A stretch of DNA of 64,000 bases, from assembly GCA_913064945.1 (NCBI GenBank), contig CAJYAN010000010.1, forward strand, positions 62,001 through 126,000, written 5' to 3'. This document shows positions 1-64,000 of the stretch, piece after piece. Positions within the stretch are counted from its first letter, which is position 1. The number at the start of each line of letters is the position of its first letter. The DNA comes from an uncultured Gammaproteobacteria bacterium. Its GTDB lineage: Bacteria; Pseudomonadota; Gammaproteobacteria; UBA6429; Thiohalophilaceae. The notes under the pieces were generated by a model. That model was not told the origin of the DNA. It ran no database searches and saw only the letters and a program-made list of their open reading frames with translations. The position numbers and the translations under genes were made by a program.

Positions 1-386
1 GACAGGGCGTTGACCACTGAAACGCCGACGCCATGCAAGCCACCTGAAACTTTATAAGAATTATCATCAAATTTACCGCCAGCATGCAGGACGGTCAGGA
101 TAACCTCCGCAGCAGATTTACCCTCTTCTTCATGATAATCGGTAGGAATGCCGCGACCATTATCCCGTACTGAGACCGAGCCATCACCATGAATCGTCAC
201 GTCGATTTTACTGCAATGCCCTGCCAGGGCCTCATCAATGGAATTATCGACAACCTCGAAGACCATATGGTGCAGGCCTGTTCCATCATCGGTATCACCG
301 ATATACATACCGGGGCGCTTACGCACCGCATCGAGGCCCTTTAAGACCTTGATGTTCGAGGAATTATAATTGCTTCCATCACTCAT
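1..386 (-). CDS. gyrB: DNA gyrase subunit B, N-terminal part (gene runs off the window)
   Basis: Only the first 128 codons are present. The protein opens [20 protein letters not shown] and shows the GHKL ATPase motifs: [10 protein letters not shown], the Mg-ATP helix [13 protein letters not shown] with the catalytic Glu and Asn, DNGRGIP, and the lid glycines [14 protein letters not shown] at the window edge. GyrB hydrolyses ATP to power negative supercoiling by the A2B2 gyrase. The start ATG is at 386. It follows recF on the same strand after 26 bases, in the conserved dnaA-dnaN-recF-gyrB order, so it is probably co-transcribed at least in part. Identification is secure. Confidence 0.97.
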
Positions 387-412
387 GGCGGTTCCTTGGT
401 CGGAAAAGATTA

Positions 413-1483
413 TTATACCACTTCATGAACGGTTCCGTGTTCCACGTGAAACACTTTTGAGCTCTCCCAGGGAGATAAGTCAACCAGTCCGGGTTCGGTA
501 ACGGTAACAAATAACTGGGCATTAGTACGCCATAGCATTTCCAAGAGTTGCTGCCGGTGTTCATTATCCAGCTCCGCTGGGAGGTCATCCACCAGCAGGA
601 TTGACCGACGCCCCGTATCTTCATGGAACAGTGCGACCTGGGCCATGATCACAGAAGAAACCAGCATTTTCTGTTGGCCCCTGGAAAGGACCGTCTGTGC
701 AAGCTTATGATCAAATTTGAAACGAATTTCTGCCCGATGGGGCCCAGCACCTGTATAGCCCCTTTCCAGATCGATGGTTATCGTATTATCCAGCACCTCT
801 TGAAGTGATTTATCGCGGTTCCAGCCACGAACATACTCAATATCAGGAATCGAACCAATTAATTCTCCACAGTATTGTTTAATGTATTGCTGTAAACGCT
901 CTGCATACATCTGGCGTCTCGTATCAATATCACTGGCCAAGGATAGTAATTGTGGACTTAATGAATGGACAACTTTCCTGTTTCCCTGTCTTAGGGCGCT
1001 ATTACGCTGTTTCAAAACCCTGTTATAGCGTCGCCAAATGTCTGCAAATTTTTGTTCCACGTGGAACACACCCCAATCAAGCATTTTGCGTCGTATTTTA
1101 GGGCCCTGTTCTAATAGCTGATGTGCCTCGGGGTTAATAATTTGTACCGGTAGCTTTTGAGCTATAACGGAAGTTTGCTGGATATCAACGCCGTTCAGCC
1201 GTAAGCGCGTAGCATTTTTGCTGCGTTGGACACCCATGTTATTTTCACCACTATCAAGTAGCTGGTTACCGCGAACAGTAAGGACATCAGCACCATGGGA
1301 GATAATGTTGTCAATGTGCAGCGTCCGGAAGGAACGACTGGTTGAGAGGATATGTATCGCTTCAAGAATACTGGTTTTACCAGCCGCATTGTGGCCAAAA
1401 ATGACATTGAGCCCTGCTGCCGGCGCAATATCTGCCCTGGCGATATTACGAAGATTCTGGATAACCAGCCTTTGCAGGCTCAT
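413..1483 (-). CDS. recF: DNA replication and repair protein RecF
   Basis: A 356-residue SMC-like ATPase that helps load RecA at single-strand gaps together with RecO and RecR. The Walker A motif GHNAAGKT sits at about residues 30-37 and is followed by [16 protein letters not shown], typical of RecF. The ABC-like signature LSRGQQKM and Walker [13 protein letters not shown] lie in the last quarter. Length is normal for the family. It starts with ATG 21 bases after dnaN and ends 26 bases before gyrB, so the genes probably form one operon with dnaN. Two TTCCACGTG(G/A)AAC palindromes occur inside the coding region (about 439-451 and 1055-1067); they code for FHVE(Q/H) and need not be regulatory. 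Confidence 0.97.
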
Positions 1484-1504
1484 AGATAACTACGCTGTTC
1501 GATG

Positions 1505-2605
1505 CTATAACCGCATCGGCATAACGACATATCGAGATTTAACATCACCGACACCACAAATTAGACAGCTGTGATTAGAATCGGTGAAATAGAGTTCCGC
1601 ATCTTCTGTCTTGACCGCATTGAGGGCATCCAGTAAATAGCTCACATTAAAACCGATTTCAAATTCCTCACCGTGATATTCAACCTCAATTTCCTCTTCC
1701 GCCTCTTCCTGTTCAGGGTTATGAACTGTAGCTCGGATGAGATTTTCACTAAAACTTATCCTCATGCCTCGATATTTCTCATTGGATAAAATTGAGGCAC
1801 GACTAAATGCCTGATGTAACAAAGCCCTCGAACAAATAATCCTGGTGCCATCAAGTCTGGGGATAACCTGTTGATAATCAGGGAACTTGCCGTCAATAAG
1901 CTTAGATATGAAGCTAACGTCTGGTAACTGTAGACGAACGTGATTAGAACTAAGCGTAACAATGACCGGTGTATCTGAATCATCAAGTAGTCGTACGATT
2001 TCCAGCACACCCTTTCGGGGAATGATAATTTGTCGTGTTTCTGTAATGTTTATCGCCATTTCCTGGTGTGAAATCGCCAGGCGATGTCCATCAGTTGCAA
2101 CTGTGTTCAGTCCATTGGCGCTAATCTCAAACAACATGCCGTTGAGGTAATAACGTACATCCTGTTGAGCCATTGAGAACTGAGTTTGTTCGATTAAGCG
2201 CTTGAGCTGATTCTGAGAGACTTCAAAACTAAAGTTTGATTCAATATTGTCCAGACTTGGATATTCATTAGCCGGAAGCGTCGTCAAACTAAAGCGACTG
2301 CGACCAGATTTTATCAGGGCCTTATCTGCATCGATACTGAGTTGAATTTGTGCATTATCTGGCAGACTTTTACAGATATCGACAAACTTTCGTGCCGGTA
2401 AAGTAATTTCACCGGAATCACTAGAATCGATATCGACTGTCGCAAACATCTGTACTTCAAGGTCTGTGCCGGTTAAGGATAATTTACCCGAACTAACTTG
2501 AAGTAAGAGATTACTCAGTATTGGTGAAGTTTGACGTTTTTCAACAACACCACTGACGATTTGAAGTGGTTTCAGTATGGTTTCACGTGAGAAGCTAAGT
2601 TTCAT
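1505..2605 (-). CDS. dnaN: DNA polymerase III sliding clamp (beta subunit)
   Basis: A 366-residue beta clamp, the usual length. The start MKLSFSRETILKPLQIVSGV and the end SRYVVMPMRL match the family from end to end; the C-terminal MPMRL forms part of the hydrophobic cleft that binds clamp-binding peptides. It encircles DNA and tethers Pol III and repair polymerases. The ATG at 2605 lies 226 bases after dnaA, a gap that holds AT-rich DNA and DnaA boxes. recF follows after 21 bases. The position between dnaA and recF is the standard one. Confidence 0.98.
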   Translation of the reverse strand: MKLSFSRETILKPLQIVSGVVEKRQTSPILSNLLLQVSSGKLSLTGTDLEVQMFATVDIDSSDSGEITLPARKFVDICKSLPDNAQIQLSIDADKALIKSGRSRFSLTTLPANEYPSLDNIESNFSFEVSQNQLKRLIEQTQFSMAQQDVRYYLNGMLFEISANGLNTVATDGHRLAISHQEMAINITETRQIIIPRKGVLEIVRLLDDSDTPVIVTLSSNHVRLQLPDVSFISKLIDGKFPDYQQVIPRLDGTRIICSRALLHQAFSRASILSNEKYRGMRISFSENLIRATVHNPEQEEAEEEIEVEYHGEEFEIGFNVSYLLDALNAVKTEDAELYFTDSNHSCLICGVGDVKSRYVVMPMRL

Positions 2606-2831
2606 AAATAATATTATATATAGATATTTAAACTATTGTTATTACTATTAAGGCCGCGACATTCTGTGCATAAGCCACTATTTTTCAATAAAATCAGTAA
2701 GCTAAGCTTGATAACATAACTTGTATAATCTGGCAATAGGTAGTGATCATCCTGTGGATAGTATGTGTGTAAAAAGCTTTTACTTAAAGCCGTATTTGTT
2801 ATCGTCACTTTATACACCACTTATACACAAG
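2606..2831. other. dnaA-dnaN spacer: candidate replication origin (oriC)
   Basis: The 226-base spacer has an AT-rich half next to dnaN (about 2605-2655) and a cluster of DnaA-box-like 9-mers next to dnaA: TGTGGATAG at 2753-2761 (complement of CTATCCACA), TTATACACC at 2810-2818 and TTATACACA at 2821-2829, each one or two bases from the TTATCCACA consensus. Boxes beside an AT-rich unwinding stretch are the hallmark of bacterial origins, and the dnaA-dnaN spacer is a common origin site. This is inferred from motifs; strand skew was not computed. The spacer on the other side of dnaA has one perfect box and is the alternative. Confidence 0.5.
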
Positions 2832-4193
2832 TTATGTACTCATGGTTCGTAGCAGGTTTGAATAATCTTCCCGGATTCGATTATCCGTCTCTTTTAGTTC
2901 AGTGATTTTCCGACAGGCGTGTAAGACGGTGGTATGGTCCCTGCCACCAAAGGCATCGCCAATTTCTGGCAAGCTATGATTCGTCAATTCCTTACAAAGA
3001 CTCATTGCGACCTGTCGAGGTCTCGCAATGGAACGATTACGTCGTTTAGATAACAGGTCCGCAACACGAATTTTGTAGTATTCGGCGACAGTTTTTTGAA
3101 TATTTTCAATTGTGACCAGTTTATCCTGTAAGGCCAGCAGATCTTTTAACGCCTCTTTGGCAAATGCCATCGTAATGGGTTTGCCAGTGAACTGAGCATT
3201 GGCGATCACTCGACGTAAGGCACCTTCTAATTCACGAATATTGGAACGGAGACGTTTGGCGATAAAAAAAGCTACTTCATTTGGCAGGTCAACTTTTGAT
3301 TGCAGGGCCTTGCTCATTAAAATGGCGACCCTTGTCTCTAGTTCCGGGGGTTCAATGGCAACAGTAAGCCCCCAGCCAAATCGAGATTTTAGTCTTTCTT
3401 CCAGACCATTGACTTCTTTTGGGTATCGGTCACAGGTCAAAATCACCTGTCTTTCACCTTCCAGGAGTGAATTAAAGGTGTGGAAGAATTCTTCCTGTGA
3501 ACGTTCTTTACCCGCAAAAAACTGAATATCATCAATCAACAGGGCGTCAACAGAACGATAGTATTTTTTAAAGTCATCAATTTTATTGTGTTGCAGACCT
3601 TTAACCATGTCTCCGACAAACCGCTCAGAATGTAAATAGGCCACCCGGGCCCCTGGTTTTTGTTCCATAATCATATTGCCGACAGCGTGCATAAGATGTG
3701 TCTTACCCAGGCCAACGCCGCCATAGATAAATAAAGGGTTGTAGGCCTTACCCGGATTGAGACCTACCTGAAAGGAGGCCGCCTTGGCCAATTGATTGGA
3801 TTTACCTTCAACGAAGTTTGCAAAGGTATAATTTGGATTCAGGCTACTGACGTGAGTACTACGGCCAGGTGGTCGGGGATTTTTAGCTGCCGGTGGCCAG
3901 TTATCTATCGCCGGTTGTGACACGACTGGGCTTTCAGGGGTATCGGTCTGGTGTTGACTACCGATTTCCAGGCTGACTTTAATTGGCTGGTTGAGGACAC
4001 TACCGGCAAATTCTTCAATAAGGCCGAGGAAACGTTCACCTACCCAGTCGAGTACGAATCGGTTAGGGGCGAGCAGGCGTAAACAGCCGTCACCGTCAAT
4101 GGCGTGCAGTGGTCGAATCCAGGTGTTAAATTGTTGAGGGGGCAATTCAGCCTCCAGGCGGCGTAGACACTTGTCCCAGAGTGTTTCTGTCAC
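2832..4193 (-). CDS. dnaA: Chromosomal replication initiator protein DnaA
   Basis: DnaA binds 9-mer boxes and melts the origin. Domain I is seen as [18 protein letters not shown], followed by a short linker, then the AAA+ domain with Walker A GGVGLGKT (about residues 158-165) and Walker [14 protein letters not shown], and the C-terminal DNA-binding domain with the signature [16 protein letters not shown] place the start at the GTG at 4193 (VTETLWDKC): GAGG lies nine bases upstream and homologues begin in this way. A TTG five codons further upstream (4208) is the other possibility. Length from GTG is 453 residues, normal. Divergent from rpmH. Confidence 0.97.
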
Positions 4194-4262
4194 CTTTTTT
4201 AGCCTCAATGTCGATTTGCATAAGTGGTCGTGAGCAGGGAAGTCTACCCGTGAATGGAAAAG

Positions 4263-4271
4263 TTATCCACA
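4263..4271 (+). promoter_or_regulatory. Perfect DnaA box upstream of dnaA
   Basis: TTATCCACA, an exact consensus DnaA box, lies 70 bases upstream of the dnaA start in the spacer shared with rpmH. It probably serves dnaA autoregulation or forms part of the origin. Confidence 0.6.
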
Positions 4272-4302
4272 GGCAGGCTAAGATATTAGGCCACTATTTT
4301 GG

Positions 4303-4331
4303 TTGACAACGGGGGGCTCTGCACTTACTAT
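4303..4331 (+). promoter_or_regulatory. Predicted sigma-70 promoter for rpmH-rnpA
   Basis: A -35 element TTGACA at 4303-4308 is exact, and TACTAT at 4326-4331 follows after 17 bases, matching the -10 consensus at four of six positions. It reads toward rpmH, whose ATG is 61 bases downstream. Strong promoters at this place are usual for rpmH. Confidence 0.65.
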
Positions 4332-4392
4332 TCCCGACCCTTTTCCAGTGTGGAAAAGATTTACCTATCATTGATTTAGCAGGTTTTTCAAC

Positions 4393-4527
4393 ATGAAACA
4401 GACCTTCCAACCAAGTACGCTGAAACGCGCTCGTAATCACGGTTTTCGTGCCCGTATGGCGACACGCAATGGTCGAAAGATCATAAACGCACGCCGCGCC
4501 AAGGGCCGTAAGGTACTTTCTGCTTAA
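4393..4527 (+). CDS. rpmH: 50S ribosomal protein L34
   Basis: A 44-residue basic protein starting [20 protein letters not shown] and ending [11 protein letters not shown], which matches L34 over its whole length. L34 is a small structural protein of the large ribosomal subunit. It is followed after five bases by rnpA, the usual pair, and is transcribed away from dnaA. The start ATG has a T-rich leader and a predicted promoter at 4303-4331. Confidence 0.97.
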
Positions 4528-4532
4528 TTGTT

Positions 4533-4877
4533 GTGTCTGGGAGACGGTTTAACCGTCAACAACGGTTAGTACAGGCAGGCGAATTCGCACGGGTGTTTGA
4601 AAAGCCCGCGCGCCGCGCCGACAGTTTTTTTACCATTTTATATATTGATTCCGGGCAGCCAACGGCACGCCTGGGACTGGCCATCGCCAAAAAACGAGTT
4701 CGACGAGCCGTTGACCGAAATCGCATCAAGCGTATCGTGCGAGAAAGTTTTCGTCATTCTCAATTAACCCTGGCGGGGAAAGACATTGTTGTACTCGCAC
4801 GGGAGACAACAGCTCGAACAGATAACGCCCGCCTTTTCCTGTCATTGCAACAGCATTGGCAGGGACTAAGCAAATGA
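4533..4877 (+). CDS. rnpA: Ribonuclease P protein component
   Basis: A 114-residue basic protein that assists the RNase P RNA in trimming tRNA 5' ends. The RNR signature is present as [14 protein letters not shown], and the N-terminal [17 protein letters not shown] is typical. The start is a GTG at 4533, five bases after the rpmH stop; no ATG is available nearby. The last codons overlap the yidD start in an ATGA junction (4874-4877), suggesting coupled translation. The RNase P RNA gene is not in this window. Confidence 0.95.
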
Positions 4878-5110
4878 AACACCTCCTGCTACTCATCATA
4901 AAATTTTATCGTTTAGTAATAAGTCCTTATGTCGGTCAACACTGTCGATTTACACCCACCTGTTCCGAATATGCACTTACAGCCATTACAAGATACGGTA
5001 CACTACGCGGCGGATGGCTTGCCGTTCGGCGAATTGGTCGCTGTCATCCCTGGAGTGAGGGGGGTCTCGATCCCGTGCCGGAAAATTCACAGAAAAGAGA
5101 AAAGAACTAG
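4874..5110 (+). CDS. yidD: Membrane protein insertion efficiency factor YidD
   Basis: A 78-residue protein starting [18 protein letters not shown] and carrying the family motif [15 protein letters not shown] and [15 protein letters not shown]. YidD is a small membrane-associated helper for insertion of inner-membrane proteins and lies between rnpA and yidC in most proteobacteria, as here. I choose the ATG at 4874, which overlaps the rnpA stop by four bases; the reading frame is open six codons further upstream but family members begin at this Met. yidC starts three bases after the stop. Confidence 0.95.
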
Positions 5111-5113
5111 ACA

Positions 5114-6793
5114 ATGGAACAACAACGTACCTTATTAATCATTGCCCTGTTTATAGTCATGTTTTTAATGTGGAATGCCTGGCAACGCGATTACGTCATG
5201 CCAAAACCCGTTCCCACCACCAGCCAGGTCACCCCTGAGCAAGTGATCGAAAACAAAAATAATGAGGTGCCGACGGCGAGTAATACAGTCGCACCCATGA
5301 CAAGTCATACAACGGCCCCGGTGATGAGCCAGCCAAAAATGGCCAGGAGTCAGCGCATACATGTCAGGACGGACTTTATGGATGTCGAACTGGATAGCCG
5401 TGGCGGCGATGTCCGACAGGTCGGATTGCTGAAGTATCCGGTTTCATCCAAAGAAAAAGATAAACCATTATTATTAATGAACGACCAGCCTCCCCATCTA
5501 TTTATTGCACAAGATGGCTTTGCTGCCAAAAAGCAGACTGCAAATGGCGCACTAACATCAGCACCAAATCAAAATACCGTTTACCAAGCTGCCGCGACAG
5601 ACTATGTCCTCAGTACAGGGGAAAACGAAATCGTGGTGCCTTTTACCTGGACCAGTCCGCAAGGGGTAAAATTTATTAAGCGTTATCGGTTCAATCGCAG
5701 CAAATATCTGATCAGGGTTGAACATGAAATTCAAAATCCAACACAGCGTGAATGGCAGGGCAATCTATACCAACAGCTGCAACGTATGCCAATCCCAAAA
5801 GCAGACCAGCAACGTTTCATTCATACCTATACGGGTGGCGTGATATACAGTAATCAGCATAAATATGAAAAAATTGATTTTGATGACATGAAAAAGCATA
5901 ACCTTAGCCGCGAAATTAAAGGCGGCTGGGCGGCGATGATTCAGCATTATTTTCTTGGTGCCTGGATCCCGAATAACAGTCAGGGTTTCAACTACTACAG
6001 TAGGGTGTTTGATAACGATCGTTATGTAATCGGCATGACAAGCCCAACGTATACGGTCGCCGCCGGACAGAGCCGCACTCTGGAAAGTAAATTATTTATC
6101 GGCCCTAAACTTCAGACCCACCTGGAGTCGATAGCACCCGGTCTGGAACTGACCGTTGACTATGGCTATCTGACCTTTATTGCGAAACCAATTTTCTGGT
6201 TATTGCGTACCATCCACTCCATCGTACATAACTGGGGTTGGTCAATCATTTTTCTAACCCTGACGATAAAACTGGCTTTTTATAAATTATCGGAAACCAG
6301 CTATAAGTCCATGGCCAACATGCGCCGTATGCAACCACGCATGAAAGCACTGAAAGAACGCTTTGGTGATGACCGTGCCCAGATGAATAAGGCACTGATG
6401 GAGCTTTACAAGAAAGAAAAAATCAATCCATTAGGCGGCTGTTTACCCATTGTTGTGCAGATACCTGTCTTCATTTCTCTGTATTGGGTATTACTGGAAA
6501 GTGTAGAATTGCGTCAGGCCCCTTTTATGTTATGGATTCAGGACATGTCGACGCCGGATCCCTATTTCATTTTACCCATCATTATGGGTATCACCATGCT
6601 AATTCAGCAAAGGCTGAATCCAACCCCGCTTGATCCTATTCAGGCGAAATTAATGATGGTATTGCCATTTGCCTTTGGTATCTTTTTCTCGTTTTTCCCT
6701 GCTGGCCTGGTGTTGTATTGGGTCGTGAACAATACCTTGTCGATATCGCAGCAGTGGTATATTACGCGGGTTGTTATTGGCAAGGAAAAATAA
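5114..6793 (+). CDS. yidC: Membrane protein insertase YidC
   Basis: A 559-residue insertase of the long gammaproteobacterial form. An N-terminal membrane helix (TLLIIALFIVMFLMWNAW) is followed by a large periplasmic beta domain (about residues 60-350) and five C-terminal helices; the insertase core begins at WGWSIIFLTLTIKLAFYKL, followed by the cytoplasmic hairpin (MRRMQPRMKALKERFGDD) and INPLGGCLPIVVQIPVF. YidC inserts membrane proteins alone or with SecYEG. It follows yidD by three bases and precedes mnmE by 24, giving the rpmH-rnpA-yidD-yidC-mnmE operon. Confidence 0.97.
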   Translation: MEQQRTLLIIALFIVMFLMWNAWQRDYVMPKPVPTTSQVTPEQVIENKNNEVPTASNTVAPMTSHTTAPVMSQPKMARSQRIHVRTDFMDVELDSRGGDVRQVGLLKYPVSSKEKDKPLLLMNDQPPHLFIAQDGFAAKKQTANGALTSAPNQNTVYQAAATDYVLSTGENEIVVPFTWTSPQGVKFIKRYRFNRSKYLIRVEHEIQNPTQREWQGNLYQQLQRMPIPKADQQRFIHTYTGGVIYSNQHKYEKIDFDDMKKHNLSREIKGGWAAMIQHYFLGAWIPNNSQGFNYYSRVFDNDRYVIGMTSPTYTVAAGQSRTLESKLFIGPKLQTHLESIAPGLELTVDYGYLTFIAKPIFWLLRTIHSIVHNWGWSIIFLTLTIKLAFYKLSETSYKSMANMRRMQPRMKALKERFGDDRAQMNKALMELYKKEKINPLGGCLPIVVQIPVFISLYWVLLESVELRQAPFMLWIQDMSTPDPYFILPIIMGITMLIQQRLNPTPLDPIQAKLMMVLPFAFGIFFSFFPAGLVLYWVVNNTLSISQQWYITRVVIGKEK

Positions 6794-6817
6794 TAATTCC
6801 GCGATGGTGGCTAAGGT

Positions 6818-8164
6818 ATGAGTAGCACCGACACCATCGCCGCTCAGGCCACCCCGGGGGGACGGGGTGGCGTGGCGATAATTCGTATATCCGGTTCTCT
6901 GTGTCGAGGTATTGCTCAAGATTTACTGGGATACCTTCCCCCTGCACGCTACGCCAGATTTGCCTGCTTTAAAGACGATGCGGGACAGGTCCTGGATGAG
7001 GGACTGGTATTATTTTTTCCGGCACCGCATTCGTTCACTGGTGAGGATGTCCTCGAACTGCAGGGACACGGTGGACCGATCATCATTGATATGCTATTAC
7101 GAAGAATTTTCAGTATGGGTGCGAGACCAGCCAAACCCGGTGAGTTTTCAGAGCGCGCCTTTTTAAATGACAAGATCGATTTAACACAAGCCGAGGCTAT
7201 TGCCGATCTTATTGATGCCGGTACACAGCAGGCAGCCCGTTCCGCCATGCGCTCATTACAGGGCGAGTTCTCGACAAGGATTAATCATCTTGGTGAAGGT
7301 TTAATGCAGCTGCGTCTTTATGTGGAGGCGGCGATTGATTTTCCTGAAGAGGAGATCGATTTTCTGGCGGACAGGAGGTTGATCGAACAGCTTGATTCGC
7401 TGGAAAAGGAGCTTGCCGCTATTAAGCGAGCGACGGAACAGGGTGTCTTATTGAAAGAGGGAATGCAAATTGTACTGGCAGGCAGACCAAATGCCGGTAA
7501 ATCCAGCCTCTTAAATGCCCTTGCCGGGCGCGATGTAGCAATTGTCACTGCGATCCCAGGCACCACACGTGATGTTGTTCGCGAAGAAATTCATCTTGAT
7601 GGTATGCCCCTGCATATTATGGATACGGCAGGTTTACATGAGAGTGATGATGTCGTTGAGCAGGAGGGAATCAAGCGGACTCACAAAATGCTACAACAGG
7701 CAGACCATATCCTGGTAGTCCTGGATGATAGCCAGGCTGAAACATTGCAGATCGATATTCTGGCAGAGTTACCGAAAAATTTACCGCTTACCCTGCTACA
7801 TAATAAAATTGATGTAAGTGGCCGTCCAGCGGCACTGAATAATAATGCAGGCCAAACCGAAATATTTCTTTCAGCCAAGAGAGGTGACGGCCTTGAGTTG
7901 TTACGCGCTCATTTGAAGAATAGTGCCGGATTTAAGGGTGGTGGTGAAGGGTTATTTCTTGCACGCCGTCGCCATCTGCAGGCACTGAATAAGACAGAGA
8001 AACACATACAGGCGGCCAGGACACAATTACAAAACTTTAAGGCAGGGGAGCTACTGGCGGAAGACCTTCGCCAGGCGCAACAGGTACTTGGCGAAATCAC
8101 AGGAACGGTGACGTCCGACGACCTGCTGGGCAGAATATTTTCTTCATTTTGTATAGGCAAGTGA
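6818..8164 (+). CDS. mnmE: tRNA uridine-5-carboxymethylaminomethyl(34) synthesis GTPase MnmE
   Basis: A 448-residue GTPase that, with MnmG, modifies the wobble uridine of several tRNAs. The N-terminal formyl-folate domain begins [20 protein letters not shown]. The G domain shows G1 GRPNAGKS, the G2 region IPGTTRD, G3 DTAG and G4 HNKID. The protein ends FCIGK, the conserved C-terminal motif whose Cys is needed for activity. The partner gene mnmG is not in the window, although it often lies near the origin in gammaproteobacteria. Confidence 0.97.
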
Positions 8165-8184
8165 TACGACAAGGATGGTGAACT

Positions 8185-8559
8185 ATGAACGATGAGCTAA
8201 AAAAGAAATTAAGTGAAGAGCAGTATCACGTTACCCAGAATAAGGGTACAGAGCGGCCCTTTAGTGGAGAATTCTGGGATTGTAAAAAGACCGGTATTTA
8301 TTCTTGTGTTGTCTGCGGCGAAGGCCTGTTTGACTCAGAGACAAAGTTTGATTCCGGGACAGGATGGCCCAGCTTCTGGCAGCCCTTGAGTGCAGAGGCA
8401 GTGGAAGAAGAGCGTGATAGTAGCCATGGGATGAGCCGGGACGAAGTTCATTGTAAAAAATGTGGCGCTCATCTGGGTCATGTCTTCCCCGATGGACCGC
8501 AACCTACCGGACTACGCTATTGTATTAATTCTGCCTCGCTTAAAATAGAAGAAAAATAA
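8185..8559 (+). CDS. msrB: Peptide-methionine (R)-S-oxide reductase MsrB
   Basis: A 124-residue cytosolic repair enzyme that reduces methionine R-sulfoxide. Zinc-binding pairs CVVCG and CKKCG, the GTGWPSFW motif, GHVFPDGP and the catalytic Cys in RYCINSASL are all visible. The ATG at 8185 has AAGGATGG as ribosome-binding site. It lies 20 bases after mnmE on the same strand and ends at a strong bidirectional terminator (8558-8583). The length fits a stand-alone MsrB without an MsrA domain. Confidence 0.95.
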
Positions 8560-8583
8560 AAGCGGGGCATTGCCCCGCTTTTA
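8558..8583. terminator. Bidirectional intrinsic terminator between msrB and the TRAP gene
   Basis: AAAAGCGGGGCA and TGCCCCGCTTTT form a perfect 12-base-pair stem around a single central base, with A-tracts on the left and T-tracts on the right. It would stop transcription of msrB from the left and of the TRAP binding-protein gene from the right. Confidence 0.85.
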
Positions 8584-8596
8584 TTAGCTTAAAAAA

Positions 8597-9679
8597 TTAT
8601 AAGTTACGGGCACGCATGTAAGAGACCTCTGAAATGTTGTGCCAGGCCTTGGCTTGATCACGAAAGCTGGCAAACGACTGGTAGATTTTTTTACTAGAGG
8701 CATCTTTGTTGGCAAGTTCCAGTACCACCTCGTCAGAAAGCTTACGTAGTTTTAGTAATACGTCGTCCGGAAACTCCCGTAATTGCACATGGTGTTTTGT
8801 GACCAGGGTATGCAAGGCAGAATTATTTCGCGCGGTGTACTCCGCCAGCATATCCTGATTAACGACCTTACAGGCGTTGAGTACAATACTTTGCAGGTCT
8901 TTTGGTAAAGCCTCAAGCGCCTTTTTATTGATGATCGCTTCCAGGGTAGTACCAGGTTCATGCCACCCAGGGTAATAGTAAAATTTGGCAACTTTATACA
9001 ATCCGAACGCCAGATCATTATACGGACCGACAAATTCCGTGGCATCAATAGCACCGGACTGAAGCGAGGTGTATAACTCACCGCCAGGCAGGCTAACCGG
9101 AGTACCACCCGCACGCTTTAGGACTTCACCACCAAGGCCGGGAATACGCATCTTCAGGCCATGGAGGTCTTTGATGGAGTTTATTTCCTTGTTAAACCAG
9201 CCGCCCATTTGTACACCGGTATTGCCGGCCGCAGCGGGTACCAGATTAAATTGATGATACAGCGCCTGCCAGAGTTCCATGCCACCACCATGGTAGAGCC
9301 AGCCATTCATTTCCTGGGCCGTCAGACCAAAAGGTACGGCAGCAAAGAATTGCGCCGCCTCACTTTTACCTTTCCAGTAATATGCCGCACCATGACCCAT
9401 TTCTGCCGTACCACGTGAAACGGCATCAAAAACCTCAAAGGCGGGTACAAGCTCTTTAGCGCCGTAAACTTTAACTTCAATGCGGCCATTTGACATCTCG
9501 GTAATGAGACTGGCCAGATGATTCGCACCGGTACCGAGGCCAGGAAAGTTTTTTGGCCAGGTCGTGACCATTTTCCATTTATGTGTCGTACGTGCCTGTA
9601 GTGCCGGTGCGGTGGTGATAGCCGTTCCGGCGACAAGCGTACCAGCAGTAATTCCTTTGACAAAGTCGCGTCGTTTCAT
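8597..9679 (-). CDS. TRAP transporter substrate-binding protein, 2-oxoacid/lactate (TakP-like) type
   Basis: A 360-residue periplasmic binding protein of the DctP family. The start MKRRDFVKGITAGTLVAGTA is a twin-arginine signal followed by a hydrophobic stretch and an APALQA cleavage site, so export is by Tat. The motifs TWPKNFPGLGTG, EFVGPYNDLAFGL and FYYYPGWHEPGTTLEA resemble the subgroup that binds 2-oxoacids or lactate, so a monocarboxylate such as pyruvate or lactate is the likely ligand (inference from remembered family features). There are no permease genes beside it; DctQ and DctM genes lie 43 kb away at 52915-54830. Divergent from the following c-di-GMP gene. Confidence 0.88.
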   Translation of the reverse strand: MKRRDFVKGITAGTLVAGTAITTAPALQARTTHKWKMVTTWPKNFPGLGTGANHLASLITEMSNGRIEVKVYGAKELVPAFEVFDAVSRGTAEMGHGAAYYWKGKSEAAQFFAAVPFGLTAQEMNGWLYHGGGMELWQALYHQFNLVPAAAGNTGVQMGGWFNKEINSIKDLHGLKMRIPGLGGEVLKRAGGTPVSLPGGELYTSLQSGAIDATEFVGPYNDLAFGLYKVAKFYYYPGWHEPGTTLEAIINKKALEALPKDLQSIVLNACKVVNQDMLAEYTARNNSALHTLVTKHHVQLREFPDDVLLKLRKLSDEVVLELANKDASSKKIYQSFASFRDQAKAWHNISEVSYMRARNL

Positions 9680-9962
9680 AATGACATACCTTTCTGGTTG
9701 ATTGGCATTCGTGGTGTAAGGTTGTATTCAGAGTCGTGATCTATGGTTATATTCTCTTTTATTTCACTAGTATAGATGCATCTGTTGTTATGAAGTATGA
9801 CAATTAGGCTTTAAGTAATTATTTCAAAATACATTTATAAATATAGTCTTGAACAAGTGGAATCTTGAGAGTGCATCTGCCATTATTTCGTGTGAATAAA
9901 ATAATATGCTCTTTTATACCTAAATAAGTCCCACTACCCACGATAACAAAAACAGGACCTAC

Positions 9963-12827
9963 ATGGAAAATTCTCTTGGGGGAATTAAAAAGCAACTCAC
10001 CCTGACCGTTGCCATGAGTGTCGCATGGGCACCGGTTGCCTCGTACCTGGTAGCCGAATTTTTTGGTATGGTGGACAGCCGGGCCCTCATGGAAAATCCG
10101 ATATTTATTGTACTTGCCCTGACCTATCTTATTATTGTGGGGGCTATCGGAGTCTATTTTTATCGTTTTCTCGACCCGGTACTTGACTGGATAGGTCAAC
10201 ATCCTGACGGCGGGGTGTTGCCCGATACGATTGATGATCAATTACGGAGTTTTACCAGCACCTACTGGCTATGTTTTCTCTTTGCTGTAATTACGATACC
10301 GACGGTCCAGCACTGGTCAATGTTATCGATAGGTGGTAACGAGGCGGCGCTTAGTTTAGTACAGGTGATGCTGTTACATCTGGTTATGGCGACGATAGTT
10401 GGCATGCCAGGCTACTTACATTCTTTACGATTGCTTGGCGGGCTTGCGAAATACACAGGAGTGAAGGACGTCCACATCAGTATGCAAACCAAGATGTTAC
10501 TGGTGGGTGCCTATGTACCACTTCTGACGACCACAGTGTTGTTGAAATATTACTGGTGGAAAACGAGCTTTTTAAGTGGAGAAATTCTTTTGGCGTGGGG
10601 CCTGTTGGGAATGTCCGCGGTGGTGATAACAACGATTGCGATCCGTAGCCTGAACCAGTCACTACAGCCAGTGAAAGAACTGATCAATATTGATAGTCAA
10701 CGGGATCATGAAGAGCTTATTGCGCAACTGCAACCGAGATCCAGTGATGAAATGGGCTACCTGGTCTATATGCTTAAGCGGCTGTTTCAGAAACTCGGTG
10801 ACCAACAAAACCATGTTCACGCGATTATTGACCAGTCTGCAGAAGGCATCATTACAGTTAATGACGCATTTTTGATAGAAACATTTAATCCTGCGGCAGG
10901 TGAACTGTTTGGTTATGGTGCCGAGCAGATCCGTGGACAGCCATTGAGCCGCCTGATACCCAATCTTCTCTGGGATGGTGTGAAGGAGGGTCATCTGCAA
11001 AAGGACGTTCTCGGCAGACATAGCGATGGCCGCACTATTATATTATCACTTAGAATTAATCCTATGGAGTCTGAGGGTAAGCAATTTTATGCCTGCTTAA
11101 TTGCTGACATTAGTAAACGTAAAGCGGCGGAGCATAAGCTTTCCGAGGCTGAGGCGCGTTATCGTAACCTGGTTGAAACGGCACACGACCTGGTCTGGAG
11201 CATGGATACCACAGGTCGGTGGACCTACCTGAATAACGCGGCGCAAGGCATTTACGGCTACGAACCAAAGGAGATGCAGGGCAGGCACTTTGCTGAATTC
11301 CAGGCAGTAGAATCAAAGCAGCGTGATGAGATTGCCCTGCAGCAGATACTGGCTGGCGAGGAATTACTCTTATATGAAACGGTACACAAAGATAAAGAAG
11401 GACGTCAACGTCACATAAGTTTTAACGCCAGACCACTCTACGATGCCTTTGGTAACATTACCCAGATTAGCGGGACCGCCCGCGATATAACCGACCAGAA
11501 AGTGTTTGAACACGAACTGACCTATCAGGCACAACACGATAGTTTAACGGGGCTGTATAATCGTAGTTACTTTCAACAGGAGCTGGAGCGCCTGGTCTCG
11601 CGAGTGGCGCGGAGTGCCTCTGAGTGTGCCTTACTCTATCTCGACCTGGACCAGTTTAAGTACGTTAACGACACGATCGGTCATGCAGCAGGTGACCGAC
11701 TATTACGTGAATGTACCCAAATGCTTAAGGTCAATTTACGCGAAGGCGATTTGCTGGCACGTTTTGGCGGCGATGAATTTACCGTGCTACTTTATAATGT
11801 TGATCACAGTGCTGCAGAAAGAGTCGCAGATAATATTCGTCAGCTCTTCGAAAGCTACCGTTTTTACGACAGCGGACAGGCGTTTAACGTTACCTGTAGT
11901 CTGGGTGCGACACTTATTAATGCCGATACGAATAGTGCTGATGATGCACTCGCCCAGGCCGACCTGGCCTGTCATGTGGCAAAAAATCTTGGTCGCAACA
12001 AGGTACATATTTATGACCCGGAAGACCGTCAAAAGGATGGCATGGCGGAGGACATGGGATGGGCGACAAGGGTGCGCGATGCCATTGATAAGGATTTATT
12101 CAGTCTCTGGTTTCAACCGATTTATGCGATTGCCGATGGCAAGGTTTATGATTACGAAGTGTTATTACGTATGAATACCGACGATGGTGGGTTTATTATG
12201 CCGGGCGGATTTATGCCGGCCGCCGAGCGCTTTGGTCTGGCAAACAATGTCGACCGCTGGACTGTCGTTCACGCCATCGAGCACCTGGCACTGCTACATG
12301 AAAATAAACACTTTGTACGGTTTTCCATTAATCTATCCGGCCGTGCCTTTGAGGACAAGCAGTTGTTGCCGATGATTAGTAGTATCCTGGATAACAGCCA
12401 GCTGGATCCGGCAGCGCTAACGTTTGAAATTACAGAAACTGCAGCCATTGCCAATATGCGGGCAGCGATAAACTTTATAGGCAAGCTAAAGGAGATTGGT
12501 TGTCAGTTTGCGTTAGATGATTTTGGGACAGGTTTTTGTTCATTTACATACCTGAAACATTTGCCCGTCGACAAGCTGAAGATTGACGGTTCCTTTGTGC
12601 AAAGCATGGCGAATACCCATGTGGATCAGGCGATGGTGCAATCTATGAATCAGATTGCTCATGCCCTTGGTAAACAGACCATTGCCGAGTGCGTCGAGAA
12701 TGAAGCGACATTGGCGATTCTGCGTGATTTTGGAGTCGATTATGCGCAGGGCCACTATCTAGGTAGGCCGAATGCCAAAATTTCCAATCCGCAGGTTGAT
12801 ATATTTGCTCAGCAGCAGATAAGCTAA
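9963..12827 (+). CDS. Membrane-bound PAS-PAS-GGDEF-EAL c-di-GMP enzyme
   Basis: A 954-residue sensory protein. About six hydrophobic segments occupy residues 10-230, followed by a HAMP-like stretch (SLNQSLQPVKELINI), PAS domains near residues 285-390 and 399-510, a GGDEF domain and an EAL domain. GGDEF is intact (RFGGDEF, about residue 600) and the inhibitory I-site RxxD is present as REGD five residues earlier, so cyclase activity with product inhibition is plausible. The EAL domain has the variant EVL in YEVLLRM (about 730) and DDFGTGF (about 851), compatible with phosphodiesterase activity. Which activity dominates cannot be told. The ATG at 9963 follows AGGACCT. Confidence 0.92.
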   Translation: MENSLGGIKKQLTLTVAMSVAWAPVASYLVAEFFGMVDSRALMENPIFIVLALTYLIIVGAIGVYFYRFLDPVLDWIGQHPDGGVLPDTIDDQLRSFTSTYWLCFLFAVITIPTVQHWSMLSIGGNEAALSLVQVMLLHLVMATIVGMPGYLHSLRLLGGLAKYTGVKDVHISMQTKMLLVGAYVPLLTTTVLLKYYWWKTSFLSGEILLAWGLLGMSAVVITTIAIRSLNQSLQPVKELINIDSQRDHEELIAQLQPRSSDEMGYLVYMLKRLFQKLGDQQNHVHAIIDQSAEGIITVNDAFLIETFNPAAGELFGYGAEQIRGQPLSRLIPNLLWDGVKEGHLQKDVLGRHSDGRTIILSLRINPMESEGKQFYACLIADISKRKAAEHKLSEAEARYRNLVETAHDLVWSMDTTGRWTYLNNAAQGIYGYEPKEMQGRHFAEFQAVESKQRDEIALQQILAGEELLLYETVHKDKEGRQRHISFNARPLYDAFGNITQISGTARDITDQKVFEHELTYQAQHDSLTGLYNRSYFQQELERLVSRVARSASECALLYLDLDQFKYVNDTIGHAAGDRLLRECTQMLKVNLREGDLLARFGGDEFTVLLYNVDHSAAERVADNIRQLFESYRFYDSGQAFNVTCSLGATLINADTNSADDALAQADLACHVAKNLGRNKVHIYDPEDRQKDGMAEDMGWATRVRDAIDKDLFSLWFQPIYAIADGKVYDYEVLLRMNTDDGGFIMPGGFMPAAERFGLANNVDRWTVVHAIEHLALLHENKHFVRFSINLSGRAFEDKQLLPMISSILDNSQLDPAALTFEITETAAIANMRAAINFIGKLKEIGCQFALDDFGTGFCSFTYLKHLPVDKLKIDGSFVQSMANTHVDQAMVQSMNQIAHALGKQTIAECVENEATLAILRDFGVDYAQGHYLGRPNAKISNPQVDIFAQQQIS

Positions 12828-12853
12828 GTCGTGTCTTGCCGGAGTCGTGAAGG

Positions 12854-15025
12854 CTAGTAGCGGAGATTGGCGTATTCAAGCACCAGCCATTTACTACCCG
12901 CGGTGCTAAAGTTGACCTGGACTCGCGCATGACGACCTTCCCCTTCATAATTCATGACGATACCATCACCAAATTTGTCATGCATAACGGCCTGGCCAAG
13001 TTGCAGGGGGGCAGACTTGTGCGTGGCGAAGGGGTGGTCAGAAAACTCATTATCCAGAGTACAAGCCGCATTGACCTGACCTTGGAGGCGGACGAACTCA
13101 CAGTACTTCTCGGGGATTTCACCTATAAATCGTGAAGGTCTTGGGTAATGGTCTTCACCATAGAGACGACGGCGTTCGGCAAAGCTGAGTGTCAGTAGCT
13201 GACGCGCACGCGTCATGCCAACATAGCAAAGACGTCGTTCCTCTTCGAGTCGGCCTGGCTCATCAAGCGAGAATTTATGTGGAAACAGGCCCTCTTCCAC
13301 CCCGCAAATAAACACCTGTTCAAACTCAAGGCCCTTGGCCGAATGCAGTGTCATCAGCTGCACACAGTCTTCCCATTCACCAGCCTGACGCTCACCGGCC
13401 TCGAGTGAGGCATGTGCAAGGAAGGCGGAAAGCGGCTCAAGCCCATCTTCAATAATATCGGCCTCAACAAAATTACGCCCCGCCGAGACCAGCTCCTCAA
13501 GGTTTTCAATTCGGGCGCGACCCTTTTCGCCCTTTTCTTTTTCATAGTGGCCAATTAGACCACTATGCTGGACGGTCTGCTCGATCATTTCATTCAATTC
13601 AAGACCCTGCAGAGAGGCGGCAAGTTCATCAACCATATCAGCAAAAGTTTGTAACGCGAGTAAGGCACGACTGGGAAGCAGTTTGTGTTCGATTAGATAA
13701 TAGAGTGCCTGCCAAAGTGAGGTACTATTTTCGCGCGCCGTTTCGCGCAAGGTGGCAACGGTACGGGCGCCAATACCGCGAGTCGGGACATTCAGTATTC
13801 GTTCCAGGGCGGCATCGTCATGGCGATTGCTGGTCATACGGAGGTAGGCCAGGGCATCTTTAATTTCCTGGCGCTCGAAGAAACGTAGGCCACCATAGAC
13901 CCGGTATGGCATATTGCGCTGTAGTAGCGCCTCTTCCAGTACGCGGGACTGGGCATTGGACCGGTATAACAGGGCACACTCCTTGCGTAGACCACCCTGC
14001 TCTACCCAATGGGCTATGTGCTCGACAATAAAATTGGCCTCATCCATTTCATTAAAGGCCGAATAGACCTGTATCGGTTCACCGTCCTTGCCATCGGTCC
14101 ACAGGTTTTTACCGAGGCGATCGGTGTTATGTGAAATCAGGGCATTTGCAGCGGCGAGTATGGTACCGGTGGAACGGTAATTCTGTTCCAGGCGACAGGT
14201 AAGCACGTCGGTATAGTCTTTGCTGAATTGATGAATATTCTCAACGCGTGCACCGCGCCAGCCGTAGATTGACTGGTCATCATCACCAACAGCGAAGAGC
14301 TTCCCCGTTTCACCTGCTAACAACTTTAGCCAGGCATATTGAATGGTATTGGTATCCTGAAATTCGTCAACCAGAATATGTGCAAAACGCTGGCGATAGG
14401 ATTGCAGCACATCAGGGCGTTTTAACCAGAGCTCATGGGCGCGTAATAATAGTTCGGCAAAATCCACTAAGCCTGAGCGATGACACATTGCCTCATAGGC
14501 ATGATAAATCTCGACCATATGACGCAGATGATAGTCGCCGTCGCGTTCGAGATGGGAAGCACGCAAACCTTCATCTTTACGACTGTTAATAAACCATTGA
14601 GATTCCTTGGCAGGAAACTGGGCCTCGTCCAGCCCCATATCACGAATAATTCGTTTCAGGGCGCGATGCTGGTCATCACTGTCGATGATTTGAAAGGCCT
14701 GTGGTAGTTCAGCCTCTTTCCAGTGGGCGCGTAACAGGCGGTGAGCGATGCCATGAAAGGTACCGACCCAGAGACCACTAGCGGGAGTACCAAGCAGATG
14801 TTCAATACGGCCGCGCATTTCGCCAGCGGCCTTGTTGGTGAAGGTCACCGCCAGAATGCTATAAGGTGACTGACCTTCCGCCTGCAATAACCAGGCAATA
14901 CGATGTACCAGCACACGGGTCTTACCGCTACCGGCACCAGCGAGAATCAGGGCATTTTGTACCGGTGAGCAGACAGCCTGACGCTGGGCATCGTTGAGTG
15001 GATCGAGTATCGCTGAAACATCCAT
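12854..15025 (-). CDS. uvrD: DNA helicase II UvrD
   Basis: A superfamily 1A helicase of about 723 residues acting in mismatch and nucleotide excision repair. Visible motifs are Q-motif LNDAQRQAV, Walker A AGAGSGKT, motif II VDEFQDTN, DDDQSIYGWRGA, LEQNYRST, LMTLHSAKGLEF and YVGMTRAR. The C-terminal tail ends in a Tudor-like element (GQAVMHDKFGDGIV...). The start is the ATG at 15025 or the GTG immediately before it at 15028. It is convergent with the PAS-GGDEF-EAL gene (26-base gap) and divergent from the Hpt/REC/GGDEF gene. Confidence 0.96.
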   Translation of the reverse strand: MDVSAILDPLNDAQRQAVCSPVQNALILAGAGSGKTRVLVHRIAWLLQAEGQSPYSILAVTFTNKAAGEMRGRIEHLLGTPASGLWVGTFHGIAHRLLRAHWKEAELPQAFQIIDSDDQHRALKRIIRDMGLDEAQFPAKESQWFINSRKDEGLRASHLERDGDYHLRHMVEIYHAYEAMCHRSGLVDFAELLLRAHELWLKRPDVLQSYRQRFAHILVDEFQDTNTIQYAWLKLLAGETGKLFAVGDDDQSIYGWRGARVENIHQFSKDYTDVLTCRLEQNYRSTGTILAAANALISHNTDRLGKNLWTDGKDGEPIQVYSAFNEMDEANFIVEHIAHWVEQGGLRKECALLYRSNAQSRVLEEALLQRNMPYRVYGGLRFFERQEIKDALAYLRMTSNRHDDAALERILNVPTRGIGARTVATLRETARENSTSLWQALYYLIEHKLLPSRALLALQTFADMVDELAASLQGLELNEMIEQTVQHSGLIGHYEKEKGEKGRARIENLEELVSAGRNFVEADIIEDGLEPLSAFLAHASLEAGERQAGEWEDCVQLMTLHSAKGLEFEQVFICGVEEGLFPHKFSLDEPGRLEEERRLCYVGMTRARQLLTLSFAERRRLYGEDHYPRPSRFIGEIPEKYCEFVRLQGQVNAACTLDNEFSDHPFATHKSAPLQLGQAVMHDKFGDGIVMNYEGEGRHARVQVNFSTAGSKWLVLEYANLRY

Positions 15026-15181
15026 CACATTATTTTACCAGAAAGCGTTAGCAGTGTTGGCAATAGTATTGGTAATTTAGGGTTATTAGCTGGCCGGTTG
15101 TAACAAAAATTTACCAAATTGATGCATTTGAGAGGGCGAGATCATCTATAGTTTTAATTGTCCCCCGTTTTGGCGAGTATT

Positions 15182-16846
15182 ATGACTGAAATTAAAAAAA
15201 CAACTGAAGAAAAAATTACCGAATTACGTAATCACTATACACAGAGTCTGGCAGAGCGGTTTACTGAATTGAATCAGGCGTATATGGCGATGATCGACTC
15301 GAATTGTGCCGAAGAAAATATCAGAGATCTGGAGTCGATTAGTCATACCTTTTGTGGTAGTGCGGGGACATTTGGGTTTGGTGATATTGCCGGTCTATGT
15401 CGGCGTATCGAAGGCTTGTGTCATAAGCTGCTGAAGGGTAGTACGAATCTAAAAACTATGAATGAGATATCTACTACACTGGGTCAGCTGGAAGATGCCA
15501 TATTGAGGCCCAGATTAATTGATGAGACACAGCTAATGGAAATATCTGAACCGAACGATGTGAAATGTACCTCCAGACTGATCTATTTTCTGGACGATGA
15601 TAGCAACATTGTCAGATTGCTGAAAAACAAAATTGAAACGTATGGCTATGAAGTCAGGACTTTTCAATTGCTGGATCAATTTCTACTGGCAATAGAACAG
15701 GAGCTTCCAGAGGTAATTATAATTGATATCGCGTTGAATGAAGATGCCAGCGTAGCAGCCCTAAGAGATTGTTATGATCGTTTGCCGATTCATATTCCTT
15801 CTATTGTTATTTCTGAAGAACATAGTTTCGATGTTCGTCTGAAGGCCGTCAAAGCAGGAGCCGATGCCTTCCTTGCCAAACCTCTGGATATCAGTGATGT
15901 TGTCGACACACTGGACATGCTTGTGGGAGATAAAAATACCGAGCCGTACAAAATTCTGATCGTTGATGATGTCAAATCGATGCTGGATTATTATCGAATT
16001 ATTCTTGAGCGTGCTGGCATGGAGTGCGCCACACTATCAGACCCCGCTGTGATTATGCAAACACTGATAGAGTTCGATCCGGAATTGATCCTGATGGATT
16101 TACACATGCCTCAGTGTCGTGGAGATGAGCTGGCTAAGTTGATCCACCAGGAGAAAAAATACGCCGGGTTGCCGATTATTTATTTATCTGCAGAAGCAGA
16201 TATGAAAGAGCAGCTGGCGGCACTGCAAATGGCAGGCGATGGTTTCCTGACCAAGCCTATCCGGCCTAGCCATCTTGTCAGCGCAATTTCAGTGCGTGCA
16301 AAACGATATCGTCGTATAAAAAGCTTTATGCATAATGATGGCCTGACTGGTTTATTGAATCATAGTAGTTTAAAGCGAGCACTGGAAAGAGAGTGTGCCC
16401 GATCATCTAGAAGTAAAGAGGCATTTTGTTTCGCCATGCTCGACATTGACCATTTTAAGAGTATTAATGACCGCTATGGGCATGCCGCTGGTGATATGGT
16501 ATTGAAGAATCTTGCCTGGCTTTTGAAGCAACGTATGCGGATCAGTGATGTTGTGGGTCGTTATGGCGGAGAGGAATTTGGCATCATAATGCCAAATACC
16601 TCACTGCAAAATGGCTGGAAAAAAGTCAATGAATTGTTACAGGTCGTGAAGGAAATCGATATAAAGCTGAATAACGATATGATACATATTACGTTTAGTG
16701 GTGGTGTCGCAGCTTATCCAAATTTTCAAAACGCCGACGATTTATGTGAGGCGGCAGACAAGTTGCTTTACGAGGCAAAAAGCTCGGGTCGTAATAAGGT
16801 TCTGATTGATGCTACTCAACAGTCAGATAGCGAGCCGAGCAATTAG
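15182..16846 (+). CDS. Hpt-REC-REC-GGDEF diguanylate cyclase/phosphorelay protein
   Basis: A soluble protein of 554 residues from the ATG at 15182 (a TTG eight codons earlier is less likely). An N-terminal Hpt domain has the phospho-His motif HTFCGSAGTFG at about residue 55. Two receiver domains follow: LIYFLDDDSN with a candidate Asp in IIIDIALNED (about 181) and ILIVDDVKSM with LILMDLHMP (about 306) and KP. The GGDEF domain has the active GGEEF (about 462) and an I-site RISD five residues before it. It looks like the end of a phosphorelay that sets c-di-GMP level. No histidine kinase lies beside it. The gene overlaps the convergent flavoprotein gene by four bases. Confidence 0.93.
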   Translation: MTEIKKTTEEKITELRNHYTQSLAERFTELNQAYMAMIDSNCAEENIRDLESISHTFCGSAGTFGFGDIAGLCRRIEGLCHKLLKGSTNLKTMNEISTTLGQLEDAILRPRLIDETQLMEISEPNDVKCTSRLIYFLDDDSNIVRLLKNKIETYGYEVRTFQLLDQFLLAIEQELPEVIIIDIALNEDASVAALRDCYDRLPIHIPSIVISEEHSFDVRLKAVKAGADAFLAKPLDISDVVDTLDMLVGDKNTEPYKILIVDDVKSMLDYYRIILERAGMECATLSDPAVIMQTLIEFDPELILMDLHMPQCRGDELAKLIHQEKKYAGLPIIYLSAEADMKEQLAALQMAGDGFLTKPIRPSHLVSAISVRAKRYRRIKSFMHNDGLTGLLNHSSLKRALERECARSSRSKEAFCFAMLDIDHFKSINDRYGHAAGDMVLKNLAWLLKQRMRISDVVGRYGGEEFGIIMPNTSLQNGWKKVNELLQVVKEIDIKLNNDMIHITFSGGVAAYPNFQNADDLCEAADKLLYEAKSSGRNKVLIDATQQSDSEPSN

Positions 16847-17994
16847 GTTAACACTGGTGGCAGGAGTTTACTGAGGCGCTGTTTTTCACTGACACGGCGA
16901 CCCGTTAGGGCAAAGCCCAGCAGCCGCTCATCCTCTGCGTAAAAACAGGCCATGATGCCATCGGTGTTACTATCGATACGCCACTCGCCGACTTGTTCAC
17001 TGCTGGGTGGTGAAACCACGATTGGATGTATCGGTGTTTTGACGACAACCGGCATCGCTGGATAGTTGACAATGCTACGTTCACCATTAAGTGTCCTGGC
17101 CAGGGCGCGAGCTGAATTCATTAATGGCATGACATAGGGCAGGACCAGTCCTTCAACTTCGGCACAATCACCGAGTGCATAGATATGCGCCGCGCTGCTT
17201 TGCAGGAAGCGATCAACTCGGATACCACGATTGACCTGAATCCCGGCCTGCCGAGCCAATGCCGTATTCGGCTGTAATCCGACGGCGGATAACACTATAT
17301 CCGTGTGCAGCTGCACACCATTGTCCAGGTGCAGACGCAAGCGGTCCTCGTGGTGATGGACCGCACGGCAGGTCGTACCCAGTTGCCAGTCCACACCCTC
17401 AGCGGTCAGGGCCGACATAATGGCATTGCTGGCGGCAGTGGGTAATAAGCGGTCTAAAGGCTGGCTACTCGGTCCCACCAGGCTAACCTGATAGCCTGCC
17501 TGTAACAGGTCATTCGCAAATTCACAGCCGATCAGGCCTGGCCCCAGGATCGTGATATGGCGCTTATCCAGAATGGCCTGACGAAAACGGCTATACGAGG
17601 CAAGGTCATTGACGGTAAAAACATGATCTGCGGCGTCACCATCGACAGGGTGAATAATAGCACTGGCACCGAGCGCCAGCACCAGGTCTGAATACGTCAG
17701 GATCTGGCCATTATCCAGTGTGATACTGCTGTTGGCGGCATCAATTTGGGTAAGTACGGTATGGGTAAGAATGTGGGCATTCAAGTCAGCGGCCATTTTC
17801 TCCGCCGTGCCCATGGGTAGCTCTGCAGCTGTCTTTTGTTTGGCCAGGGCATTGGAAAGCATGGGTTTGGAATAGAAGGCACCGTCGTCCTGTGTCACCA
17901 TGGTCAATGGCGAATCCTTATCCAGTTTTCGCCACTCACGGGCCAGATTATAACCTGCCAGACCGGTACCGATAATAATGAGAGGATGAGCCAC
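16843..17994 (-). CDS. FAD/NAD(P)-dependent oxidoreductase, rubredoxin reductase-like
   Basis: A 383-residue flavoprotein with two dinucleotide folds: FAD-binding GTGLAG near the N-terminus, NAD(P)-binding GPGLIG about residues 145-150, and the second FAD motif YALGDCAEV near 270. The segment FYSKPMLSNALAKQKTA resembles rubredoxin-NAD reductases (RubB/AlkT/NorW group), which pass electrons from NAD(P)H to rubredoxin. No rubredoxin gene is adjacent, so the partner is unknown. The start is a GTG at 17994. The gene is divergent from the TlpA-fusion gene with a 58-base gap. Confidence 0.85.
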   Translation of the reverse strand: MAHPLIIIGTGLAGYNLAREWRKLDKDSPLTMVTQDDGAFYSKPMLSNALAKQKTAAELPMGTAEKMAADLNAHILTHTVLTQIDAANSSITLDNGQILTYSDLVLALGASAIIHPVDGDAADHVFTVNDLASYSRFRQAILDKRHITILGPGLIGCEFANDLLQAGYQVSLVGPSSQPLDRLLPTAASNAIMSALTAEGVDWQLGTTCRAVHHHEDRLRLHLDNGVQLHTDIVLSAVGLQPNTALARQAGIQVNRGIRVDRFLQSSAAHIYALGDCAEVEGLVLPYVMPLMNSARALARTLNGERSIVNYPAMPVVVKTPIHPIVVSPPSSEQVGEWRIDSNTDGIMACFYAEDERLLGFALTGRRVSEKQRLSKLLPPVLT

Positions 17995-18052
17995 TGTGCT
18001 TTTACCTGTGTTGAAATAGAGAAATAGCGGCTAATATTAGCAGTGTTTCCCA

Positions 18053-19342
18053 ATGATAAATATGCAAAAACATATGAACCCGAAGCTATTCATTCAGCTT
18101 GTCATCATGAATCTGCTGATGATAGGTGCGACGACGGCGCAGGCCGTGGCCCCATTGACGTTAACCGATGGTACGGAAATCAGTTTTGATATTCAGGTCG
18201 CCAGTGGCAACAAATTGCTTTTGTGGATCCCGTCAGAGGCTGGGCCTCAACCAGGTGACGCGACACTTGCCGCCCGTCTGGCAAAAAAAGGGATTGAAGT
18301 CTGGCGTCTGGATCCGGTCGAGGCGCGTTTTTTACCCGTGACACAAAGTAGCATGGATCGCATCCCGGCGGGGGATGTGGCGGCGGTAGTGGAATACGCC
18401 ATTACCAAAACGCAAAAGCAGATTTTTATCGCCGGCACCGGGCGGGCGGCAATCCCCATTCTGCGTGGCTTACAGCTATGGCAATACCAGCATGCCGATC
18501 AAAGTCGACTGGGTGGTGTTCTGTTGCTCAGTCCTAAATTTTTTGTGGAGACGCCCGATCCAGGAAAAGCGGGACGCCTGATGCCCATCGTAGAACACAC
18601 CAATTTGCCGCTCTACATTTTGCAACCCAAGCACTCTCCCTGGTACTGGAAGCTGTCGACCACTAAACAGGCGTTGGAACGTTCCGGTTCCAGTGTGATA
18701 TTGCAGACGGTGGATAAGGTACGCGACCGTTTCGATTTTAGGGCGGATGCAACGAAATATGAAAAGCAGCAAAGTAAGAAGTTAGCTACGTGGCTGGCCA
18801 ATGCCTGCCGTATGCTGGCGGCAGAGCCGAAACAAAACCGGCAAGCCGTTGTGCAAACCGCGACAAGACCGGAGGTCGTCACGAGTAAGAAAGACCATGT
18901 ACTACAGGCCTATGAGGGAAACCCTCTACCACCGTCACTGCGACTAAGGGATATGCAGGGAAAGCTGATTGACCTGAGGCACTATCGTGGCAAGGTAGTG
19001 TTAGTCAATTTCTGGGCCAGCTGGTGCCCGCCCTGTGTCCATGAAATGCCCTCCATGCAGCGCCTGCAGGACAAGTACCATAAAAAAGGCTTTGTCATTC
19101 TCGGCGTGAACATGGCGGATGATAAGCCGACCATCGCCCACTTTTTAAAGACCAAAGTAAACGTCAGGTTTCCAATTTTGTTAGATAGTGATGGTGCCGC
19201 ACTCAAACGTTGGCAGGTGTTCGCCTTTCCAACCAGTTATGTCATTGATAGAAAAGGTCTGATTCGTTATGCCCTGTTTGGTAGTCTGGAATGGGATAGC
19301 GCAGAGGCAATGACAAAAATTAATGGGCTGCTACAAGAATAA
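18053..19342 (+). CDS. Secreted fusion: degenerate hydrolase-like domain plus TlpA-type thioredoxin
   Basis: A 429-residue exported protein. An N-terminal signal (FIQLVIMNLLMIGATTAQA) precedes a domain of about 240 residues that resembles an alpha/beta hydrolase, but the nucleophile-elbow position reads AGTGRAA, without a serine. The C-terminal part (from about 297) is a thioredoxin fold of the TlpA/ResA type, with NFWASWCPPC (Cys about 325 and 328) and the cis-Pro in AFPTSY. The thioredoxin part probably reduces or exchanges disulfides in the periplasm; the first part may bind a ligand or partner. Start chosen at the ATG at 18053; later in-frame ATGs at 18062 and 18074 are possible. Confidence 0.82.
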   Translation: MINMQKHMNPKLFIQLVIMNLLMIGATTAQAVAPLTLTDGTEISFDIQVASGNKLLLWIPSEAGPQPGDATLAARLAKKGIEVWRLDPVEARFLPVTQSSMDRIPAGDVAAVVEYAITKTQKQIFIAGTGRAAIPILRGLQLWQYQHADQSRLGGVLLLSPKFFVETPDPGKAGRLMPIVEHTNLPLYILQPKHSPWYWKLSTTKQALERSGSSVILQTVDKVRDRFDFRADATKYEKQQSKKLATWLANACRMLAAEPKQNRQAVVQTATRPEVVTSKKDHVLQAYEGNPLPPSLRLRDMQGKLIDLRHYRGKVVLVNFWASWCPPCVHEMPSMQRLQDKYHKKGFVILGVNMADDKPTIAHFLKTKVNVRFPILLDSDGAALKRWQVFAFPTSYVIDRKGLIRYALFGSLEWDSAEAMTKINGLLQE

Positions 19343-19409
19343 AAATTCTACTCATGTAGTACTTGTATAGTGAGACAGCGACAAACCTGGCCGAATCTTC
19401 TCACCGCCT

Positions 19410-20909
19410 TCAGGTTGTGGCAGTGGACTTACGGGTACTGCTTTTCATAATAAAGACCAGTGGTAACATGACAGCAAAGGCCACGGTGACAAAAATATAG
19501 GCATCCAGAAAGCCAATCATTTGAGACTGTCTGGCCAGCTCTTTGGCCAGAACACCCGCCGCCTGCGGGGAGCTTTCAGTCAAACCGAGGTGATTAAGGT
19601 AAGGTGCCAGTGCCGGATTGAACGCCTGTATCTGGCCGCCGATATTATGCCAGGCGACCTGGGCATGGCTGGTTAAGATGGTGGCCACTACCGAGACCCC
19701 AATCCCCGAGCCAATGGTACGCAGTAAACTATACATACCGGCCGCCTCGGCAGAAAAGCGTTGTGGCAAGGTGGAAAAGGCCAGGGTCGATAATGGAATA
19801 AAGACCAGGCCCAGCCCCATGCCTTGCAGGATCATGGGTACGATCACCCAGGCCATGCCCATGACCAGGCTGTACTGTGTCGTCAAATAAGATCCTGTGC
19901 AGAAAATCACAATACCGGCAGAGATCAGCAGGCGCGAGTCAACGCGATGGATGAGTCGTCCTACCAGCATCATGGCAAACATGCTGGCAATACCGCGCGG
20001 CGCCAGGGTCAGGCCGGTAGTCAGGGTCGGATAATCCATCAGGCCTTCCAGCATTAATGGTTGCAGTAACATCGAGCCGAACAGACCGAGGCCGAGAAAC
20101 GCCATTAGCAGGCAGGCAGTAACAAAATTACGATCCGTAAAAATCTGCGGGCTAAACAGGGCGTGCCCTTTGTGGCTAAAGGTGTGAAGCACAAAGCCAA
20201 TAAAGCCGGTGACACTGAGATAGGCGGCAAATTCAATAACGGGTGAAGAGAACCAGTCATCCTGTGCGCCGCGATCCAGAATATACTGCAAGCCGGCTAT
20301 GCCCAGCGCCAGCAGCGTGAGCCCCATCCAGTCCATATTGCGTTCACTACGTTCCGTATCCGGGATGTAACGCAATACCAGCAAAGCGGACAGAATGCCG
20401 ACCGGAAGATTGATAAAAAAGGTCCAGCGCCAGGAAATAAATTCCGTTAACCAGCCACCGAGCGTCGGGCCAAGAATCGGCCCGACCATGACCCCGATAC
20501 CCCAGATGGCCATGGCCTTACCACGCTCTTCAAGAGGAAACGTCGCGACCATGATCGATTGTGACAGCGGCACGAGTGCAGCACCGAATATACCCTGTAG
20601 CAGGCGAAAGACCACGATTTCACTCAGGCTGGTGGACAGACCGCACATGACCGAGACGACGACGAAACCGGTGATACTAATAAAAAGAAAATTCTTTTGT
20701 CCAAAGCGGTGTGTGAAGTACCCGGTCAGGGGCATAAAAATTCCCGAGGCTACCATGTAGCTGGTGAGCACCCAGCTGATTTGATCCGGCGTTGCGCTAA
20801 GCTCACCCTGCATGTGTGGCAGGGCGACGTTGACAATGGTTGTATCCAGGACCTGCATGACCGTGGCGGACATGACGGCCACGGAGATCAAAAAGCGCTG
20901 CATGTTCAT
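19410..20909 (-). CDS. emrB: Multidrug efflux MFS transporter, DHA2 family (EmrB-like)
   Basis: A 499-residue 14-helix drug/proton antiporter. The N-terminal helix motif LDTTIVNVALPHMQGELSA and the GPTLGGWL element are hallmarks of the DHA2 family, as is the WRWTFFINLPVG segment. With EmrA as the periplasmic adaptor and a TolC-type channel (not in the window) it exports hydrophobic toxic compounds. It lies 30 bases after emrA and behind marR on the same strand, so the three genes form a regulated efflux operon. Substrates cannot be read from the sequence. Confidence 0.93.
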   Translation of the reverse strand: MNMQRFLISVAVMSATVMQVLDTTIVNVALPHMQGELSATPDQISWVLTSYMVASGIFMPLTGYFTHRFGQKNFLFISITGFVVVSVMCGLSTSLSEIVVFRLLQGIFGAALVPLSQSIMVATFPLEERGKAMAIWGIGVMVGPILGPTLGGWLTEFISWRWTFFINLPVGILSALLVLRYIPDTERSERNMDWMGLTLLALGIAGLQYILDRGAQDDWFSSPVIEFAAYLSVTGFIGFVLHTFSHKGHALFSPQIFTDRNFVTACLLMAFLGLGLFGSMLLQPLMLEGLMDYPTLTTGLTLAPRGIASMFAMMLVGRLIHRVDSRLLISAGIVIFCTGSYLTTQYSLVMGMAWVIVPMILQGMGLGLVFIPLSTLAFSTLPQRFSAEAAGMYSLLRTIGSGIGVSVVATILTSHAQVAWHNIGGQIQAFNPALAPYLNHLGLTESSPQAAGVLAKELARQSQMIGFLDAYIFVTVAFAVMLPLVFIMKSSTRKSTATT

Positions 20910-20939
20910 AGCCTGATGTCGTCCGAAAAATTAAGCTGG

Positions 20940-21962
20940 TTAATGCGGCTCGTTCGCCGCCAGATGCTTAACCTTCACCGCGCTTTGAGTCGTGTCAATT
21001 GTCACCGAGGTGCTGGCACCAACCACCAGTGGCAGTGACGGGTCGGGATTGTCGATACTGATTCGCACCGGCACACGCTGAATCACTTTGACCCAGTTAC
21101 CTGAGGCATTTTGTGGCGGCAATAGCGAAAACACTGAGCCAGCGGCGGCGCTAATACTGGTGACGACGCCCTTAAAATGATGCTGCGGGTACATATCGAC
21201 TTGCAGGTCAACAGGCTGCCCGGCATGAATGCGATCAAGCTGGGTCTCTTTGAAATTCGCCTCGACCCAGTAACGGTTATTGCACACCAGCACAAAGACA
21301 TCGCGATCGGCGCTGACCACGTTACCGGGCTGCATTTTGAGTTCACCAATTTGCCCCGAGCAGGCAGCGGTAACCCGGGTATTGTCCAGCTGCCACCGGG
21401 CCTGATCGAGGGCGGACCTGGCCTGCAGAATGCGATCATTTTGCGCGCCGGGCTTACCCTCTTGCCGGCGGGCCTCTTCCAGTTTGGCCCGGGCAACCTG
21501 AAGATTGGCCTCGGCACTCTTAAATTCCGCCTCGGCATCGGTAATGGTCTCGGTGGAGATGTAGCTTTTTTTTGCCAGACGTCGGGCGCGCTGGAGTTTT
21601 GTCCTGGCATTATCGAGCAGGACTTCACGGTTATGGACTTCGGCCTGGGCGGAGGTGACGGCGGCGACTGCCTGGGCGACCTGCCGTTGTGCCAGGGTCA
21701 GTTGTGCCTCGGCATTTTGCAGAGCGAATTGAAACGGTGCCGGGTCGATGCTGAATAGCAGGTCACCACGTTTTACGCGTTGCTGGTTGGTCACCTTGAG
21801 CGCCGCGACCCGACCGGTGACGCGCGGTGCAACACGTACGACGTCGGCATCAATATAGGCATCCTCGGTGCCTGGGTATTGTGCCGCATAGACCTGGTAG
21901 CCCCAGATGGCCAGTGCGCCGGCGGCAATTACCCCGCCCAGGGTTAAAAATCGCTTTTGCAT
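20940..21962 (-). CDS. emrA: Efflux membrane-fusion protein, EmrA/HlyD family
   Basis: A 340-residue adaptor with one N-terminal membrane helix (LGGVIAAGALAIWGYQVYAA), a lipoyl half-motif (TGRVAALKVTNQQRVKRGDLL), a long alpha-helical coiled-coil hairpin (about residues 85-190) and a beta-barrel part with SAAAGSVFSLLPPQNASGN, a well-known EmrA motif. It links the inner-membrane EmrB to an outer-membrane channel. It starts 25 bases after marR and precedes emrB by 30 bases. Confidence 0.93.
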   Translation of the reverse strand: MQKRFLTLGGVIAAGALAIWGYQVYAAQYPGTEDAYIDADVVRVAPRVTGRVAALKVTNQQRVKRGDLLFSIDPAPFQFALQNAEAQLTLAQRQVAQAVAAVTSAQAEVHNREVLLDNARTKLQRARRLAKKSYISTETITDAEAEFKSAEANLQVARAKLEEARRQEGKPGAQNDRILQARSALDQARWQLDNTRVTAACSGQIGELKMQPGNVVSADRDVFVLVCNNRYWVEANFKETQLDRIHAGQPVDLQVDMYPQHHFKGVVTSISAAAGSVFSLLPPQNASGNWVKVIQRVPVRISIDNPDPSLPLVVGASTSVTIDTTQSAVKVKHLAANEPH

Positions 21963-21987
21963 TTGTCTATCTCCAGTACGTCGAGCT

Positions 21988-22419
21988 TTAAATAGTCACG
22001 ACGCGTTGTTTGACCTGTTGCAGAACACGCATGGTGGTTTCAATATCTTCAGACGTGATATCCACCAGCAGCTCACTACGGAGCTGTGCTGCTACCTGAT
22101 TGATTTGCTTGATAATCCCGTGGGCCTGATCCGTTAAATGCACCGTTTTGGCGCGTCGGTCGGTGGTCGAGTCGCGGCGTTCGATCCAGCCATCTTCCGT
22201 CATGCGATCCAGCAGGCGTACCAGGGTGGGGCACTCAATACTGAGCCATTCGGCCAGTTCCTTTTGCATGACACCATCGCCACGCTTGGCCAGATGTACC
22301 AGCACCAGCCAGCGGGACTGGCTCAGGCCCAATGGGCGCAGACGCTCATTCAGTTTGGTGCGCCAGGCGCGGGCGGTCTCGCTAATGACAAAGCCTAGTT
22401 GTTCATTACTCGTAGACAT
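21988..22419 (-). CDS. MarR-family transcriptional regulator of the emr operon
   Basis: A 143-residue winged-helix repressor (MSTSNEQLGFVISETARAW at the N-terminus; recognition region MQKELAEWLSIECPTLVRLLDRM; wing DGWIERRDSTTDRRAKTVHLT). It heads the emrA-emrB operon and probably represses it until a toxic ligand binds. I choose the ATG at 22419, which has GGGAA at good spacing; an ATG two codons earlier abuts that site. Two overlapping inverted repeats lie just upstream (22445-22481) and are the likely operator. Confidence 0.92.
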   Translation of the reverse strand: MSTSNEQLGFVISETARAWRTKLNERLRPLGLSQSRWLVLVHLAKRGDGVMQKELAEWLSIECPTLVRLLDRMTEDGWIERRDSTTDRRAKTVHLTDQAHGIIKQINQVAAQLRSELLVDITSEDIETTMRVLQQVKQRVVTI

Positions 22420-22444
22420 ACACATTTCCCGGTTATTAAGTATT

Positions 22445-22481
22445 AAGCTATTTATTAGCTTGCTATCTATTATGCGAGCTA
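22445..22481. promoter_or_regulatory. Overlapping inverted repeats: probable MarR operator
   Basis: AAGCTA and TAGCTT (22445-22450 and 22456-22461) form a perfect repeat around five bases. The same right arm, read as TAGCTTGC (22456-22463), also pairs with GCGAGCTA (22474-22481) with one mismatch. They sit 26-62 bases upstream of the marR start, where a self-repressing MarR protein would bind. Confidence 0.5.
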
Positions 22482-22708
22482 GTTTGAGTGATTTCAAGCG
22501 TCATGAGGTCGGCCGTAAAAAAATCCTGCTCGTCTCTAACCGCCAAAGACGCGCCAGACCCTGGATGGTCGTGTGGCGAATGCGGGTAGTGGAGGATTGA
22601 ATTCAGCAAAGTGTTTGGAATAGTATGGATTGATAGAGGCAGTGACACGGTGTCATTCGCCGGCTGTGCAGGCTTCAGGCACAAGCCCCTACGCGAGGCA
22701 CAAAGACA

Positions 22709-23080
22709 ATGTCCGAAATAAAAGACCCAAGAGTCCTGTTTGCAGCAGAGCGTACCTTACTGGCATGGAATCGAACCAGCATCTCGCTGATGGCATTTGG
22801 TTTTGTGGTTGAGCGCTTCGGCCTGTTTTTAGAAATTGGTGGACAGCACGAAGTAAAATTTTTCCAGCGCGACTTTTCATTTTATGTCGGGGTCTCTTTT
22901 ATATTGCTGGCCTCCTTCATTTCACTTTATTCCGTCTGGCAGCACAGGAATATCCTGCAGTCGATCCAGGAGTTTGATATCCCCCGTGGCTATAACCTGC
23001 ACGCGGGCATGATTGTAAATGGCATTCTGGGTGCGCTAGGTATCGCTCTCAGTATTTATATCATGCGCGGCTTTTTGTAA
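22709..23080 (+). CDS. DUF202 (YidH-like) small membrane protein
   Basis: A 123-residue inner-membrane protein with the DUF202 signature PRVLFAAERTLLAWNRTSISLMAFGFVVERFG and three hydrophobic segments (about residues 25-45, 60-82 and 100-120). The family is widespread and of unknown function; the charged ERT.LAW.RT motif lies at the first helix. It stands alone, 118 bases before an MFS gene on the same strand. Confidence 0.88.
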   Translation: MSEIKDPRVLFAAERTLLAWNRTSISLMAFGFVVERFGLFLEIGGQHEVKFFQRDFSFYVGVSFILLASFISLYSVWQHRNILQSIQEFDIPRGYNLHAGMIVNGILGALGIALSIYIMRGFL

Positions 23081-23197
23081 GGCGGCATCATTATTACAAG
23101 GCGGTAATAGGGTTGTCAGCATGACGCTGGATAATAAGGTGTGTATGGACATGGTCAATGAGCTGACAGACGACAAATTTTATAGTGTCGAGCGCAG

Positions 23198-24403
23198 GTG
23201 AATAGCAGCAACCTGAGGTGGCGCGCCCTGCCTGGTGGAATCTGGGTGCTTGGCTTTGGTTCATTGTTTATGGACATGTCGTCGGAGTTGATACATAGCC
23301 TGTTACCGATTTTCATGGTGACAACGCTGGGCGCATCGATGCTGACGGTGGGGATAATCGAAGGGATAGCCGAGGCCACCGCCGCTATCGTCAAGGTATT
23401 TTCCGGCGCACTGAGTGATTACCTGGGCAAGCGAAAATTGCTTCTGGTACTCGGCTATGCCCTGGCCGCTTTGACCAAACCTGTTTTTCCACTGGCCGAG
23501 ACGATTGGCTGGGTATTTGCTGCCCGCTTTATTGACCGGGTCGGTAAAGGAATACGCGGTGCGCCACGCGATGCGCTGGTGGCCGAGATGACCACGGCTA
23601 GAGTGCGCGGCGCTGCTTATGGTTTGCGTCAGGCACTCGATTCCGTTGGTGCGTTATTGGGTCCCTTGCTTGCCGTGGTGTTAATGCTGTGGCTTGCCAA
23701 TGATATCCGCTCTGTGATGTGGCTTGGCGTGATTCCCGCCTTTGTTGCCGTGTTTTTGTTGTGGCTGTATGTGCGTGAGCCGTTAACACCTGAAAAGAAA
23801 GTCGGCAGTAAAGTTAAAGTACCTCTGCGCCTAACGGACGCCAGACGTCTGCCGCTACGATATTGGATGGTGGTGCTATTAGGCGCGGTATTTACGCTGG
23901 CGCGTTTCAGTGAAGCCTTTTTGGTGTTGCGCGCACAGGATATCGGTATGGCGCTAAGCTATATTCCCATAGTGATGATCGTTATGAATGTCTTTTATGC
24001 CGGGGTGGCCTATCCTGCAGGGGTGGCATCAGATCGGGTAAGTCAACGGGCCCTGTTGATCCTTGGTCTGGTACTATTGATCGGTGCAGACCTGGTGCTG
24101 GCCTATGCGACATCGGCCATACAGGTATTTGCTGGCGCCGCATTGTGGGGTCTGCACATGGCGTTTACCCAGGGCTTATTATCCAAGCTGGTTGCCGATC
24201 GGGCACCAGCTGAATTGTTGGGCACAGCCTTTGGTATTTTTAATCTGGTCAGTGGTCTCGCTCTGCTACTCGCCAGCGGTTTCGCTGGATTACTCTGGAC
24301 AGAGTATGGAGCTGCCACAACCTTTTTGTCGGGTGCAGGTTTCGCGCTGCTTGCCAGTGTTGGTTTGTTAATGTCAGCCCGTGGACGTAAACCTAAGCGA
24401 TAA
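23198..24403 (+). CDS. MFS transporter
   Basis: A 401-residue permease of the major facilitator superfamily with about twelve hydrophobic segments. Between helices 2 and 3 is GALSDYLGKRKLLLVLGY (motif A like), and FIDRVGKGIRGAPRDALVAE is typical of a subgroup of uncharacterised MFS proteins often found near metal or drug resistance genes. The substrate is unknown. The start is a GTG at 23198; the next in-frame Met would cut into helix 1. Weak ribosome-binding site. Confidence 0.85.
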   Translation: MNSSNLRWRALPGGIWVLGFGSLFMDMSSELIHSLLPIFMVTTLGASMLTVGIIEGIAEATAAIVKVFSGALSDYLGKRKLLLVLGYALAALTKPVFPLAETIGWVFAARFIDRVGKGIRGAPRDALVAEMTTARVRGAAYGLRQALDSVGALLGPLLAVVLMLWLANDIRSVMWLGVIPAFVAVFLLWLYVREPLTPEKKVGSKVKVPLRLTDARRLPLRYWMVVLLGAVFTLARFSEAFLVLRAQDIGMALSYIPIVMIVMNVFYAGVAYPAGVASDRVSQRALLILGLVLLIGADLVLAYATSAIQVFAGAALWGLHMAFTQGLLSKLVADRAPAELLGTAFGIFNLVSGLALLLASGFAGLLWTEYGAATTFLSGAGFALLASVGLLMSARGRKPKR

Positions 24404-24492
24404 AGCAGCTTCATACCTTCGGGGAGTAGGTAAGAATGAGGGGGCGTATTTTACAATATATAGCTGTTATTATTCTATCGTCTTCACGCTTA

Positions 24493-24568
24493 CCCTCTCT
24501 CTCATGGCGAGGGATGTAAAATATAAGATCCCCTCTCCCCTTCGGGGCAGAAGGCCAGGAGGAGAGGG
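24493..24568. repeat. Intergenic CCCTC/GAGGG inverted repeats
   Basis: Two adjoining hairpins: CCCTC (24493-24497) with GAGGG (24509-24513), and CCCTCTCC (24531-24538) with GGAGAGGG (24561-24568). C- and G-rich repeats of this form recur in many bacterial intergenic regions. Its right arm doubles as the ribosome-binding site of the short frame at 24573. Confidence 0.5.
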
Positions 24569-24572
24569 AGAT

Positions 24573-24623
24573 ATGAATTTAGGTTATGCTGACATTTCCC
24601 GATGGAGGAAGAGTTTTACATGA
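24573..24623 (+). CDS. Possible 16-codon leader peptide
   Basis: A short frame encoding [16 protein letters not shown] starts 4 bases after a GGAGGAGAGGGAG stretch (24559-24570) and its stop overlaps the ATG of the next gene in an ATGA junction at 24620-24623. This is what translational coupling looks like, but the purine-rich stretch is part of a repeat, so the signal may be accidental. Confidence 0.3.
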   Translation: MNLGYADISRWRKSFT

Positions 24624-25024
24624 ACCAGACATCTGATCCCTTAATGTTCATCGCATCGAAAAAAACGATCTACGGTGCCATGGTACTGGGACTGACAACT
24701 TCCCTCGCCTTTCGTTTGCTTATTATTCTGAATCATGTAGAACCGAGTTGGGTAAGACCTGTATGGTACTTTGGCGTCCTTGGTAATTTGGTATTTTTTT
24801 ACTATCGTTTTAAAGTTACAAAGAAAAGAAAACGGGCGGTTAGAAAGTATCACCTCATTGAGAAAATCAATTCGGGTTCAACATTGAGTGATAAAGAGCG
24901 TAACGCACTGGTTTATTTGTTACAGTCCATCGACCGATCACCGGAGAGTGTCAATTACCTTATAATTTCCGTATTCTCGGTGGTAGCCATCATCCTGGAT
25001 ATTGCCATGGTTAAGTATTTTTAA
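24620..25024 (+). CDS. Hypothetical membrane protein
   Basis: A 134-residue protein with no family I recognise. Two hydrophobic segments occur in the first half ([21 protein letters not shown] and [20 protein letters not shown]), then a strongly basic cytoplasmic stretch ([19 protein letters not shown]) and a C-terminal helix ([18 protein letters not shown]). The ATG at 24620 has GGAGG eleven bases upstream. It ends 17 bases before a VOC-family gene on the same strand and may be co-transcribed with it. Confidence 0.65.
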
Positions 25025-25041
25025 ATTTGAGAGAACCGAAG

Positions 25042-25476
25042 ATGAATGTCAGCCCATTTCATTTGGCCATTCAGGTTAGAGACCTGGAAGAAGCCAGACA
25101 GTTTTACCGAAACATGCTGGGTTGCAGCGAAGGCCGTTCATCAGATAGCTGGGTCGACCTTAATCTTTATGGTCATCAGCTGGTGTGTCACGTCAATCCC
25201 GCAATTGGTAAAAATGGCAAGGTGTCATCACACAGCAACGCGGTCGATGGTCACGGCGTACCGGTGCCCCACTTTGGTGTGGTACTGGAAATGGTCGACT
25301 GGCAAAAACTGGCGGACAGATTACGCAAGTTGAAAATGGAATTTATCATTGAACCGTATATAAGATTTAAAGGTGAGCCAGGCGAACAGGCCACACTGTT
25401 TTTCCTTGACCCCAGTGGCAACGCCATAGAGTTTAAGGCCTTTTACGATATCGACAACCAACTCTTCGCGGTGTAG
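25042..25476 (+). CDS. VOC (glyoxalase/bleomycin-resistance) family protein
   Basis: A 144-residue protein with the betaalphabetabetabeta repeats of the vicinal-oxygen-chelate fold: [23 protein letters not shown] at the N-terminus and [15 protein letters not shown] at the C-terminus. Likely metal ligands are His in FHLAI, His in PHFGVVLE and Glu in AIEFKAF. Such proteins are lyases, dioxygenases or antibiotic binders. Start at the ATG at 25042 after GAGAGAACCGAAG. It is followed two bases later by an FAH-family gene, so both may act on the same oxo-acid-type pathway. Confidence 0.85.
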
Positions 25477-25478
25477 CA

Positions 25479-26090
25479 ATGAATACAGTGAGCTTTGATT
25501 CAAAAATCGTAACACCATCAAAAGTCGTGTGTATCGGGCGTAACTACGTCGGGCATGTGGATGAACTAGGCAACGAGCAGCCAAAAGACCCGGTTATTTT
25601 CATGAAACCGAATTCAGCCATTACCGATACGCTATATCACAACCCGGCGGAGGTGATTCATTACGAGGGTGAAATTGCCTTTATTATCGAGGACAGCCAG
25701 ATCGCCGGTGTTGGCTTTGGTCTGGACCTGACCAAGCGGGATCTGCAAAAAACATTACAGGCAAAGGGGCTGCCCTGGGAGCGAGCCAAGGCATTTAATC
25801 GTGCGGCGGTACTGAGTGAGTTTATGCCCATTAGTGGTGATGTCTCCAGTATGTCGCTACGACTAACAATCAATGATGTTGTAGTGCAGCAAGCCGGGGT
25901 GGAGTTAATGATCTTCAAACCGGATATTGTGTTAGCCGAGATCCTCAAGTCGTTCACACTGGAAGATGGCGATATTATTATGACCGGCACGCCAAAAGGG
26001 GTTGGTGCCTATACAAAAGGTGACAGGTTTGTTGGACAGATTTTTTTTGGTGACGAGTGTGTCATTGAAAGGCAGTGGGTGACGTTGTAG
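25479..26090 (+). CDS. Fumarylacetoacetate hydrolase (FAH) family protein
   Basis: A 203-residue enzyme with the FAH fold. The motif KVVCIGRNYVGHV.ELGN, the metal-binding E-x-E in HYEGEIAFII and later Asp in GLDLTKRD, and IIMTGTPKGVGA are conserved. Short FAH proteins of this size hydrolyse acylpyruvates or decarboxylate/tautomerise oxaloacetate-like acids, so the substrate is probably a 2,4-dioxo acid or oxaloacetate (family knowledge). It follows the VOC gene by two bases. Confidence 0.88.
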   Translation: MNTVSFDSKIVTPSKVVCIGRNYVGHVDELGNEQPKDPVIFMKPNSAITDTLYHNPAEVIHYEGEIAFIIEDSQIAGVGFGLDLTKRDLQKTLQAKGLPWERAKAFNRAAVLSEFMPISGDVSSMSLRLTINDVVVQQAGVELMIFKPDIVLAEILKSFTLEDGDIIMTGTPKGVGAYTKGDRFVGQIFFGDECVIERQWVTL

Positions 26091-26456
26091 CTGCAACAGG
26101 AGACGACATATAATACGACGACGACCGCAATATATAACGCTCATCAGAAATTTTAGCGGCAGGCTGACATGAGTGGCAATCACAATACCTGAAGACCCGA
26201 TAACTTAATATCACAAACATACGTGTGTTATGTCTTTTGCTTCGTAAATGATGAATTTGCAGGGAGCTTTGACATAGGTGTAATAATTAAGCCAAAGAAT
26301 AAATTTTTTATAAAAAAAGGGGTGGTAACAAATCATAATCGATGGTCATCGCCCCTCTAATTTACTTATATATTTTTTTCGATAAGGTGTGTCAGCCAAT
26401 ACCGTATTGGCTGTAATTATTAATTTTATTTATTAACTAACATAGAAGGAAGTAAC
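26091..26456. other. Gene-free stretch with structured elements before the DsrE-like gene
   Basis: No open frame of coding character. The stretch becomes very AT-rich from about 26240. AGGGG (26318-26322) and CCCCT (26351-26355) could pair around a 28-base loop, and a perfect 21-base palindrome lies at 26393-26413. No known riboswitch class was recognised. Confidence 0.4.
26393..26413. promoter_or_regulatory. Perfect 10-bp inverted repeat upstream of the DsrE-like gene
   Basis: CAGCCAATAC and GTATTGGCTG are perfectly complementary around one base, 44 bases upstream of the DsrE-like start. It is followed by TAATTATTAATTTTATT. It may be an operator or a hairpin terminator ending whatever is transcribed from the left. 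Confidence 0.5.
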
Positions 26457-26795
26457 ATGAAGGTAGCATATATTTTTTCCACACAAGGACATTCGGTATC
26501 TTATAAGCTCGGTCAAATGATATTGCCACAATTAGAGAATGAAGCTCATGGAGTAGAAGTGGTTGGCATGTTCTTCTTTGAAGATAATAATTATGTGTTA
26601 GTCAATGGCAACCCAACAGGAGAGCGACTTGCAAAAGTTGCCAGGGAAACAGGAATGTTGTTGATGGGTTGTGATAAATGTTGTTATGAAAGAGAAATAG
26701 ATAAAAAGCTTGTCGAAGGCGCTGTCATTGGTTGTTTTCCTAACTTATACACAGCATTAGCCGGTAATATGCCCGATCAGGTGATAACGCTATAA
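26457..26795 (+). CDS. DsrE-family-like protein with a CxxCC motif
   Basis: A 112-residue small protein starting MKVAYIFSTQGHSVSYKLGQ, with the alternating beta-alpha pattern of DsrE/DsrF sulfurtransferase-like proteins. Cysteines lie at 72, 75 and 76 (GCDKCCYERE) and 93 (VIGCFP); a cysteine after the third strand is where DsrE proteins carry sulfur. It may bind or pass sulfane sulfur (or a soft metal). AAGGAAG precedes the ATG. It is isolated, with long AT-rich flanks on both sides, and looks AT-richer than the core genes. No partner dsr or tus genes adjoin it. Confidence 0.7.
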   Translation: MKVAYIFSTQGHSVSYKLGQMILPQLENEAHGVEVVGMFFFEDNNYVLVNGNPTGERLAKVARETGMLLMGCDKCCYEREIDKKLVEGAVIGCFPNLYTALAGNMPDQVITL

Positions 26796-27099
26796 ATACT
26801 TCAATATTAGCCGTATTCAGAAAAGCAATCAGATACAGTCTCTACAAAAAGGCAGAGGTACTGGAATACCGGCAATCCAGTACCTTTGAAGGTGTTTAAT
26901 CTCCAATAAACAGGATCACGATCGTGATATAGGCTATACATACAAGAACACTATTGTAGCTGCTGATGCCAGCCATCTGATAGTCTCTCTGACTCTATGC
27001 TGTTCTAAAGCCAAATTAGGTAAGTCTGATGTAATTGGATGTAATATATAGCGTTGAGATATCGTTAAAATAGACCGTTATAATAACAAGGAGGTCAGA
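26796..27099. other. Gene-free stretch with a long hairpin and a palindrome
   Basis: A hairpin lies at 26853-26888: AGGTACTGGA and TCCAGTACCT pair perfectly around a ten-base loop, and three more pairs (one a G-T wobble) extend the stem. It may end the DsrE-like transcript, though it lacks a clear T-run. A 14-base perfect palindrome ATCACGATCGTGAT follows at 26915-26928. AAGGAGG at 27090-27096 is the ribosome-binding site for the next gene. Otherwise nothing is seen. Confidence 0.45.
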
Positions 27100-28518
27100 A
27101 TGGATAGGGATAAGATTCTGCAAAAATCATCATTTGAAATTCAAAATGGCGTGAATGTTTTAAAAATGAAAGGCACGCCCTTTGAGATGGGTTATCAGCA
27201 TGGTTATTTGCTTGCAGATAAAATTAGCGTAATGATTAACACAACACTTCAGGCAACCGTCGCCTATATTTCTCTGGCCACGGGCAATGACCTGGCTACC
27301 TCAGAGGAATGGTTCTGGCTTGGACAGCAGGCGGCCGAGCCATTTATCCCCGAAGAATTCAGAGAAGAAATGCAGGGAATTACTGCCGGATGTAATGATG
27401 CTGGTGTTTCAGTCACATTGCCGCAGATATATCTTTGGAATACTAATTACGATCAATGGTGCATCTATGCTCATCCACATTATTGGCATCCCAAAGAAGG
27501 CGTTGGACATAGACCGTTGGCGAGAATTCTTCAGGGCGCAGGCGGGTGTAGCAGTTTTAGCGCCTGGGATGATGCCGCCGGTGGTGATGGAAAATTAATC
27601 TTCTGCAAGGATGAAGACAATTTTAATATGCCCGGTCAACTGGAAAACCGCACTATGTTTGTTGCCGACCCGGATGATGGCTATGGACATATGTTTTTGT
27701 CGTATCCGGGGATGATTGGTCTGGATGGTGGATTTAACGCTGCCGGTTTCGAAATGATGACGCAACTGAACAGCATGAAGGATGAGACAATGGAAGGTTG
27801 TGGCATCGGCATTTTCACACGTCTGCTCCTCACTCATGCCAAAACCGTGCCTGAGGCGATTGGTATATTTAATCACAATCCACGTTGTGCCGGTATTGCC
27901 TATCATGTTGCCGATGCTTTCAACAAAAAAGCTGCTGTTGTCGAAACCTCTGCTACCAAAGTTTGTGTTCGTTATCCCGTCGCAGGACAGTGCACCATCT
28001 GGCAGGCCAATAATTCTAACTGTTACCCTGGCTGGATGGGATACGAAGGCTATAACATGGTTAATGACCAGGCGCCGGTTAATGAATTGACTGATGTTTC
28101 AACGATTGATGCCTGGCAAGCCAGTATCCGGGACCCGAATAACCAGTATGTACAGGCGCCGAGTCGGGTCGAGCGTTACAGGCAGCTTATCGAGGCTAAT
28201 TATGGCAACATCTCGGTGCAGACGGCCATAACAATGATGAGTGACCGCTATGATCCATATACCGAGAAGACACGTGGAAAGTGGGAGCCATCGGTGTCGA
28301 ATAATATACTTTGTACTATCTGTGCTTTATACCCCGATGATACCTTTACCGCCATGCCCCCGCTCGGCGAATTCAGCGCTCATATTGCCAATATGTGGAG
28401 CATGATTGCTTATCCGGAAACGGGAGATTTTTGGCTGGCGATTACGGACTTCCCGGCGGAATATGGTGGTTATGTGCAGTTCAATCTAAAAGAATTATTA
28501 AATGTACGTTTGCAGTGA
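27100..28518 (+). CDS. C45-type Ntn acyltransferase/hydrolase
   Basis: A 472-residue protein of the autoproteolytic acyltransferase (peptidase C45 / phospholipase B-like) group. The N-terminal motif KGTPFEMGYQHGYLLADKI is characteristic, and Cys150 in QGAGGCSSFSAWDDA is the likely self-cleavage site and N-terminal nucleophile. Related enzymes cleave or form amide bonds (acyl-CoA:penicillin acyltransferase, acid ceramidase-like hydrolases). No signal peptide is seen, so it appears cytoplasmic. A strong AAGGAGG precedes the ATG. It stands alone between two gene-free stretches; the substrate is unknown. Confidence 0.78.
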   Translation: MDRDKILQKSSFEIQNGVNVLKMKGTPFEMGYQHGYLLADKISVMINTTLQATVAYISLATGNDLATSEEWFWLGQQAAEPFIPEEFREEMQGITAGCNDAGVSVTLPQIYLWNTNYDQWCIYAHPHYWHPKEGVGHRPLARILQGAGGCSSFSAWDDAAGGDGKLIFCKDEDNFNMPGQLENRTMFVADPDDGYGHMFLSYPGMIGLDGGFNAAGFEMMTQLNSMKDETMEGCGIGIFTRLLLTHAKTVPEAIGIFNHNPRCAGIAYHVADAFNKKAAVVETSATKVCVRYPVAGQCTIWQANNSNCYPGWMGYEGYNMVNDQAPVNELTDVSTIDAWQASIRDPNNQYVQAPSRVERYRQLIEANYGNISVQTAITMMSDRYDPYTEKTRGKWEPSVSNNILCTICALYPDDTFTAMPPLGEFSAHIANMWSMIAYPETGDFWLAITDFPAEYGGYVQFNLKELLNVRLQ

Positions 28519-28937
28519 ATCTGCAATGATGTACTCAAAGCAAGTTCAAAAACAGGAAAAATAAGGGGACTGGTGTCTGGGTGATCTCCGTACAAAAATC
28601 ATCTAAACAGGTATTAGGCTACTTTTTTATCACCGCTCAGGAAAAATTTAACTTCGCGGTCACAACTCTGCGGATATCCTCACATGGAGGTAAAGTGGGT
28701 GCGCGAGGTGGCCATATCATTAGGCGTAGTTCTTTGTATGTTCGTTCAGGCTCGGGGCTAAATGCAAGTCAAGACGTTCTGCAACAGTCGTGGAAGCATA
28801 TGGTCCCTGGTGCATGATGCTAAAATCACAAAATACAATTGTCACAGGGACTGGGATCCTGATTCATCCTACGTGTCTATAATAAAGTGACTACTGATCA
28901 GGGAGGTGCTACCTGATGTGCAATCATCGATGGACTC
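28519..28937. other. Gene-free stretch before the 2-hydroxyacid dehydrogenase
   Basis: Short open frames here have no coding character; the segment may contain decayed coding sequence. A perfect TATAAT at 28878-28883 could be a -10 element for the downstream gene, but no good -35 is found at 16-18 bases. GGGAGG at 28901-28906 serves the short frame at 28916. Confidence 0.4.
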
Positions 28938-28951
28938 ATGTTCGGACGTAG
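28916..28951 (+). CDS. Possible 11-codon leader overlapping the next gene
   Basis: MCNHRWTHVRT is encoded from an ATG nine bases after the strong GGGAGG at 28901-28906. Its stop (28949-28951) lies just inside the 2-hydroxyacid dehydrogenase gene, whose own ATG at 28938 has no ribosome-binding site. Termination and restart could couple the two. Confidence 0.35.
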   Translation: MCNHRWTHVRT

Positions 28952-30104
28952 ACTTTACACAGGCAAGGCATTGCATCGCGCACTCAGCATTGATGAGTTG
29001 CGGGGTATTGCGCGGCGCGCAGTACCCAACTTTGCCTTTGAGTATGTCGAGGGTGGCGCCGAGGATGAGCGCGCCCTGCACTGGAATCGGGAGGCGCTGG
29101 ACGCCATTCGCCTGATCCCCAACACACTTGTTGATACCAGCAAGCGTCATCAGCGGATTACACTGTTCGGTGAGGAATCCAGCTCACCACTTATCATTGG
29201 CCCGACCGGTCTTAATGGCATGCTGCGTTATCACGGTGATGCTGCAATTGCCCGCGCCGCGGCCAAGGCCGGTATCCCCTTTACCCTGAGTACGGTGTCT
29301 AACATGCGCCTGGAAGACGTGGCCGAGAATGCCGGTGGTCGCCAATGGATGCAGCTTTATGTCCTCAAAGACCGCGCCGCATCGCGCGATATTGTTAGCC
29401 GCGCCGAACGTGCCGGTTACGAGGCGCTGGTGGTCACCACGGATGCCAATGTCTTTGGCTATCGCGAATGGGATCGACGGAATTACCGCGCCCCCGGCAA
29501 ACTTACCTTACGCAGTATGATCGACGTGGCACGGCACCCACGCTGGATGCTTGATGTACTCAGTCATGGCGTACCCTGGTTCGATAACATCGTCGACTTC
29601 CTGCCGCCGGAGGCAAAGAGCGCCCGTACCGGGGTGGCCTACTTCCATAAGCTGTTCACGCCGGATATTTCCTGGGACGATATCGCCTGGTTGCGCGAGG
29701 CCTGGCCGCGCAAATTGTTGATCAAAGGTGTCATGAACGTCAGCGATGCACAGCGCGCCGCCGCCGCTGGTTGTGACGGCATTATTCTAACCAACCACGG
29801 TGGCCGTCAGCTTGATGTCTGTGTCGCGCCAATCGAGGTCTTGCCCGGAATCAAACACGTCGTTGGTAATCGCATGACCATTATTGTCGATAGTGGTTTT
29901 CGCCGTGGTAGTGACGTGGTCAAGGCTATGGCCCTCGGTGCAGATGCCGTCATGATTGGTCGGGCTGTACTTTACGGGCTGGCCGCCGGTGGCGAGGCCG
30001 GTGTCAGCCGTGCCATTGAAATACTTACGGATGAAATCGACCGTAGCCTCGGCCAGTTAGGCTGTCGAACCCTGGTCGAGGTCCAGCCGGGAATGATTAG
30101 GTAG
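28938..30104 (+). CDS. FMN-dependent L-2-hydroxyacid dehydrogenase/oxidase (LldD family)
   Basis: A 388-residue enzyme of the lactate dehydrogenase/glycolate oxidase/mandelate dehydrogenase family, oxidising (S)-2-hydroxy acids to 2-oxo acids. Visible landmarks are FEYVEGGAEDE, the FMN-phosphate region, WMQLYVLKDR, VTTDANVFGYREWDRRN, the Lys in LLIKGVM, the catalytic His in TNHGGRQLD and the closing DSGFRRGSDVVKAMALGADAVMIGRA. The exact substrate is not readable. An upstream in-frame stop forces a start at or after 28938. Context includes a TetR-TusA operon downstream on the opposite strand. It fits with a 2-oxoacid-type TRAP binding protein elsewhere in the window. Confidence 0.92.
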   Translation: MFGRRLYTGKALHRALSIDELRGIARRAVPNFAFEYVEGGAEDERALHWNREALDAIRLIPNTLVDTSKRHQRITLFGEESSSPLIIGPTGLNGMLRYHGDAAIARAAAKAGIPFTLSTVSNMRLEDVAENAGGRQWMQLYVLKDRAASRDIVSRAERAGYEALVVTTDANVFGYREWDRRNYRAPGKLTLRSMIDVARHPRWMLDVLSHGVPWFDNIVDFLPPEAKSARTGVAYFHKLFTPDISWDDIAWLREAWPRKLLIKGVMNVSDAQRAAAAGCDGIILTNHGGRQLDVCVAPIEVLPGIKHVVGNRMTIIVDSGFRRGSDVVKAMALGADAVMIGRAVLYGLAAGGEAGVSRAIEILTDEIDRSLGQLGCRTLVEVQPGMIR

Positions 30105-30223
30105 TCATTGTTTGTTTTGAGTGAACCCAAGTATAAGTAGGTTAGTGCAGGCTTCAGAGACGCTATCGATGGCAGAGGTCGACGAAATAGAGGCGCAGCT
30201 ATATCGCCATAGTAAAGAATTAA

Positions 30224-30829
30224 TCAGGTCTCGACTCCTACTGCCTTTACAAACATTGTTACCAGCTCATCGGTCATACTACTCAAGGGCATGTCCTTAT
30301 AGCGATAATTCACTGTAATATACTTAGTGTATAGAATTTCCCGCAACATGCCCTGAAACAGTAGCCCAGCCAACTGAGGGTTACAGCGAACGATTTTTTG
30401 ATCGGTGTTTAACTCATTAAGACTGTACTCAATGTAATCAGTAATGGCGCGCCAGCGACGCTCAAAGAAGGCGGTGGCAGTTTGTGAATCCTCCATGGCG
30501 CTCATCAGTTCCATGCGCAGGAAGTCGGGGTCTTTGGCGATGTTTTCGACGTAGAGATGGGTCATGCGCTTGAGCACGCTGACAAAGTCGGTTGGCTCGG
30601 TAAGGATGGCCTCGATATAACTTTCCCGCTTGGCAGAGTTTTCGGCCAGGACATGTTCGTACAGGGCTTCCTTTGACGGGAAGTGCTGATACAGAATGGC
30701 CGGGCTGACGCCCAGCCGTTTTGCGATCTCATCCACCGAAACGCCGTGATAGCCTTTATCGGCGAACAGGACCTTGGCGACGGCGAGTATTGAGGCCTTG
30801 CGCTCGGTGGCCTTGAGGCGTTTTGCCAT
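30224..30829 (-). CDS. TetR-family transcriptional regulator
   Basis: A 201-residue repressor with an N-terminal helix-turn-helix (ILAVAKVLFADKGYHGVSVDEIAKRLGVSPAILYQHFPSKEALYEHV) and a ligand-binding C-terminal domain. It lies 13 bases after the tusA-like gene on the same strand, so both are probably in one operon. An operator-like palindrome lies upstream of the pair (31095-31112). The 3' end is about 120 bases from the convergent 2-hydroxyacid dehydrogenase gene. The effector is unknown. Confidence 0.9.
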   Translation of the reverse strand: MAKRLKATERKASILAVAKVLFADKGYHGVSVDEIAKRLGVSPAILYQHFPSKEALYEHVLAENSAKRESYIEAILTEPTDFVSVLKRMTHLYVENIAKDPDFLRMELMSAMEDSQTATAFFERRWRAITDYIEYSLNELNTDQKIVRCNPQLAGLLFQGMLREILYTKYITVNYRYKDMPLSSMTDELVTMFVKAVGVET

Positions 30830-30842
30830 TTAGAGCGGTCGT

Positions 30843-31073
30843 CTAGCTCTTGCGAATATCAAAGATAAAGGCGCCGTCGGCCTCGGTTGAGCTTAGTAGC
30901 GCGTTACCGGTCTGCTTACAGAAAGCCTCAAAGTCCTTTACCGAACCCGGATCGGTCGCCGTGATTCGCAGGACCTGGCCGCTAGCTAAGCTACCAATGC
31001 TCTTTTTGGCGCGGAGTATGGGGAGTGGGCAATTCAGGCCGCGGGCATCGAGTTCCTGGCTTATCTCGCTCAT
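30843..31073 (-). CDS. TusA-family sulfurtransferase
   Basis: A 76-residue protein with the TusA/SirA signature LDARGLNCPLPILRAKKSI; Cys15 of the CPxP motif is the sulfur-carrying residue. TusA proteins pass persulfide sulfur for tRNA thiolation, molybdenum-cofactor synthesis or sulfur oxidation. The neighbour is a TetR regulator in the same operon rather than rhd, dsrE or heterodisulfide-reductase-like genes, so this may be a regulated, special-purpose TusA. Confidence 0.9.
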   Translation of the reverse strand: MSEISQELDARGLNCPLPILRAKKSIGSLASGQVLRITATDPGSVKDFEAFCKQTGNALLSSTEADGAFIFDIRKS

Positions 31074-31094
31074 GGTGGACCTCCTAAATAAGTT

Positions 31095-31112
31095 AGTGAA
31101 CGTTTGTTTACT
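31095..31112. promoter_or_regulatory. TetR operator-like palindrome
   Basis: AGTGAAC (31095-31101) and GTTTACT (31106-31112) form an inverted repeat with one mismatch around four bases, 22 bases upstream of the tusA-like start. Size and form suit a TetR dimer regulating its own operon; the divergent MarR gene might also be affected. Confidence 0.5.
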
Positions 31113-31186
31113 TTAGCAGGCATCGACTGGAAGTCAATGTGAAGGTCGCGTGACTGCCTGCGGCAAGAGACATATGATGATTATAG

Positions 31187-31198
31187 TTGTATATACAA
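31187..31198. promoter_or_regulatory. MarR operator-like palindrome, copy 1
   Basis: TTGTATATACAA is a perfect 12-base palindrome 24 bases upstream of the chosen start of the marR-type gene. An identical copy occurs at 31661-31672 before the tautomerase gene. Confidence 0.6.
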
Positions 31199-31221
31199 TT
31201 GTTAAGCGCTATATTGCTGCC

Positions 31222-31644
31222 ATGTTTGAAAATTGTCTCTATTTTAATAGTAATGCCCTAGCCCGTACGGTGAGCCGGATCTGGACCGAGGCCTATCGCC
31301 CGTTCGACCTGTCGCCACCGCATGCCTTTTTGCTACGTTTGGTGCTGGCCAGACCGGGCTTGATGCCGCGAGAACTGGCCAATGAGCTGAGCCTGTCACG
31401 CTCAACAGTGACTCGTTTTCTGGATAGCCTGGAGGCACGCGGCCTGCTACGGCGCAAGGCCACGTCCGAGGATGGTCGTGAGGTACAGGTGTATCCCACC
31501 AGGGCAGCGCTGGTGATCCAGGCACCTCTGGATCAGACAGGGCAAAACCTGAGCAAGGAAATGGCCAGGATTATTGGTCAGGATGACCTTCGTCAGGTCG
31601 TGGGCAGGCTGAGGAATTTGCAGGCAAGGTTAGAGCGCGAGTAA
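31222..31644 (+). CDS. MarR-family transcriptional regulator
   Basis: A 140-residue winged-helix protein starting MFENCLYFNSNALARTVSRI, with the recognition region PRELANELSLSRSTVTRFLDSLEARGLL and wing RRKATSEDGREVQVYPT. I choose the ATG at 31222; an upstream in-frame start at 31150 would place the operator-like palindrome inside the gene. The Cys near the N-terminus (FENC) is a candidate redox sensor as in OhrR-type regulators (inference). The tautomerase gene follows on the same strand behind a second copy of the palindrome. Confidence 0.88.
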   Translation: MFENCLYFNSNALARTVSRIWTEAYRPFDLSPPHAFLLRLVLARPGLMPRELANELSLSRSTVTRFLDSLEARGLLRRKATSEDGREVQVYPTRAALVIQAPLDQTGQNLSKEMARIIGQDDLRQVVGRLRNLQARLERE

Positions 31645-31660
31645 TTATTTATCTATTTAA

Positions 31661-31672
31661 TTGTATATACAA
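31661..31672. promoter_or_regulatory. MarR operator-like palindrome, copy 2
   Basis: TTGTATATACAA, identical to copy 1 at 31187-31198, lies 37 bases upstream of the tautomerase start. The MarR protein probably controls both genes. Confidence 0.6.
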
Positions 31673-31709
31673 CTTTTACGATTTTGAAGTGATTAAAAGG
31701 AGATCAGAA

Positions 31710-32132
31710 ATGCCCTATATCAATCTACGCCTTGGTGGCTCTATAACGACTGAGCAGCGCCAGAAATTGTTTGCCGAAACCACTCTGCTGATGAATCGCG
31801 TCATGCGAAAAAGAAAGCAAGTAACAGTTGTGCATATTCAGCAAGCGGAGGCACAGCAGTGGGCAGTAAATGGTATTGCGTTATCGAACGCCGAACCCAT
31901 GGCGGCCTATGTGGATATAAAGGTCACCGCTGGAACCAATACGACAGAGGAAAAAGCCGCAATGTTGAGTGAAACCATGAAAATGCTTTGCGATATTGTT
32001 GGTCTTATGCAGGAGGCCTGTTACATCGTTATTGATGAAATACCCGCCGACGCCTGGGGATACAATGGGGTATCACAGGCCACCAGAGCGGCGCTAAAAA
32101 AATCCGCCGTGGCAGTGACGGCGGCGGATTAA
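31710..32132 (+). CDS. Tautomerase-superfamily protein
   Basis: A 140-residue protein starting MPYINLRLGGSITTEQRQKL; after removal of Met the N-terminal Pro would be the catalytic base of the 4-oxalocrotonate tautomerase superfamily. It is about twice the size of a single 4-OT subunit, and the second half (AAYVDIKVTAGTNTTEEKAAML..) repeats the beta-alpha unit, as in MIF/CHMI-like members. AAGGAGAT lies at ideal spacing before the ATG at 31710. It is probably controlled by the upstream MarR through the palindrome at 31661. Substrate unknown. Confidence 0.82.
   Translation: MPYINLRLGGSITTEQRQKLFAETTLLMNRVMRKRKQVTVVHIQQAEAQQWAVNGIALSNAEPMAAYVDIKVTAGTNTTEEKAAMLSETMKMLCDIVGLMQEACYIVIDEIPADAWGYNGVSQATRAALKKSAVAVTAAD
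32096..32130 (-). terminator. Minus-strand intrinsic terminator inside the end of the tautomerase gene
   Basis: AATCCGCCG (32101-32109) and CGGCGGATT (32122-32130) form a perfect stem; seven A residues at 32096-32102 give a T-run when read on the minus strand. It would stop minus-strand transcripts that run on from the MFS gene at 32628-33848. Confidence 0.45.
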
Positions 32133-32248
32133 AATGCAGCTGAGAATCATTTTAAGGGATAAAATGTTTTGTTGTGTAGGGAAACAGTGGTAGATATGAA
32201 AACTGATTTTAATAATCAGTAATACATATCGGTCGGAGGAAACCAAAA

Positions 32249-32542
32249 ATGACCATCGTAAAAGCGACAGATTCGGAAATTCAGGATTTTGTTGGTACTT
32301 ATAGTGACTGGTCCATTGTCGACGACAAACTCCATCGTGAGTATGTCTTTAAAAACTTTGTCGAAGCCTTTGGATTTATGACGCAGGTTGCGCTCATTGC
32401 TGAATCGGCAAATCATCATCCTGAGTGGTTTAACGTATACAAAAAAATCATTGTTGATTTGACGACACATGAAGCGGGAGGAATTACCAATCAAGATTTT
32501 AGGCTTGCGAAAAACATGGATGATATTGCGACGCTGAAATAG
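32249..32542 (+). CDS. phhB: 4a-hydroxytetrahydrobiopterin dehydratase (pterin dehydratase)
   Basis: A 97-residue protein with the family motif ESANHHPEWFNVYKKIIVDLTTHEAGGITNQDF; the paired His residues and the THEAGG element form the active site. The enzyme recycles the pterin cofactor of aromatic amino acid hydroxylases. No hydroxylase gene is adjacent, which is common, and some homologues serve other roles. CGGAGGAAACC precedes the ATG. It stands between the tautomerase gene and a convergent MFS gene. Confidence 0.92.
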   Translation: MTIVKATDSEIQDFVGTYSDWSIVDDKLHREYVFKNFVEAFGFMTQVALIAESANHHPEWFNVYKKIIVDLTTHEAGGITNQDFRLAKNMDDIATLK

Positions 32543-32627
32543 TGTACGAGTTGTATGTGAGATGTATGACACTATTTCAGATATAGTTTGTATTTCAGTG
32601 TGCGCGGCTAATAAATCTGTAAACGTC

Positions 32628-33848
32628 TCAGGCGCGCAGTCTGGTCGATTCGGTTAACCAGAAAAGAAAACCGAGAAAACCGAAACTGCCACCGGCAATA
32701 GCCACACCGGTCCAGCCAAAGTGGGAGAAGGCTGTCGCGGCAACGGCAGAACCCACTGCCCCACCGATGAAAAAACAGCTCATGTAGGCTGTGGTAAGGC
32801 GGCTGCGTGCCTCGGGTCGAAGTTGATAGATGGCACTCTGATTCAGGATCTGCGTGCCCTGTACGCCAAGGTCGAGCAATATAATGCCGACAATGATGGC
32901 CATAAGGTGGTAGGGCCACAAGCCCATGATGATATAACTGAGAATGACTAGTCCCAGCGCACCACCAGTGCCAATACGGCTATGCCCGTGATCATGGAGA
33001 TGGCCGGCAAATGACGCCATCAGTGCCCCCGCGACACCGAGCAAACCGAACAGGCCAATGACAGAGTCACTATAGTCATAGGGTGAGGGTGATAATAAAA
33101 ACGGTAAACTGGTCCACAACACACTGAAGGCTGCGAAGACAGACATCCCGTAAAAAATACGCTGGCGGAGTATCGGTTCATCGCGCATTAGATGCAGGAT
33201 AGACATCAATAAGGCACCATAAGATTGCCGGGCCTGTGGCGTTTCATCTGGCAGGGCGCGGCGTAGTACGGCGGTCAGTAGTAGCATGAGACCGGCGGCC
33301 ATCCAGAAAACGGCACGCCAGCCAAAGGCGTCGGCGATAAAACCGGATACCACGCGGGCGAGTAGTATGCCCAGTAACAAACCGCTCATGACGCGGCCAA
33401 CAACACGACCCCGGTCGGGGGCGTGGGCGAGGTGTGCGGCGAAAGGAACCAGCACCTGCGCAACGACCGCAGTGGCACCTACAAAGAAGCAGGCGACAAT
33501 AAACGAGACAATATGAGGCGACATCGCCGCCGCGATCAAGGCGAGCACAGCCGCGAGTAAGACTCGTGTCATAAGTAGACGACGCACAAGGATGTCACCT
33601 AGCGGGACCAGTAGCACGAGGCCAACGGCATAACCCAGCTGTGTCACGGTAATAATGGAGCCGGCAACGCCGGTGGAGACGTCAAAGGCATGGGACAGGG
33701 TATGTAGTAGAGGTTGGGCATAGTACAGGTTGGCGACCGAGACACCAGCCGCCACCGCCATTATAAAAACGAGCGGTGAATTGGCCTGTAAGCCATGCCC
33801 AAGCGTTGTTGGTCGTGTCTGGGCAGGCGAGTCGTGTGGTTGTGACAT
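32628..33848 (-). CDS. MFS transporter
   Basis: A 406-residue permease with twelve predicted helices; it starts with a polar tail followed by LVFIMAVAAGVSVANLYYAQPLLHTLSHAF, and shows GYAVGLVLLVPLGDILVRRLLMTRVLL as motif A. The ANLYYAQPLL segment marks a subgroup of putative sugar or drug efflux proteins. Substrate unknown. It is transcribed toward phhB and away from the PepSY gene. Confidence 0.88.
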   Translation of the reverse strand: MSQPHDSPAQTRPTTLGHGLQANSPLVFIMAVAAGVSVANLYYAQPLLHTLSHAFDVSTGVAGSIITVTQLGYAVGLVLLVPLGDILVRRLLMTRVLLAAVLALIAAAMSPHIVSFIVACFFVGATAVVAQVLVPFAAHLAHAPDRGRVVGRVMSGLLLGILLARVVSGFIADAFGWRAVFWMAAGLMLLLTAVLRRALPDETPQARQSYGALLMSILHLMRDEPILRQRIFYGMSVFAAFSVLWTSLPFLLSPSPYDYSDSVIGLFGLLGVAGALMASFAGHLHDHGHSRIGTGGALGLVILSYIIMGLWPYHLMAIIVGIILLDLGVQGTQILNQSAIYQLRPEARSRLTTAYMSCFFIGGAVGSAVAATAFSHFGWTGVAIAGGSFGFLGFLFWLTESTRLRA

Positions 33849-34052
33849 TTGCAGACCTTTTAGTGGTCGAATATGGATTTTTGGCGGCCATTATTGAGGA
33901 TGTAGAGTGCCTTCACAATATGGATAGGGCATGTGCAACGAATTACCGGCGGTAGACGGTCCCGGGGACTGTAAGTAGCAAAGCGAGATTGAATTGTCTC
34001 AATAACCACAAAAATAGCCTGATTATTAAACCTCAAGGCATAAATTTACGCT

Positions 34053-34071
34053 GCTAAGTTGTAGCTAAGTT
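34053..34071 (+). promoter_or_regulatory. Tandem direct repeats: probable response-regulator box
   Basis: GCTAAGTT occurs at 34053-34060 and again at 34064-34071, an 11-base period (one helical turn). OmpR/PhoB-type regulators bind such tandem half-sites. The site is 68 bases before the PepSY gene that opens the cluster encoding an OmpR-type regulator. Confidence 0.55.
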
Positions 34072-34138
34072 TTAAGGGCTAATCTCACCACACTGACAGT
34101 TCGTCAGGTATTTGATGTTTTGAAATGGAGATTGGTCA

Positions 34139-34477
34139 ATGAATAAAAGACAAAAGCAGTTAAGCATAATCGCGATCACGATGAGTGTCGTAAGTCTGGT
34201 GAGCGCCGCATCCTTTAGTAATGAAAATAAAAATGATGCCCGCGACGTTGAAGCGGTAAAAGTGTCATTGATTCAGGCAGTACAAAAGGCACAGAGCCGG
34301 GTAAGCGGAAAGACGGTCAGGGCCAGCCTGGAAAAGCAACGGGCACGGCTCCAGTGGGAAGTTGAAATCGTATCGAATCATGGTGTGTATGATGTTCTGG
34401 TGGATGCGAACAGCGGCAGTGTGCTATCGACACAAGTCGATAAACAGGATCGTGAAAAAGAAGACAGTGAAGATTGA
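34139..34477 (+). CDS. Secreted PepSY-domain protein
   Basis: A 112-residue protein with an N-terminal signal or anchor (LSIIAITMSVVSLVSAASF) and one PepSY-type domain: SLIQAVQKAQSRVSGKTVRASLEKQRARLQWEVEIVSNHGVYDVLVDANSGSVL. PepSY domains act outside the cytoplasm as inhibitors or ligand-binding parts. The C-terminus is highly charged (DKQDREKEDSED). It heads a cluster with two membrane proteins and a two-component system, a context in which PepSY proteins often modulate the sensor. GGAGA precedes the ATG. Confidence 0.85.
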   Translation: MNKRQKQLSIIAITMSVVSLVSAASFSNENKNDARDVEAVKVSLIQAVQKAQSRVSGKTVRASLEKQRARLQWEVEIVSNHGVYDVLVDANSGSVLSTQVDKQDREKEDSED

Positions 34478-34516
34478 GCTTGAGGGATCAAAATAAAAAA
34501 TTAACAGCTTCAATAT

Positions 34517-34537
34517 TTTACCCCGGCTTCGACCGGG
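34517..34537 (+). other. Hairpin between the PepSY gene and the membrane-protein pair
   Basis: ACCCCGG and CCGGGT pair around CTTCGA with one bulged C. It lies between two genes of the cluster and may cut the amount of downstream mRNA or stabilise the PepSY message; there is a short T-run after TATG. Confidence 0.35.
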
Positions 34538-34559
34538 TATGTTTTTAGGAGGGCGTCAC

Positions 34560-35369
34560 ATGCGCTTAACAGGTTCGAATGAAATGCAACTAAAAGTGCC
34601 GATCGTCATTACACTGTATTTCTGGATTATAAAAATTCTGGCGACCACGGTTGGTGAAACCGGCGCTGATTATTTAACCATTAATATGAAGTTCGGCATG
34701 ACAGTGACATCAGTGCTAATGGTAACAGTATTGTTAGCCGTGCTTTTTGTACAGATTAAACATGCAAAATATAATCCCTGGCTGTACTGGTTAACGGTTG
34801 TCCTGGTGAGTATTGTTGGCACCCTGCTGACTGATAACCTGACAGATAATCTTGGCGTTCCATTAGGGATGTCTACGCTTTCTTTTACGCTTGCTCTGGG
34901 GCTGACGTTCTGGCTCTGGTACAGGGTTGAAAGTGCGCTGTCAATTCACAGTATATATACAGTTCGACGTGAATTATTTTACTGGGCGGCGATATTGCTA
35001 ACGTTTGCGCTGGGTACGGCAGCGGGGGATTTATTGGCAGAGGGGCTGGGCCTGGGCTTTGCCGTGTCCGGGGTGATTTTTGCTATCCTGATTGCGATGA
35101 TTGCAGCGGGGTTTTACGTCTTTAAGTTAAATGGTGTATTGATGTTCTGGCTTGCTTACATCGTAACCCGTCCATTGGGTGCCTCAATTGGTGACTATCT
35201 AACACAACCATTTAAAGCGGGTGGCTTAGGGCTAGGGACAACGACTACCAGTGCTGTTTTTCTACTGCTGATTGTAGGCCTGGTCATCTATCTGAGTATG
35301 ACAAGGTTGGATGCAGAAAAAGAACCGGCATTTATTAAAGAGATTAACGAGGAGCCAGAAAGCGTATGA
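34560..35369 (+). CDS. COG4705-like polytopic membrane protein A
   Basis: A 269-residue protein with about eight membrane helices and no known function. It is built of four similar two-helix units, each with an aromatic residue, a glycine and an Asp: FWIIKILATTVGETGAD, YWLTVVLVSIVGTLLTD, YWAAILLTFALGTAAGD, FWLAYIVTRPLGASIGD. Units 3 and 4 are followed by GLGLG. The intramembrane Asp residues suggest a cation- or metal-handling path (inference). Start at the ATG at 34560, nine bases after AGGAGGG. Overlaps the paralogue by four bases. Confidence 0.8.
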   Translation: MRLTGSNEMQLKVPIVITLYFWIIKILATTVGETGADYLTINMKFGMTVTSVLMVTVLLAVLFVQIKHAKYNPWLYWLTVVLVSIVGTLLTDNLTDNLGVPLGMSTLSFTLALGLTFWLWYRVESALSIHSIYTVRRELFYWAAILLTFALGTAAGDLLAEGLGLGFAVSGVIFAILIAMIAAGFYVFKLNGVLMFWLAYIVTRPLGASIGDYLTQPFKAGGLGLGTTTTSAVFLLLIVGLVIYLSMTRLDAEKEPAFIKEINEEPESV

Positions 35370-36136
35370 ATAATTTACCTGCGAGTGTAAATCGAGTCCC
35401 GCATATCATATTGCTGTATTGGGTCATCAAGATCGCGTCGACGACACTGGGTGAGACGGGCGCGGATATGTTTTCCATGACCGCGAAATTGGGATATGGA
35501 ACAACCATTTTGATGTTTATGGGGCTTTTTGTAATCTTCCTTGGTGTCAAGCTGGCGATGAAACGATACGAACCAATAACCTACTGGTTGACCTTTACGG
35601 CGACCGCGATAGCCGGGACAGCAATTTCAGATTACATCGATCGTACGCTGGGCCTGGGTTATGCGACGGGCTCGGCGATTTTAATTACAATGTTGATTAT
35701 TATTCTCAGGATGTGGTATTTGCGCGAGCGAAGCATCAATGTTGAAAGGATTACAACGGCACCCGCAGAAGTCTTTTACTGGCTGGCATTTCTGGTCGCC
35801 AATACGCTGGGGACGGCCGCCGGAGATTTTGTTGCCGATCAGCTGGGACTTGGATTTGCTGCTAGCGCGCTGATCTTTACAGGATCACTGGTTATTATCG
35901 CCCTGTTACACTATTTTAGTAAGACCTCCGGTGTATTACTGTTCTGGCTGGCATTTGTACTCACGCGCCCATTTGGGGCAACCTTTGGTGACTGGTTGAC
36001 GAAGCCATTGCATAGTGGTGGCCTAAATTTAGGTACAATTGGTGCCTCAATATTCTTTGCCCTGATATTGATAATAGCCGCGGGCAGAGAGACACACCTG
36101 GAAAGGTCAGGCAGGGTCATTGCAAAGATGGATTGA
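35366..36136 (+). CDS. COG4705-like polytopic membrane protein B
   Basis: A 256-residue paralogue of the preceding protein with the same four-unit plan: YWVIKIASTTLGETGAD, YWLTFTATAIAGTAISD, YWLAFLVANTLGTAAGD, FWLAFVLTRPFGATFGD. Its start overlaps the stop of gene A in an ATGA junction, which implies coupled translation and perhaps a heterodimer. The response-regulator gene follows after 15 bases. Function unknown. Confidence 0.8.
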   Translation: MNNLPASVNRVPHIILLYWVIKIASTTLGETGADMFSMTAKLGYGTTILMFMGLFVIFLGVKLAMKRYEPITYWLTFTATAIAGTAISDYIDRTLGLGYATGSAILITMLIIILRMWYLRERSINVERITTAPAEVFYWLAFLVANTLGTAAGDFVADQLGLGFAASALIFTGSLVIIALLHYFSKTSGVLLFWLAFVLTRPFGATFGDWLTKPLHSGGLNLGTIGASIFFALILIIAAGRETHLERSGRVIAKMD

Positions 36137-36151
36137 CCCAGGAGAGAAGCG

Positions 36152-36814
36152 TTGCGAATTTTACTTGCAGAAGACGACCACTTCATTGGTAGCGCCATCC
36201 AGCAGGCAATTAAGGATGCAAGTTACGCACTTGATTGGGTAAAGGATGGCATTGCCGCAGAGGCGGCAATGACGACACATCATTATGACCTGCTGCTGCT
36301 GGATCTTGGGTTACCCGGCAGAGATGGCCTTAAGGTATTGCGACATATAAGGCAGGCGGATCAGGCCTTGCCCGTCATTATCATTACAGCGCGGGATGCA
36401 ACCGAAGAACGTATCAATGGCCTCGATCTTGGCGCGGATGATTACATGGTAAAACCCTTTGCCATTAATGAATTGCTGGCAAGAATGCGGGCCGTAATTC
36501 GACGACACCAGGGGATTGGCAACGCCGTCCTTGGCAACGGGGTACTACAATTAGATACAACAACACATGAGGTGACGCGAGAATCAAAATCGTGCACGCT
36601 ATCGGCGCGTGAGTATTCCTTGCTGGAAAATTTACTCATACGACCTGGGACAATACTGTCACGTAGTGAACTTGAAGAACGAATCTATGGCTGGAATGAA
36701 GAGGTAGAGAGTAATGCTGTTGAGTTCCTTATTCATTCACTACGAAAAAAAATCGGCAGTGACGCTATTATTAATGTACGGGGCGTAGGATGGATGGTCG
36801 CGAAGGAAAATTGA
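36152..36814 (+). CDS. OmpR/QseB-type response regulator
   Basis: A 220-residue regulator: receiver domain with acidic pocket EDD, phospho-acceptor Asp about 51 (LLLDLGLPG), Thr/Ser switch (IIITARD) and Lys about 101 (MVKPF), then an OmpR winged helix (LSAREYSLLENLLIRPGTILSRSELEERIYGWNEEVESNAVEFLIHSLRKKI). The start is a TTG at 36152 preceded by AGGAGAG at 36140. It overlaps the kinase gene by 25 bases. It probably binds the tandem repeats upstream of the PepSY gene and controls the cluster. Confidence 0.93.
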   Translation: MRILLAEDDHFIGSAIQQAIKDASYALDWVKDGIAAEAAMTTHHYDLLLLDLGLPGRDGLKVLRHIRQADQALPVIIITARDATEERINGLDLGADDYMVKPFAINELLARMRAVIRRHQGIGNAVLGNGVLQLDTTTHEVTRESKSCTLSAREYSLLENLLIRPGTILSRSELEERIYGWNEEVESNAVEFLIHSLRKKIGSDAIINVRGVGWMVAKEN

Positions 36815-38178
36815 AACCATCACTGCAACGTAATCTTAATCGCTGGATCATTTCTGTTACAGCTGTATTTGCCCTGTTGACCAGCCTGGTATCAGGCTGG
36901 GTGGCGTTCAATGAGGCACGCGAGCTACAGGACAATCTTCTCAAGCAGGTCGCTAGCCTGGTCATTGCGCCGCATAATCAGGTCAAGCTTCAAAAAGAAG
37001 AAAATGATCCCGAAGATAATCTTGTCCAGCAGTATCTGGGTGACACAGGCGCGAAGGCCTTACCTATACCGGTGTTTGTAGATAATGGTTTACACAGCAT
37101 GGAATTGCGCGGTGAGAAATGGCGCGTCCTTGTCTATACCGACCCACTAAAGAAAAATGGCGTGACGAAACGCTACGCCGTTAGTCAGCGAACCGTTGTG
37201 CGGGATGAAATTGCCTGGGACAGTAGTTTACGTACATTTATCCCGATTGCCTTGCTCGCGCCATTTTTAATGATGGTGGCTGGATATGCCGTCAGCCATG
37301 GTTTAAAGCCGCTACGGATTTTGTCTAACACGGTAGATGGCTGCGATGAGAGGCACATGACGGCAATACCGGATCAAAACGTGGTGCAGGAAGTATCGCC
37401 GTTTATCGGTGCTATAAACCGACTACTATCGAGGCAGCGGGAGATTATTGTCCAGCAACAACGCTTTGTCGCCGATGCCGCCCACGAATTACGTACACCG
37501 TTAACGGCATTATCACTATTAGCTGAGAATATGGCGAATGCTAAAACCTATGAAGAGGCACAACAACGATTAATTCCGCTACAGGAGAGCCTGATTCGGA
37601 TGCAGTCTCTGGTGAAACAACTACTGGATTTGGCTCGTGTCCAGGGTGAGATTGAGACGACAGGGCAAACCGTGGAGTTGCAGGCCATTGTACAGGACGT
37701 GATCGCTGAACTGTATCCTTTGGCAAAGGCCAAGGAGATAGATTTAGGCATGATACGGAATGAAAAAATTAGTGTCATGGACTTCAGTGGAAAATTGAGA
37801 ATGCTCATTCATAATGCAGTTGAAAATGCGATACGTTATACACCGGTAGGTGGACAGGTTGATGTCAGCCTGTTTTCGGAAGATGGCGAGATTTTTTTTC
37901 AGGTGGAGGATTCAGGCAGAGGAATTCCCGAAAATGAATTGCAGAAAATATTTGAGCCCTTTTACCGCGTTAATACACACAACGAGCCGGGTAGTGGTCT
38001 AGGGCTGGCGATTAGCCAGGAAATTGCCCAGCGGATTGGTGGCGTCATTGAGGTTAGAAACCGGCCAGAAAAAGGTCTGATGTTCTGTTTGCGGCTTAAA
38101 AAAACTGAAACAAAGATCCAGGCTAATGATGACAAGGTAACAGGTCAGACAGCCAGCAGGGAAATAGTGAAAAAATAA
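36790..38178 (+). CDS. Sensor histidine kinase (QseC-like)
   Basis: A 462-residue kinase with two membrane helices (about residues 17-38 and 153-173) flanking a periplasmic sensor domain of about 110 residues. The phospho-acceptor is His about 232 in DAAHELRTPLTALSLL; N-box HNAVENAIRYTP, G1 EDSGRGIPE, F-box FEPFYRV and G2 GSGLGLAI are complete. It is the partner of the preceding regulator. The signal is unknown; the PepSY protein in the cluster is a candidate modulator. Confidence 0.93.
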   Translation: MDGREGKLKPSLQRNLNRWIISVTAVFALLTSLVSGWVAFNEARELQDNLLKQVASLVIAPHNQVKLQKEENDPEDNLVQQYLGDTGAKALPIPVFVDNGLHSMELRGEKWRVLVYTDPLKKNGVTKRYAVSQRTVVRDEIAWDSSLRTFIPIALLAPFLMMVAGYAVSHGLKPLRILSNTVDGCDERHMTAIPDQNVVQEVSPFIGAINRLLSRQREIIVQQQRFVADAAHELRTPLTALSLLAENMANAKTYEEAQQRLIPLQESLIRMQSLVKQLLDLARVQGEIETTGQTVELQAIVQDVIAELYPLAKAKEIDLGMIRNEKISVMDFSGKLRMLIHNAVENAIRYTPVGGQVDVSLFSEDGEIFFQVEDSGRGIPENELQKIFEPFYRVNTHNEPGSGLGLAISQEIAQRIGGVIEVRNRPEKGLMFCLRLKKTETKIQANDDKVTGQTASREIVKK

Positions 38179-38258
38179 AAGATTGTCATTGATGACACTA
38201 TAGAAAATGCCCCCTGTTATTCTGAAAACACAAATGTCGAAATCTTGAGGAATAAAAC

Positions 38259-39812
38259 ATGATAAATCCCATAATCGCCGACAACAAACCGGTCAAGGTG
38301 ACCTTGACAAAGGGTCAGGAATATCACTTTTGTACTTGTGGCCGATCAAAAAGTCAGCCTTTTTGTGATGGCTCGCATGCGGGTACGGCGTTTAATCCCA
38401 GGGTGATTGTGGCCGAGGAAGATGGCGATGCCTATCTGTGTGCCTGTAAACATACGAGTAATGCACCATACTGTGATGGTACACACCAACAATTTGGCGA
38501 GGAGCAGGTTGGTAAAGAAGGCCCGGGCATAAAACAGGGCATCGCACAGATGCCGCTGGCCGTGGCGACGCCTGAGGAGCCTACGGTTGAATTTATCCAT
38601 CAGCTGGCCAGAGAGGGCTTGAGCAAACTGGGTCACCATGGACCAATGACGGCCATGGGTGTGCCACGGCGAGCGTTACCACAATGGGATGATCTACAGG
38701 TGATGGTTGCACAAATGGCGACCAAGCCATTATTCGAAGAAAAGGCTGTCGCGACAGAACTGGTAATTGGGCCGGAGGCAAGGCGTCCGTTGGTCTTAAA
38801 AATTCCGCTGTTTGTCTCGGACATGAGTTTTGGGGCCTTGTCAGAAGAAGCCAAGATTGCCCTGGCAAAAGGCGCTGAGCTGGCTGGTACCGGAATTTGT
38901 TCGGGTGAAGGTGGTATGTTGCCCGAAGAGCAGGCAGAGAACTCACGCTATTTTTATGAGTTCGCCAGCGCCGAGTTCGGTTATAAAGAAGCGTTACTAA
39001 CCCGTGTGCAGGCCTTTCACTTCAAGGGTGGTCAGGGTGCCAAGACGGGTACCGGCGGGCACTTGCCGGGCAGTAAGAACATCGGCAAGATATCGAAAGT
39101 CAGGGGAATACCCGAGGGCCAGCCGGCCATTTCTCCACCGACATTTAAAGAGCTTTCTTCAGTGGCGGACTTCAGGCGCTTTGCCGATCGGGTTAGAGAG
39201 ATTACGGGTGGTATTCCTGTCGGGTTTAAGCTCAGTGCCAATCATATTGAAAAGGATATTCAATTTGCACTGGATGCCAGTGCGGATTACATCATATTAG
39301 ACGGACGTGGTGGTGGCACCGGCGCTGCACCTGAAATATTTCGCGATCATATTAGTGTGCCGACTATACCGGCATTAGCACGAGCGCGGCGCTATCTTGA
39401 TCAACAGGGTGCAAGTGGTCGTGTAACCTTGATTATAACAGGTGGGCTACGCGTGCCTATTGATTTCGTCAAGGCTATGGCATTAGGTGCCGATGGCGTT
39501 GCGCTGGCCAACAGCGCCATGCAGGCTATTGGTTGTGTGGCCGCCAGAATTTGTAATACCAACAACTGCCCCACCGGTATCGCAACCCAGAAACAGGAAT
39601 TACGACAACGCCTGAATATCGATAAATCAGCCGTCCAGCTGCAAAATTTTCTTAATGCCTCGGTGGCGTTAATGCAGGTGATGGCGCGGGCCTGTGGTCA
39701 TGACGCCCTACAAAAATTTAATAAACAGGATCTGGCGAGCTGGCAGCGTGAAATGGCGTTATTATCAGGCGTTAGATATTCTGGCTATTATGCTATCACC
39801 GACAACATTTAG
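38259..39812 (+). CDS. Double CDGSH iron-sulfur domains fused to a glutamate-synthase FMN domain
   Basis: A 517-residue fusion. Two CDGSH motifs lie at the N-terminus: Cys25, Cys27, Cys36, His40 and Cys61, Cys63, Cys72, His76, each expected to hold a 2Fe-2S cluster. From about residue 110 it matches the FMN/3Fe-4S domain of glutamate synthase (SDMSFGALSEEAKIALA, GICSGEGGMLPEE, DGRGGGTGAAPE, GGLRVPIDFVKAMALGADGV), with cluster cysteines at about 426, 432 and 437. Neither the glutaminase domain nor the NADPH subunit is present, so it is likely an FMN oxidoreductase fed by the CDGSH clusters; the reaction is unknown. Confidence 0.88.
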   Translation: MINPIIADNKPVKVTLTKGQEYHFCTCGRSKSQPFCDGSHAGTAFNPRVIVAEEDGDAYLCACKHTSNAPYCDGTHQQFGEEQVGKEGPGIKQGIAQMPLAVATPEEPTVEFIHQLAREGLSKLGHHGPMTAMGVPRRALPQWDDLQVMVAQMATKPLFEEKAVATELVIGPEARRPLVLKIPLFVSDMSFGALSEEAKIALAKGAELAGTGICSGEGGMLPEEQAENSRYFYEFASAEFGYKEALLTRVQAFHFKGGQGAKTGTGGHLPGSKNIGKISKVRGIPEGQPAISPPTFKELSSVADFRRFADRVREITGGIPVGFKLSANHIEKDIQFALDASADYIILDGRGGGTGAAPEIFRDHISVPTIPALARARRYLDQQGASGRVTLIITGGLRVPIDFVKAMALGADGVALANSAMQAIGCVAARICNTNNCPTGIATQKQELRQRLNIDKSAVQLQNFLNASVALMQVMARACGHDALQKFNKQDLASWQREMALLSGVRYSGYYAITDNI

Positions 39813-39843
39813 ATCTCAGCTTAAAAACATATAAGGAGTGAAT

Positions 39844-40245
39844 ATGGATCAACCAATTACCAAAGGAACACACCACATTGGTCTGACGGTTAACATGCTT
39901 GAGGAGAGTGCGGCCTTTTTTACCAACCTCCTCGGTTGGCAGGAAGTCCGGCGCAACGCGGAGTATCCGGCAATTTTTGTCAGCGACGGTACAGTAATGG
40001 TGACGTTGTGGCAAACCAAGGAAGCCCCCTTTGTCTCATTTGACAAAAATCGGAATGTAGGATTGCATCATGTTGCCTTTGTCGTAGAGAGCGAAGCAGC
40101 CTTATCCGGTCTGCATGAGCGGCTTGTAGCACATGGTATAAAAATCGAGTTCGCCCCGGAGTTCGTGCAAACCGGTCCAGCAATGCACATGATTTGTTAT
40201 GAGCCCAGTGGTATTCGGGTCGAGTTCATCTGGCCGGGCAAGTAA
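39844..40245 (+). CDS. VOC-family protein (glyoxalase-like)
   Basis: A 133-residue protein of the vicinal-oxygen-chelate superfamily with two repeats: THHIGLTVNMLEESAAFFTNLLGW and LHHVAFVVESEAALSGLHERL. Likely metal ligands are the His residues of these repeats and Glu in GIRVEFIWPG. ATAAGGAG precedes the ATG at 39844. It is 31 bases after the CDGSH fusion gene on the same strand and may be co-transcribed. Substrate unknown. Confidence 0.85.
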   Translation: MDQPITKGTHHIGLTVNMLEESAAFFTNLLGWQEVRRNAEYPAIFVSDGTVMVTLWQTKEAPFVSFDKNRNVGLHHVAFVVESEAALSGLHERLVAHGIKIEFAPEFVQTGPAMHMICYEPSGIRVEFIWPGK

Positions 40246-40270
40246 GGCCAGGCGTTTCGACGCCTAGGCC
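40246..40270. terminator. Hairpin between convergent VOC and Lrp-type genes
   Basis: GGCCAGGCG and CGCCTAGGCC pair around TTTCGA with one bulged A, right after the VOC stop and overlapping the end of the Lrp-type gene. It has no T-run, so it is a weak or factor-assisted terminator. Confidence 0.5.
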
Positions 40271-40734
40271 TCATCCAGCGGCAGCATAGTCTTGTCGACC
40301 ACGCGTCGCAGCACAAAGCTGGTATGGACCCCTGTCACACCGGGAATGCGGGTAATGCGATTGAGTAATAATTCCTGGTAGGCGTCCATATCTTTCACCA
40401 CCACTTTGAGCTGGTAGTCCGAGGCCTGGCCGGTGATCAATAGACACTCCATGACCTGGGGGATGTCTTTGACTCTGGATTCGAAGTGCTCGAATCGCTC
40501 CGGCGTATGCTGGTCCATGGAGATGTGAATAAGGGCCATCAGTGACAGGCCCAGGGCACGGGCATCGAGCAGGGCCCGGTAACCGGTAATCAGGCCAGAC
40601 TTTTCAATGGCCTGCACCCGCCGCAGACAGGGTGAGGCTGACAGACCGATGCGGTCCGCCAGCTCCTGATTGGTAATGCGCCCCTCCCGTTGCAGGATGC
40701 TTAAAATCTGCCGGTCATAGCGGTCGAGCTCCAT
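40264..40734 (-). CDS. Lrp/AsnC-family transcriptional regulator
   Basis: A 156-residue regulator. N-terminal helix-turn-helix: LDRYDRQILSILQREGRITNQELADRIGLSASPCLRRVQAIEKSGLI; C-terminal RAM/AsnC ligand domain: ECLLITGQASDYQLKVVVKDMDAY. Such proteins sense amino acids, mostly leucine or other branched-chain ones. It is divergent from leuA, with a 173-base AT-rich spacer that carries two palindromes, so leuA and perhaps the Liv transporter are its targets. Confidence 0.93.
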   Translation of the reverse strand: MELDRYDRQILSILQREGRITNQELADRIGLSASPCLRRVQAIEKSGLITGYRALLDARALGLSLMALIHISMDQHTPERFEHFESRVKDIPQVMECLLITGQASDYQLKVVVKDMDAYQELLLNRITRIPGVTGVHTSFVLRRVVDKTMLPLDEA

Positions 40735-40779
40735 GATATTGCCCTCATCTAGTGTTATCTGTTAATAATATTGCTGTAT

Positions 40780-40813
40780 TTGTTATTTACTAACAATTAT
40801 ATACCAATATTGG
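40780..40813. promoter_or_regulatory. Palindromes in the lrp-leuA spacer
   Basis: TTGTTA and TAACAA (40780-40785 and 40791-40796) form a perfect inverted repeat around five bases; CCAATATTGG, a perfect 10-base palindrome, follows at 40804-40813. Both lie in AT-rich DNA between the divergent regulator and leuA and are candidate binding sites for the Lrp-type protein. Confidence 0.45.
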
Positions 40814-40907
40814 ATAATTTAAGGCTATAAAACGCAATGTAATGGCGTGAGAGATTGACTAGGATCTGGGTAAGTCATCCGTAACTGTTCGAGAAGGAAT
40901 CGCCGCC

Positions 40908-42608
40908 ATGTTGCAACAGCCTGAAACGAAATACCGCCCCTTTACGCCTGTGCCGCTGGTCGACAGGCAGTGGCCGAGTCTCACTTTGACGACACCACCG
41001 ATCTGGATGAGCACGGACCTGCGTGATGGCAATCAGGCGCTGTTTGAGCCCATGAACACCGAGCGCAAGATGCGTATGTTTCGCACGCTGTGTGACATTG
41101 GCTTCAAGGAGATCGAAGTGGCCTTCCCCTCCGCCTCGCAGACTGACTTCGATTTCGTCCGCGAACTGATTGAGGGCAGGCATATCCCCGACGATGTGAC
41201 CATCGAAGTCCTGACCCAGGCGCGAGAACACTTGATCCGTCGTACCATGGAGTCCGTGCGCGGTGCGCGGCGAGCCATTGTGCATGTCTACAATGCCACC
41301 TCAAAACCATTCCGCGACGTTGTCTTTAATATGAGCAAGGCCGAGGTCGTGACAATGGCGGTATCCTCCGTGCAGCTGATCAAGCAACTGGCGGCGGAAC
41401 AACCCGAGACCGAGTGGCTACTGGAATACAGTCCGGAGACCTTCTCCGCTACCGAGCTGGAGTTTGCACTGGCGATCTGTAATGCGGTCACCGCCGAGTG
41501 GGGTGCGACGCCGGACAATAAGGTGATTCTCAATTTGCCAACCACGGTCGAGGTCGCCAGCCCAAATGTCTATGCCGATCAGATCGAGTGGATGCATCGC
41601 AATCTTGCGCGACGCGATAGTGTGATCCTGAGCCTGCACCCACATAATGATCGCGGCACCGCCGTTGCGTCTGCCGAATTAGGTGTCATGGCCGGTGCTG
41701 ACCGTGTCGAGGGTTGTCTGTTCGGCAACGGCGAGCGCACTGGTAACGTGGATATCGTCACGCTGGCGTTAAATTTATATACACAGGGAGTGGCGCCGGG
41801 TCTCGACTTCTCCGATATCAATGCCATTGCGCGCACCGTGGAGCACTGCAACCAGTTGCCGATACATCCACGGCATCCTTATGTTGGTGATTTAGTATTT
41901 ACGGCCTTTTCCGGATCGCACCAGGATGCGATTAAAAAAGGTTTTGCCGCGCAGCAACCAGATGCCTGCTGGAACGTGCCGTACTTGCCTATTGACCCGG
42001 CAGACCTTGGGCGTAGCTATGACTCGGTGATCCGCATCAACAGCCAGTCAGGCAAAGGGGGTATTGCCTACCTGCTGGAAACCGAGTACGGCATCGTCAT
42101 GCCGCGTCGTCTGCAGGTGGAGTTTTCCGGTGTGGTGCAGCGTCATACCGATCGTCATGGAGGTGAAATGAGCGCGGCTGATATCTGGCAGTTGTTTTCA
42201 AAAACTTATCTGCAGAGTGAACAGGCGGTGCGCTATGTCGAACACCATTTATATGAACACGATAAGGCGCAGGGTATTCGTCTGGTTATCGAAGTCGACG
42301 GAGTGTCACATATCGTAAAAGGTGAAGGTAACGGCCCGATCGATGCGGCAGTGCATGCCTTGCAGAAAGTTGGTATACAAATTCAGGTGCGGAGTTTCGA
42401 AGAACGATCCATTGCATCCAGCTATAACGCCGGTGATGCCCGGGCCTGTGCATTTATCGAAATAGCGAACGACGGTATCAGTAACGAATGTTTTGGTGCG
42501 GCGCTGGATAGTAATATTGTTACTGCGTCGATTCAGGCGCTAATCAGTGCGGTAAATCGTTTAGCCGATGTGCAGGTATCGATATCGAGACAGAGGCAAG
42601 AGGCGTAA
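40908..42608 (+). CDS. leuA: 2-isopropylmalate synthase
   Basis: A 566-residue enzyme of the long LeuA type; it condenses acetyl-CoA with 2-oxoisovalerate in the first step of leucine synthesis. The catalytic start of the TIM barrel [16 protein letters not shown], the metal-binding HPHNDRGT and [10 protein letters not shown] are intact, and the C-terminal regulatory domain (about residues 430-560) that binds leucine is present. It is divergent from an Lrp-type regulator and converges on the Liv transporter genes. No other leu genes adjoin it. Confidence 0.95.
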
Positions 42609-42666
42609 ACTCGTTTCGATATAGGATGAGGGTGCAGAACAACTTTGGGCGGCTCATTTATCGGTC

Positions 42667-43527
42667 TCAGCCACCGAGGAACAATTTGCCAACTTCGGGT
42701 TGTTCAAGTAAATCACTACCCTTGCCTGCCAGCGCCAGTTGACCTGAGACCAGGACATAACCGATATCGGCGAACTCCAGTCCCTTCTTGGCATTTTGTT
42801 CGACCATGATAATGGTCTTGCCCTCGACCTTTTGTAGGTCGGAAAGAATTTCAAATACGCTATCGATAAAGCGTGGCTCAAGGCCAATCGAGGGTTCATC
42901 GACCAGGAGTATATCCGGGTTCATAATCAGGGCGCGAGAGATCTCCAGCAGGCGGCGCTCGCCACCGGACAGGTTACCGGCATTCTGATGGCGACGTTCA
43001 GCGAGACGCGTATATTTATCCAGTACCCTTTCCACCGCCTCACGAGCCTGGCGTTGATCCGTGAGGAGGTAACCACCCATGAGCAGATTTTCCTCTACAG
43101 TCATGTCGGGGAAGACGGAGTTATCCTGCAGGATGTAGGCAATACGGGCACGTTGTAATTTCTGGTTTGAAGTCAGGCGTGTAATGTCGGTTTGTTGTTT
43201 GGTAATGGAGCCGGAAAAAATCTGGGTAAAGCCAAAAATGGAGTGCAACACCGTTGACTTACCCGCACCGTTTGGACCGATCAGGCAGAGGGACTGACCC
43301 TCGCCGACCGCGAGATCGAGACCATGCAGAATTTTCATCTTGCCATAGCCCGCGACCAGTTCACGGATGTCAAGCAGTGGCGCGCCGTTAACCAGTTCCA
43401 GTAAGGCCTCTCGAGTTGGCTTGGTGTCGGAGAGTTCGCTGGCCTGTCTGGCGACATCGTCAACCGAGATGATGGTATCGACAGAGCCTATGCCGTAACC
43501 ACTAATACGTTTACGTTTCTCAGCCAT
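42667..43527 (-). CDS. livF: Branched-chain amino acid ABC transporter ATP-binding protein LivF-like
   Basis: A 286-residue ATPase. Walker A GPNGAGKS, Q-loop, signature LSGGERRLLEISRAL and Walker B ILLVDEPSIGLEP are present, and the core matches LivF. It has an unusual N-terminal extension of about 50 residues (MAEKRKRISGYGIGSVDTII...) before the core begins at LLDIRELVAGYGKMKILHGL. It is the last gene of the livJ-like-H-M-G-F operon and shares one base with livG (TAATG). Confidence 0.92.
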   Translation of the reverse strand: MAEKRKRISGYGIGSVDTIISVDDVARQASELSDTKPTREALLELVNGAPLLDIRELVAGYGKMKILHGLDLAVGEGQSLCLIGPNGAGKSTVLHSIFGFTQIFSGSITKQQTDITRLTSNQKLQRARIAYILQDNSVFPDMTVEENLLMGGYLLTDQRQAREAVERVLDKYTRLAERRHQNAGNLSGGERRLLEISRALIMNPDILLVDEPSIGLEPRFIDSVFEILSDLQKVEGKTIIMVEQNAKKGLEFADIGYVLVSGQLALAGKGSDLLEQPEVGKLFLGG

Positions 43528-44273
43528 TAATGGGCTCCCAGGTAGGCATCGATCACCGTCTGGTTATTCTGGATGTCCTCCGGTGAGCCTTCGGCCAGTA
43601 GCGTACCATGTGCCAGACAATAGATATGATCGGTGATATTCATCATAACTCGCATGTTGTGTTCGATGATTAGCAAGGTGATGCCCAGTTCCTGGTTGGC
43701 GACCTTGAGACGATCGATCAGACCGTTAATCAAGGTTGGATTAATACCAGCGGTAGGTTCGTCGAGCAGTAGCAATTTGGGGCCGGCGATTAAGGCCATA
43801 GCAAACTCCAGCAGTTTCTGTTGACCGAAAGACAGATCGCCGGCGAGCAGGTGACGTTTGGAGTGCAGACCGACAAAGGCCAGCATATCTTCGATCTCCT
43901 GCATGTCTTTTTTGGGAAGGGCTTTGAAAACAGATCGCAAGGTATGCTCTTCCAGCGGCATGCTAATCTGCATATTTTGTATGCAGGACATTTTGCCGTA
44001 GATGCGGGTTTGCTGAAAGGTACGTAACAGACCGAGTCGAGCGATATCCGGCACCAGGAGTCTGGTAATTTCTTTATTTTGAAAGCGAATACTACCTGTG
44101 TCGACGGGGTGATAACCAACAATGGAATTGAATAGCGTCGTCTTGCCAGAGCCATTGGGGCCTATAAGGCCAACGATGCTACCTTCGTTAACCGTCAAAC
44201 TAATGTCACGATTGGCTTCGACACCACCAAAGGACTTACTCACAGATGCTACATGCAACAACACAGTGCTCAT
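43527..44273 (-). CDS. livG: Branched-chain amino acid ABC transporter ATP-binding protein LivG-like
   Basis: A 248-residue ATPase from the ATG at 44273, which overlaps the livM stop by four bases (ATGA). The frame is open for a further 67 codons inside livM but homologues begin at MSTVLLHVASVSKSFGG. Walker A GPNGSGKT, LSFGQQKLLEFAMAL as signature, Walker B LLLLDEPTAGINP and the H-loop IEHNMRV are typical of LivG. It pairs with LivF to energise uptake. Confidence 0.93.
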   Translation of the reverse strand: MSTVLLHVASVSKSFGGVEANRDISLTVNEGSIVGLIGPNGSGKTTLFNSIVGYHPVDTGSIRFQNKEITRLLVPDIARLGLLRTFQQTRIYGKMSCIQNMQISMPLEEHTLRSVFKALPKKDMQEIEDMLAFVGLHSKRHLLAGDLSFGQQKLLEFAMALIAGPKLLLLDEPTAGINPTLINGLIDRLKVANQELGITLLIIEHNMRVMMNITDHIYCLAHGTLLAEGSPEDIQNNQTVIDAYLGAH

Positions 44274-45232
44274 GATGCCTGATCCGGTTTGATGCTGTTG
44301 GCTGCGAAGCGTTGAGGGTAGCGTTGACGCAGCCAGCCTAAAATACCCTCGGGGAAAAAGAGCACGATTAAAACGATTAACAGACCCAGTGCGACGCGTT
44401 GCCAGCCAAGCAACAGGGTCCAGAATAATTCCTGCGTAATGTGAAAGACGGTGGCGCCGATCACAGGTCCCCACAGTGTGCCCTTGCCACCGGTGATGGC
44501 CATCAGGATCATCCAGACACCGAAAGTCGAGCCACTGAAAGCGACTTCTTTCGGATCGATGAAGCCAATTATATTGCCAGCACCGCCGCCAATGACACCG
44601 AGAAACAGCGCCGAGATGATCCAGGCGACCACCTTGTAGCGCGTGGTATAAATGCCCATCGCCTCGGCCTTATCTTCATTATCACGAATCGCATTGATGG
44701 CCAGACCAAAACGGCTACGGTATAACCAGCGTAAGGTGATAAAAGTAACCAGCGTCCAGGCAAAGAAGAGAAAATAGAAAAAGATATCACGGTCGCCCAG
44801 TGCGCCAGGAAACATGGGGGTCGTCATGCCGGAGCCGGCACCAATAAAGTCCCAGCCACCGGCAAGCTCGCCCGCTGCAATGCTGAGTCCGAGTGTGCCG
44901 ATGGAAAAATAGTGGCCACGCATACCAAGCAAGGCATTGCCAAGGATAACGGCACTGAGCATGGCAACAATCCCACCCAGACCCATACCAAGGAGTAGTG
45001 CAGGATAGTAGCTCAGGCCAGCATCACGCTGAAAAACCGCACAGGTATACATGCCGATGCCAAAGAAAATAATATTACCAAAAGAGTTATAACCCATCTG
45101 GCCACCGAGAATATCCCAGGAGAGCGCAAGTATGATCATGACCCAGAGAAAGGCCAGCTGGGTGCGGTAATCCGGCAGGAGAAAGGGGGCAGCCAGCGCC
45201 AGGAGCAATATTATATAGTGGTAAATTTTCAT
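44270..45232 (-). CDS. livM: Branched-chain amino acid ABC transporter permease LivM-like
   Basis: A 320-residue permease with about nine helices. Family landmarks are SWDILGGQMGYNSFGNIIFFGIGMY, GHYFSIGTLGLSIAAGELAGGW and RSRFGLAINAIRDNEDKAEAMGI (EAA-like loop), ending RLRQRYPQRFAAN-like. It overlaps livH and livG by four bases each, so the operon is tightly coupled. Confidence 0.93.
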   Translation of the reverse strand: MKIYHYIILLLALAAPFLLPDYRTQLAFLWVMIILALSWDILGGQMGYNSFGNIIFFGIGMYTCAVFQRDAGLSYYPALLLGMGLGGIVAMLSAVILGNALLGMRGHYFSIGTLGLSIAAGELAGGWDFIGAGSGMTTPMFPGALGDRDIFFYFLFFAWTLVTFITLRWLYRSRFGLAINAIRDNEDKAEAMGIYTTRYKVVAWIISALFLGVIGGGAGNIIGFIDPKEVAFSGSTFGVWMILMAITGGKGTLWGPVIGATVFHITQELFWTLLLGWQRVALGLLIVLIVLFFPEGILGWLRQRYPQRFAANSIKPDQAS

Positions 45233-46131
45233 TTAAGATATTTCCGTTGCCGGCGTAAGGCAAAATTACGCCATACCAGGACAGCGATCATGAGTAGAAA
45301 AACAAAGGCAATCTGGAACTCAGTGCCCAGTATAAAGCCAGCAAAATTTTCCGCCACGCCAAGGCCTAGCCCGGCCATGATAACGCCAGGCAGGTTTCCG
45401 AGACCGGCAATGATCACCACCATAAATGAACGGACAGTATAGGGCAGGCCGATGTAGGGATGCACGGCCCAGGCCATGACGACCAGACTACCCGCCGCGC
45501 CACAGAGTGCGGCGCTGACGCTGTAGGTGGTGGCATAAATGCGGTGTGTATCGATACCCAGGATACGGGCAGCGCGGGGATTTTGTGAGGTGGCGCGGAT
45601 TGCCTGACCTGTACGGGATTTTTTAAGGAATAGCCACAATACCAGGCCTAGAAAGACAGCGAGGACAAAGGCAATGACCTTGATTATGGCGACGGTTACG
45701 TCACCATTCATGAAGTACCAGGTACCAAGACCGGTATCGATGGTCTGGACGTTGGCGCCGAAGACCTGGTTGGTGAGTTGAGCAAGCAGGATGGATATCC
45801 CGAAGGTAGCGAGCAGGGACGTAAACACGTCCCTGTCGACGACCCGGTAAATAACCGAGCGGTACATCAACCAGCCAATGGCATACAACACAAGGGCAGA
45901 AATCGGTATACCGAATAGCGGGTTAAGGCCCAGCTTGACAACGACCAGGGTGACATAACCACCGAGCATTACAAACTCACCCTGTGCGACGTTAATGATA
46001 TTCATGACACCCCAAACCAGCGCCATACCATAGGCCGCCAGGACAAAAATGGCACCGATGAGCATGCCATTGACCAGGAGATCAATAGAGAACACCGGTG
46101 CATCAAACAGGATCATGAAATTGTCAAACAT
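45229..46131 (-). CDS. livH: Branched-chain amino acid ABC transporter permease LivH-like
   Basis: A 300-residue permease with about eight helices; typical parts are NGMLIGAIFVLAAYGMALVWGVMNIINVAQGEFVMLGGY and KKSRTGQAIRATSQNPRAARILGI, the loop that contacts the ATPases. It follows the binding-protein gene by 50 bases. The family also takes up urea and short-chain amides; the leuA/Lrp context favours branched-chain amino acids. Confidence 0.93.
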   Translation of the reverse strand: MFDNFMILFDAPVFSIDLLVNGMLIGAIFVLAAYGMALVWGVMNIINVAQGEFVMLGGYVTLVVVKLGLNPLFGIPISALVLYAIGWLMYRSVIYRVVDRDVFTSLLATFGISILLAQLTNQVFGANVQTIDTGLGTWYFMNGDVTVAIIKVIAFVLAVFLGLVLWLFLKKSRTGQAIRATSQNPRAARILGIDTHRIYATTYSVSAALCGAAGSLVVMAWAVHPYIGLPYTVRSFMVVIIAGLGNLPGVIMAGLGLGVAENFAGFILGTEFQIAFVFLLMIAVLVWRNFALRRQRKYLK

Positions 46132-46181
46132 GGACGATGAACCTTTCGTTATTTACATAATGAGCATTGTACGGCGATAAC

Positions 46182-47414
46182 TTAACGTTTACTCCAGGGA
46201 GGGGTCGGCCAGCGTAGTTTGGCGTTGGCCCATCTGGTGGGGGCAACAACCTTGTACTTGCCATCCTGTACCTGAAACAAGACCATAGGTTTCGCAATGT
46301 TCTTACCAGTTTTATCAAACTTGATATTGCCATAAAAAGTCTGCATGTGTGTTTTCGCGATAGCATTTCGGACACTGGTCGGATCCAGTTTCCCGGCACG
46401 CTCGAAGGCATCCTTGTACACCAGGACGGCAGCGGCAGACTCGGCGGCCTGATAGGGAGGTGCATAGCCATAGGTCTTTTCAAAACGCTGGGCAAAATTT
46501 TCTGCCGAACCAAAGTATTTGTCCTTGTAGCTGAGGTCACGGTCCCACTGTGCAGCACAGAGGGCATATTCGGCGGCCTTGCCAAATTTGCCGATAATGT
46601 CAGCTGAGTCGCAATGTGTAAGAGCCAGCATGGGGACATTGACCTTCATATCCGAGATTTGGCGTATAGCCAGGGCGGCACCCTTGGCGTGCCCGGAGAC
46701 GACGAGGAGATCAGGTTTGAGTGCCTTCACCTTGGTCAGGGTAGCCGACATATCATTTAGATCGGGCGGTAGCTTATCGTCGATGATTTTTTTCATACCG
46801 CGTTTCTTAGCGTCGGCGAAGACACCGGTACTTATATCTTGTGAGAAGGGGTCATTTTCGAAAGCACCGGCAACGCGTACCTTTTTTGGGTCTTTTGCCA
46901 TTTCGGCTGCCAGGGCCACAGCGGGCTGTAGATATTGTTCCGTCGTTGAGAGTATCGCAAACAGATATTTATAGCCTTTGTTGAAAAGACTTAAAGAGGC
47001 ACCGTTAGCCTCGACCATGGGGACTTTATATTTTTCGGTCACCGGCGCCATGGCCTTGGTCAGACCAGAGCCGTAAGGACCGAGCAGGAACTTAATATTG
47101 TCCTGATTGATCAGACGTTCTGCCAGTTGTGCGCCACGCGCCGGGGTGGATTCATCATCATAGTATTTGATCGCAATTTTATATTTTTTGCCATTGACGA
47201 CCACACCGCCGTGCTCATTAATGACTTTGACGCCTAGGTCATAGCCATTCTTGGTATGTTTACCATTAGTGGAGTATTTGCCCGTCAGTGAGACGGCGGC
47301 ACCCAGGGTAATGGTATTACCCTCGACGCTGGCCTGTACCGACAGAGGTAGCAAGCTGAAGGCCGCTAAGAGACTGTAGAAATATGTGGTGAATTTTCGT
47401 TTATTGTTTTTCAT
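46182..47414 (-). CDS. Periplasmic amino acid-binding protein of the Liv-type ABC transporter
   Basis: A 410-residue binding protein of the type I fold (LivJ/LivK family). A signal peptide (TTYFYSLLAAFSLLPLSVQA) precedes ITLGAAVSLTGKYSTNGKHTKNGYDLGVKVINEHGGV, the usual N-terminal lobe. It captures the ligand and delivers it to LivHM. First gene of the operon. GGAGCAAACTACC, read on the coding strand, gives the ribosome-binding site. Exact ligand is not readable. Confidence 0.9.
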   Translation of the reverse strand: MKNNKRKFTTYFYSLLAAFSLLPLSVQASVEGNTITLGAAVSLTGKYSTNGKHTKNGYDLGVKVINEHGGVVVNGKKYKIAIKYYDDESTPARGAQLAERLINQDNIKFLLGPYGSGLTKAMAPVTEKYKVPMVEANGASLSLFNKGYKYLFAILSTTEQYLQPAVALAAEMAKDPKKVRVAGAFENDPFSQDISTGVFADAKKRGMKKIIDDKLPPDLNDMSATLTKVKALKPDLLVVSGHAKGAALAIRQISDMKVNVPMLALTHCDSADIIGKFGKAAEYALCAAQWDRDLSYKDKYFGSAENFAQRFEKTYGYAPPYQAAESAAAVLVYKDAFERAGKLDPTSVRNAIAKTHMQTFYGNIKFDKTGKNIAKPMVLFQVQDGKYKVVAPTRWANAKLRWPTPPWSKR

Positions 47415-47887
47415 GGTAGTTTGCTCCTCAGGTAATCTACGTTCAAAGTGTCTCGCCAGGACGAAGGCATATCAATTCATAGAATTTCTTTTGAGATGGT
47501 TATCGGGAGAAGTCCGCCCTTATCAGCCTTAAGATAACCTTTCTTTTCAGTAGTGTCTTGGTTTATTGTGGCAGCGTTATTTAAGAAAACGCTAATATTT
47601 ATTATGAAAACGACTCATGCAAGCATAGAATACCTGCCAGGGATTGCATTTTATGGCGGTAAATAACGCTCTGCTACAGACCCCGGACGATAAAAAAATC
47701 AGCGACTACCGAGTGTGAGGGCTAAGGTGTGATGACCAGGCCGGTGGGCTTTTATTGTCAGAGTAAAAGCAGATTGGCCGATAACACGACTGCCTCCCGC
47801 AAACAAGTCTGTTGTGATTTTCAGTTTTTCTTTACACTCAGTCCCCTCCTGACCTGTTAACGATAATTTAAAGTTGCCCCTCACTAT
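47415..47887. other. Gene-free divergent spacer between the Liv operon and tex
   Basis: No coding frame of quality. Inverted repeats AGCGTT/AACGCT (47573-47578, 47588-47593; nine-base spacer) and GGTTATC/GATAACC (47498-47504, 47533-47539) lie on the Liv side and are candidate regulator sites. GATAAT at 47862-47867 could serve tex but without a good -35. Confidence 0.4.
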
Positions 47888-50218
47888 ATGAATATCATTG
47901 AACGTATAACACAGCGTATTGCCGAAGAGCTCAAGGTCAAAAACCAGCAGGTGGCCGCCGCCATTACTTTACTGGATGAAGGTGCGACAGTGCCATTTAT
48001 TTCGCGTTACCGGAAAGAGGTCACCAATGGTCTCGATGATACCCAGTTACGTTATCTGGATGAGCGCCTGATCTATCTACGTGAGCTGGAGGATCGTCGT
48101 ACCACGGTACTGAAATCGATCGACGAACAGGGCAAGCTGACGAGTGAGCTGCAAGTACTGATTGAAGAGGCTGATACCAAGACGCGTCTGGAAGACCTGT
48201 ATTTACCGTACAAACCCAAGCGACGTACCAAGGCGCAGATTGCGCGAGAGGCGGGAATTGAACCCCTGCTGGATAGTCTGCTCGATGACCCGACGCAGAC
48301 ACCGGAAGAAGTGGCAAAAGCCTATATTAACGAAGATAAGGGTTTTGTCGATGCTGTCGCCGTACTGGAAGGTGCGCGTAATATTTTTCTAGAGCGTGTC
48401 GGAGAACAGGCAGAGCTGGTTGGTCAGCTACGTGACTATGTCTGGGAGAATGCACTATTAAAATCCACGGTGGTCAGTGGACAGGAAAAGAGTGGCGAAA
48501 AATTTAAAGACTATTTTGAGTACGAAGAACAATTAAAGCTTGTGCCATCGCACCGTGCCCTCGCCCTGTTCCGTGGTCGCAATGAAGGTGTACTGCGGCT
48601 TAAGCTGTTTGTTGCCAAGCAGGACGACATTGAAAATATCACCGACATGGGAATCTGTGACGCCATGGTGGCGCGCCATTTTAATTTTAAGCAGCAGGGG
48701 CGTGCGGCGGACAATTGGTTGCGCGAGGGAGCGCGCTGGGGCTGGCGGATCAAAATATCCATGCAGCTGGAGACGGAGTTGTACATCAAGCTGCGTGAGC
48801 TTGCTGAGGACGAAGCGATACGTGTCTTTGGTGATAACCTGCGAGACCTGTTACTCGCCGCCCCCGCCGGTACCCGCGTGACCATGGGGCTTGATCCCGG
48901 CCTGCGTACCGGCGTAAAAGTTGTCGTTGTCGATCAAACCGGCAAGCTGTTGGAGCATGCCACGATTTATCCACATGCGCCGAAAAAGCAGTGGGATGCC
49001 TCAATAGCCATCCTGGCGAATCTGGCGGAAAAACACCGTGTCGACCTGGTCAGTATTGGCAACGGTACTGCCTCGCGTGAAACGGATAAACTGGTGAAGG
49101 ACCTGATCAAGCGCCACCCTGCCCTGCGTCTCAACACGCTGGTGGTCAGTGAGGCCGGTGCCTCGGTATATTCTGCCTCCGAGCTGGCGGCCAGAGAATT
49201 TCCAGATCTGGATGTTACCCTGCGGGGTGCCGTCTCTATTGCCCGCCGTCTGCAGGACCCGCTGGCCGAGCTAGTCAAGATCGAGCCAAAGTCGATTGGT
49301 GTCGGTCAGTATCAGCATGACGTCAACCAGTTTAATCTCGCCCGTAAACTCGGTGCGATTATTGAGGATTGTGTCAATGCGGTAGGCGTCGAGATCAATA
49401 CGGCCTCGGTACCGTTATTGGCCAAGGTCTCCGGTCTGTCGGAGACTCTGGCAGCGAATATTGTCGAGTATCGTGAACAGCACGGTGCCTTTAACAATCG
49501 CCAGCAATTGCTCGAGGTACCCCGACTGGGACCCAAGGCCTTTGAACAGGCGGCGGGTTTTTTGCGTATTCAAAATGGTACGAATCCGCTGGATGCCTCT
49601 GCCGTGCATCCTGAGGCCTACCCGGTGGTGGAAGAAATTCTGAGTAAGCATCATAAAAAAATAACCGAGATTGTTGGCGATAATACATTTCTTCATAGCC
49701 TTGCTGCGAACGACTATACCAATGAGCGCTTTGGTGAGCCAACCATCAAAGACATTATCAGGGAACTGGAAAAGCCGGGGCGCGATCCTCGCCCCGAATT
49801 CAAAACCGCTACATTTCGTGACGGCATCGAGAGCATTAATGACCTACAGCCCGCCATGTTGCTGGAGGGAGTCGTCACCAACATTACCAACTTCGGTGCC
49901 TTTGTGGACATCGGTGTGCATCAGGATGGGCTGGTACATATCTCCGCAATGACGCATAAATTTATTAAAGACCCGCGTGAAGTGGTAAAGACCGGTGATG
50001 TGGTTAAGGTAAAAGTGATGGAAGTGGACGTGCCACGTCATCGAATCGCCCTGAGTATGCGGCTGGAAGAGGCAGTATCAAAAGAGGGTAAAGAGCGGCC
50101 GTCCAAAGGCAAACCGGCGAAGGCCAGGTCAAAGGCAATGCCAGCACCTAAGCCACGCAACAGCAGTAAGCCGGTGAATAATGCTATGGCCGCCGCCTTT
50201 GCCAACCTGAAAAAATAA
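47888..50218 (+). CDS. tex: Tex-family RNA-binding transcription accessory protein
   Basis: A 776-residue nucleic-acid-binding protein of full Tex length. In order: N-terminal helical domain ([38 protein letters not shown]), YqgF-like domain ([17 protein letters not shown]), helix-hairpin-helix ([27 protein letters not shown]) and a C-terminal S1 domain ([26 protein letters not shown]). The tail is Lys/Pro-rich. Tex proteins bind RNA and affect transcription and virulence-type gene expression. Confidence 0.95.
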
Positions 50219-50306
50219 AGTATTTTCCTTCCGCTAGGTATATAACTCATGTATGCCTGACTGTCTGGATTTTCCAGAGCAACGTCCACGGTAGAGAGGA
50301 GACGAT

Positions 50307-51005
50307 ATGCGTGCCCACTACTTACAGCATGTGCCCTTCGAAGGTCCTGGCAGTATCGCGACCTGGCTAAGCGAATCCGGCTATGAAATAAGCTGTAGCC
50401 GACTATTTGAATCGGAAAGTCTACCGAATCTCGATCAGATTGACCTGCTGGTGATCATGGGCGGCCCCATGAGTGTCAACGATGAGCATGATTTCCCGTG
50501 GCTTGTTGCGGAGAAGGAATATATTCGTCAGGCCATTCAGGAAGGTAAGGCCGTATTAGGGATCTGCCTGGGGGCACAGCTCATTGCGAGTGCCATGGGT
50601 GCGGCGGTCTATCAGAATAATGAAAAAGAAATCGGCTGGTGGCCTATCGAAGGCATCGATACTGGAAACGCTACGATGTTTGCCTTTCCCGCAAAGGTCG
50701 AAGTCTTTCAGTGGCATGGCGAAACCTTTGGTCTGCCCTCCGGCGCAAAGCTATTGGCAAAAAGTAAAGTCTGTAAAAACCAGGCCTTTCAACTGGGTCG
50801 CTCGGTGATTGGCCTGCAGTTTCATCTTGAAACCACACCAGAGTCGGCCACAGCCATTGTAGAAAACTGCCGTGACGAATTGGTTAAGGCACCGTATATT
50901 CAACCTGAGCAAGCGATTCTCGCGGCGGGGGTTGATCGCTATGCGGCGATAAATCAGCTCATGGAGCGGTTGCTCGTTTATTTACGGGATGGCCTGAAGG
51001 CGTAG
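50307..51005 (+). CDS. Class I glutamine amidotransferase-like protein
   Basis: A 232-residue stand-alone GATase1 protein. The oxyanion segment LVIMGGPMSVND, nucleophile Cys in LGICLGAQLIA and the His-x-Glu in QFHLETTPES form the triad. Such solitary proteins are often annotated as GMP synthase-like; the acceptor reaction is unknown (gamma-glutamyl hydrolase activity is one option). GAGAGGAGACG precedes the ATG. It follows tex by 88 bases. Confidence 0.88.
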   Translation: MRAHYLQHVPFEGPGSIATWLSESGYEISCSRLFESESLPNLDQIDLLVIMGGPMSVNDEHDFPWLVAEKEYIRQAIQEGKAVLGICLGAQLIASAMGAAVYQNNEKEIGWWPIEGIDTGNATMFAFPAKVEVFQWHGETFGLPSGAKLLAKSKVCKNQAFQLGRSVIGLQFHLETTPESATAIVENCRDELVKAPYIQPEQAILAAGVDRYAAINQLMERLLVYLRDGLKA

Positions 51006-51093
51006 TTACCAGCAATAGATAGAAGCGCTCAAAACAGAAAATCGCGGCGGCCGACGAGTACATAAACGAAATACCGTGTTTTGTGTGTATTAT

Positions 51094-52623
51094 TTAACCG
51101 AGCTGATCATCAGCAACGTGATAATGAGGGTCTTCCATCACATTGACCTCGACCAGGTTGCCGGCCTTTTTCATCAGCTCACGACACTCTGAGCTTAAGT
51201 GTCGAAGGTGGAGTTTTTTGCCAGCCTGTATATATTTATCCGCCAGGTTGTCGATGGCCTCGATCGCCGAGTGGTCGGCAACGCGTGAATGTTGAAACTC
51301 AATAATGACATCGTCCGGGTCGGTCTCTGGATGAAATAATTCCAGAAAATTTTTCACTGAGCCAAAGAAGAGTGGACCATTGAGTTCGTAGATCCGCGAA
51401 CCCTTTTCGTCATCATAACTTCTGACATTAATGTGTTTGGCGTGCTCCCAGGCAAAGGCAAGGGCAGAGACAATCACACCAATAATGACGGCAACGGCTA
51501 AATCGGTAGCTACCGTTACACCAGATACCAGAATAAGAACAAAGGCATCGGTGCGTGGTATCTTGCCCATGATGCGCAGGCTACTCCATTCAAAGGTCCC
51601 TAGTACGACGATGAACATCACGCCGACCAGGGCAGCCATCGGAATCAATTCAATCAGGCCTGAGGCAAACAGGATAAAGGCCAGTAAAAACAACGCCGCG
51701 GCAATGCCGGACAGACGCTGCCGACCACCGGAATTAACGTTGATCATGCTTTGGCCAATCATGGCGCAGCCGCCCATGCCGCCAAAGAATCCCGTCACGG
51801 TATTGGCAATGCCCTGGCCGATACACTCACGATTACCCTTGCCACGGGTATTTGTGATGTCATCAATGAGCGCCAGGGTCAGCAGGGATTCGATCAGACC
51901 GACAGCGGCCAGGATAATGGCATAGGGGAAAATGATACGCAGGGTCTCCCAGCTGAAAGGCACACTGGCAATATGAAAGCTAGGCAGGCCACCATGGATC
52001 GATGCGAGATCACCGACGGACTTGGTATCAATATTCAGACCGATTACGAGCAGGGTAACGGTAATAATAGCGGCCAGTGATGAAGGCACCATGGTGGTCA
52101 GGCGTGGTAAAAAGTGAGTAATGGCCATAGTAAGCGCGATCAGACCGATAAAGATATAGAGGTGATGACCCGCCATCCACTGATGCACACCCGCACCGCC
52201 TGGCTCCTGAAAGTGCTGCAGCTGGGCCAGAAAAATGACAATGGCCAGGCCATTAACAAAGCCAAGCATGACTGGATAAGGCACGATGCGGATGTATTTT
52301 CCGAGGCGCAGCAGTCCCGCAGTAATCTGCAGCAGACCGGCCAGCACGACGGCAGCAAACAGGTACTCGACGCCGTGTTGTGCGACCAGTGCCACCATCA
52401 CAACGGCCATGGAGCCGGTGGCCCCGGAGATCATGCCGGGTCGACCACCAAAAATAGATGCCAATAACCCGACCATGAAGGCCGCGTAAAGACCGACCAG
52501 AGGGTCGACACCGGCAACAAAGGCAAATGCTACGGCCTCTGGGACCAGGGCCAGCGCGACCGTCAGGCCGGAGAGAATTTCATTTTGGACGCAGGCGCGA
52601 GTAGCGCAGCCAAGCTGGAACAT
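51094..52623 (-). CDS. SulP-family anion transporter with STAS domain
   Basis: A 509-residue permease with ten to twelve helices and a C-terminal STAS domain ([28 protein letters not shown]). The N-terminal SulP signature [31 protein letters not shown] and [25 protein letters not shown] are clear. SulP members carry sulfate, bicarbonate or dicarboxylates; the shorter GMGG-containing group includes bicarbonate carriers, but the substrate cannot be assigned here. A perfect 11-bp inverted repeat lies 32 bases upstream. Confidence 0.92.
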
Positions 52624-52654
52624 ACGGGGTAACCTCTAGGGATTCTACAAAATG

Positions 52655-52682
52655 CGTCATATTAGCATTGACTAATATGACG
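52655..52682. promoter_or_regulatory. Perfect 11-bp inverted repeat upstream of sulP
   Basis: CGTCATATTAG and CTAATATGACG pair perfectly around CATTGA, 32 bases upstream of the SulP start. It is either an operator for a dimeric regulator or a hairpin in the mRNA leader. The rest of the spacer to 52914 shows nothing recognisable. Confidence 0.5.
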
Positions 52683-52914
52683 TTAAAAGGATTCGAGGGG
52701 CGCAATGATACGGAAAAGCCCGGGCAAGAACAAACCGGATGGTGTTGAGAGTCTTCTATCGTGATTCGGCTACTTTGAACGACGCGATTAGATAGTAGTC
52801 ACTGCCCTGAAAAGGACTGACCCCACGCGCCCAGGGGGATCGAGTATGGGATGAACTGCTCCCTGCCTTTTAGTGGACTGAAGATGTGCCTGCCAGAGAT
52901 GGCGATAAGGGTGA

Positions 52915-54294
52915 CTAGCGATACACCAGCGCCGGTAGCCAGGTGGCGAGCTTGGGCCAGATGGCAAGAATCATCAGTGCCAGTAGCTGGATAAAAATAA
53001 ACGGTATCACGCCTTTATAGATCTGGCTGGTCTTTACCTCTTTCGGGGCAACACCACGCAGATAAAACAGCGCAAAACCAAACGGCGGTGTCAGAAAAGA
53101 CGTCTGCAGATTAATCGCCAGCATGATGCCCAGCCAGACCGGATTGAGCCCCATGGTCAGTAATACCGGTGCGACAATCGGCACTACGACAAACGTAATC
53201 TCGATAAAGTCGAGCACAAAGCCCAGAAAAAACATTAGCAGCATTACCACCAGCACGGCGGTGAAGACGCCACCGGGTAGATGGGTGAGAAATTCCCGCA
53301 CGGCATCGTCACCACCGAAGCCGCGAAACACCAGGGAGAAGATCGAGGCACCGATAAAGATCAAAAACACCATGCTGGTGATCTTGAGTGTGCTGCGCAT
53401 GACCCGTTGCAGAATATCCAGATTAAGCTGGCGTTGACTGGCGGCAAGCAAAATCGCCCCCATGGCACCGACGGCAGCGGCCTCGGTGGGGGTGGCAATG
53501 CCGGCGATGATTGAACCCAGCACGGCAACGATTAAAAGCAGTGGCGGTAACAGTGCCTTGATAATACGTTGCAGTAGTTCAGTGTTGCTGATGTTGCGCT
53601 CGCTCTTGGGGAGCGCCGGGACACGCTCAGGCTTGAACCAGGCCAGCAGTAGCAAGTAAATGATATACAGCGCGACCAAGAGCAGCCCAGGAATAATGGC
53701 ACCGACAAACAGGTCACCCACTGAAACGGTCTCGGGACTATAGATGCCCATATTCAGCTGCGCCTGTTGATAAGCCGACGAGAGCACATCCCCAAGAATC
53801 ACCAGCACAATCGAGGGCGGGATAATCTGTCCCAGGGTACCGGCGGCGCAAATCGTCCCCGTGGCGGTGCGTACATCGTAGCCGCGACGCACCATGGTGG
53901 GGAGTGATAGCAGTCCCATGGTGACCACCGTCGCACCGACAATACCGGTGCTGGCCGCGAGCAGCATGCCCACCAGGACCACCGAGATTCCAAGCCCACC
54001 GCGCATGGGTCCAAACAACAGGGTCATGGTATCCAGCAATTTATCAGCGACTTTGGAGCGTTCGAGCATGACACCCATAAAGACAAACAGGGGGACGGCT
54101 ACCAGGGTGCTGTTGGTCATGATGCCGTAGAGACGATTGGGCAGGGCCTGTAAAAAAGAGCCATCGAAGGTGCCGGTGAGCTCGCCAATAAAGGCAAACA
54201 ACAGGGCGCTGCCCGCCAGACTGAAGGCCACCGGGTAACCGGCCAGCAGCACCAGGCAGGCAAAGAGAAACATAAGTATCGAAAGCCATTCCAT
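52915..54294 (-). CDS. dctM: TRAP transporter large permease DctM
   Basis: A 459-residue permease with about twelve or more helices, in the size range of DctM. Landmarks are GYPVAFSLAGSALLFAFIG near the N-terminus, VPLFVFMGVMLERS, GGLGISVVLVGMLLAASTGIVGATVVTMGLLSLPTM and NLQTSFLTPPFGFALFYLRG. It drives Na+- or H+-coupled uptake with DctQ and a periplasmic binding protein. No binding-protein gene adjoins; the TakP-like gene at 8597-9679 is a candidate partner. Confidence 0.93.
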   Translation of the reverse strand: MEWLSILMFLFACLVLLAGYPVAFSLAGSALLFAFIGELTGTFDGSFLQALPNRLYGIMTNSTLVAVPLFVFMGVMLERSKVADKLLDTMTLLFGPMRGGLGISVVLVGMLLAASTGIVGATVVTMGLLSLPTMVRRGYDVRTATGTICAAGTLGQIIPPSIVLVILGDVLSSAYQQAQLNMGIYSPETVSVGDLFVGAIIPGLLLVALYIIYLLLLAWFKPERVPALPKSERNISNTELLQRIIKALLPPLLLIVAVLGSIIAGIATPTEAAAVGAMGAILLAASQRQLNLDILQRVMRSTLKITSMVFLIFIGASIFSLVFRGFGGDDAVREFLTHLPGGVFTAVLVVMLLMFFLGFVLDFIEITFVVVPIVAPVLLTMGLNPVWLGIMLAINLQTSFLTPPFGFALFYLRGVAPKEVKTSQIYKGVIPFIFIQLLALMILAIWPKLATWLPALVYR

Positions 54295-54296
54295 CG

Positions 54297-54830
54297 TTAG
54301 ACCTGGATACCTCGATCGCCTTCATCAGGTGTGGAGTCGCCTCGCAGGTGAACCCAGGCTGTCAGGATTTGCGCCAGCCCTTGTAAGATCATCAGTACAG
54401 GCATGATTAACATAAAGGTCTTGAGTAAAAAGACCCCGGGCAGGCCCCCTGCCTCGGGGGAACCCTCCAGATAGGACCAGGAGCTGAGTACATAGGCCCA
54501 GCTGGACCAGGCGATGAAAATGCACACCGGCATAAGGAGTAGCAGGCCGCCCAGAAAATCGACCCAGGCACGGCGACGCCGACTCCACCTGCGATAGAAG
54601 ATATCAACGCGCACATGACCGTCATGCTTGAGGGTATAGGCAGCACCCATCATGAAAGCTATGGCATGCAGGTAGGTGATGGACTCCTGCATGGCAATCC
54701 AGCCGACATTAAAGGCATAGCGCAACACCACTACCAGAAAAGTGACGACAACCATGAGCAGCAGCATCCAGGCAAACAGGCGACCGGTATGTTCACTAAG
54801 CTGCTCCAGGAGCTGAAGGATTCGCTTCAT
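54297..54830 (-). CDS. dctQ: TRAP transporter small permease DctQ
   Basis: A 177-residue protein with four membrane helices, starting MKRILQLLEQLSEHTGRLFAWM. The segments RYAFNVGWIAMQESITYLHAIAFMMGAAYTLKHDGHVRVDIFY are highly typical of DctQ. I choose the Met at 54830; the frame extends 15 codons further upstream. It is two bases from dctM. Together they form the membrane part of a TRAP carrier. Confidence 0.9.
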   Translation of the reverse strand: MKRILQLLEQLSEHTGRLFAWMLLLMVVVTFLVVVLRYAFNVGWIAMQESITYLHAIAFMMGAAYTLKHDGHVRVDIFYRRWSRRRRAWVDFLGGLLLLMPVCIFIAWSSWAYVLSSWSYLEGSPEAGGLPGVFLLKTFMLIMPVLMILQGLAQILTAWVHLRGDSTPDEGDRGIQV

Positions 54831-55233
54831 ATAACCCATAATAATGGTTTTGGGCATAGCAACAGACTTATACACAGCACAATAAGTTATTGATATGCAG
54901 TAAAAAAATTAGTGAGTACCCATTTTCGTCGAAAAAAATAATATAAGTTTTTGTTTATTATCGTTTTTAAAGTCTATTCTTGCGCCGCGTGTGGAGACAT
55001 GCTGGCGGGACCTATATAAGCCGCCGCTGATAAATTTTTTGTCCACAAACTTATCCACAGCCTTGATATGTAAGTGAATGCTTACTTTAATATCATAGCA
55101 TTTGCATCTTGCGGTGAGCGGCAACGTACACTTGCGTATAACATGCCGCAGGAATCTGGACTGTTGATGGCGATCACGGGTCGATCTTGCCGGGCCCTAT
55201 CAGCCAATGCAGGGATGGCTGTCTGGTCGGTGC
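54831..55233. other. AT-rich gene-free stretch with DnaA boxes
   Basis: TTATACACA at 54868-54876, TTGTCCACA at 55039-55047 and the exact consensus TTATCCACA at 55051-55059 flank about 90 very AT-rich bases (54885-54975). An imperfectly spaced inverted repeat GTAAG/CTTAC follows (55070-55085). No coding frame is convincing. It may be a DnaA-titration or regulatory site. Confidence 0.45.
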
Positions 55234-55602
55234 CTACCAACGAAATAAAATCCAGCGTTGTATTGGTGGATTGTCGAGGTCGCTGTTGCGGCTGTCGAGA
55301 ATACCATCACCGGTACTGTCATAGAGATAATAAGGCTTGCCATGTTTGGGAGTAATTTTGGCGTAGCGTAAACGGCCATTGATGCGGTGTTCCTCAATGG
55401 TGGTGTCTTTCTTTTGGATTATAGTGACCTTGTCTTCCGGCGGCGTCTGTTCCGGTTCGGTGCTGTCGATCTGGCCAGGCGGTGGAGGAGCGTCTTCTGC
55501 TGCCAGTACAGCCCCACTGCAGAGTAGCCCGAGCAACAGCAGGCTAGAGATCCAGAAGAACTTCTGCTTCTTCTGCAGAGGGCTCAAAGCCCTGGTGTTC
55601 AT
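55234..55602 (-). CDS. DUF2782-like exported protein
   Basis: A 122-residue protein with a signal peptide (KKQKFFWISSLLLLGLLCSGAVLA), a Pro-rich acidic stretch (APPPPGQIDSTEPEQTPPED), and a small domain IEEHRINGRLRYAKITPKHGKPYYLYDSTGDGILDSRN, resembling proteobacterial DUF2782 proteins that usually lie near polA. Function unknown. The start at 55602 overlaps the end of the LOG gene by 59 bases; the signal peptide leaves no room for a much later start. Confidence 0.8.
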   Translation of the reverse strand: MNTRALSPLQKKQKFFWISSLLLLGLLCSGAVLAAEDAPPPPGQIDSTEPEQTPPEDKVTIIQKKDTTIEEHRINGRLRYAKITPKHGKPYYLYDSTGDGILDSRNSDLDNPPIQRWILFRW

Positions 55603-56278
55603 AGTGGCTGAAGATGGCATTGAGGATGTCCTGTGGTTTATCGAGGACCTGGATTAGGTCGAGGTCCTCGGGATTAATGGTTTGTTCTGTGACGAGGGTA
55701 TTCTTAAACCAGTCGATTAACCCGGTCCAGAAGGGGGCGTGTACCAGTATTATCGGGATTCGACGCGTCTTGCCTGTCTGGATCAGGGTCAGAATTTCTG
55801 CCATTTCGTCCAGGGTACCAAAACCACCGGGCATCACGACATAGGCGGCGGCATATTTAACGAACATGACCTTGCGGGAGAAAAAGTGGCGAAACGTCAG
55901 GCGAATGTCCTGATATTCATTGCCCGATTGTTCATGTGGCAGCTGTATGTTGAGGCCAACGCTGGGTGACTTGCCTTCAAAGGCACCTTTATTCGCCGCC
56001 TCCATAATGCCGGGACCACCGCCACTGACCACCGAAAAGCCGGCGTCCGACAGGGTGCGGGCAATCTCCACCGTGAGTTGATAGTACGGATGGTCGGTTT
56101 TGGTCCTGGCGGAGCCGAAAATGCTCACCGATGGTTTAATTCTGGCCAGGCGTTCAAAGCCTTCAACGAACTCCGCCATGATCTGAAAGATTTTCCATGA
56201 CTCCCGCGTCAGGTTGGTGTCATTGATCGGGTTCATGCCGGGGTGTCTGTTTTTATCATCCATGGAGTCTGGTTTCAT
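55544..56278 (-). CDS. LOG-family (TIGR00730-like) Rossmann protein
   Basis: A 244-residue protein of the family once called lysine decarboxylase-like, with SVFGSAR-like start (VSIFGSARTKTDHPYY), VVSGGGPGIMEAANKGAFEG and the phosphoribohydrolase motif PGGFGTLDE. LOG proteins release cytokinin-like bases from nucleotide monophosphates; bacterial members are general nucleotide 5'-phosphate ribohydrolases (family knowledge). The gene is divergent from polA and overlaps the following gene. Confidence 0.9.
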   Translation of the reverse strand: MKPDSMDDKNRHPGMNPINDTNLTRESWKIFQIMAEFVEGFERLARIKPSVSIFGSARTKTDHPYYQLTVEIARTLSDAGFSVVSGGGPGIMEAANKGAFEGKSPSVGLNIQLPHEQSGNEYQDIRLTFRHFFSRKVMFVKYAAAYVVMPGGFGTLDEMAEILTLIQTGKTRRIPIILVHAPFWTGLIDWFKNTLVTEQTINPEDLDLIQVLDKPQDILNAIFSHYEHQGFEPSAEEAEVLLDL

Positions 56279-56397
56279 CTGTAATTAGGTCGGTTAGCAA
56301 GTATCGACTTGAGGGTGCTTGGGTTAGAATCATGATTAATATCATAATCGCTCCGCCGGTCACAGACCAGCGACTTAACCTAAATATCAGTCACGCT

Positions 56398-59124
56398 ATG
56401 TCCACAAAAAAAGCCCCCTTCATTCTCGTCGACGGTTCATCGTATTTATTCCGCGCCTATCATGCCATGCCCAATTTAAGTAACAGCAAGGGTGAGGCTA
56501 CCGGCGCTATCTATGGCGTGATCAATATGCTGCGCCGACTACTGGGTGAATACAAGCCGGAACAGATTGCGGTGGTCTTCGATACCAAAGGCAAGACCTT
56601 TCGCCATGACATGTATAAGGAGTATAAGGCCAACCGCCCGCCTATGCCCGATGACCTGGCCGAACAGATCCAGCCCATACATGAGATTATCCGCGCTATG
56701 GGCCTGCCGTTGATCGCCGTGCCCGGTGTCGAGGCCGATGACGTCATCGGCACGCTGGCGAGGCAGGCCGAGGCGGCAGGTATCGAAACAATTATCTCTA
56801 CTGGCGATAAGGACATGGCGCAGTTGGTCGACGCGCACGTGCATCTGATCAACACCATGAATGACAGCTACATGGACCGTGATGGCGTCATCGAAAAATT
56901 TGGCATCCCGCCGGAACGCATTATCGATTACCTCGCGCTGATCGGCGATACGTCAGACAATGTCCCCGGTGTGCCCAAAGTCGGTCCGAAGACCGCGGTC
57001 AAATGGCTGGCAGAATATGATTCGTTGCAAAACATTATGCAGCGCGCCGATGAATTCAAGGGTAAGGTCGGTGAGTATCTGCGTGACACACTGGAACAGC
57101 TACCCCTGTCACGCGACCTGGTGACCATCAAGTGCGATGTCGCATTAGCGGAAACGCCGCAAAATCTGAATCGTAATACACCGGACCAGGACAGACTGCG
57201 CGAACTCTTCAGTCGTTATGAATTCAATACCTGGTTAAAACAGCTGGGTGGTGGAAATCATGATAGTACTGATGACGGTAACAGCGTTGTCGATGATAGT
57301 CGCGATGAAATAGTTGAAATAAAGTATGACACTATCTTATCTGAAAAAGACCTGTCCGCCTGGCTGAAACGTTTAGCGACGGCAGAGTTATTTGCTTTTG
57401 ATACCGAAACGACGAGCTTAGATTACATGCAGGCCGAGATTGTCGGTGTATCGTTTTCCGACACACAGGGTCAGGCGGCCTATATACCATTGGCGCACGA
57501 CTACCCAGGTGCACCGGTGCAACTGGACCGGGATAAGGTATTGCAGCAGTTAAAACCCTTGTTAGAAGATGCCAGCAAAAAGAAGGTCGGACAGAATCTG
57601 AAATACGATATGAATGTCCTGGCGAATTACGATATCGCCTTAAAAGGTATCGAGCATGACACCATGCTGGAATCGTATGTCTTAAATAGCACCTCATCTC
57701 GCCACGACATGGATACCTTGGCGTTAAAGCATCTAAACGTGCAGACCATTCACTTTGAAGACGTCGCCGGAAAAGGTGTCAAGCAACTGACTTTTAATGA
57801 CGTCGACATCGAACAGGCATCGCCCTATGCGGCGGAAGATGCCGATATTACACTACGCCTGCATAAAGTCCTGTGGCCACAGCTGGAAAAAGCAGCGTCA
57901 TTAAAGAATGTCTATAACGATCTGGAAGTGCCACTGGTGTCAGTGCTGTCATCTATCGAACGCAATGGTGTATTGATCAATCCAGAATTATTGGCGATTC
58001 AAAGCAGGGAAATGTCGAAACGTATTCTGGAGCTGGAACAACAGGCGCATGAACTGGCCGGAGAAGTCTTTAATCTTGGCTCACCCAAACAGTTGCAACA
58101 GATTCTGTTTGAAAAACAGAATCTGCCGGTGATTAGCAAAACCCCCAAGGGGCAGCCTTCGACCGCTGAGTCGGTACTACAGGAACTGGCCGAAGAATAT
58201 GAGCTGCCAAAGACGATTCTTGAATATCGTGGTCTGAGTAAACTGAAGTCAACGTATACTGATAAATTACCGGAAATGATCGCAAGACAAACTGGCCGGG
58301 TACATACCTCGTATCACCAGGCGGTGGCGGCAACAGGGCGTTTATCTTCATCGGATCCCAACTTACAGAACATCCCTATTCGAAACGAAGAGGGTCGGCG
58401 AATCCGCAAAGCATTTATCGCGCCGAAGGGCTATAAATTGCTGGCAGCGGATTATTCGCAGGTCGAGCTACGCATCATGGCGCATCTTTCCGGTGATGAA
58501 AGTTTATTGCGCGCCTTTAGCGAAGGTGCCGATATTCATAGTGCAACCGCCGCCGAGGTGTTCGGTGTCAGTCTCGATGCAGTCAGCAAGGATCAACGGC
58601 GTTCCGCCAAGGCCATCAACTTTGGTTTGATCTATGGTATGTCGGCCTTCGGACTGGCTAAACAGCTGGATGTGGGACGAGCAGAGGCACAAACGTATAT
58701 CGACCTCTATTTCGCTCGTTATCCCGGTGTCAAAAAATTTATGGATAATATTCGTGATAGCGCGCGTGACAAAGGCTATGTCGAGACCGTGTTTGGTCGC
58801 CGCCTGTATTTGCCCGATATCAACGCTCGCAACGGTCAGCGTCGTCAATACGCCGAACGTACGGCGATTAATGCACCGATGCAGGGTACGGCGGCCGATA
58901 TTATCAAGCGAGCCATGATCGATATTCATCAGGAATTACAAACCGGTAAATACGATGCCCGTATGATTATGCAGGTTCATGATGAACTGGTGTTTGAAGT
59001 CGCCGAGGCGCAAGTGGAAAAAACCAGCAACATGATCCAGCAGAAAATGAGTCAGGCGGCTGATCTGAAAGTGCCACTCGTAGTGGATGTCGGTATTGGC
59101 GACAACTGGGAAGAGGCACACTAA
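56398..59124 (+). CDS. polA: DNA polymerase I
   Basis: A 908-residue polymerase from the ATG at 56398 (MSTKKAPFILVDGSSYLFRA); the frame is open 22 codons upstream but homologues begin here. The 5'-3' nuclease domain (about 1-290), an intact proofreading domain (FAFDTETTSLDYMQ with the catalytic Asp and Glu) and the polymerase domain with DYSQVELRIMAHLSGD, RRSAKAINFGLIYGMS and VHDELVFEV are all present. It fills gaps in repair and removes Okazaki primers. Confidence 0.97.
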   Translation: MSTKKAPFILVDGSSYLFRAYHAMPNLSNSKGEATGAIYGVINMLRRLLGEYKPEQIAVVFDTKGKTFRHDMYKEYKANRPPMPDDLAEQIQPIHEIIRAMGLPLIAVPGVEADDVIGTLARQAEAAGIETIISTGDKDMAQLVDAHVHLINTMNDSYMDRDGVIEKFGIPPERIIDYLALIGDTSDNVPGVPKVGPKTAVKWLAEYDSLQNIMQRADEFKGKVGEYLRDTLEQLPLSRDLVTIKCDVALAETPQNLNRNTPDQDRLRELFSRYEFNTWLKQLGGGNHDSTDDGNSVVDDSRDEIVEIKYDTILSEKDLSAWLKRLATAELFAFDTETTSLDYMQAEIVGVSFSDTQGQAAYIPLAHDYPGAPVQLDRDKVLQQLKPLLEDASKKKVGQNLKYDMNVLANYDIALKGIEHDTMLESYVLNSTSSRHDMDTLALKHLNVQTIHFEDVAGKGVKQLTFNDVDIEQASPYAAEDADITLRLHKVLWPQLEKAASLKNVYNDLEVPLVSVLSSIERNGVLINPELLAIQSREMSKRILELEQQAHELAGEVFNLGSPKQLQQILFEKQNLPVISKTPKGQPSTAESVLQELAEEYELPKTILEYRGLSKLKSTYTDKLPEMIARQTGRVHTSYHQAVAATGRLSSSDPNLQNIPIRNEEGRRIRKAFIAPKGYKLLAADYSQVELRIMAHLSGDESLLRAFSEGADIHSATAAEVFGVSLDAVSKDQRRSAKAINFGLIYGMSAFGLAKQLDVGRAEAQTYIDLYFARYPGVKKFMDNIRDSARDKGYVETVFGRRLYLPDINARNGQRRQYAERTAINAPMQGTAADIIKRAMIDIHQELQTGKYDARMIMQVHDELVFEVAEAQVEKTSNMIQQKMSQAADLKVPLVVDVGIGDNWEEAH

Positions 59125-59207
59125 GCTATCAATGTATTGTGGACACGGCCCACCATTCAAAATCGGTTGAAGACGGTTATGCTGGGCATTGCCCACCCTG
59201 CCTCGTA

Positions 59208-59291
59208 GTAGTCATTGCGATGGAACTGATGCAATCTGGTTGAAATATGTCAGTCAAGATTGCTACGTCGACGAATGTCTCTACGCAATAA
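59208..59291. repeat. Degenerate palindromic intergenic repeat
   Basis: GTCATTGCGA at the left and the complementary CGCAATA at the right enclose GCAATCT (59231-59237) and AGATTGC (59257-59263), a perfect inner repeat. The form resembles a dispersed bacterial repeat whose ends read CATTGCGA, here decayed. A smaller hairpin GGGCA/TGCCC lies just upstream (59184-59194). Confidence 0.45.
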
Positions 59292-59296
59292 TAAAT

Positions 59297-59330
59297 TTTA
59301 CACATTTGGGTTGATGTGATTTATATCACC
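59297..59330 (+). promoter_or_regulatory. Promoter region with CRP/FNR-type palindrome
   Basis: TGTGA-N6-TCACC (59315-59330) is one base from the CRP consensus; the core GTGAT-N4-ATCAC is a perfect palindrome. TTTACA at 59297-59302 and TTTATA at 59320-59325 (17-base spacing) could be the -35 and a poor -10, so the palindrome would cover the -10. MAPEG gene starts 45 bases downstream. Confidence 0.45.
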
Positions 59331-59374
59331 CAGCGGGCATTGTGCAGTAACATAACTAAAAAAAGGAATTTAAC

Positions 59375-59797
59375 ATGTCACAAACATGGATCCTCTATCC
59401 CCTCTTCGCCATGGCGCTGTTAACGTTGCTTGTCTCCGTGCGAATGCTGCGTATGCGTGTCCGCGCTGTGCGTGAAGGCTCGTTACGTCTTAGTTACTTT
59501 CGTACGAATCAGGGAGCGGAGGCACCGATGCCCCTGACTCAAACCACACAGCACTTCGATAACCTGTTTGAGATGCCAGTACTGTTTTATGTAATTACTA
59601 TAATCATTTATGTAACCCACAGCGCAACGCCACTATTACTTGTGCTTGCATGGGCCTATGTCGGCTTACGTCTAGGTCATGCCTATGTGCATATGACTTA
59701 TAATAATGTTTTACATCGCCTGAACGTTTTTCTGGCGAGTACGCTGGTGATGTTTGCCATGTGGTTTATCTGGGTTGGGGAAATGGTTGTTTCATAA
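59375..59797 (+). CDS. MAPEG-family membrane protein
   Basis: A 140-residue four-helix membrane protein. LYPLFAMALLTLLVSVRMLRMR, an FDNLFEMPVLFYV motif with the glutathione-family Glu, and GLRLGHAYVHMTYNNVLHRL are typical of MAPEG (eicosanoid/glutathione metabolism) proteins, whose bacterial roles are mostly unknown; some are glutathione transferases. AAAAAAGGAA precedes the ATG. It follows polA on the same strand after 250 bases that carry a repeat and a CRP/FNR-like site. Confidence 0.88.
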   Translation: MSQTWILYPLFAMALLTLLVSVRMLRMRVRAVREGSLRLSYFRTNQGAEAPMPLTQTTQHFDNLFEMPVLFYVITIIIYVTHSATPLLLVLAWAYVGLRLGHAYVHMTYNNVLHRLNVFLASTLVMFAMWFIWVGEMVVS

Positions 59798-60130
59798 AAT
59801 AAAGACTATTGGGGAACTGGAGTAGAAGAAATACTTGCGAAGTCCCACACGGTTGATCTTATGTTCCACGTCTGCGTTCACCTTACCTGCATCTTCAAAT
59901 GTTCTTTAACCCGTGTTTATTCCGGGATCGTCTGCTGTGACTCCCGGACGAAATAGAAATTCCCCTGTTTTCTAGACGACGGTGGCAGTATAAGTGGCGT
60001 CGAGCCGGTGGGTGTTGTGGGCTTTGAGAATAGCGGCGTACATAAGCTGTGGCCACGCCGGAAGGTAATAATGGTGAGCAAAATTTTTGAATCTGGCTGA
60101 ACTTTTACAAACCCGGGGAGTCTCAATTTT
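59798..60130. other. Gene-free stretch upstream of the candidate small RNA
   Basis: Apart from a possible hairpin (CCGGGA with TCCCGG, about 59923-59948) I see no gene in this stretch. Frames that cross it on the minus strand run into gpsA in another frame and lack coding character. TTTACA near 60106 could be a -35 for the small RNA, but the -10 is poor. Confidence 0.35.
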
Positions 60131-60250
60131 AGTGCTAATTGCACCTCCCGCTCCTACCTCCCTGCGGGAGTTTACCCACTTGGTCTCCCCAAGCTGAGTG
60201 GTTGATATTAGCCCGGTGCGCTCTCCCCCTGATAGCACCGGGCTTTTTTT
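60131..60250 (+). ncRNA. Candidate small RNA: three hairpins with C-rich loops and intrinsic terminator
   Basis: Hairpin 1: CTCCCGC (60145-60151) with GCGGGAG (60164-60170), loop TCCTACCTCCCT. Hairpin 2: CCACTTGG-type stem, 60176-60201, loop containing TCTCC. Hairpin 3: GCCCGGTGC (60211-60219) with GCACCGGGC (60235-60243), loop containing CTCTCCCCC, followed by seven T. The loops offer CUCC/UCCCC stretches able to pair with ribosome-binding sites. The T-run shows the + strand is the terminated one, facing gpsA. The 5' end is not defined. Confidence 0.45.
60211..60250 (+). terminator. Intrinsic terminator of the candidate small RNA
   Basis: A nine-base-pair GC-rich stem (GCCCGGTGC/GCACCGGGC) directly followed by TTTTTTT (60244-60250). 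It is oriented for + strand transcripts; nothing else on that strand nearby needs it except the distant MAPEG gene. Confidence 0.8.
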
Positions 60251-61262
60251 ATGCCTGCTCGGGTTTGATGTCTCTACCGAGGAGGGCATCGACCGCATCC
60301 CTGGGGTCCTGGGCCTCATAGAGTACACGATAGACCTGCTCAATGATGGGCATGTCGACCCCTTTTTGTCTGGCCAGGGTATGCACCTCGTGGGCAGTGA
60401 TGACGCCTTCCACCACCTGGCCAATATCCTTTATGGCCTGTTCTTTACTATTACCCTTGCCCAGCGCCAGTCCCAGACGCCGGTTTCGCGACTGGTCATC
60501 GGTACAGGTCAGGACCAGGTCGCCCAGACCTGCCAGTCCCATAAAAGTCTCACGCTCTCCACCCATGGCAACACCCAGACGCATGACCTCGGCCAGTCCA
60601 CGGGTGATGAGGGCAGCGCGGGTATTGGCGCCAAATCCCAGGCCATCGGCGATGCCTGCGGCGATGGCCAGCACGTTTTTTACCGCGCCACCGATCTCGA
60701 CGCCGGTTACATCATCACTGGTATAGGCGCGGAAGCGATCGCCGTGCAGCATCGCCGCCATCTCAGTGGCAAAATCCAGGTTTGCTGAGGCCACAGTGAC
60801 GGCCCCGGGCAGGCCGCTGGCCACTTCTCTGGCAAAGGTCGGACCGGAGATGACGGCGAGCGGGATCAGGCCATCGAGTTCTTCATGGGCCACCTGATGT
60901 AGCAGTTTGCAGGTGCCGTGCTCGAAACCCTTGGTGGCCCAGGCAAGGCGGTGCTCGGCATTAATATGTGGCTTGATATTTTGCAGGGTCTGGCGGAAGG
61001 CGTGCGAGGGTACGACAGCCAGAATATCGTGTACCTGGTGAATAATTTCATCGAGATTGACCGAGACCTGTAGCAGTTCCGGAAAGTCGATGCCCGGTAG
61101 ATAGCGCGCGTTACAGCGCGTATCGATCATGGTCTCGGCGTGCTCCTGATGATGTGCCCACAGGTGAACGGGATAGCCATTGCGTGTCAGGAGAATGGCC
61201 AGCGCGGTACCCCAGGAGCCAGCCCCAAGGACAGCAACGGGGTGTGTACTGAGTTCGGCCAT
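60249..61262 (-). CDS. gpsA: Glycerol-3-phosphate dehydrogenase [NAD(P)+]
   Basis: A 337-residue cytosolic enzyme that reduces dihydroxyacetone phosphate to sn-glycerol-3-phosphate for phospholipids. The NAD-binding VLGAGSWGTALAILLTRNG, the ATKGFE motif, SGPTFAREVASGLPGAVTVAS, the catalytic Lys in GAVKNVLAIAAGI and the GLAGLGDLVLTCTDDQSRNRR signature are all present. It follows secB by nine bases, the typical pairing. Confidence 0.97.
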   Translation of the reverse strand: MAELSTHPVAVLGAGSWGTALAILLTRNGYPVHLWAHHQEHAETMIDTRCNARYLPGIDFPELLQVSVNLDEIIHQVHDILAVVPSHAFRQTLQNIKPHINAEHRLAWATKGFEHGTCKLLHQVAHEELDGLIPLAVISGPTFAREVASGLPGAVTVASANLDFATEMAAMLHGDRFRAYTSDDVTGVEIGGAVKNVLAIAAGIADGLGFGANTRAALITRGLAEVMRLGVAMGGERETFMGLAGLGDLVLTCTDDQSRNRRLGLALGKGNSKEQAIKDIGQVVEGVITAHEVHTLARQKGVDMPIIEQVYRVLYEAQDPRDAVDALLGRDIKPEQA

Positions 61263-61271
61263 AAAGTGGTG

Positions 61272-61772
61272 CTAGTGAACCGGGTCGGCGGCAGGTTCTC
61301 CCGCTTCGGCCTGAGCCTTTTCCTGTTGCTCCAGATGTTGACCATAGAGGACATCGAAGTTAACCGGTGCCAGTAATAACGGTTGAAAACCACTACGAGT
61401 GACCAGGTCCGAAATCGCCTCACGGGCATAGGGAAACAGAATGTTTGGGCAGTAGCTACCAATCATGTGCGACAGGTCCTGTGGACCAAAACCGCTGATG
61501 ACAAAAATACCGGCCTGTTGGACTTCGACAAGGAAGGCCGTCTTTTCATTGTTGGTTGTGGTGACCGTTAGTGACAACACGACCTCGTAGGTATCTTCAC
61601 CAATGGAGCGTCCCTGTGAATTCAGGTCGAGATTGACCTGCGGCTGCCATTCATCACTAAAGATGGCGGGGGCATGTGGCGCCTCGAATGAAATGTCCTT
61701 GGTGTAGATCTTGTGGATGGTAAATTGTGGCTGGCCCTGTTCGGTTGGCGTTGCCTGTTCGTTGTCGCTCAT
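61272..61772 (-). CDS. secB: Protein-export chaperone SecB
   Basis: A 166-residue chaperone that holds preproteins unfolded and hands them to SecA. FTIHKIYTKDISFEAPHAPAIF, QAGIFVISGF and CPNILFPYAREAISDLVTRSGFQPLLLAPVNFDVLY are hallmark segments. The acidic, Ala-rich tail (KAQAEAGEPAADPVH) is variable. It lies between trxC and gpsA on the same strand. Confidence 0.96.
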   Translation of the reverse strand: MSDNEQATPTEQGQPQFTIHKIYTKDISFEAPHAPAIFSDEWQPQVNLDLNSQGRSIGEDTYEVVLSLTVTTTNNEKTAFLVEVQQAGIFVISGFGPQDLSHMIGSYCPNILFPYAREAISDLVTRSGFQPLLLAPVNFDVLYGQHLEQQEKAQAEAGEPAADPVH

Positions 61773-61837
61773 TACATATGCCTTATGGTTAGAGGTGTTA
61801 GCAGGGTTCGTTATGTTAGCAAAAAGTCGCGGTAGCG

Positions 61838-62272
61838 TCAGAGAGATTGGCGTATCCAGGAAGTGAGGCTGGCCGAATCCATGGCACCGGCAGTGCGTGC
61901 AATTTCCTGTCCGCCACGGAAGACGGCCAGGGTGGGAATGCTGCGAATAGCGAAGCGCGCGGCCAGTGCCTGTTCCTGCTCCGTATCGACTTTAGCAAGC
62001 CGTACGTCGGGCTCTAATTGCTGTGCCGCCTGCTGAAAGACTGGTGCCATCATTTTGCACGGACCACACCAGGGTGCCCAAAAATCAACGACCAGCGGGA
62101 TGTCGGATTTTGTCAGGTGGCGGTCAAAATTTCCGGCATTTAATTCCAGGGGCCTGGCCTGAAACAGCGCCTGCTTGCATTTACCGCACTTGCCACCGCC
62201 GTTGAGTTTGTCCGCGGGGACACGATTAATGCCACCACAGGACGGGCAGACAATGTGCAGGGCATCACTCAC
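61838..62272 (-). CDS. trxC: Thioredoxin 2 (zinc-containing)
   Basis: A 144-residue thioredoxin with an N-terminal zinc ribbon (CPSC and CGKC pairs) and the active site DFWAPWCGPCKMMAP. Such TrxC proteins are reducing and often induced by oxidative stress. Its ATG overlaps the grxC stop by four bases (ATGA). Its place between grxC and secB is less common than direct grxC-secB. Confidence 0.95.
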   Translation of the reverse strand: MSDALHIVCPSCGGINRVPADKLNGGGKCGKCKQALFQARPLELNAGNFDRHLTKSDIPLVVDFWAPWCGPCKMMAPVFQQAAQQLEPDVRLAKVDTEQEQALAARFAIRSIPTLAVFRGGQEIARTAGAMDSASLTSWIRQSL

Positions 62273-62538
62273 GAGATATTAGCCGCCAGACCAAGCAGCG
62301 TGTCCAGCTCTCCCTTGCGTTCGAGGGCAAACATTTCATCGCAGCCACCGACGTGGAAGTCGTCAATAAAGATCTGCGGTACCGAGGTGCGACCACTGCG
62401 TTGTACCATTTCGGCGCGCCGCTCGGGTTCTTTATCGATACGAATATCTTCGTAATCAACCGCCTTGTGCTCCAACAATTTACGGGCGCGTGTGCAGTAG
62501 GGGCAAAATGCGGTTCCGTACACCATTATTTTCGGCAT
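62269..62538 (-). CDS. grxC: Glutaredoxin 3
   Basis: An 89-residue glutaredoxin with the dithiol site CPYC, the TSVPQIFIDDFHVGG segment (cis-Pro and glutathione binding) and CDEMFALERKGELD. It reduces protein disulfides using glutathione. It follows the rhodanese gene by 11 bases and overlaps trxC. Confidence 0.95.
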   Translation of the reverse strand: MPKIMVYGTAFCPYCTRARKLLEHKAVDYEDIRIDKEPERRAEMVQRSGRTSVPQIFIDDFHVGGCDEMFALERKGELDTLLGLAANIS

Positions 62539-62549
62539 TGATGATGGTC

Positions 62550-62981
62550 CTATTTTTTCTGTAGTGGCAGATTGGCACTTTCCCAGGCCATGACACCACC
62601 TCTGAGGTTATAAATATTTTCATGCCCGCCTTTTTTCAAGAGCGAACAGGCCTGGCCAGAGCGGTGGCCGGAGCGACAGGCCACCACAATTGGCTTGCCT
62701 TTATATTTGTCGAGTTCACTGAGGCGATCTTTAAAGCGACCGAGAGGGATGTGCACGGAATTGACAATATGGCCAGTCTTGTATTCATTGTCTTCGCGGA
62801 CATCGAGAACAAGTGCATCTTCACGGTTAATTAATAATGTGGCTTCGGTAGGTGAGGCACTTTTGAAGCTCTGCAGGCTTTGACCAAAAATATTTACCAG
62901 CAGCAGTCCGGCGACTACCGCAAAAGCGACCACCAACATCCAGTGGTTTGTAGCGAATTCAATATATTGGGACATAGGCAT
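62550..62981 (-). CDS. Membrane-anchored rhodanese-like protein
   Basis: A 143-residue protein with an N-terminal membrane helix (MLVVAFAVVAGLLLVNIFG) and one rhodanese domain: ALVLDVREDNEYKTGHI and active Cys in VVACRSGHRSGQA. It can transfer sulfane sulfur to acceptors such as thiols. The rhodanese-grxC-secB order is common in gammaproteobacteria. An ArsR-type gene lies upstream on the same strand. Confidence 0.92.
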   Translation of the reverse strand: MPMSQYIEFATNHWMLVVAFAVVAGLLLVNIFGQSLQSFKSASPTEATLLINREDALVLDVREDNEYKTGHIVNSVHIPLGRFKDRLSELDKYKGKPIVVACRSGHRSGQACSLLKKGGHENIYNLRGGVMAWESANLPLQKK

Positions 62982-63082
62982 TATTCATCTTTCTTAAAAG
63001 AGGTTAGTTAGGAGGCGTTAGATCGGTTTACCCGTGAGGCCGGTGTCAAATAGTCTGGAATTTTATCGAATCCAGATGACAA

Positions 63083-63120
63083 GGCAACAAATCAGGTGAA
63101 TGGTTCCATGTTTTGTTGCC
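63083..63120 (-). terminator. Hairpin after the ArsR-type gene
   Basis: GGCAACAAA (63083-63091) and TTTGTTGCC (63112-63120) are perfectly complementary, with an inner ATGG/CCAT pairing. On the minus strand it follows the ArsR stop by 11 bases; only a short T-run follows, so termination may be weak. A second hairpin TCTGGA/TCCAGA lies at 63054-63076. Confidence 0.45.
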
Positions 63121-63131
63121 CGTCGGTTTCG

Positions 63132-63452
63132 TTATGCTCCGGTGGTACAAAAGACTTCGCGCATCATGCTAATAAGCCGAAGTGTGCGTGAGTCGCCAAC
63201 CCGATAATAGACACGATTGGCATCTTTACGTGCGGCGAGGATGCCCTTGTCACGCAGGATAGCCAGGTGCTGGGAGATGTTACTTTGTGAGGTACCAACG
63301 TGTTCTACAATATCCTGCACGCTGATCTCATTAGGCCCCAGTGTACAAAGAATTTTTAAACGTAAGGGATGCGACATCGCTTTGAGTGATCGGGAGGCGC
63401 GGTCGATATCCTCGTCTTGTGTCATTAGGCCATTAATTTCTGTCTCGTTCAT
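63132..63452 (-). CDS. ArsR-family regulator, candidate persulfide sensor (SqrR/BigR-like)
   Basis: A 106-residue winged-helix repressor (ASRSLKAMSHPLRLKILCTLGPNEISVQDIVEHVGTSQSNISQHLAILRDKGIL). Cys36 lies in helix alpha2 and Cys102 near the C-terminus, 66 residues apart, as I recall for the dithiol persulfide sensors SqrR and BigR; the metal-binding motif ELCVCDL of arsenic sensors is absent. It lies upstream of rhodanese, glutaredoxin and thioredoxin genes on the same strand, which fits sulfide/persulfide sensing (inference). Confidence 0.85.
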   Translation of the reverse strand: MNETEINGLMTQDEDIDRASRSLKAMSHPLRLKILCTLGPNEISVQDIVEHVGTSQSNISQHLAILRDKGILAARKDANRVYYRVGDSRTLRLISMMREVFCTTGA

Positions 63453-63481
63453 CGATAGTAACCTGCGCTGATGGTACGTGG

Positions 63482-63500
63482 ATATATGGACAGTCTATAT
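63482..63500. promoter_or_regulatory. Possible operator upstream of the ArsR-type gene
   Basis: ATATA (63482-63486) and TATAT (63496-63500) form an inverted repeat around nine bases, 30 bases upstream of the start. AT-rich repeats of this size are bound by SqrR/BigR-type repressors; support is weak. Confidence 0.3.
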
Positions 63501-63618
63501 TACCGCTGCCTTTTATTAACAAAACATTATACAATAATCTACCGTTTTAGAAGGGCAGCTGCAAATAAACCGGAATATTTTTATTGTTATAGGCCTGTAG
63601 ATTCCGGGGTGATAGGGC

Positions 63619-63646
63619 TTGATATTTAACTGGCCGCCCTTAAAAT
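63619..63646 (+). promoter_or_regulatory. Predicted promoter of gpmI
   Basis: TTGATA (63619-63624) and TAAAAT (63641-63646) are separated by 16 bases and each matches the sigma-70 consensus at five of six positions. It lies 61 bases before the gpmI start. Confidence 0.55.
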
Positions 63647-63706
63647 AAGTTAGACTCTGTCTAAAGTTTAGAAACCCCTCTTTAAAGGCAAGTAGATTAA
63701 CTATTT

Positions 63707-64000
63707 ATGAGCAGCACAGTAAGACCCATGACCCTCATCGTCCTCGACGGTTGGGGCTACTCAGAAAATCTGGAAGCAAACGCCATTGCCGCTGCTCACA
63801 AGCCGGTATGGGATCGTCTGTGGAAAGAGTATCCGCATACGTTTATCCGCGGCTCGGGTGCCGAGGTTGGCCTGCCCGCCGATCAAATGGGTAACTCGGA
63901 AGTGGGCCACCTAAATCTGGGTGCCGGCCGAGTGGTGTATCAGGAATTTACCCGCGTCAGCCGCTCCATCAAGACCGGTTCTTTTTTTACCAACCAGACG
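63707..64000 (+). CDS. gpmI: 2,3-bisphosphoglycerate-independent phosphoglycerate mutase, N-terminal part
   Basis: The first 98 codons of a gene that runs off the window. [13 protein letters not shown] contains the metal-binding Asp; [40 protein letters not shown] contains the catalytic Ser in the GNSEVGH motif. The enzyme interconverts 3- and 2-phosphoglycerate in glycolysis/gluconeogenesis using Mn2+. It is divergent from the ArsR-type gene. Confidence 0.96.

Follow-up and report, generated by a model that had tools for sequence, protein, structure and literature searches.

A very probable three-hairpin small RNA downstream of polA in a gammaproteobacterium has a predicted sigma-E promoter and resembles sX13 and ErsA

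Positions 60131-60250 on the + strand of the window, the whole 64,000-nucleotide stretch of gammaproteobacterial DNA analysed here, very probably hold a genuine gene for a small regulatory RNA. Taking the evidence as a whole, we consider it highly likely that the product is a trans-acting sRNA with three hairpins and C-rich loops, which has its own sigma-E promoter and blocks ribosome-binding sites with its loops. This goes beyond the preliminary description of the same DNA in three respects: a sigma-E box, a further copy of the RNA elsewhere in this genome, and links to the sRNAs sX13, ErsA and anti-hemB. The analysis adds a shared promoter box and, for the copies whose neighbours were examined, places the RNA mostly at the polA/engB locus. 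One sigma-E-driven RNA family may join sRNAs that have been named and studied apart, a question that is now directly testable.

The minimum free energy of the + strand transcript is -52.4 kcal/mol, compared with -30.3 +/- 3.2 kcal/mol in 200 dinucleotide shuffles, none of which was as low (z -7.0). The three hairpins with CUCC-type loops that had been described from the letters alone, the last of them a + strand terminator, lie where they had been placed, and SL3 is followed directly by seven T. The 5′ end is set from the position of the predicted promoter. A simple pattern scan of 59000-61500 gave no excess of terminators (2 found, 2.6 expected); its hits were SL2 and a site at 59732, and SL3 was missed because its loop probably exceeds the length limit of the scan. 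The same kind of scan over this region found no sigma-70 promoter. We take the upstream ORF to be polA, judging from its sequence.

Table 1 Features of the RNA locus in the window.
Feature	Coordinates	Strand	Details and evidence
polA, usual upstream neighbour of this RNA family	56332..59124	+	ORF; polA neighbours in relatives
MAPEG-family gene, between polA and the RNA	59375..59797	+	Pfam PF01124, 62.6 bits
Predicted sigma-E (RpoE-type) promoter	60099..60125	+	-35 GAACTT 60099-60104, 15-nt spacer, -10 GTCTCA 60120-60125
sRNA gene, predicted ~120 nt transcript	60131..60250	+	Fold z -7.0, covariance-model scores, covariation
Small 5′ hairpin	60132..60144	+	Fold; none of its pairs in the covariance models
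SL1, loop UCCUACCUCCCU at 60152-60163 with CCUCC	60145..60170	+	Fold; two-sided changes in 6/6 modelled pairs
SL2, loop CUCCCCAA at 60185-60192	60172..60205	+	Fold; two-sided changes in 6/6 modelled pairs
SL3, intrinsic terminator hairpin (60210-60244), C-rich loop 60220-60234 with CUCCCCC, T-run 60244-60250	60210..60250	+	Fold; two-sided changes in 7/7 modelled pairs
gpsA, convergent	60249..61262	-	Pfam PF01210/PF07479; synteny

A plain DNA search of 58 genomes returned the genome's own copy and no match in the 57 others, which indicates poor conservation of the primary sequence. Downstream of polA, part of the relatives nevertheless have RNAs built on the same three-hairpin plan. We built a covariance model from 9 copies (R1) and a second from 50 copies (R2), the latter from the same 40 genomes of the window's family (of which Thiohalophilus thiocyanatoxydans is a member) and including no ErsA or sX13 copies; E-values of these models are rough, following a short calibration. 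The window copy, a training member of both, scores 68.4 bits with R1 and 67.6 bits with R2. R1 found the RNA in 36 of the 40 family genomes (E <= 0.01), and R2, in a count that is not independent of its training set, in 39 of 40 (E <= 0.001), two of these genomes reaching no better than 4e-4 and 7e-4. Across 276 sampled Gammaproteobacteria genomes, R2 matched 134 (E <= 1e-4); the window's family contributes three of the 276, all matched, leaving 131 of 273 outside it. These counts suggest that roughly every second genome sampled from the class has an RNA of this kind. In 80 named loci chosen by polA alone, some of which repeat family genomes (L124 is G001 and L115 is G028), R2 gave 27 matches below 1e-4, spread over 24 loci.

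The preliminary description had proposed that compensatory stem changes with conserved loops in relatives would support its reading of the stretch as a candidate sRNA, and this is what the alignments contain. In 107 copies, class members included, 95.9% of the cells are paired and 19 of 19 modelled pairs show two-sided changes; the covariation score is 0.677, against 0.201 +/- 0.009 in shuffled and at most 0.098 in slid alignments. The first large alignment (71 distinct rows, weak matches included) gave 94.6% standard pairs, again 19 of 19 pairs changing on both sides, and a score of 0.616 against 0.214 +/- 0.010 shuffled and at most 0.136 slid. Both alignments lean towards the model, its strand and its structure because they were fitted to them. 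A MAFFT alignment of 19 copies misaligned the terminator arm, and this alignment was kept out of the counts. C runs (CUCC, UCCC, CCCC or CCUC) are kept in loop 1 of 100, loop 2 of 89 and loop 3 of 96 of the 107 copies, and CCUCC, the core of the 16S anti-Shine-Dalgarno sequence, occurs within SL1 in 76 of 107. Fold, covariance-model matches and covariation together support the candidate sRNA reading.

A good fold is likewise predicted for the - strand of the same stretch (z -4.8), with GGA or GGGGA in its loops, where GGA motifs had been noted earlier. The functional RNA could on this basis lie on the - strand and act as a CsrA/RsmA decoy, a reading that we regard as extremely unlikely. In the alignment, which was fitted to the + strand model, G-U cells outnumber A-C cells by 114 to 12 on the + strand, and this excess favours that strand. 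The T-run, which had been taken before to favour the + strand, and the promoter box point the same way, and all 27 R2 matches below 1e-4 in the 80 polA loci lie on the polA strand, downstream of polA. R2 also gave four weaker matches, up to 0.1, and two of these lie on the opposite strand, L173 (7e-4) being one. A functional RNA on the + strand is thus favoured by the G-U/A-C counts, the T-run and the promoter box, and we rejected the CsrA-binding decoy, whose GGA loops occur on the - strand only.

The predicted promoter has a box that we take to match the RpoE consensus. In its strict form the box occurs twice in the whole window on both strands together, and one of the two is the site upstream of the RNA. 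The strict box is present upstream of 27 of 51 family copies, 14 of 27 named copies and 15 of 27 class copies, for which mononucleotide shuffles gave expectations of 0.14, 0.08 and 0.06, respectively. Its background rate is 0.006 per equal-sized region, as measured over the polA and gpsA loci and the whole window with the true sites included. Neighbours and promoters were counted for 96 of 107 matches, in 76 loci, with the 11 weakest left out. A box of a wider pattern precedes 64 of these 96 copies, 56 times with a 15-nt spacer, and 58 of the 64 boxes lie 34-48 nt before the model start; as controls, the reverse strand of these upstream regions held 6 boxes and the 125 nt downstream held 4. 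In the window's genome, rpoE forms an operon with rseA and rseB (rpoE-rseA-rseB) and is itself preceded by a GAACTA-N16-GTCGTA box; an hfq gene is present too. As judged from these sequence features, the RNA is probably switched on by the envelope-stress factor sigma-E. That the box is unused, and the RNA made under a housekeeping or other regulator, would agree with the 32 of 96 copies that have no box upstream and with three sX13 loci (L233-L235) that have none either. We hold this to be unlikely in view of the near-fixed spacing and position of the box in 64 of 96 copies, and since ErsA is under known sigma-22 control and an ErsA locus (L230) has GAACTT-N16-GTCATA. A passage of PMC7565897 describes ErsA as strictly sigma-22 dependent.

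The stretch might instead be merely a strong, possibly bidirectional terminator between the convergent MAPEG and gpsA genes, in which case any RNA from it would be the tail of the MAPEG transcript. SL3 is a terminator whose T-run overlaps the stop codon of gpsA (60249-60251), and no sigma-70 promoter was found. A plain terminator is, however, very unlikely to account for the locus: SL1 and SL2 covary as SL3 does, the loops keep their C runs, the distance to the promoter box is almost constant, and the RNA keeps its form whether it is beside polA, engB, trmL or gpsA. The MAPEG gene ends 334 nt upstream, at 59797, which corrects the earlier statement that no + strand gene ends nearby. It is the nearest upstream gene for the window copy only, and in none of the other 95 copies examined.

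The preliminary description had pointed to the position downstream of polA as one that holds Spot 42 in enteric bacteria. This location proved meaningful, as the RNA family usually lies between polA and engB. Among the 96 copies, 57 have polA upstream and a convergent engB downstream; engB only was found for 26, polA only for 9 (the window copy among them) and neither for 4, where absence means absence within the flanks taken (mostly 1.5 kb). In L220, which is among these four, the copy does lie between engB and polA, on the other strand. Both covariance models started from polA-linked copies; of the 50 loci to which the RNA model, rather than polA, had led (the window included), 46 have polA or engB arranged as usual. 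Here engB and trmL are our assignments from their sequences, and the Pfam matches are MMR_HSR1 GTPase and SpoU methylase. In the window, gpsA occupies the place that engB usually has in most relatives.

We found the second copy of the RNA in the window's genome at G000:C10:22240-22353 on the - strand (L092:2241-2354), 18 nt from a convergent engB and 100 nt after trmL. It has no sigma-E box, and a direct repeat, TTGACAATTCTTAACA, lies 54 nt upstream of it. A direct repeat like TTCACAAATGTTCACA stands 52-61 nt upstream of 16 of 107 copies, with 0.14 expected from shuffles; this set consists of the 96 copies and 11 family copies, and differs from the 107 rows of the covariation alignment. The second copy in the window's genome belongs to the 16. 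Only one of the 16 also has a sigma-E box, and 24 of the 107 have neither element. Judging from its form, the repeat would be an OmpR/PhoB-type site. In the 22 loci with at least two listed copies, the first copy has a sigma-E box in 17 and the last copy in none; L112 has a third, weak copy with a sigma-E box that is outside the 22-locus list, and in L236 three of four copies have the box. The genes polA and engB lie apart in the window's genome, with the window copy on the polA side. The simplest history is that the RNA doubled between polA and engB and that these genes were later separated in the window's genome.

We then compared the RNA with curated families. The Rfam search proposed earlier found no family in the window at gathering score, and 20 loci of relatives were likewise below every Rfam threshold shown. 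At a lax threshold the window RNA scored 33.1 bits with ar14, 27.8 with anti-hemB, 22.5 with the betaproteobacterial toxic sRNA, 20.3 with sX13 and 16.2 with ErsA. As all scores are below threshold, the window RNA is by that measure a member of no curated family. The earlier statement that it is not Spot 42 agrees with this. Spot 42 (RF00021), which adjoins engB/yihA in E. coli, shares the position downstream of polA; its gathering score is 80 bits and it had no match in the window, nor at E <= 1e-4 anywhere in the window's genome and the other 275 class genomes; the control from E. coli did match.

In its body the window RNA resembles sX13 of Xanthomonadaceae (RF02232; gathering score 50 bits). 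Both have three stem-loops with C-rich loops, and sX13, of ~115 nt, likewise lies downstream of polA on the same strand; in the window the MAPEG gene stands in between. R2 scored 21.8, 18.3 and 17.0 bits at three sX13 loci. These are the loci L233-L235, which differ from the window copy in the missing sigma-E box. The sX13 model itself matched 8 of the 276 class genomes, 3 of them over the cut-off. In promoter and locus the RNA resembles Pseudomonas ErsA (RF01719, Pseudomon-1; gathering score 50 bits), which has a sigma-E-type promoter, as predicted for the window RNA, and occupies the polA-engB interval, the usual place of the RNA family. ErsA lies between polA and engB and consists of two stem-loops with an unstructured domain between them, according to passages of PMC8575079. 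The window copy keeps the polA side of such a locus without engB, and the second copy faces engB. At one locus (L177), an R2 match of 29.5 bits lies inside an RF01719 match of 73.6 bits, and R2 scored 22.2 bits at the ErsA locus L230. The plan differs in that ErsA shows no SL2 loop in the R2 alignment, whereas the window RNA has SL2 as a covarying third hairpin; the match between R2 and ErsA rests on SL1 and SL3 because ErsA lacks SL2. The ErsA model matched 3 of 276 class genomes, 1 over the cut-off.

The anti-hemB model (RF02837, described from Burkholderia; gathering score 49.5) has in common with the window RNA an SL1 whose loop is CCUCCCUG, together with a terminator hairpin rich in GC. 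The window's family relatives reach up to 36.6 bits with it among the 20 loci. It matched 114 of 276 class genomes at E <= 1e-4, 15 over the cut-off. Among these 15, of which 14 were compared with R2 by place (by eye), 11 coincide with an R2 match and 3 have none. In the 15 anti-hemB loci that were fetched, polA is upstream in 9 and a wider-pattern sigma-E-type box is present in 10. The top-scoring locus (L243) differs, having neither polA nor engB within 1.5 kb and no sigma-E box; anti-hemB proper may be a member of the RNA family that has moved. Two further families were compared. The alphaproteobacterial ar14 (RF02344), the best lax match, has three C-rich hairpins and is likened by fold and score, below its gathering score of 58.8; the Betaproteobacteria toxic sRNA (RF02278), below its threshold of 50, shares a CUCC loop and terminator. 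RF02278 is related to S17 of Bordetella in the account given in part of PMC11722255.

Taken together, ErsA, sX13, anti-hemB and the new copies overlap in place, in form and, for ErsA, in promoter. The widespread family of the window RNA appears to include several separately named sRNAs, and common descent of these families and the new copies is likely, with the reservation that short C-rich hairpins can converge. In openly licensed literature, we found no title or abstract opening that joins ErsA, sX13 and anti-hemB or that describes a class-wide polA-engB sRNA family. PMC12153292, which deals with a different sigma factor, was left aside.

We propose that the RNA, as the polA-side copy of a family usually found in the polA/engB interval, works as follows. 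Under envelope stress, RseA would release sigma-E, which would transcribe the sRNA from the predicted box. The exposed loops (CCUCC, CUCCCC and CUCCCCC) would then pair with the G-rich Shine-Dalgarno regions of mRNAs and lower translation of these targets. Going by the sigma-E link, the likeliest guess for the targets is mRNAs of envelope or outer-membrane proteins. C-rich loops fit many ribosome-binding sites, so the loops alone would give little specificity. In sX13, as reported in part of PMC3771888, C-rich loops repress mRNAs with G-rich sites, loops and sites are both needed, and the RNA acts without Hfq; ErsA acts with Hfq in the account of a passage of PMC8575079. The structured RNA might act mainly by another route: it might titrate Hfq or a different protein, or base-pair within coding sequences, as ErsA does with anr. 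The loops are much alike across the class, as expected of a protein site, and for ErsA, which activates anr, the predicted pairing lies inside the anr coding region (PMC8575079, same passage). We find such a route rather doubtful, since sX13, the tested structural analogue, uses its C-rich loops on G-rich sites near starts (PMC3771888, in part), and keep pairing with ribosome-binding sites as the preferred reading.

A broader scenario, which in our judgement is evenly balanced between right and wrong, would place an ancient sigma-E-controlled, anti-Shine-Dalgarno-like sRNA between polA and engB at an early stage of gammaproteobacterial evolution. Its descendants would be ErsA, sX13 and those polA/engB-linked RNAs that the anti-hemB model finds. 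The gene would have doubled in several lineages, and the engB-side copy would have exchanged the sigma-E promoter for an OmpR-type direct-repeat site, so that a single set of C-rich loops would receive two stress inputs. The window's genome would have broken the locus, leaving one copy of each kind at two places. If true, the tandem copies split between two promoter types would represent a clean regulatory division after sRNA gene duplication.

Some further matches and motifs were seen. In one relative genome (L048/L086), a simple scan of L048 detected a row of five C-rich RNAs, each ending in a terminator, downstream of polA; four of them are also model matches (E < 0.001), and L236 likewise has four model matches. 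The models also gave a weak match on the - strand of the window at 32037-32141 (13.1 bits), probably by chance, and R2 a weak match at G000:C1:192875-192951 (21.3 bits). Upstream of the MAPEG gene, the sequence TTGATGTGATTTATATCACC at 59310-59340 resembles what we take to be a Crp/Fnr-type site.
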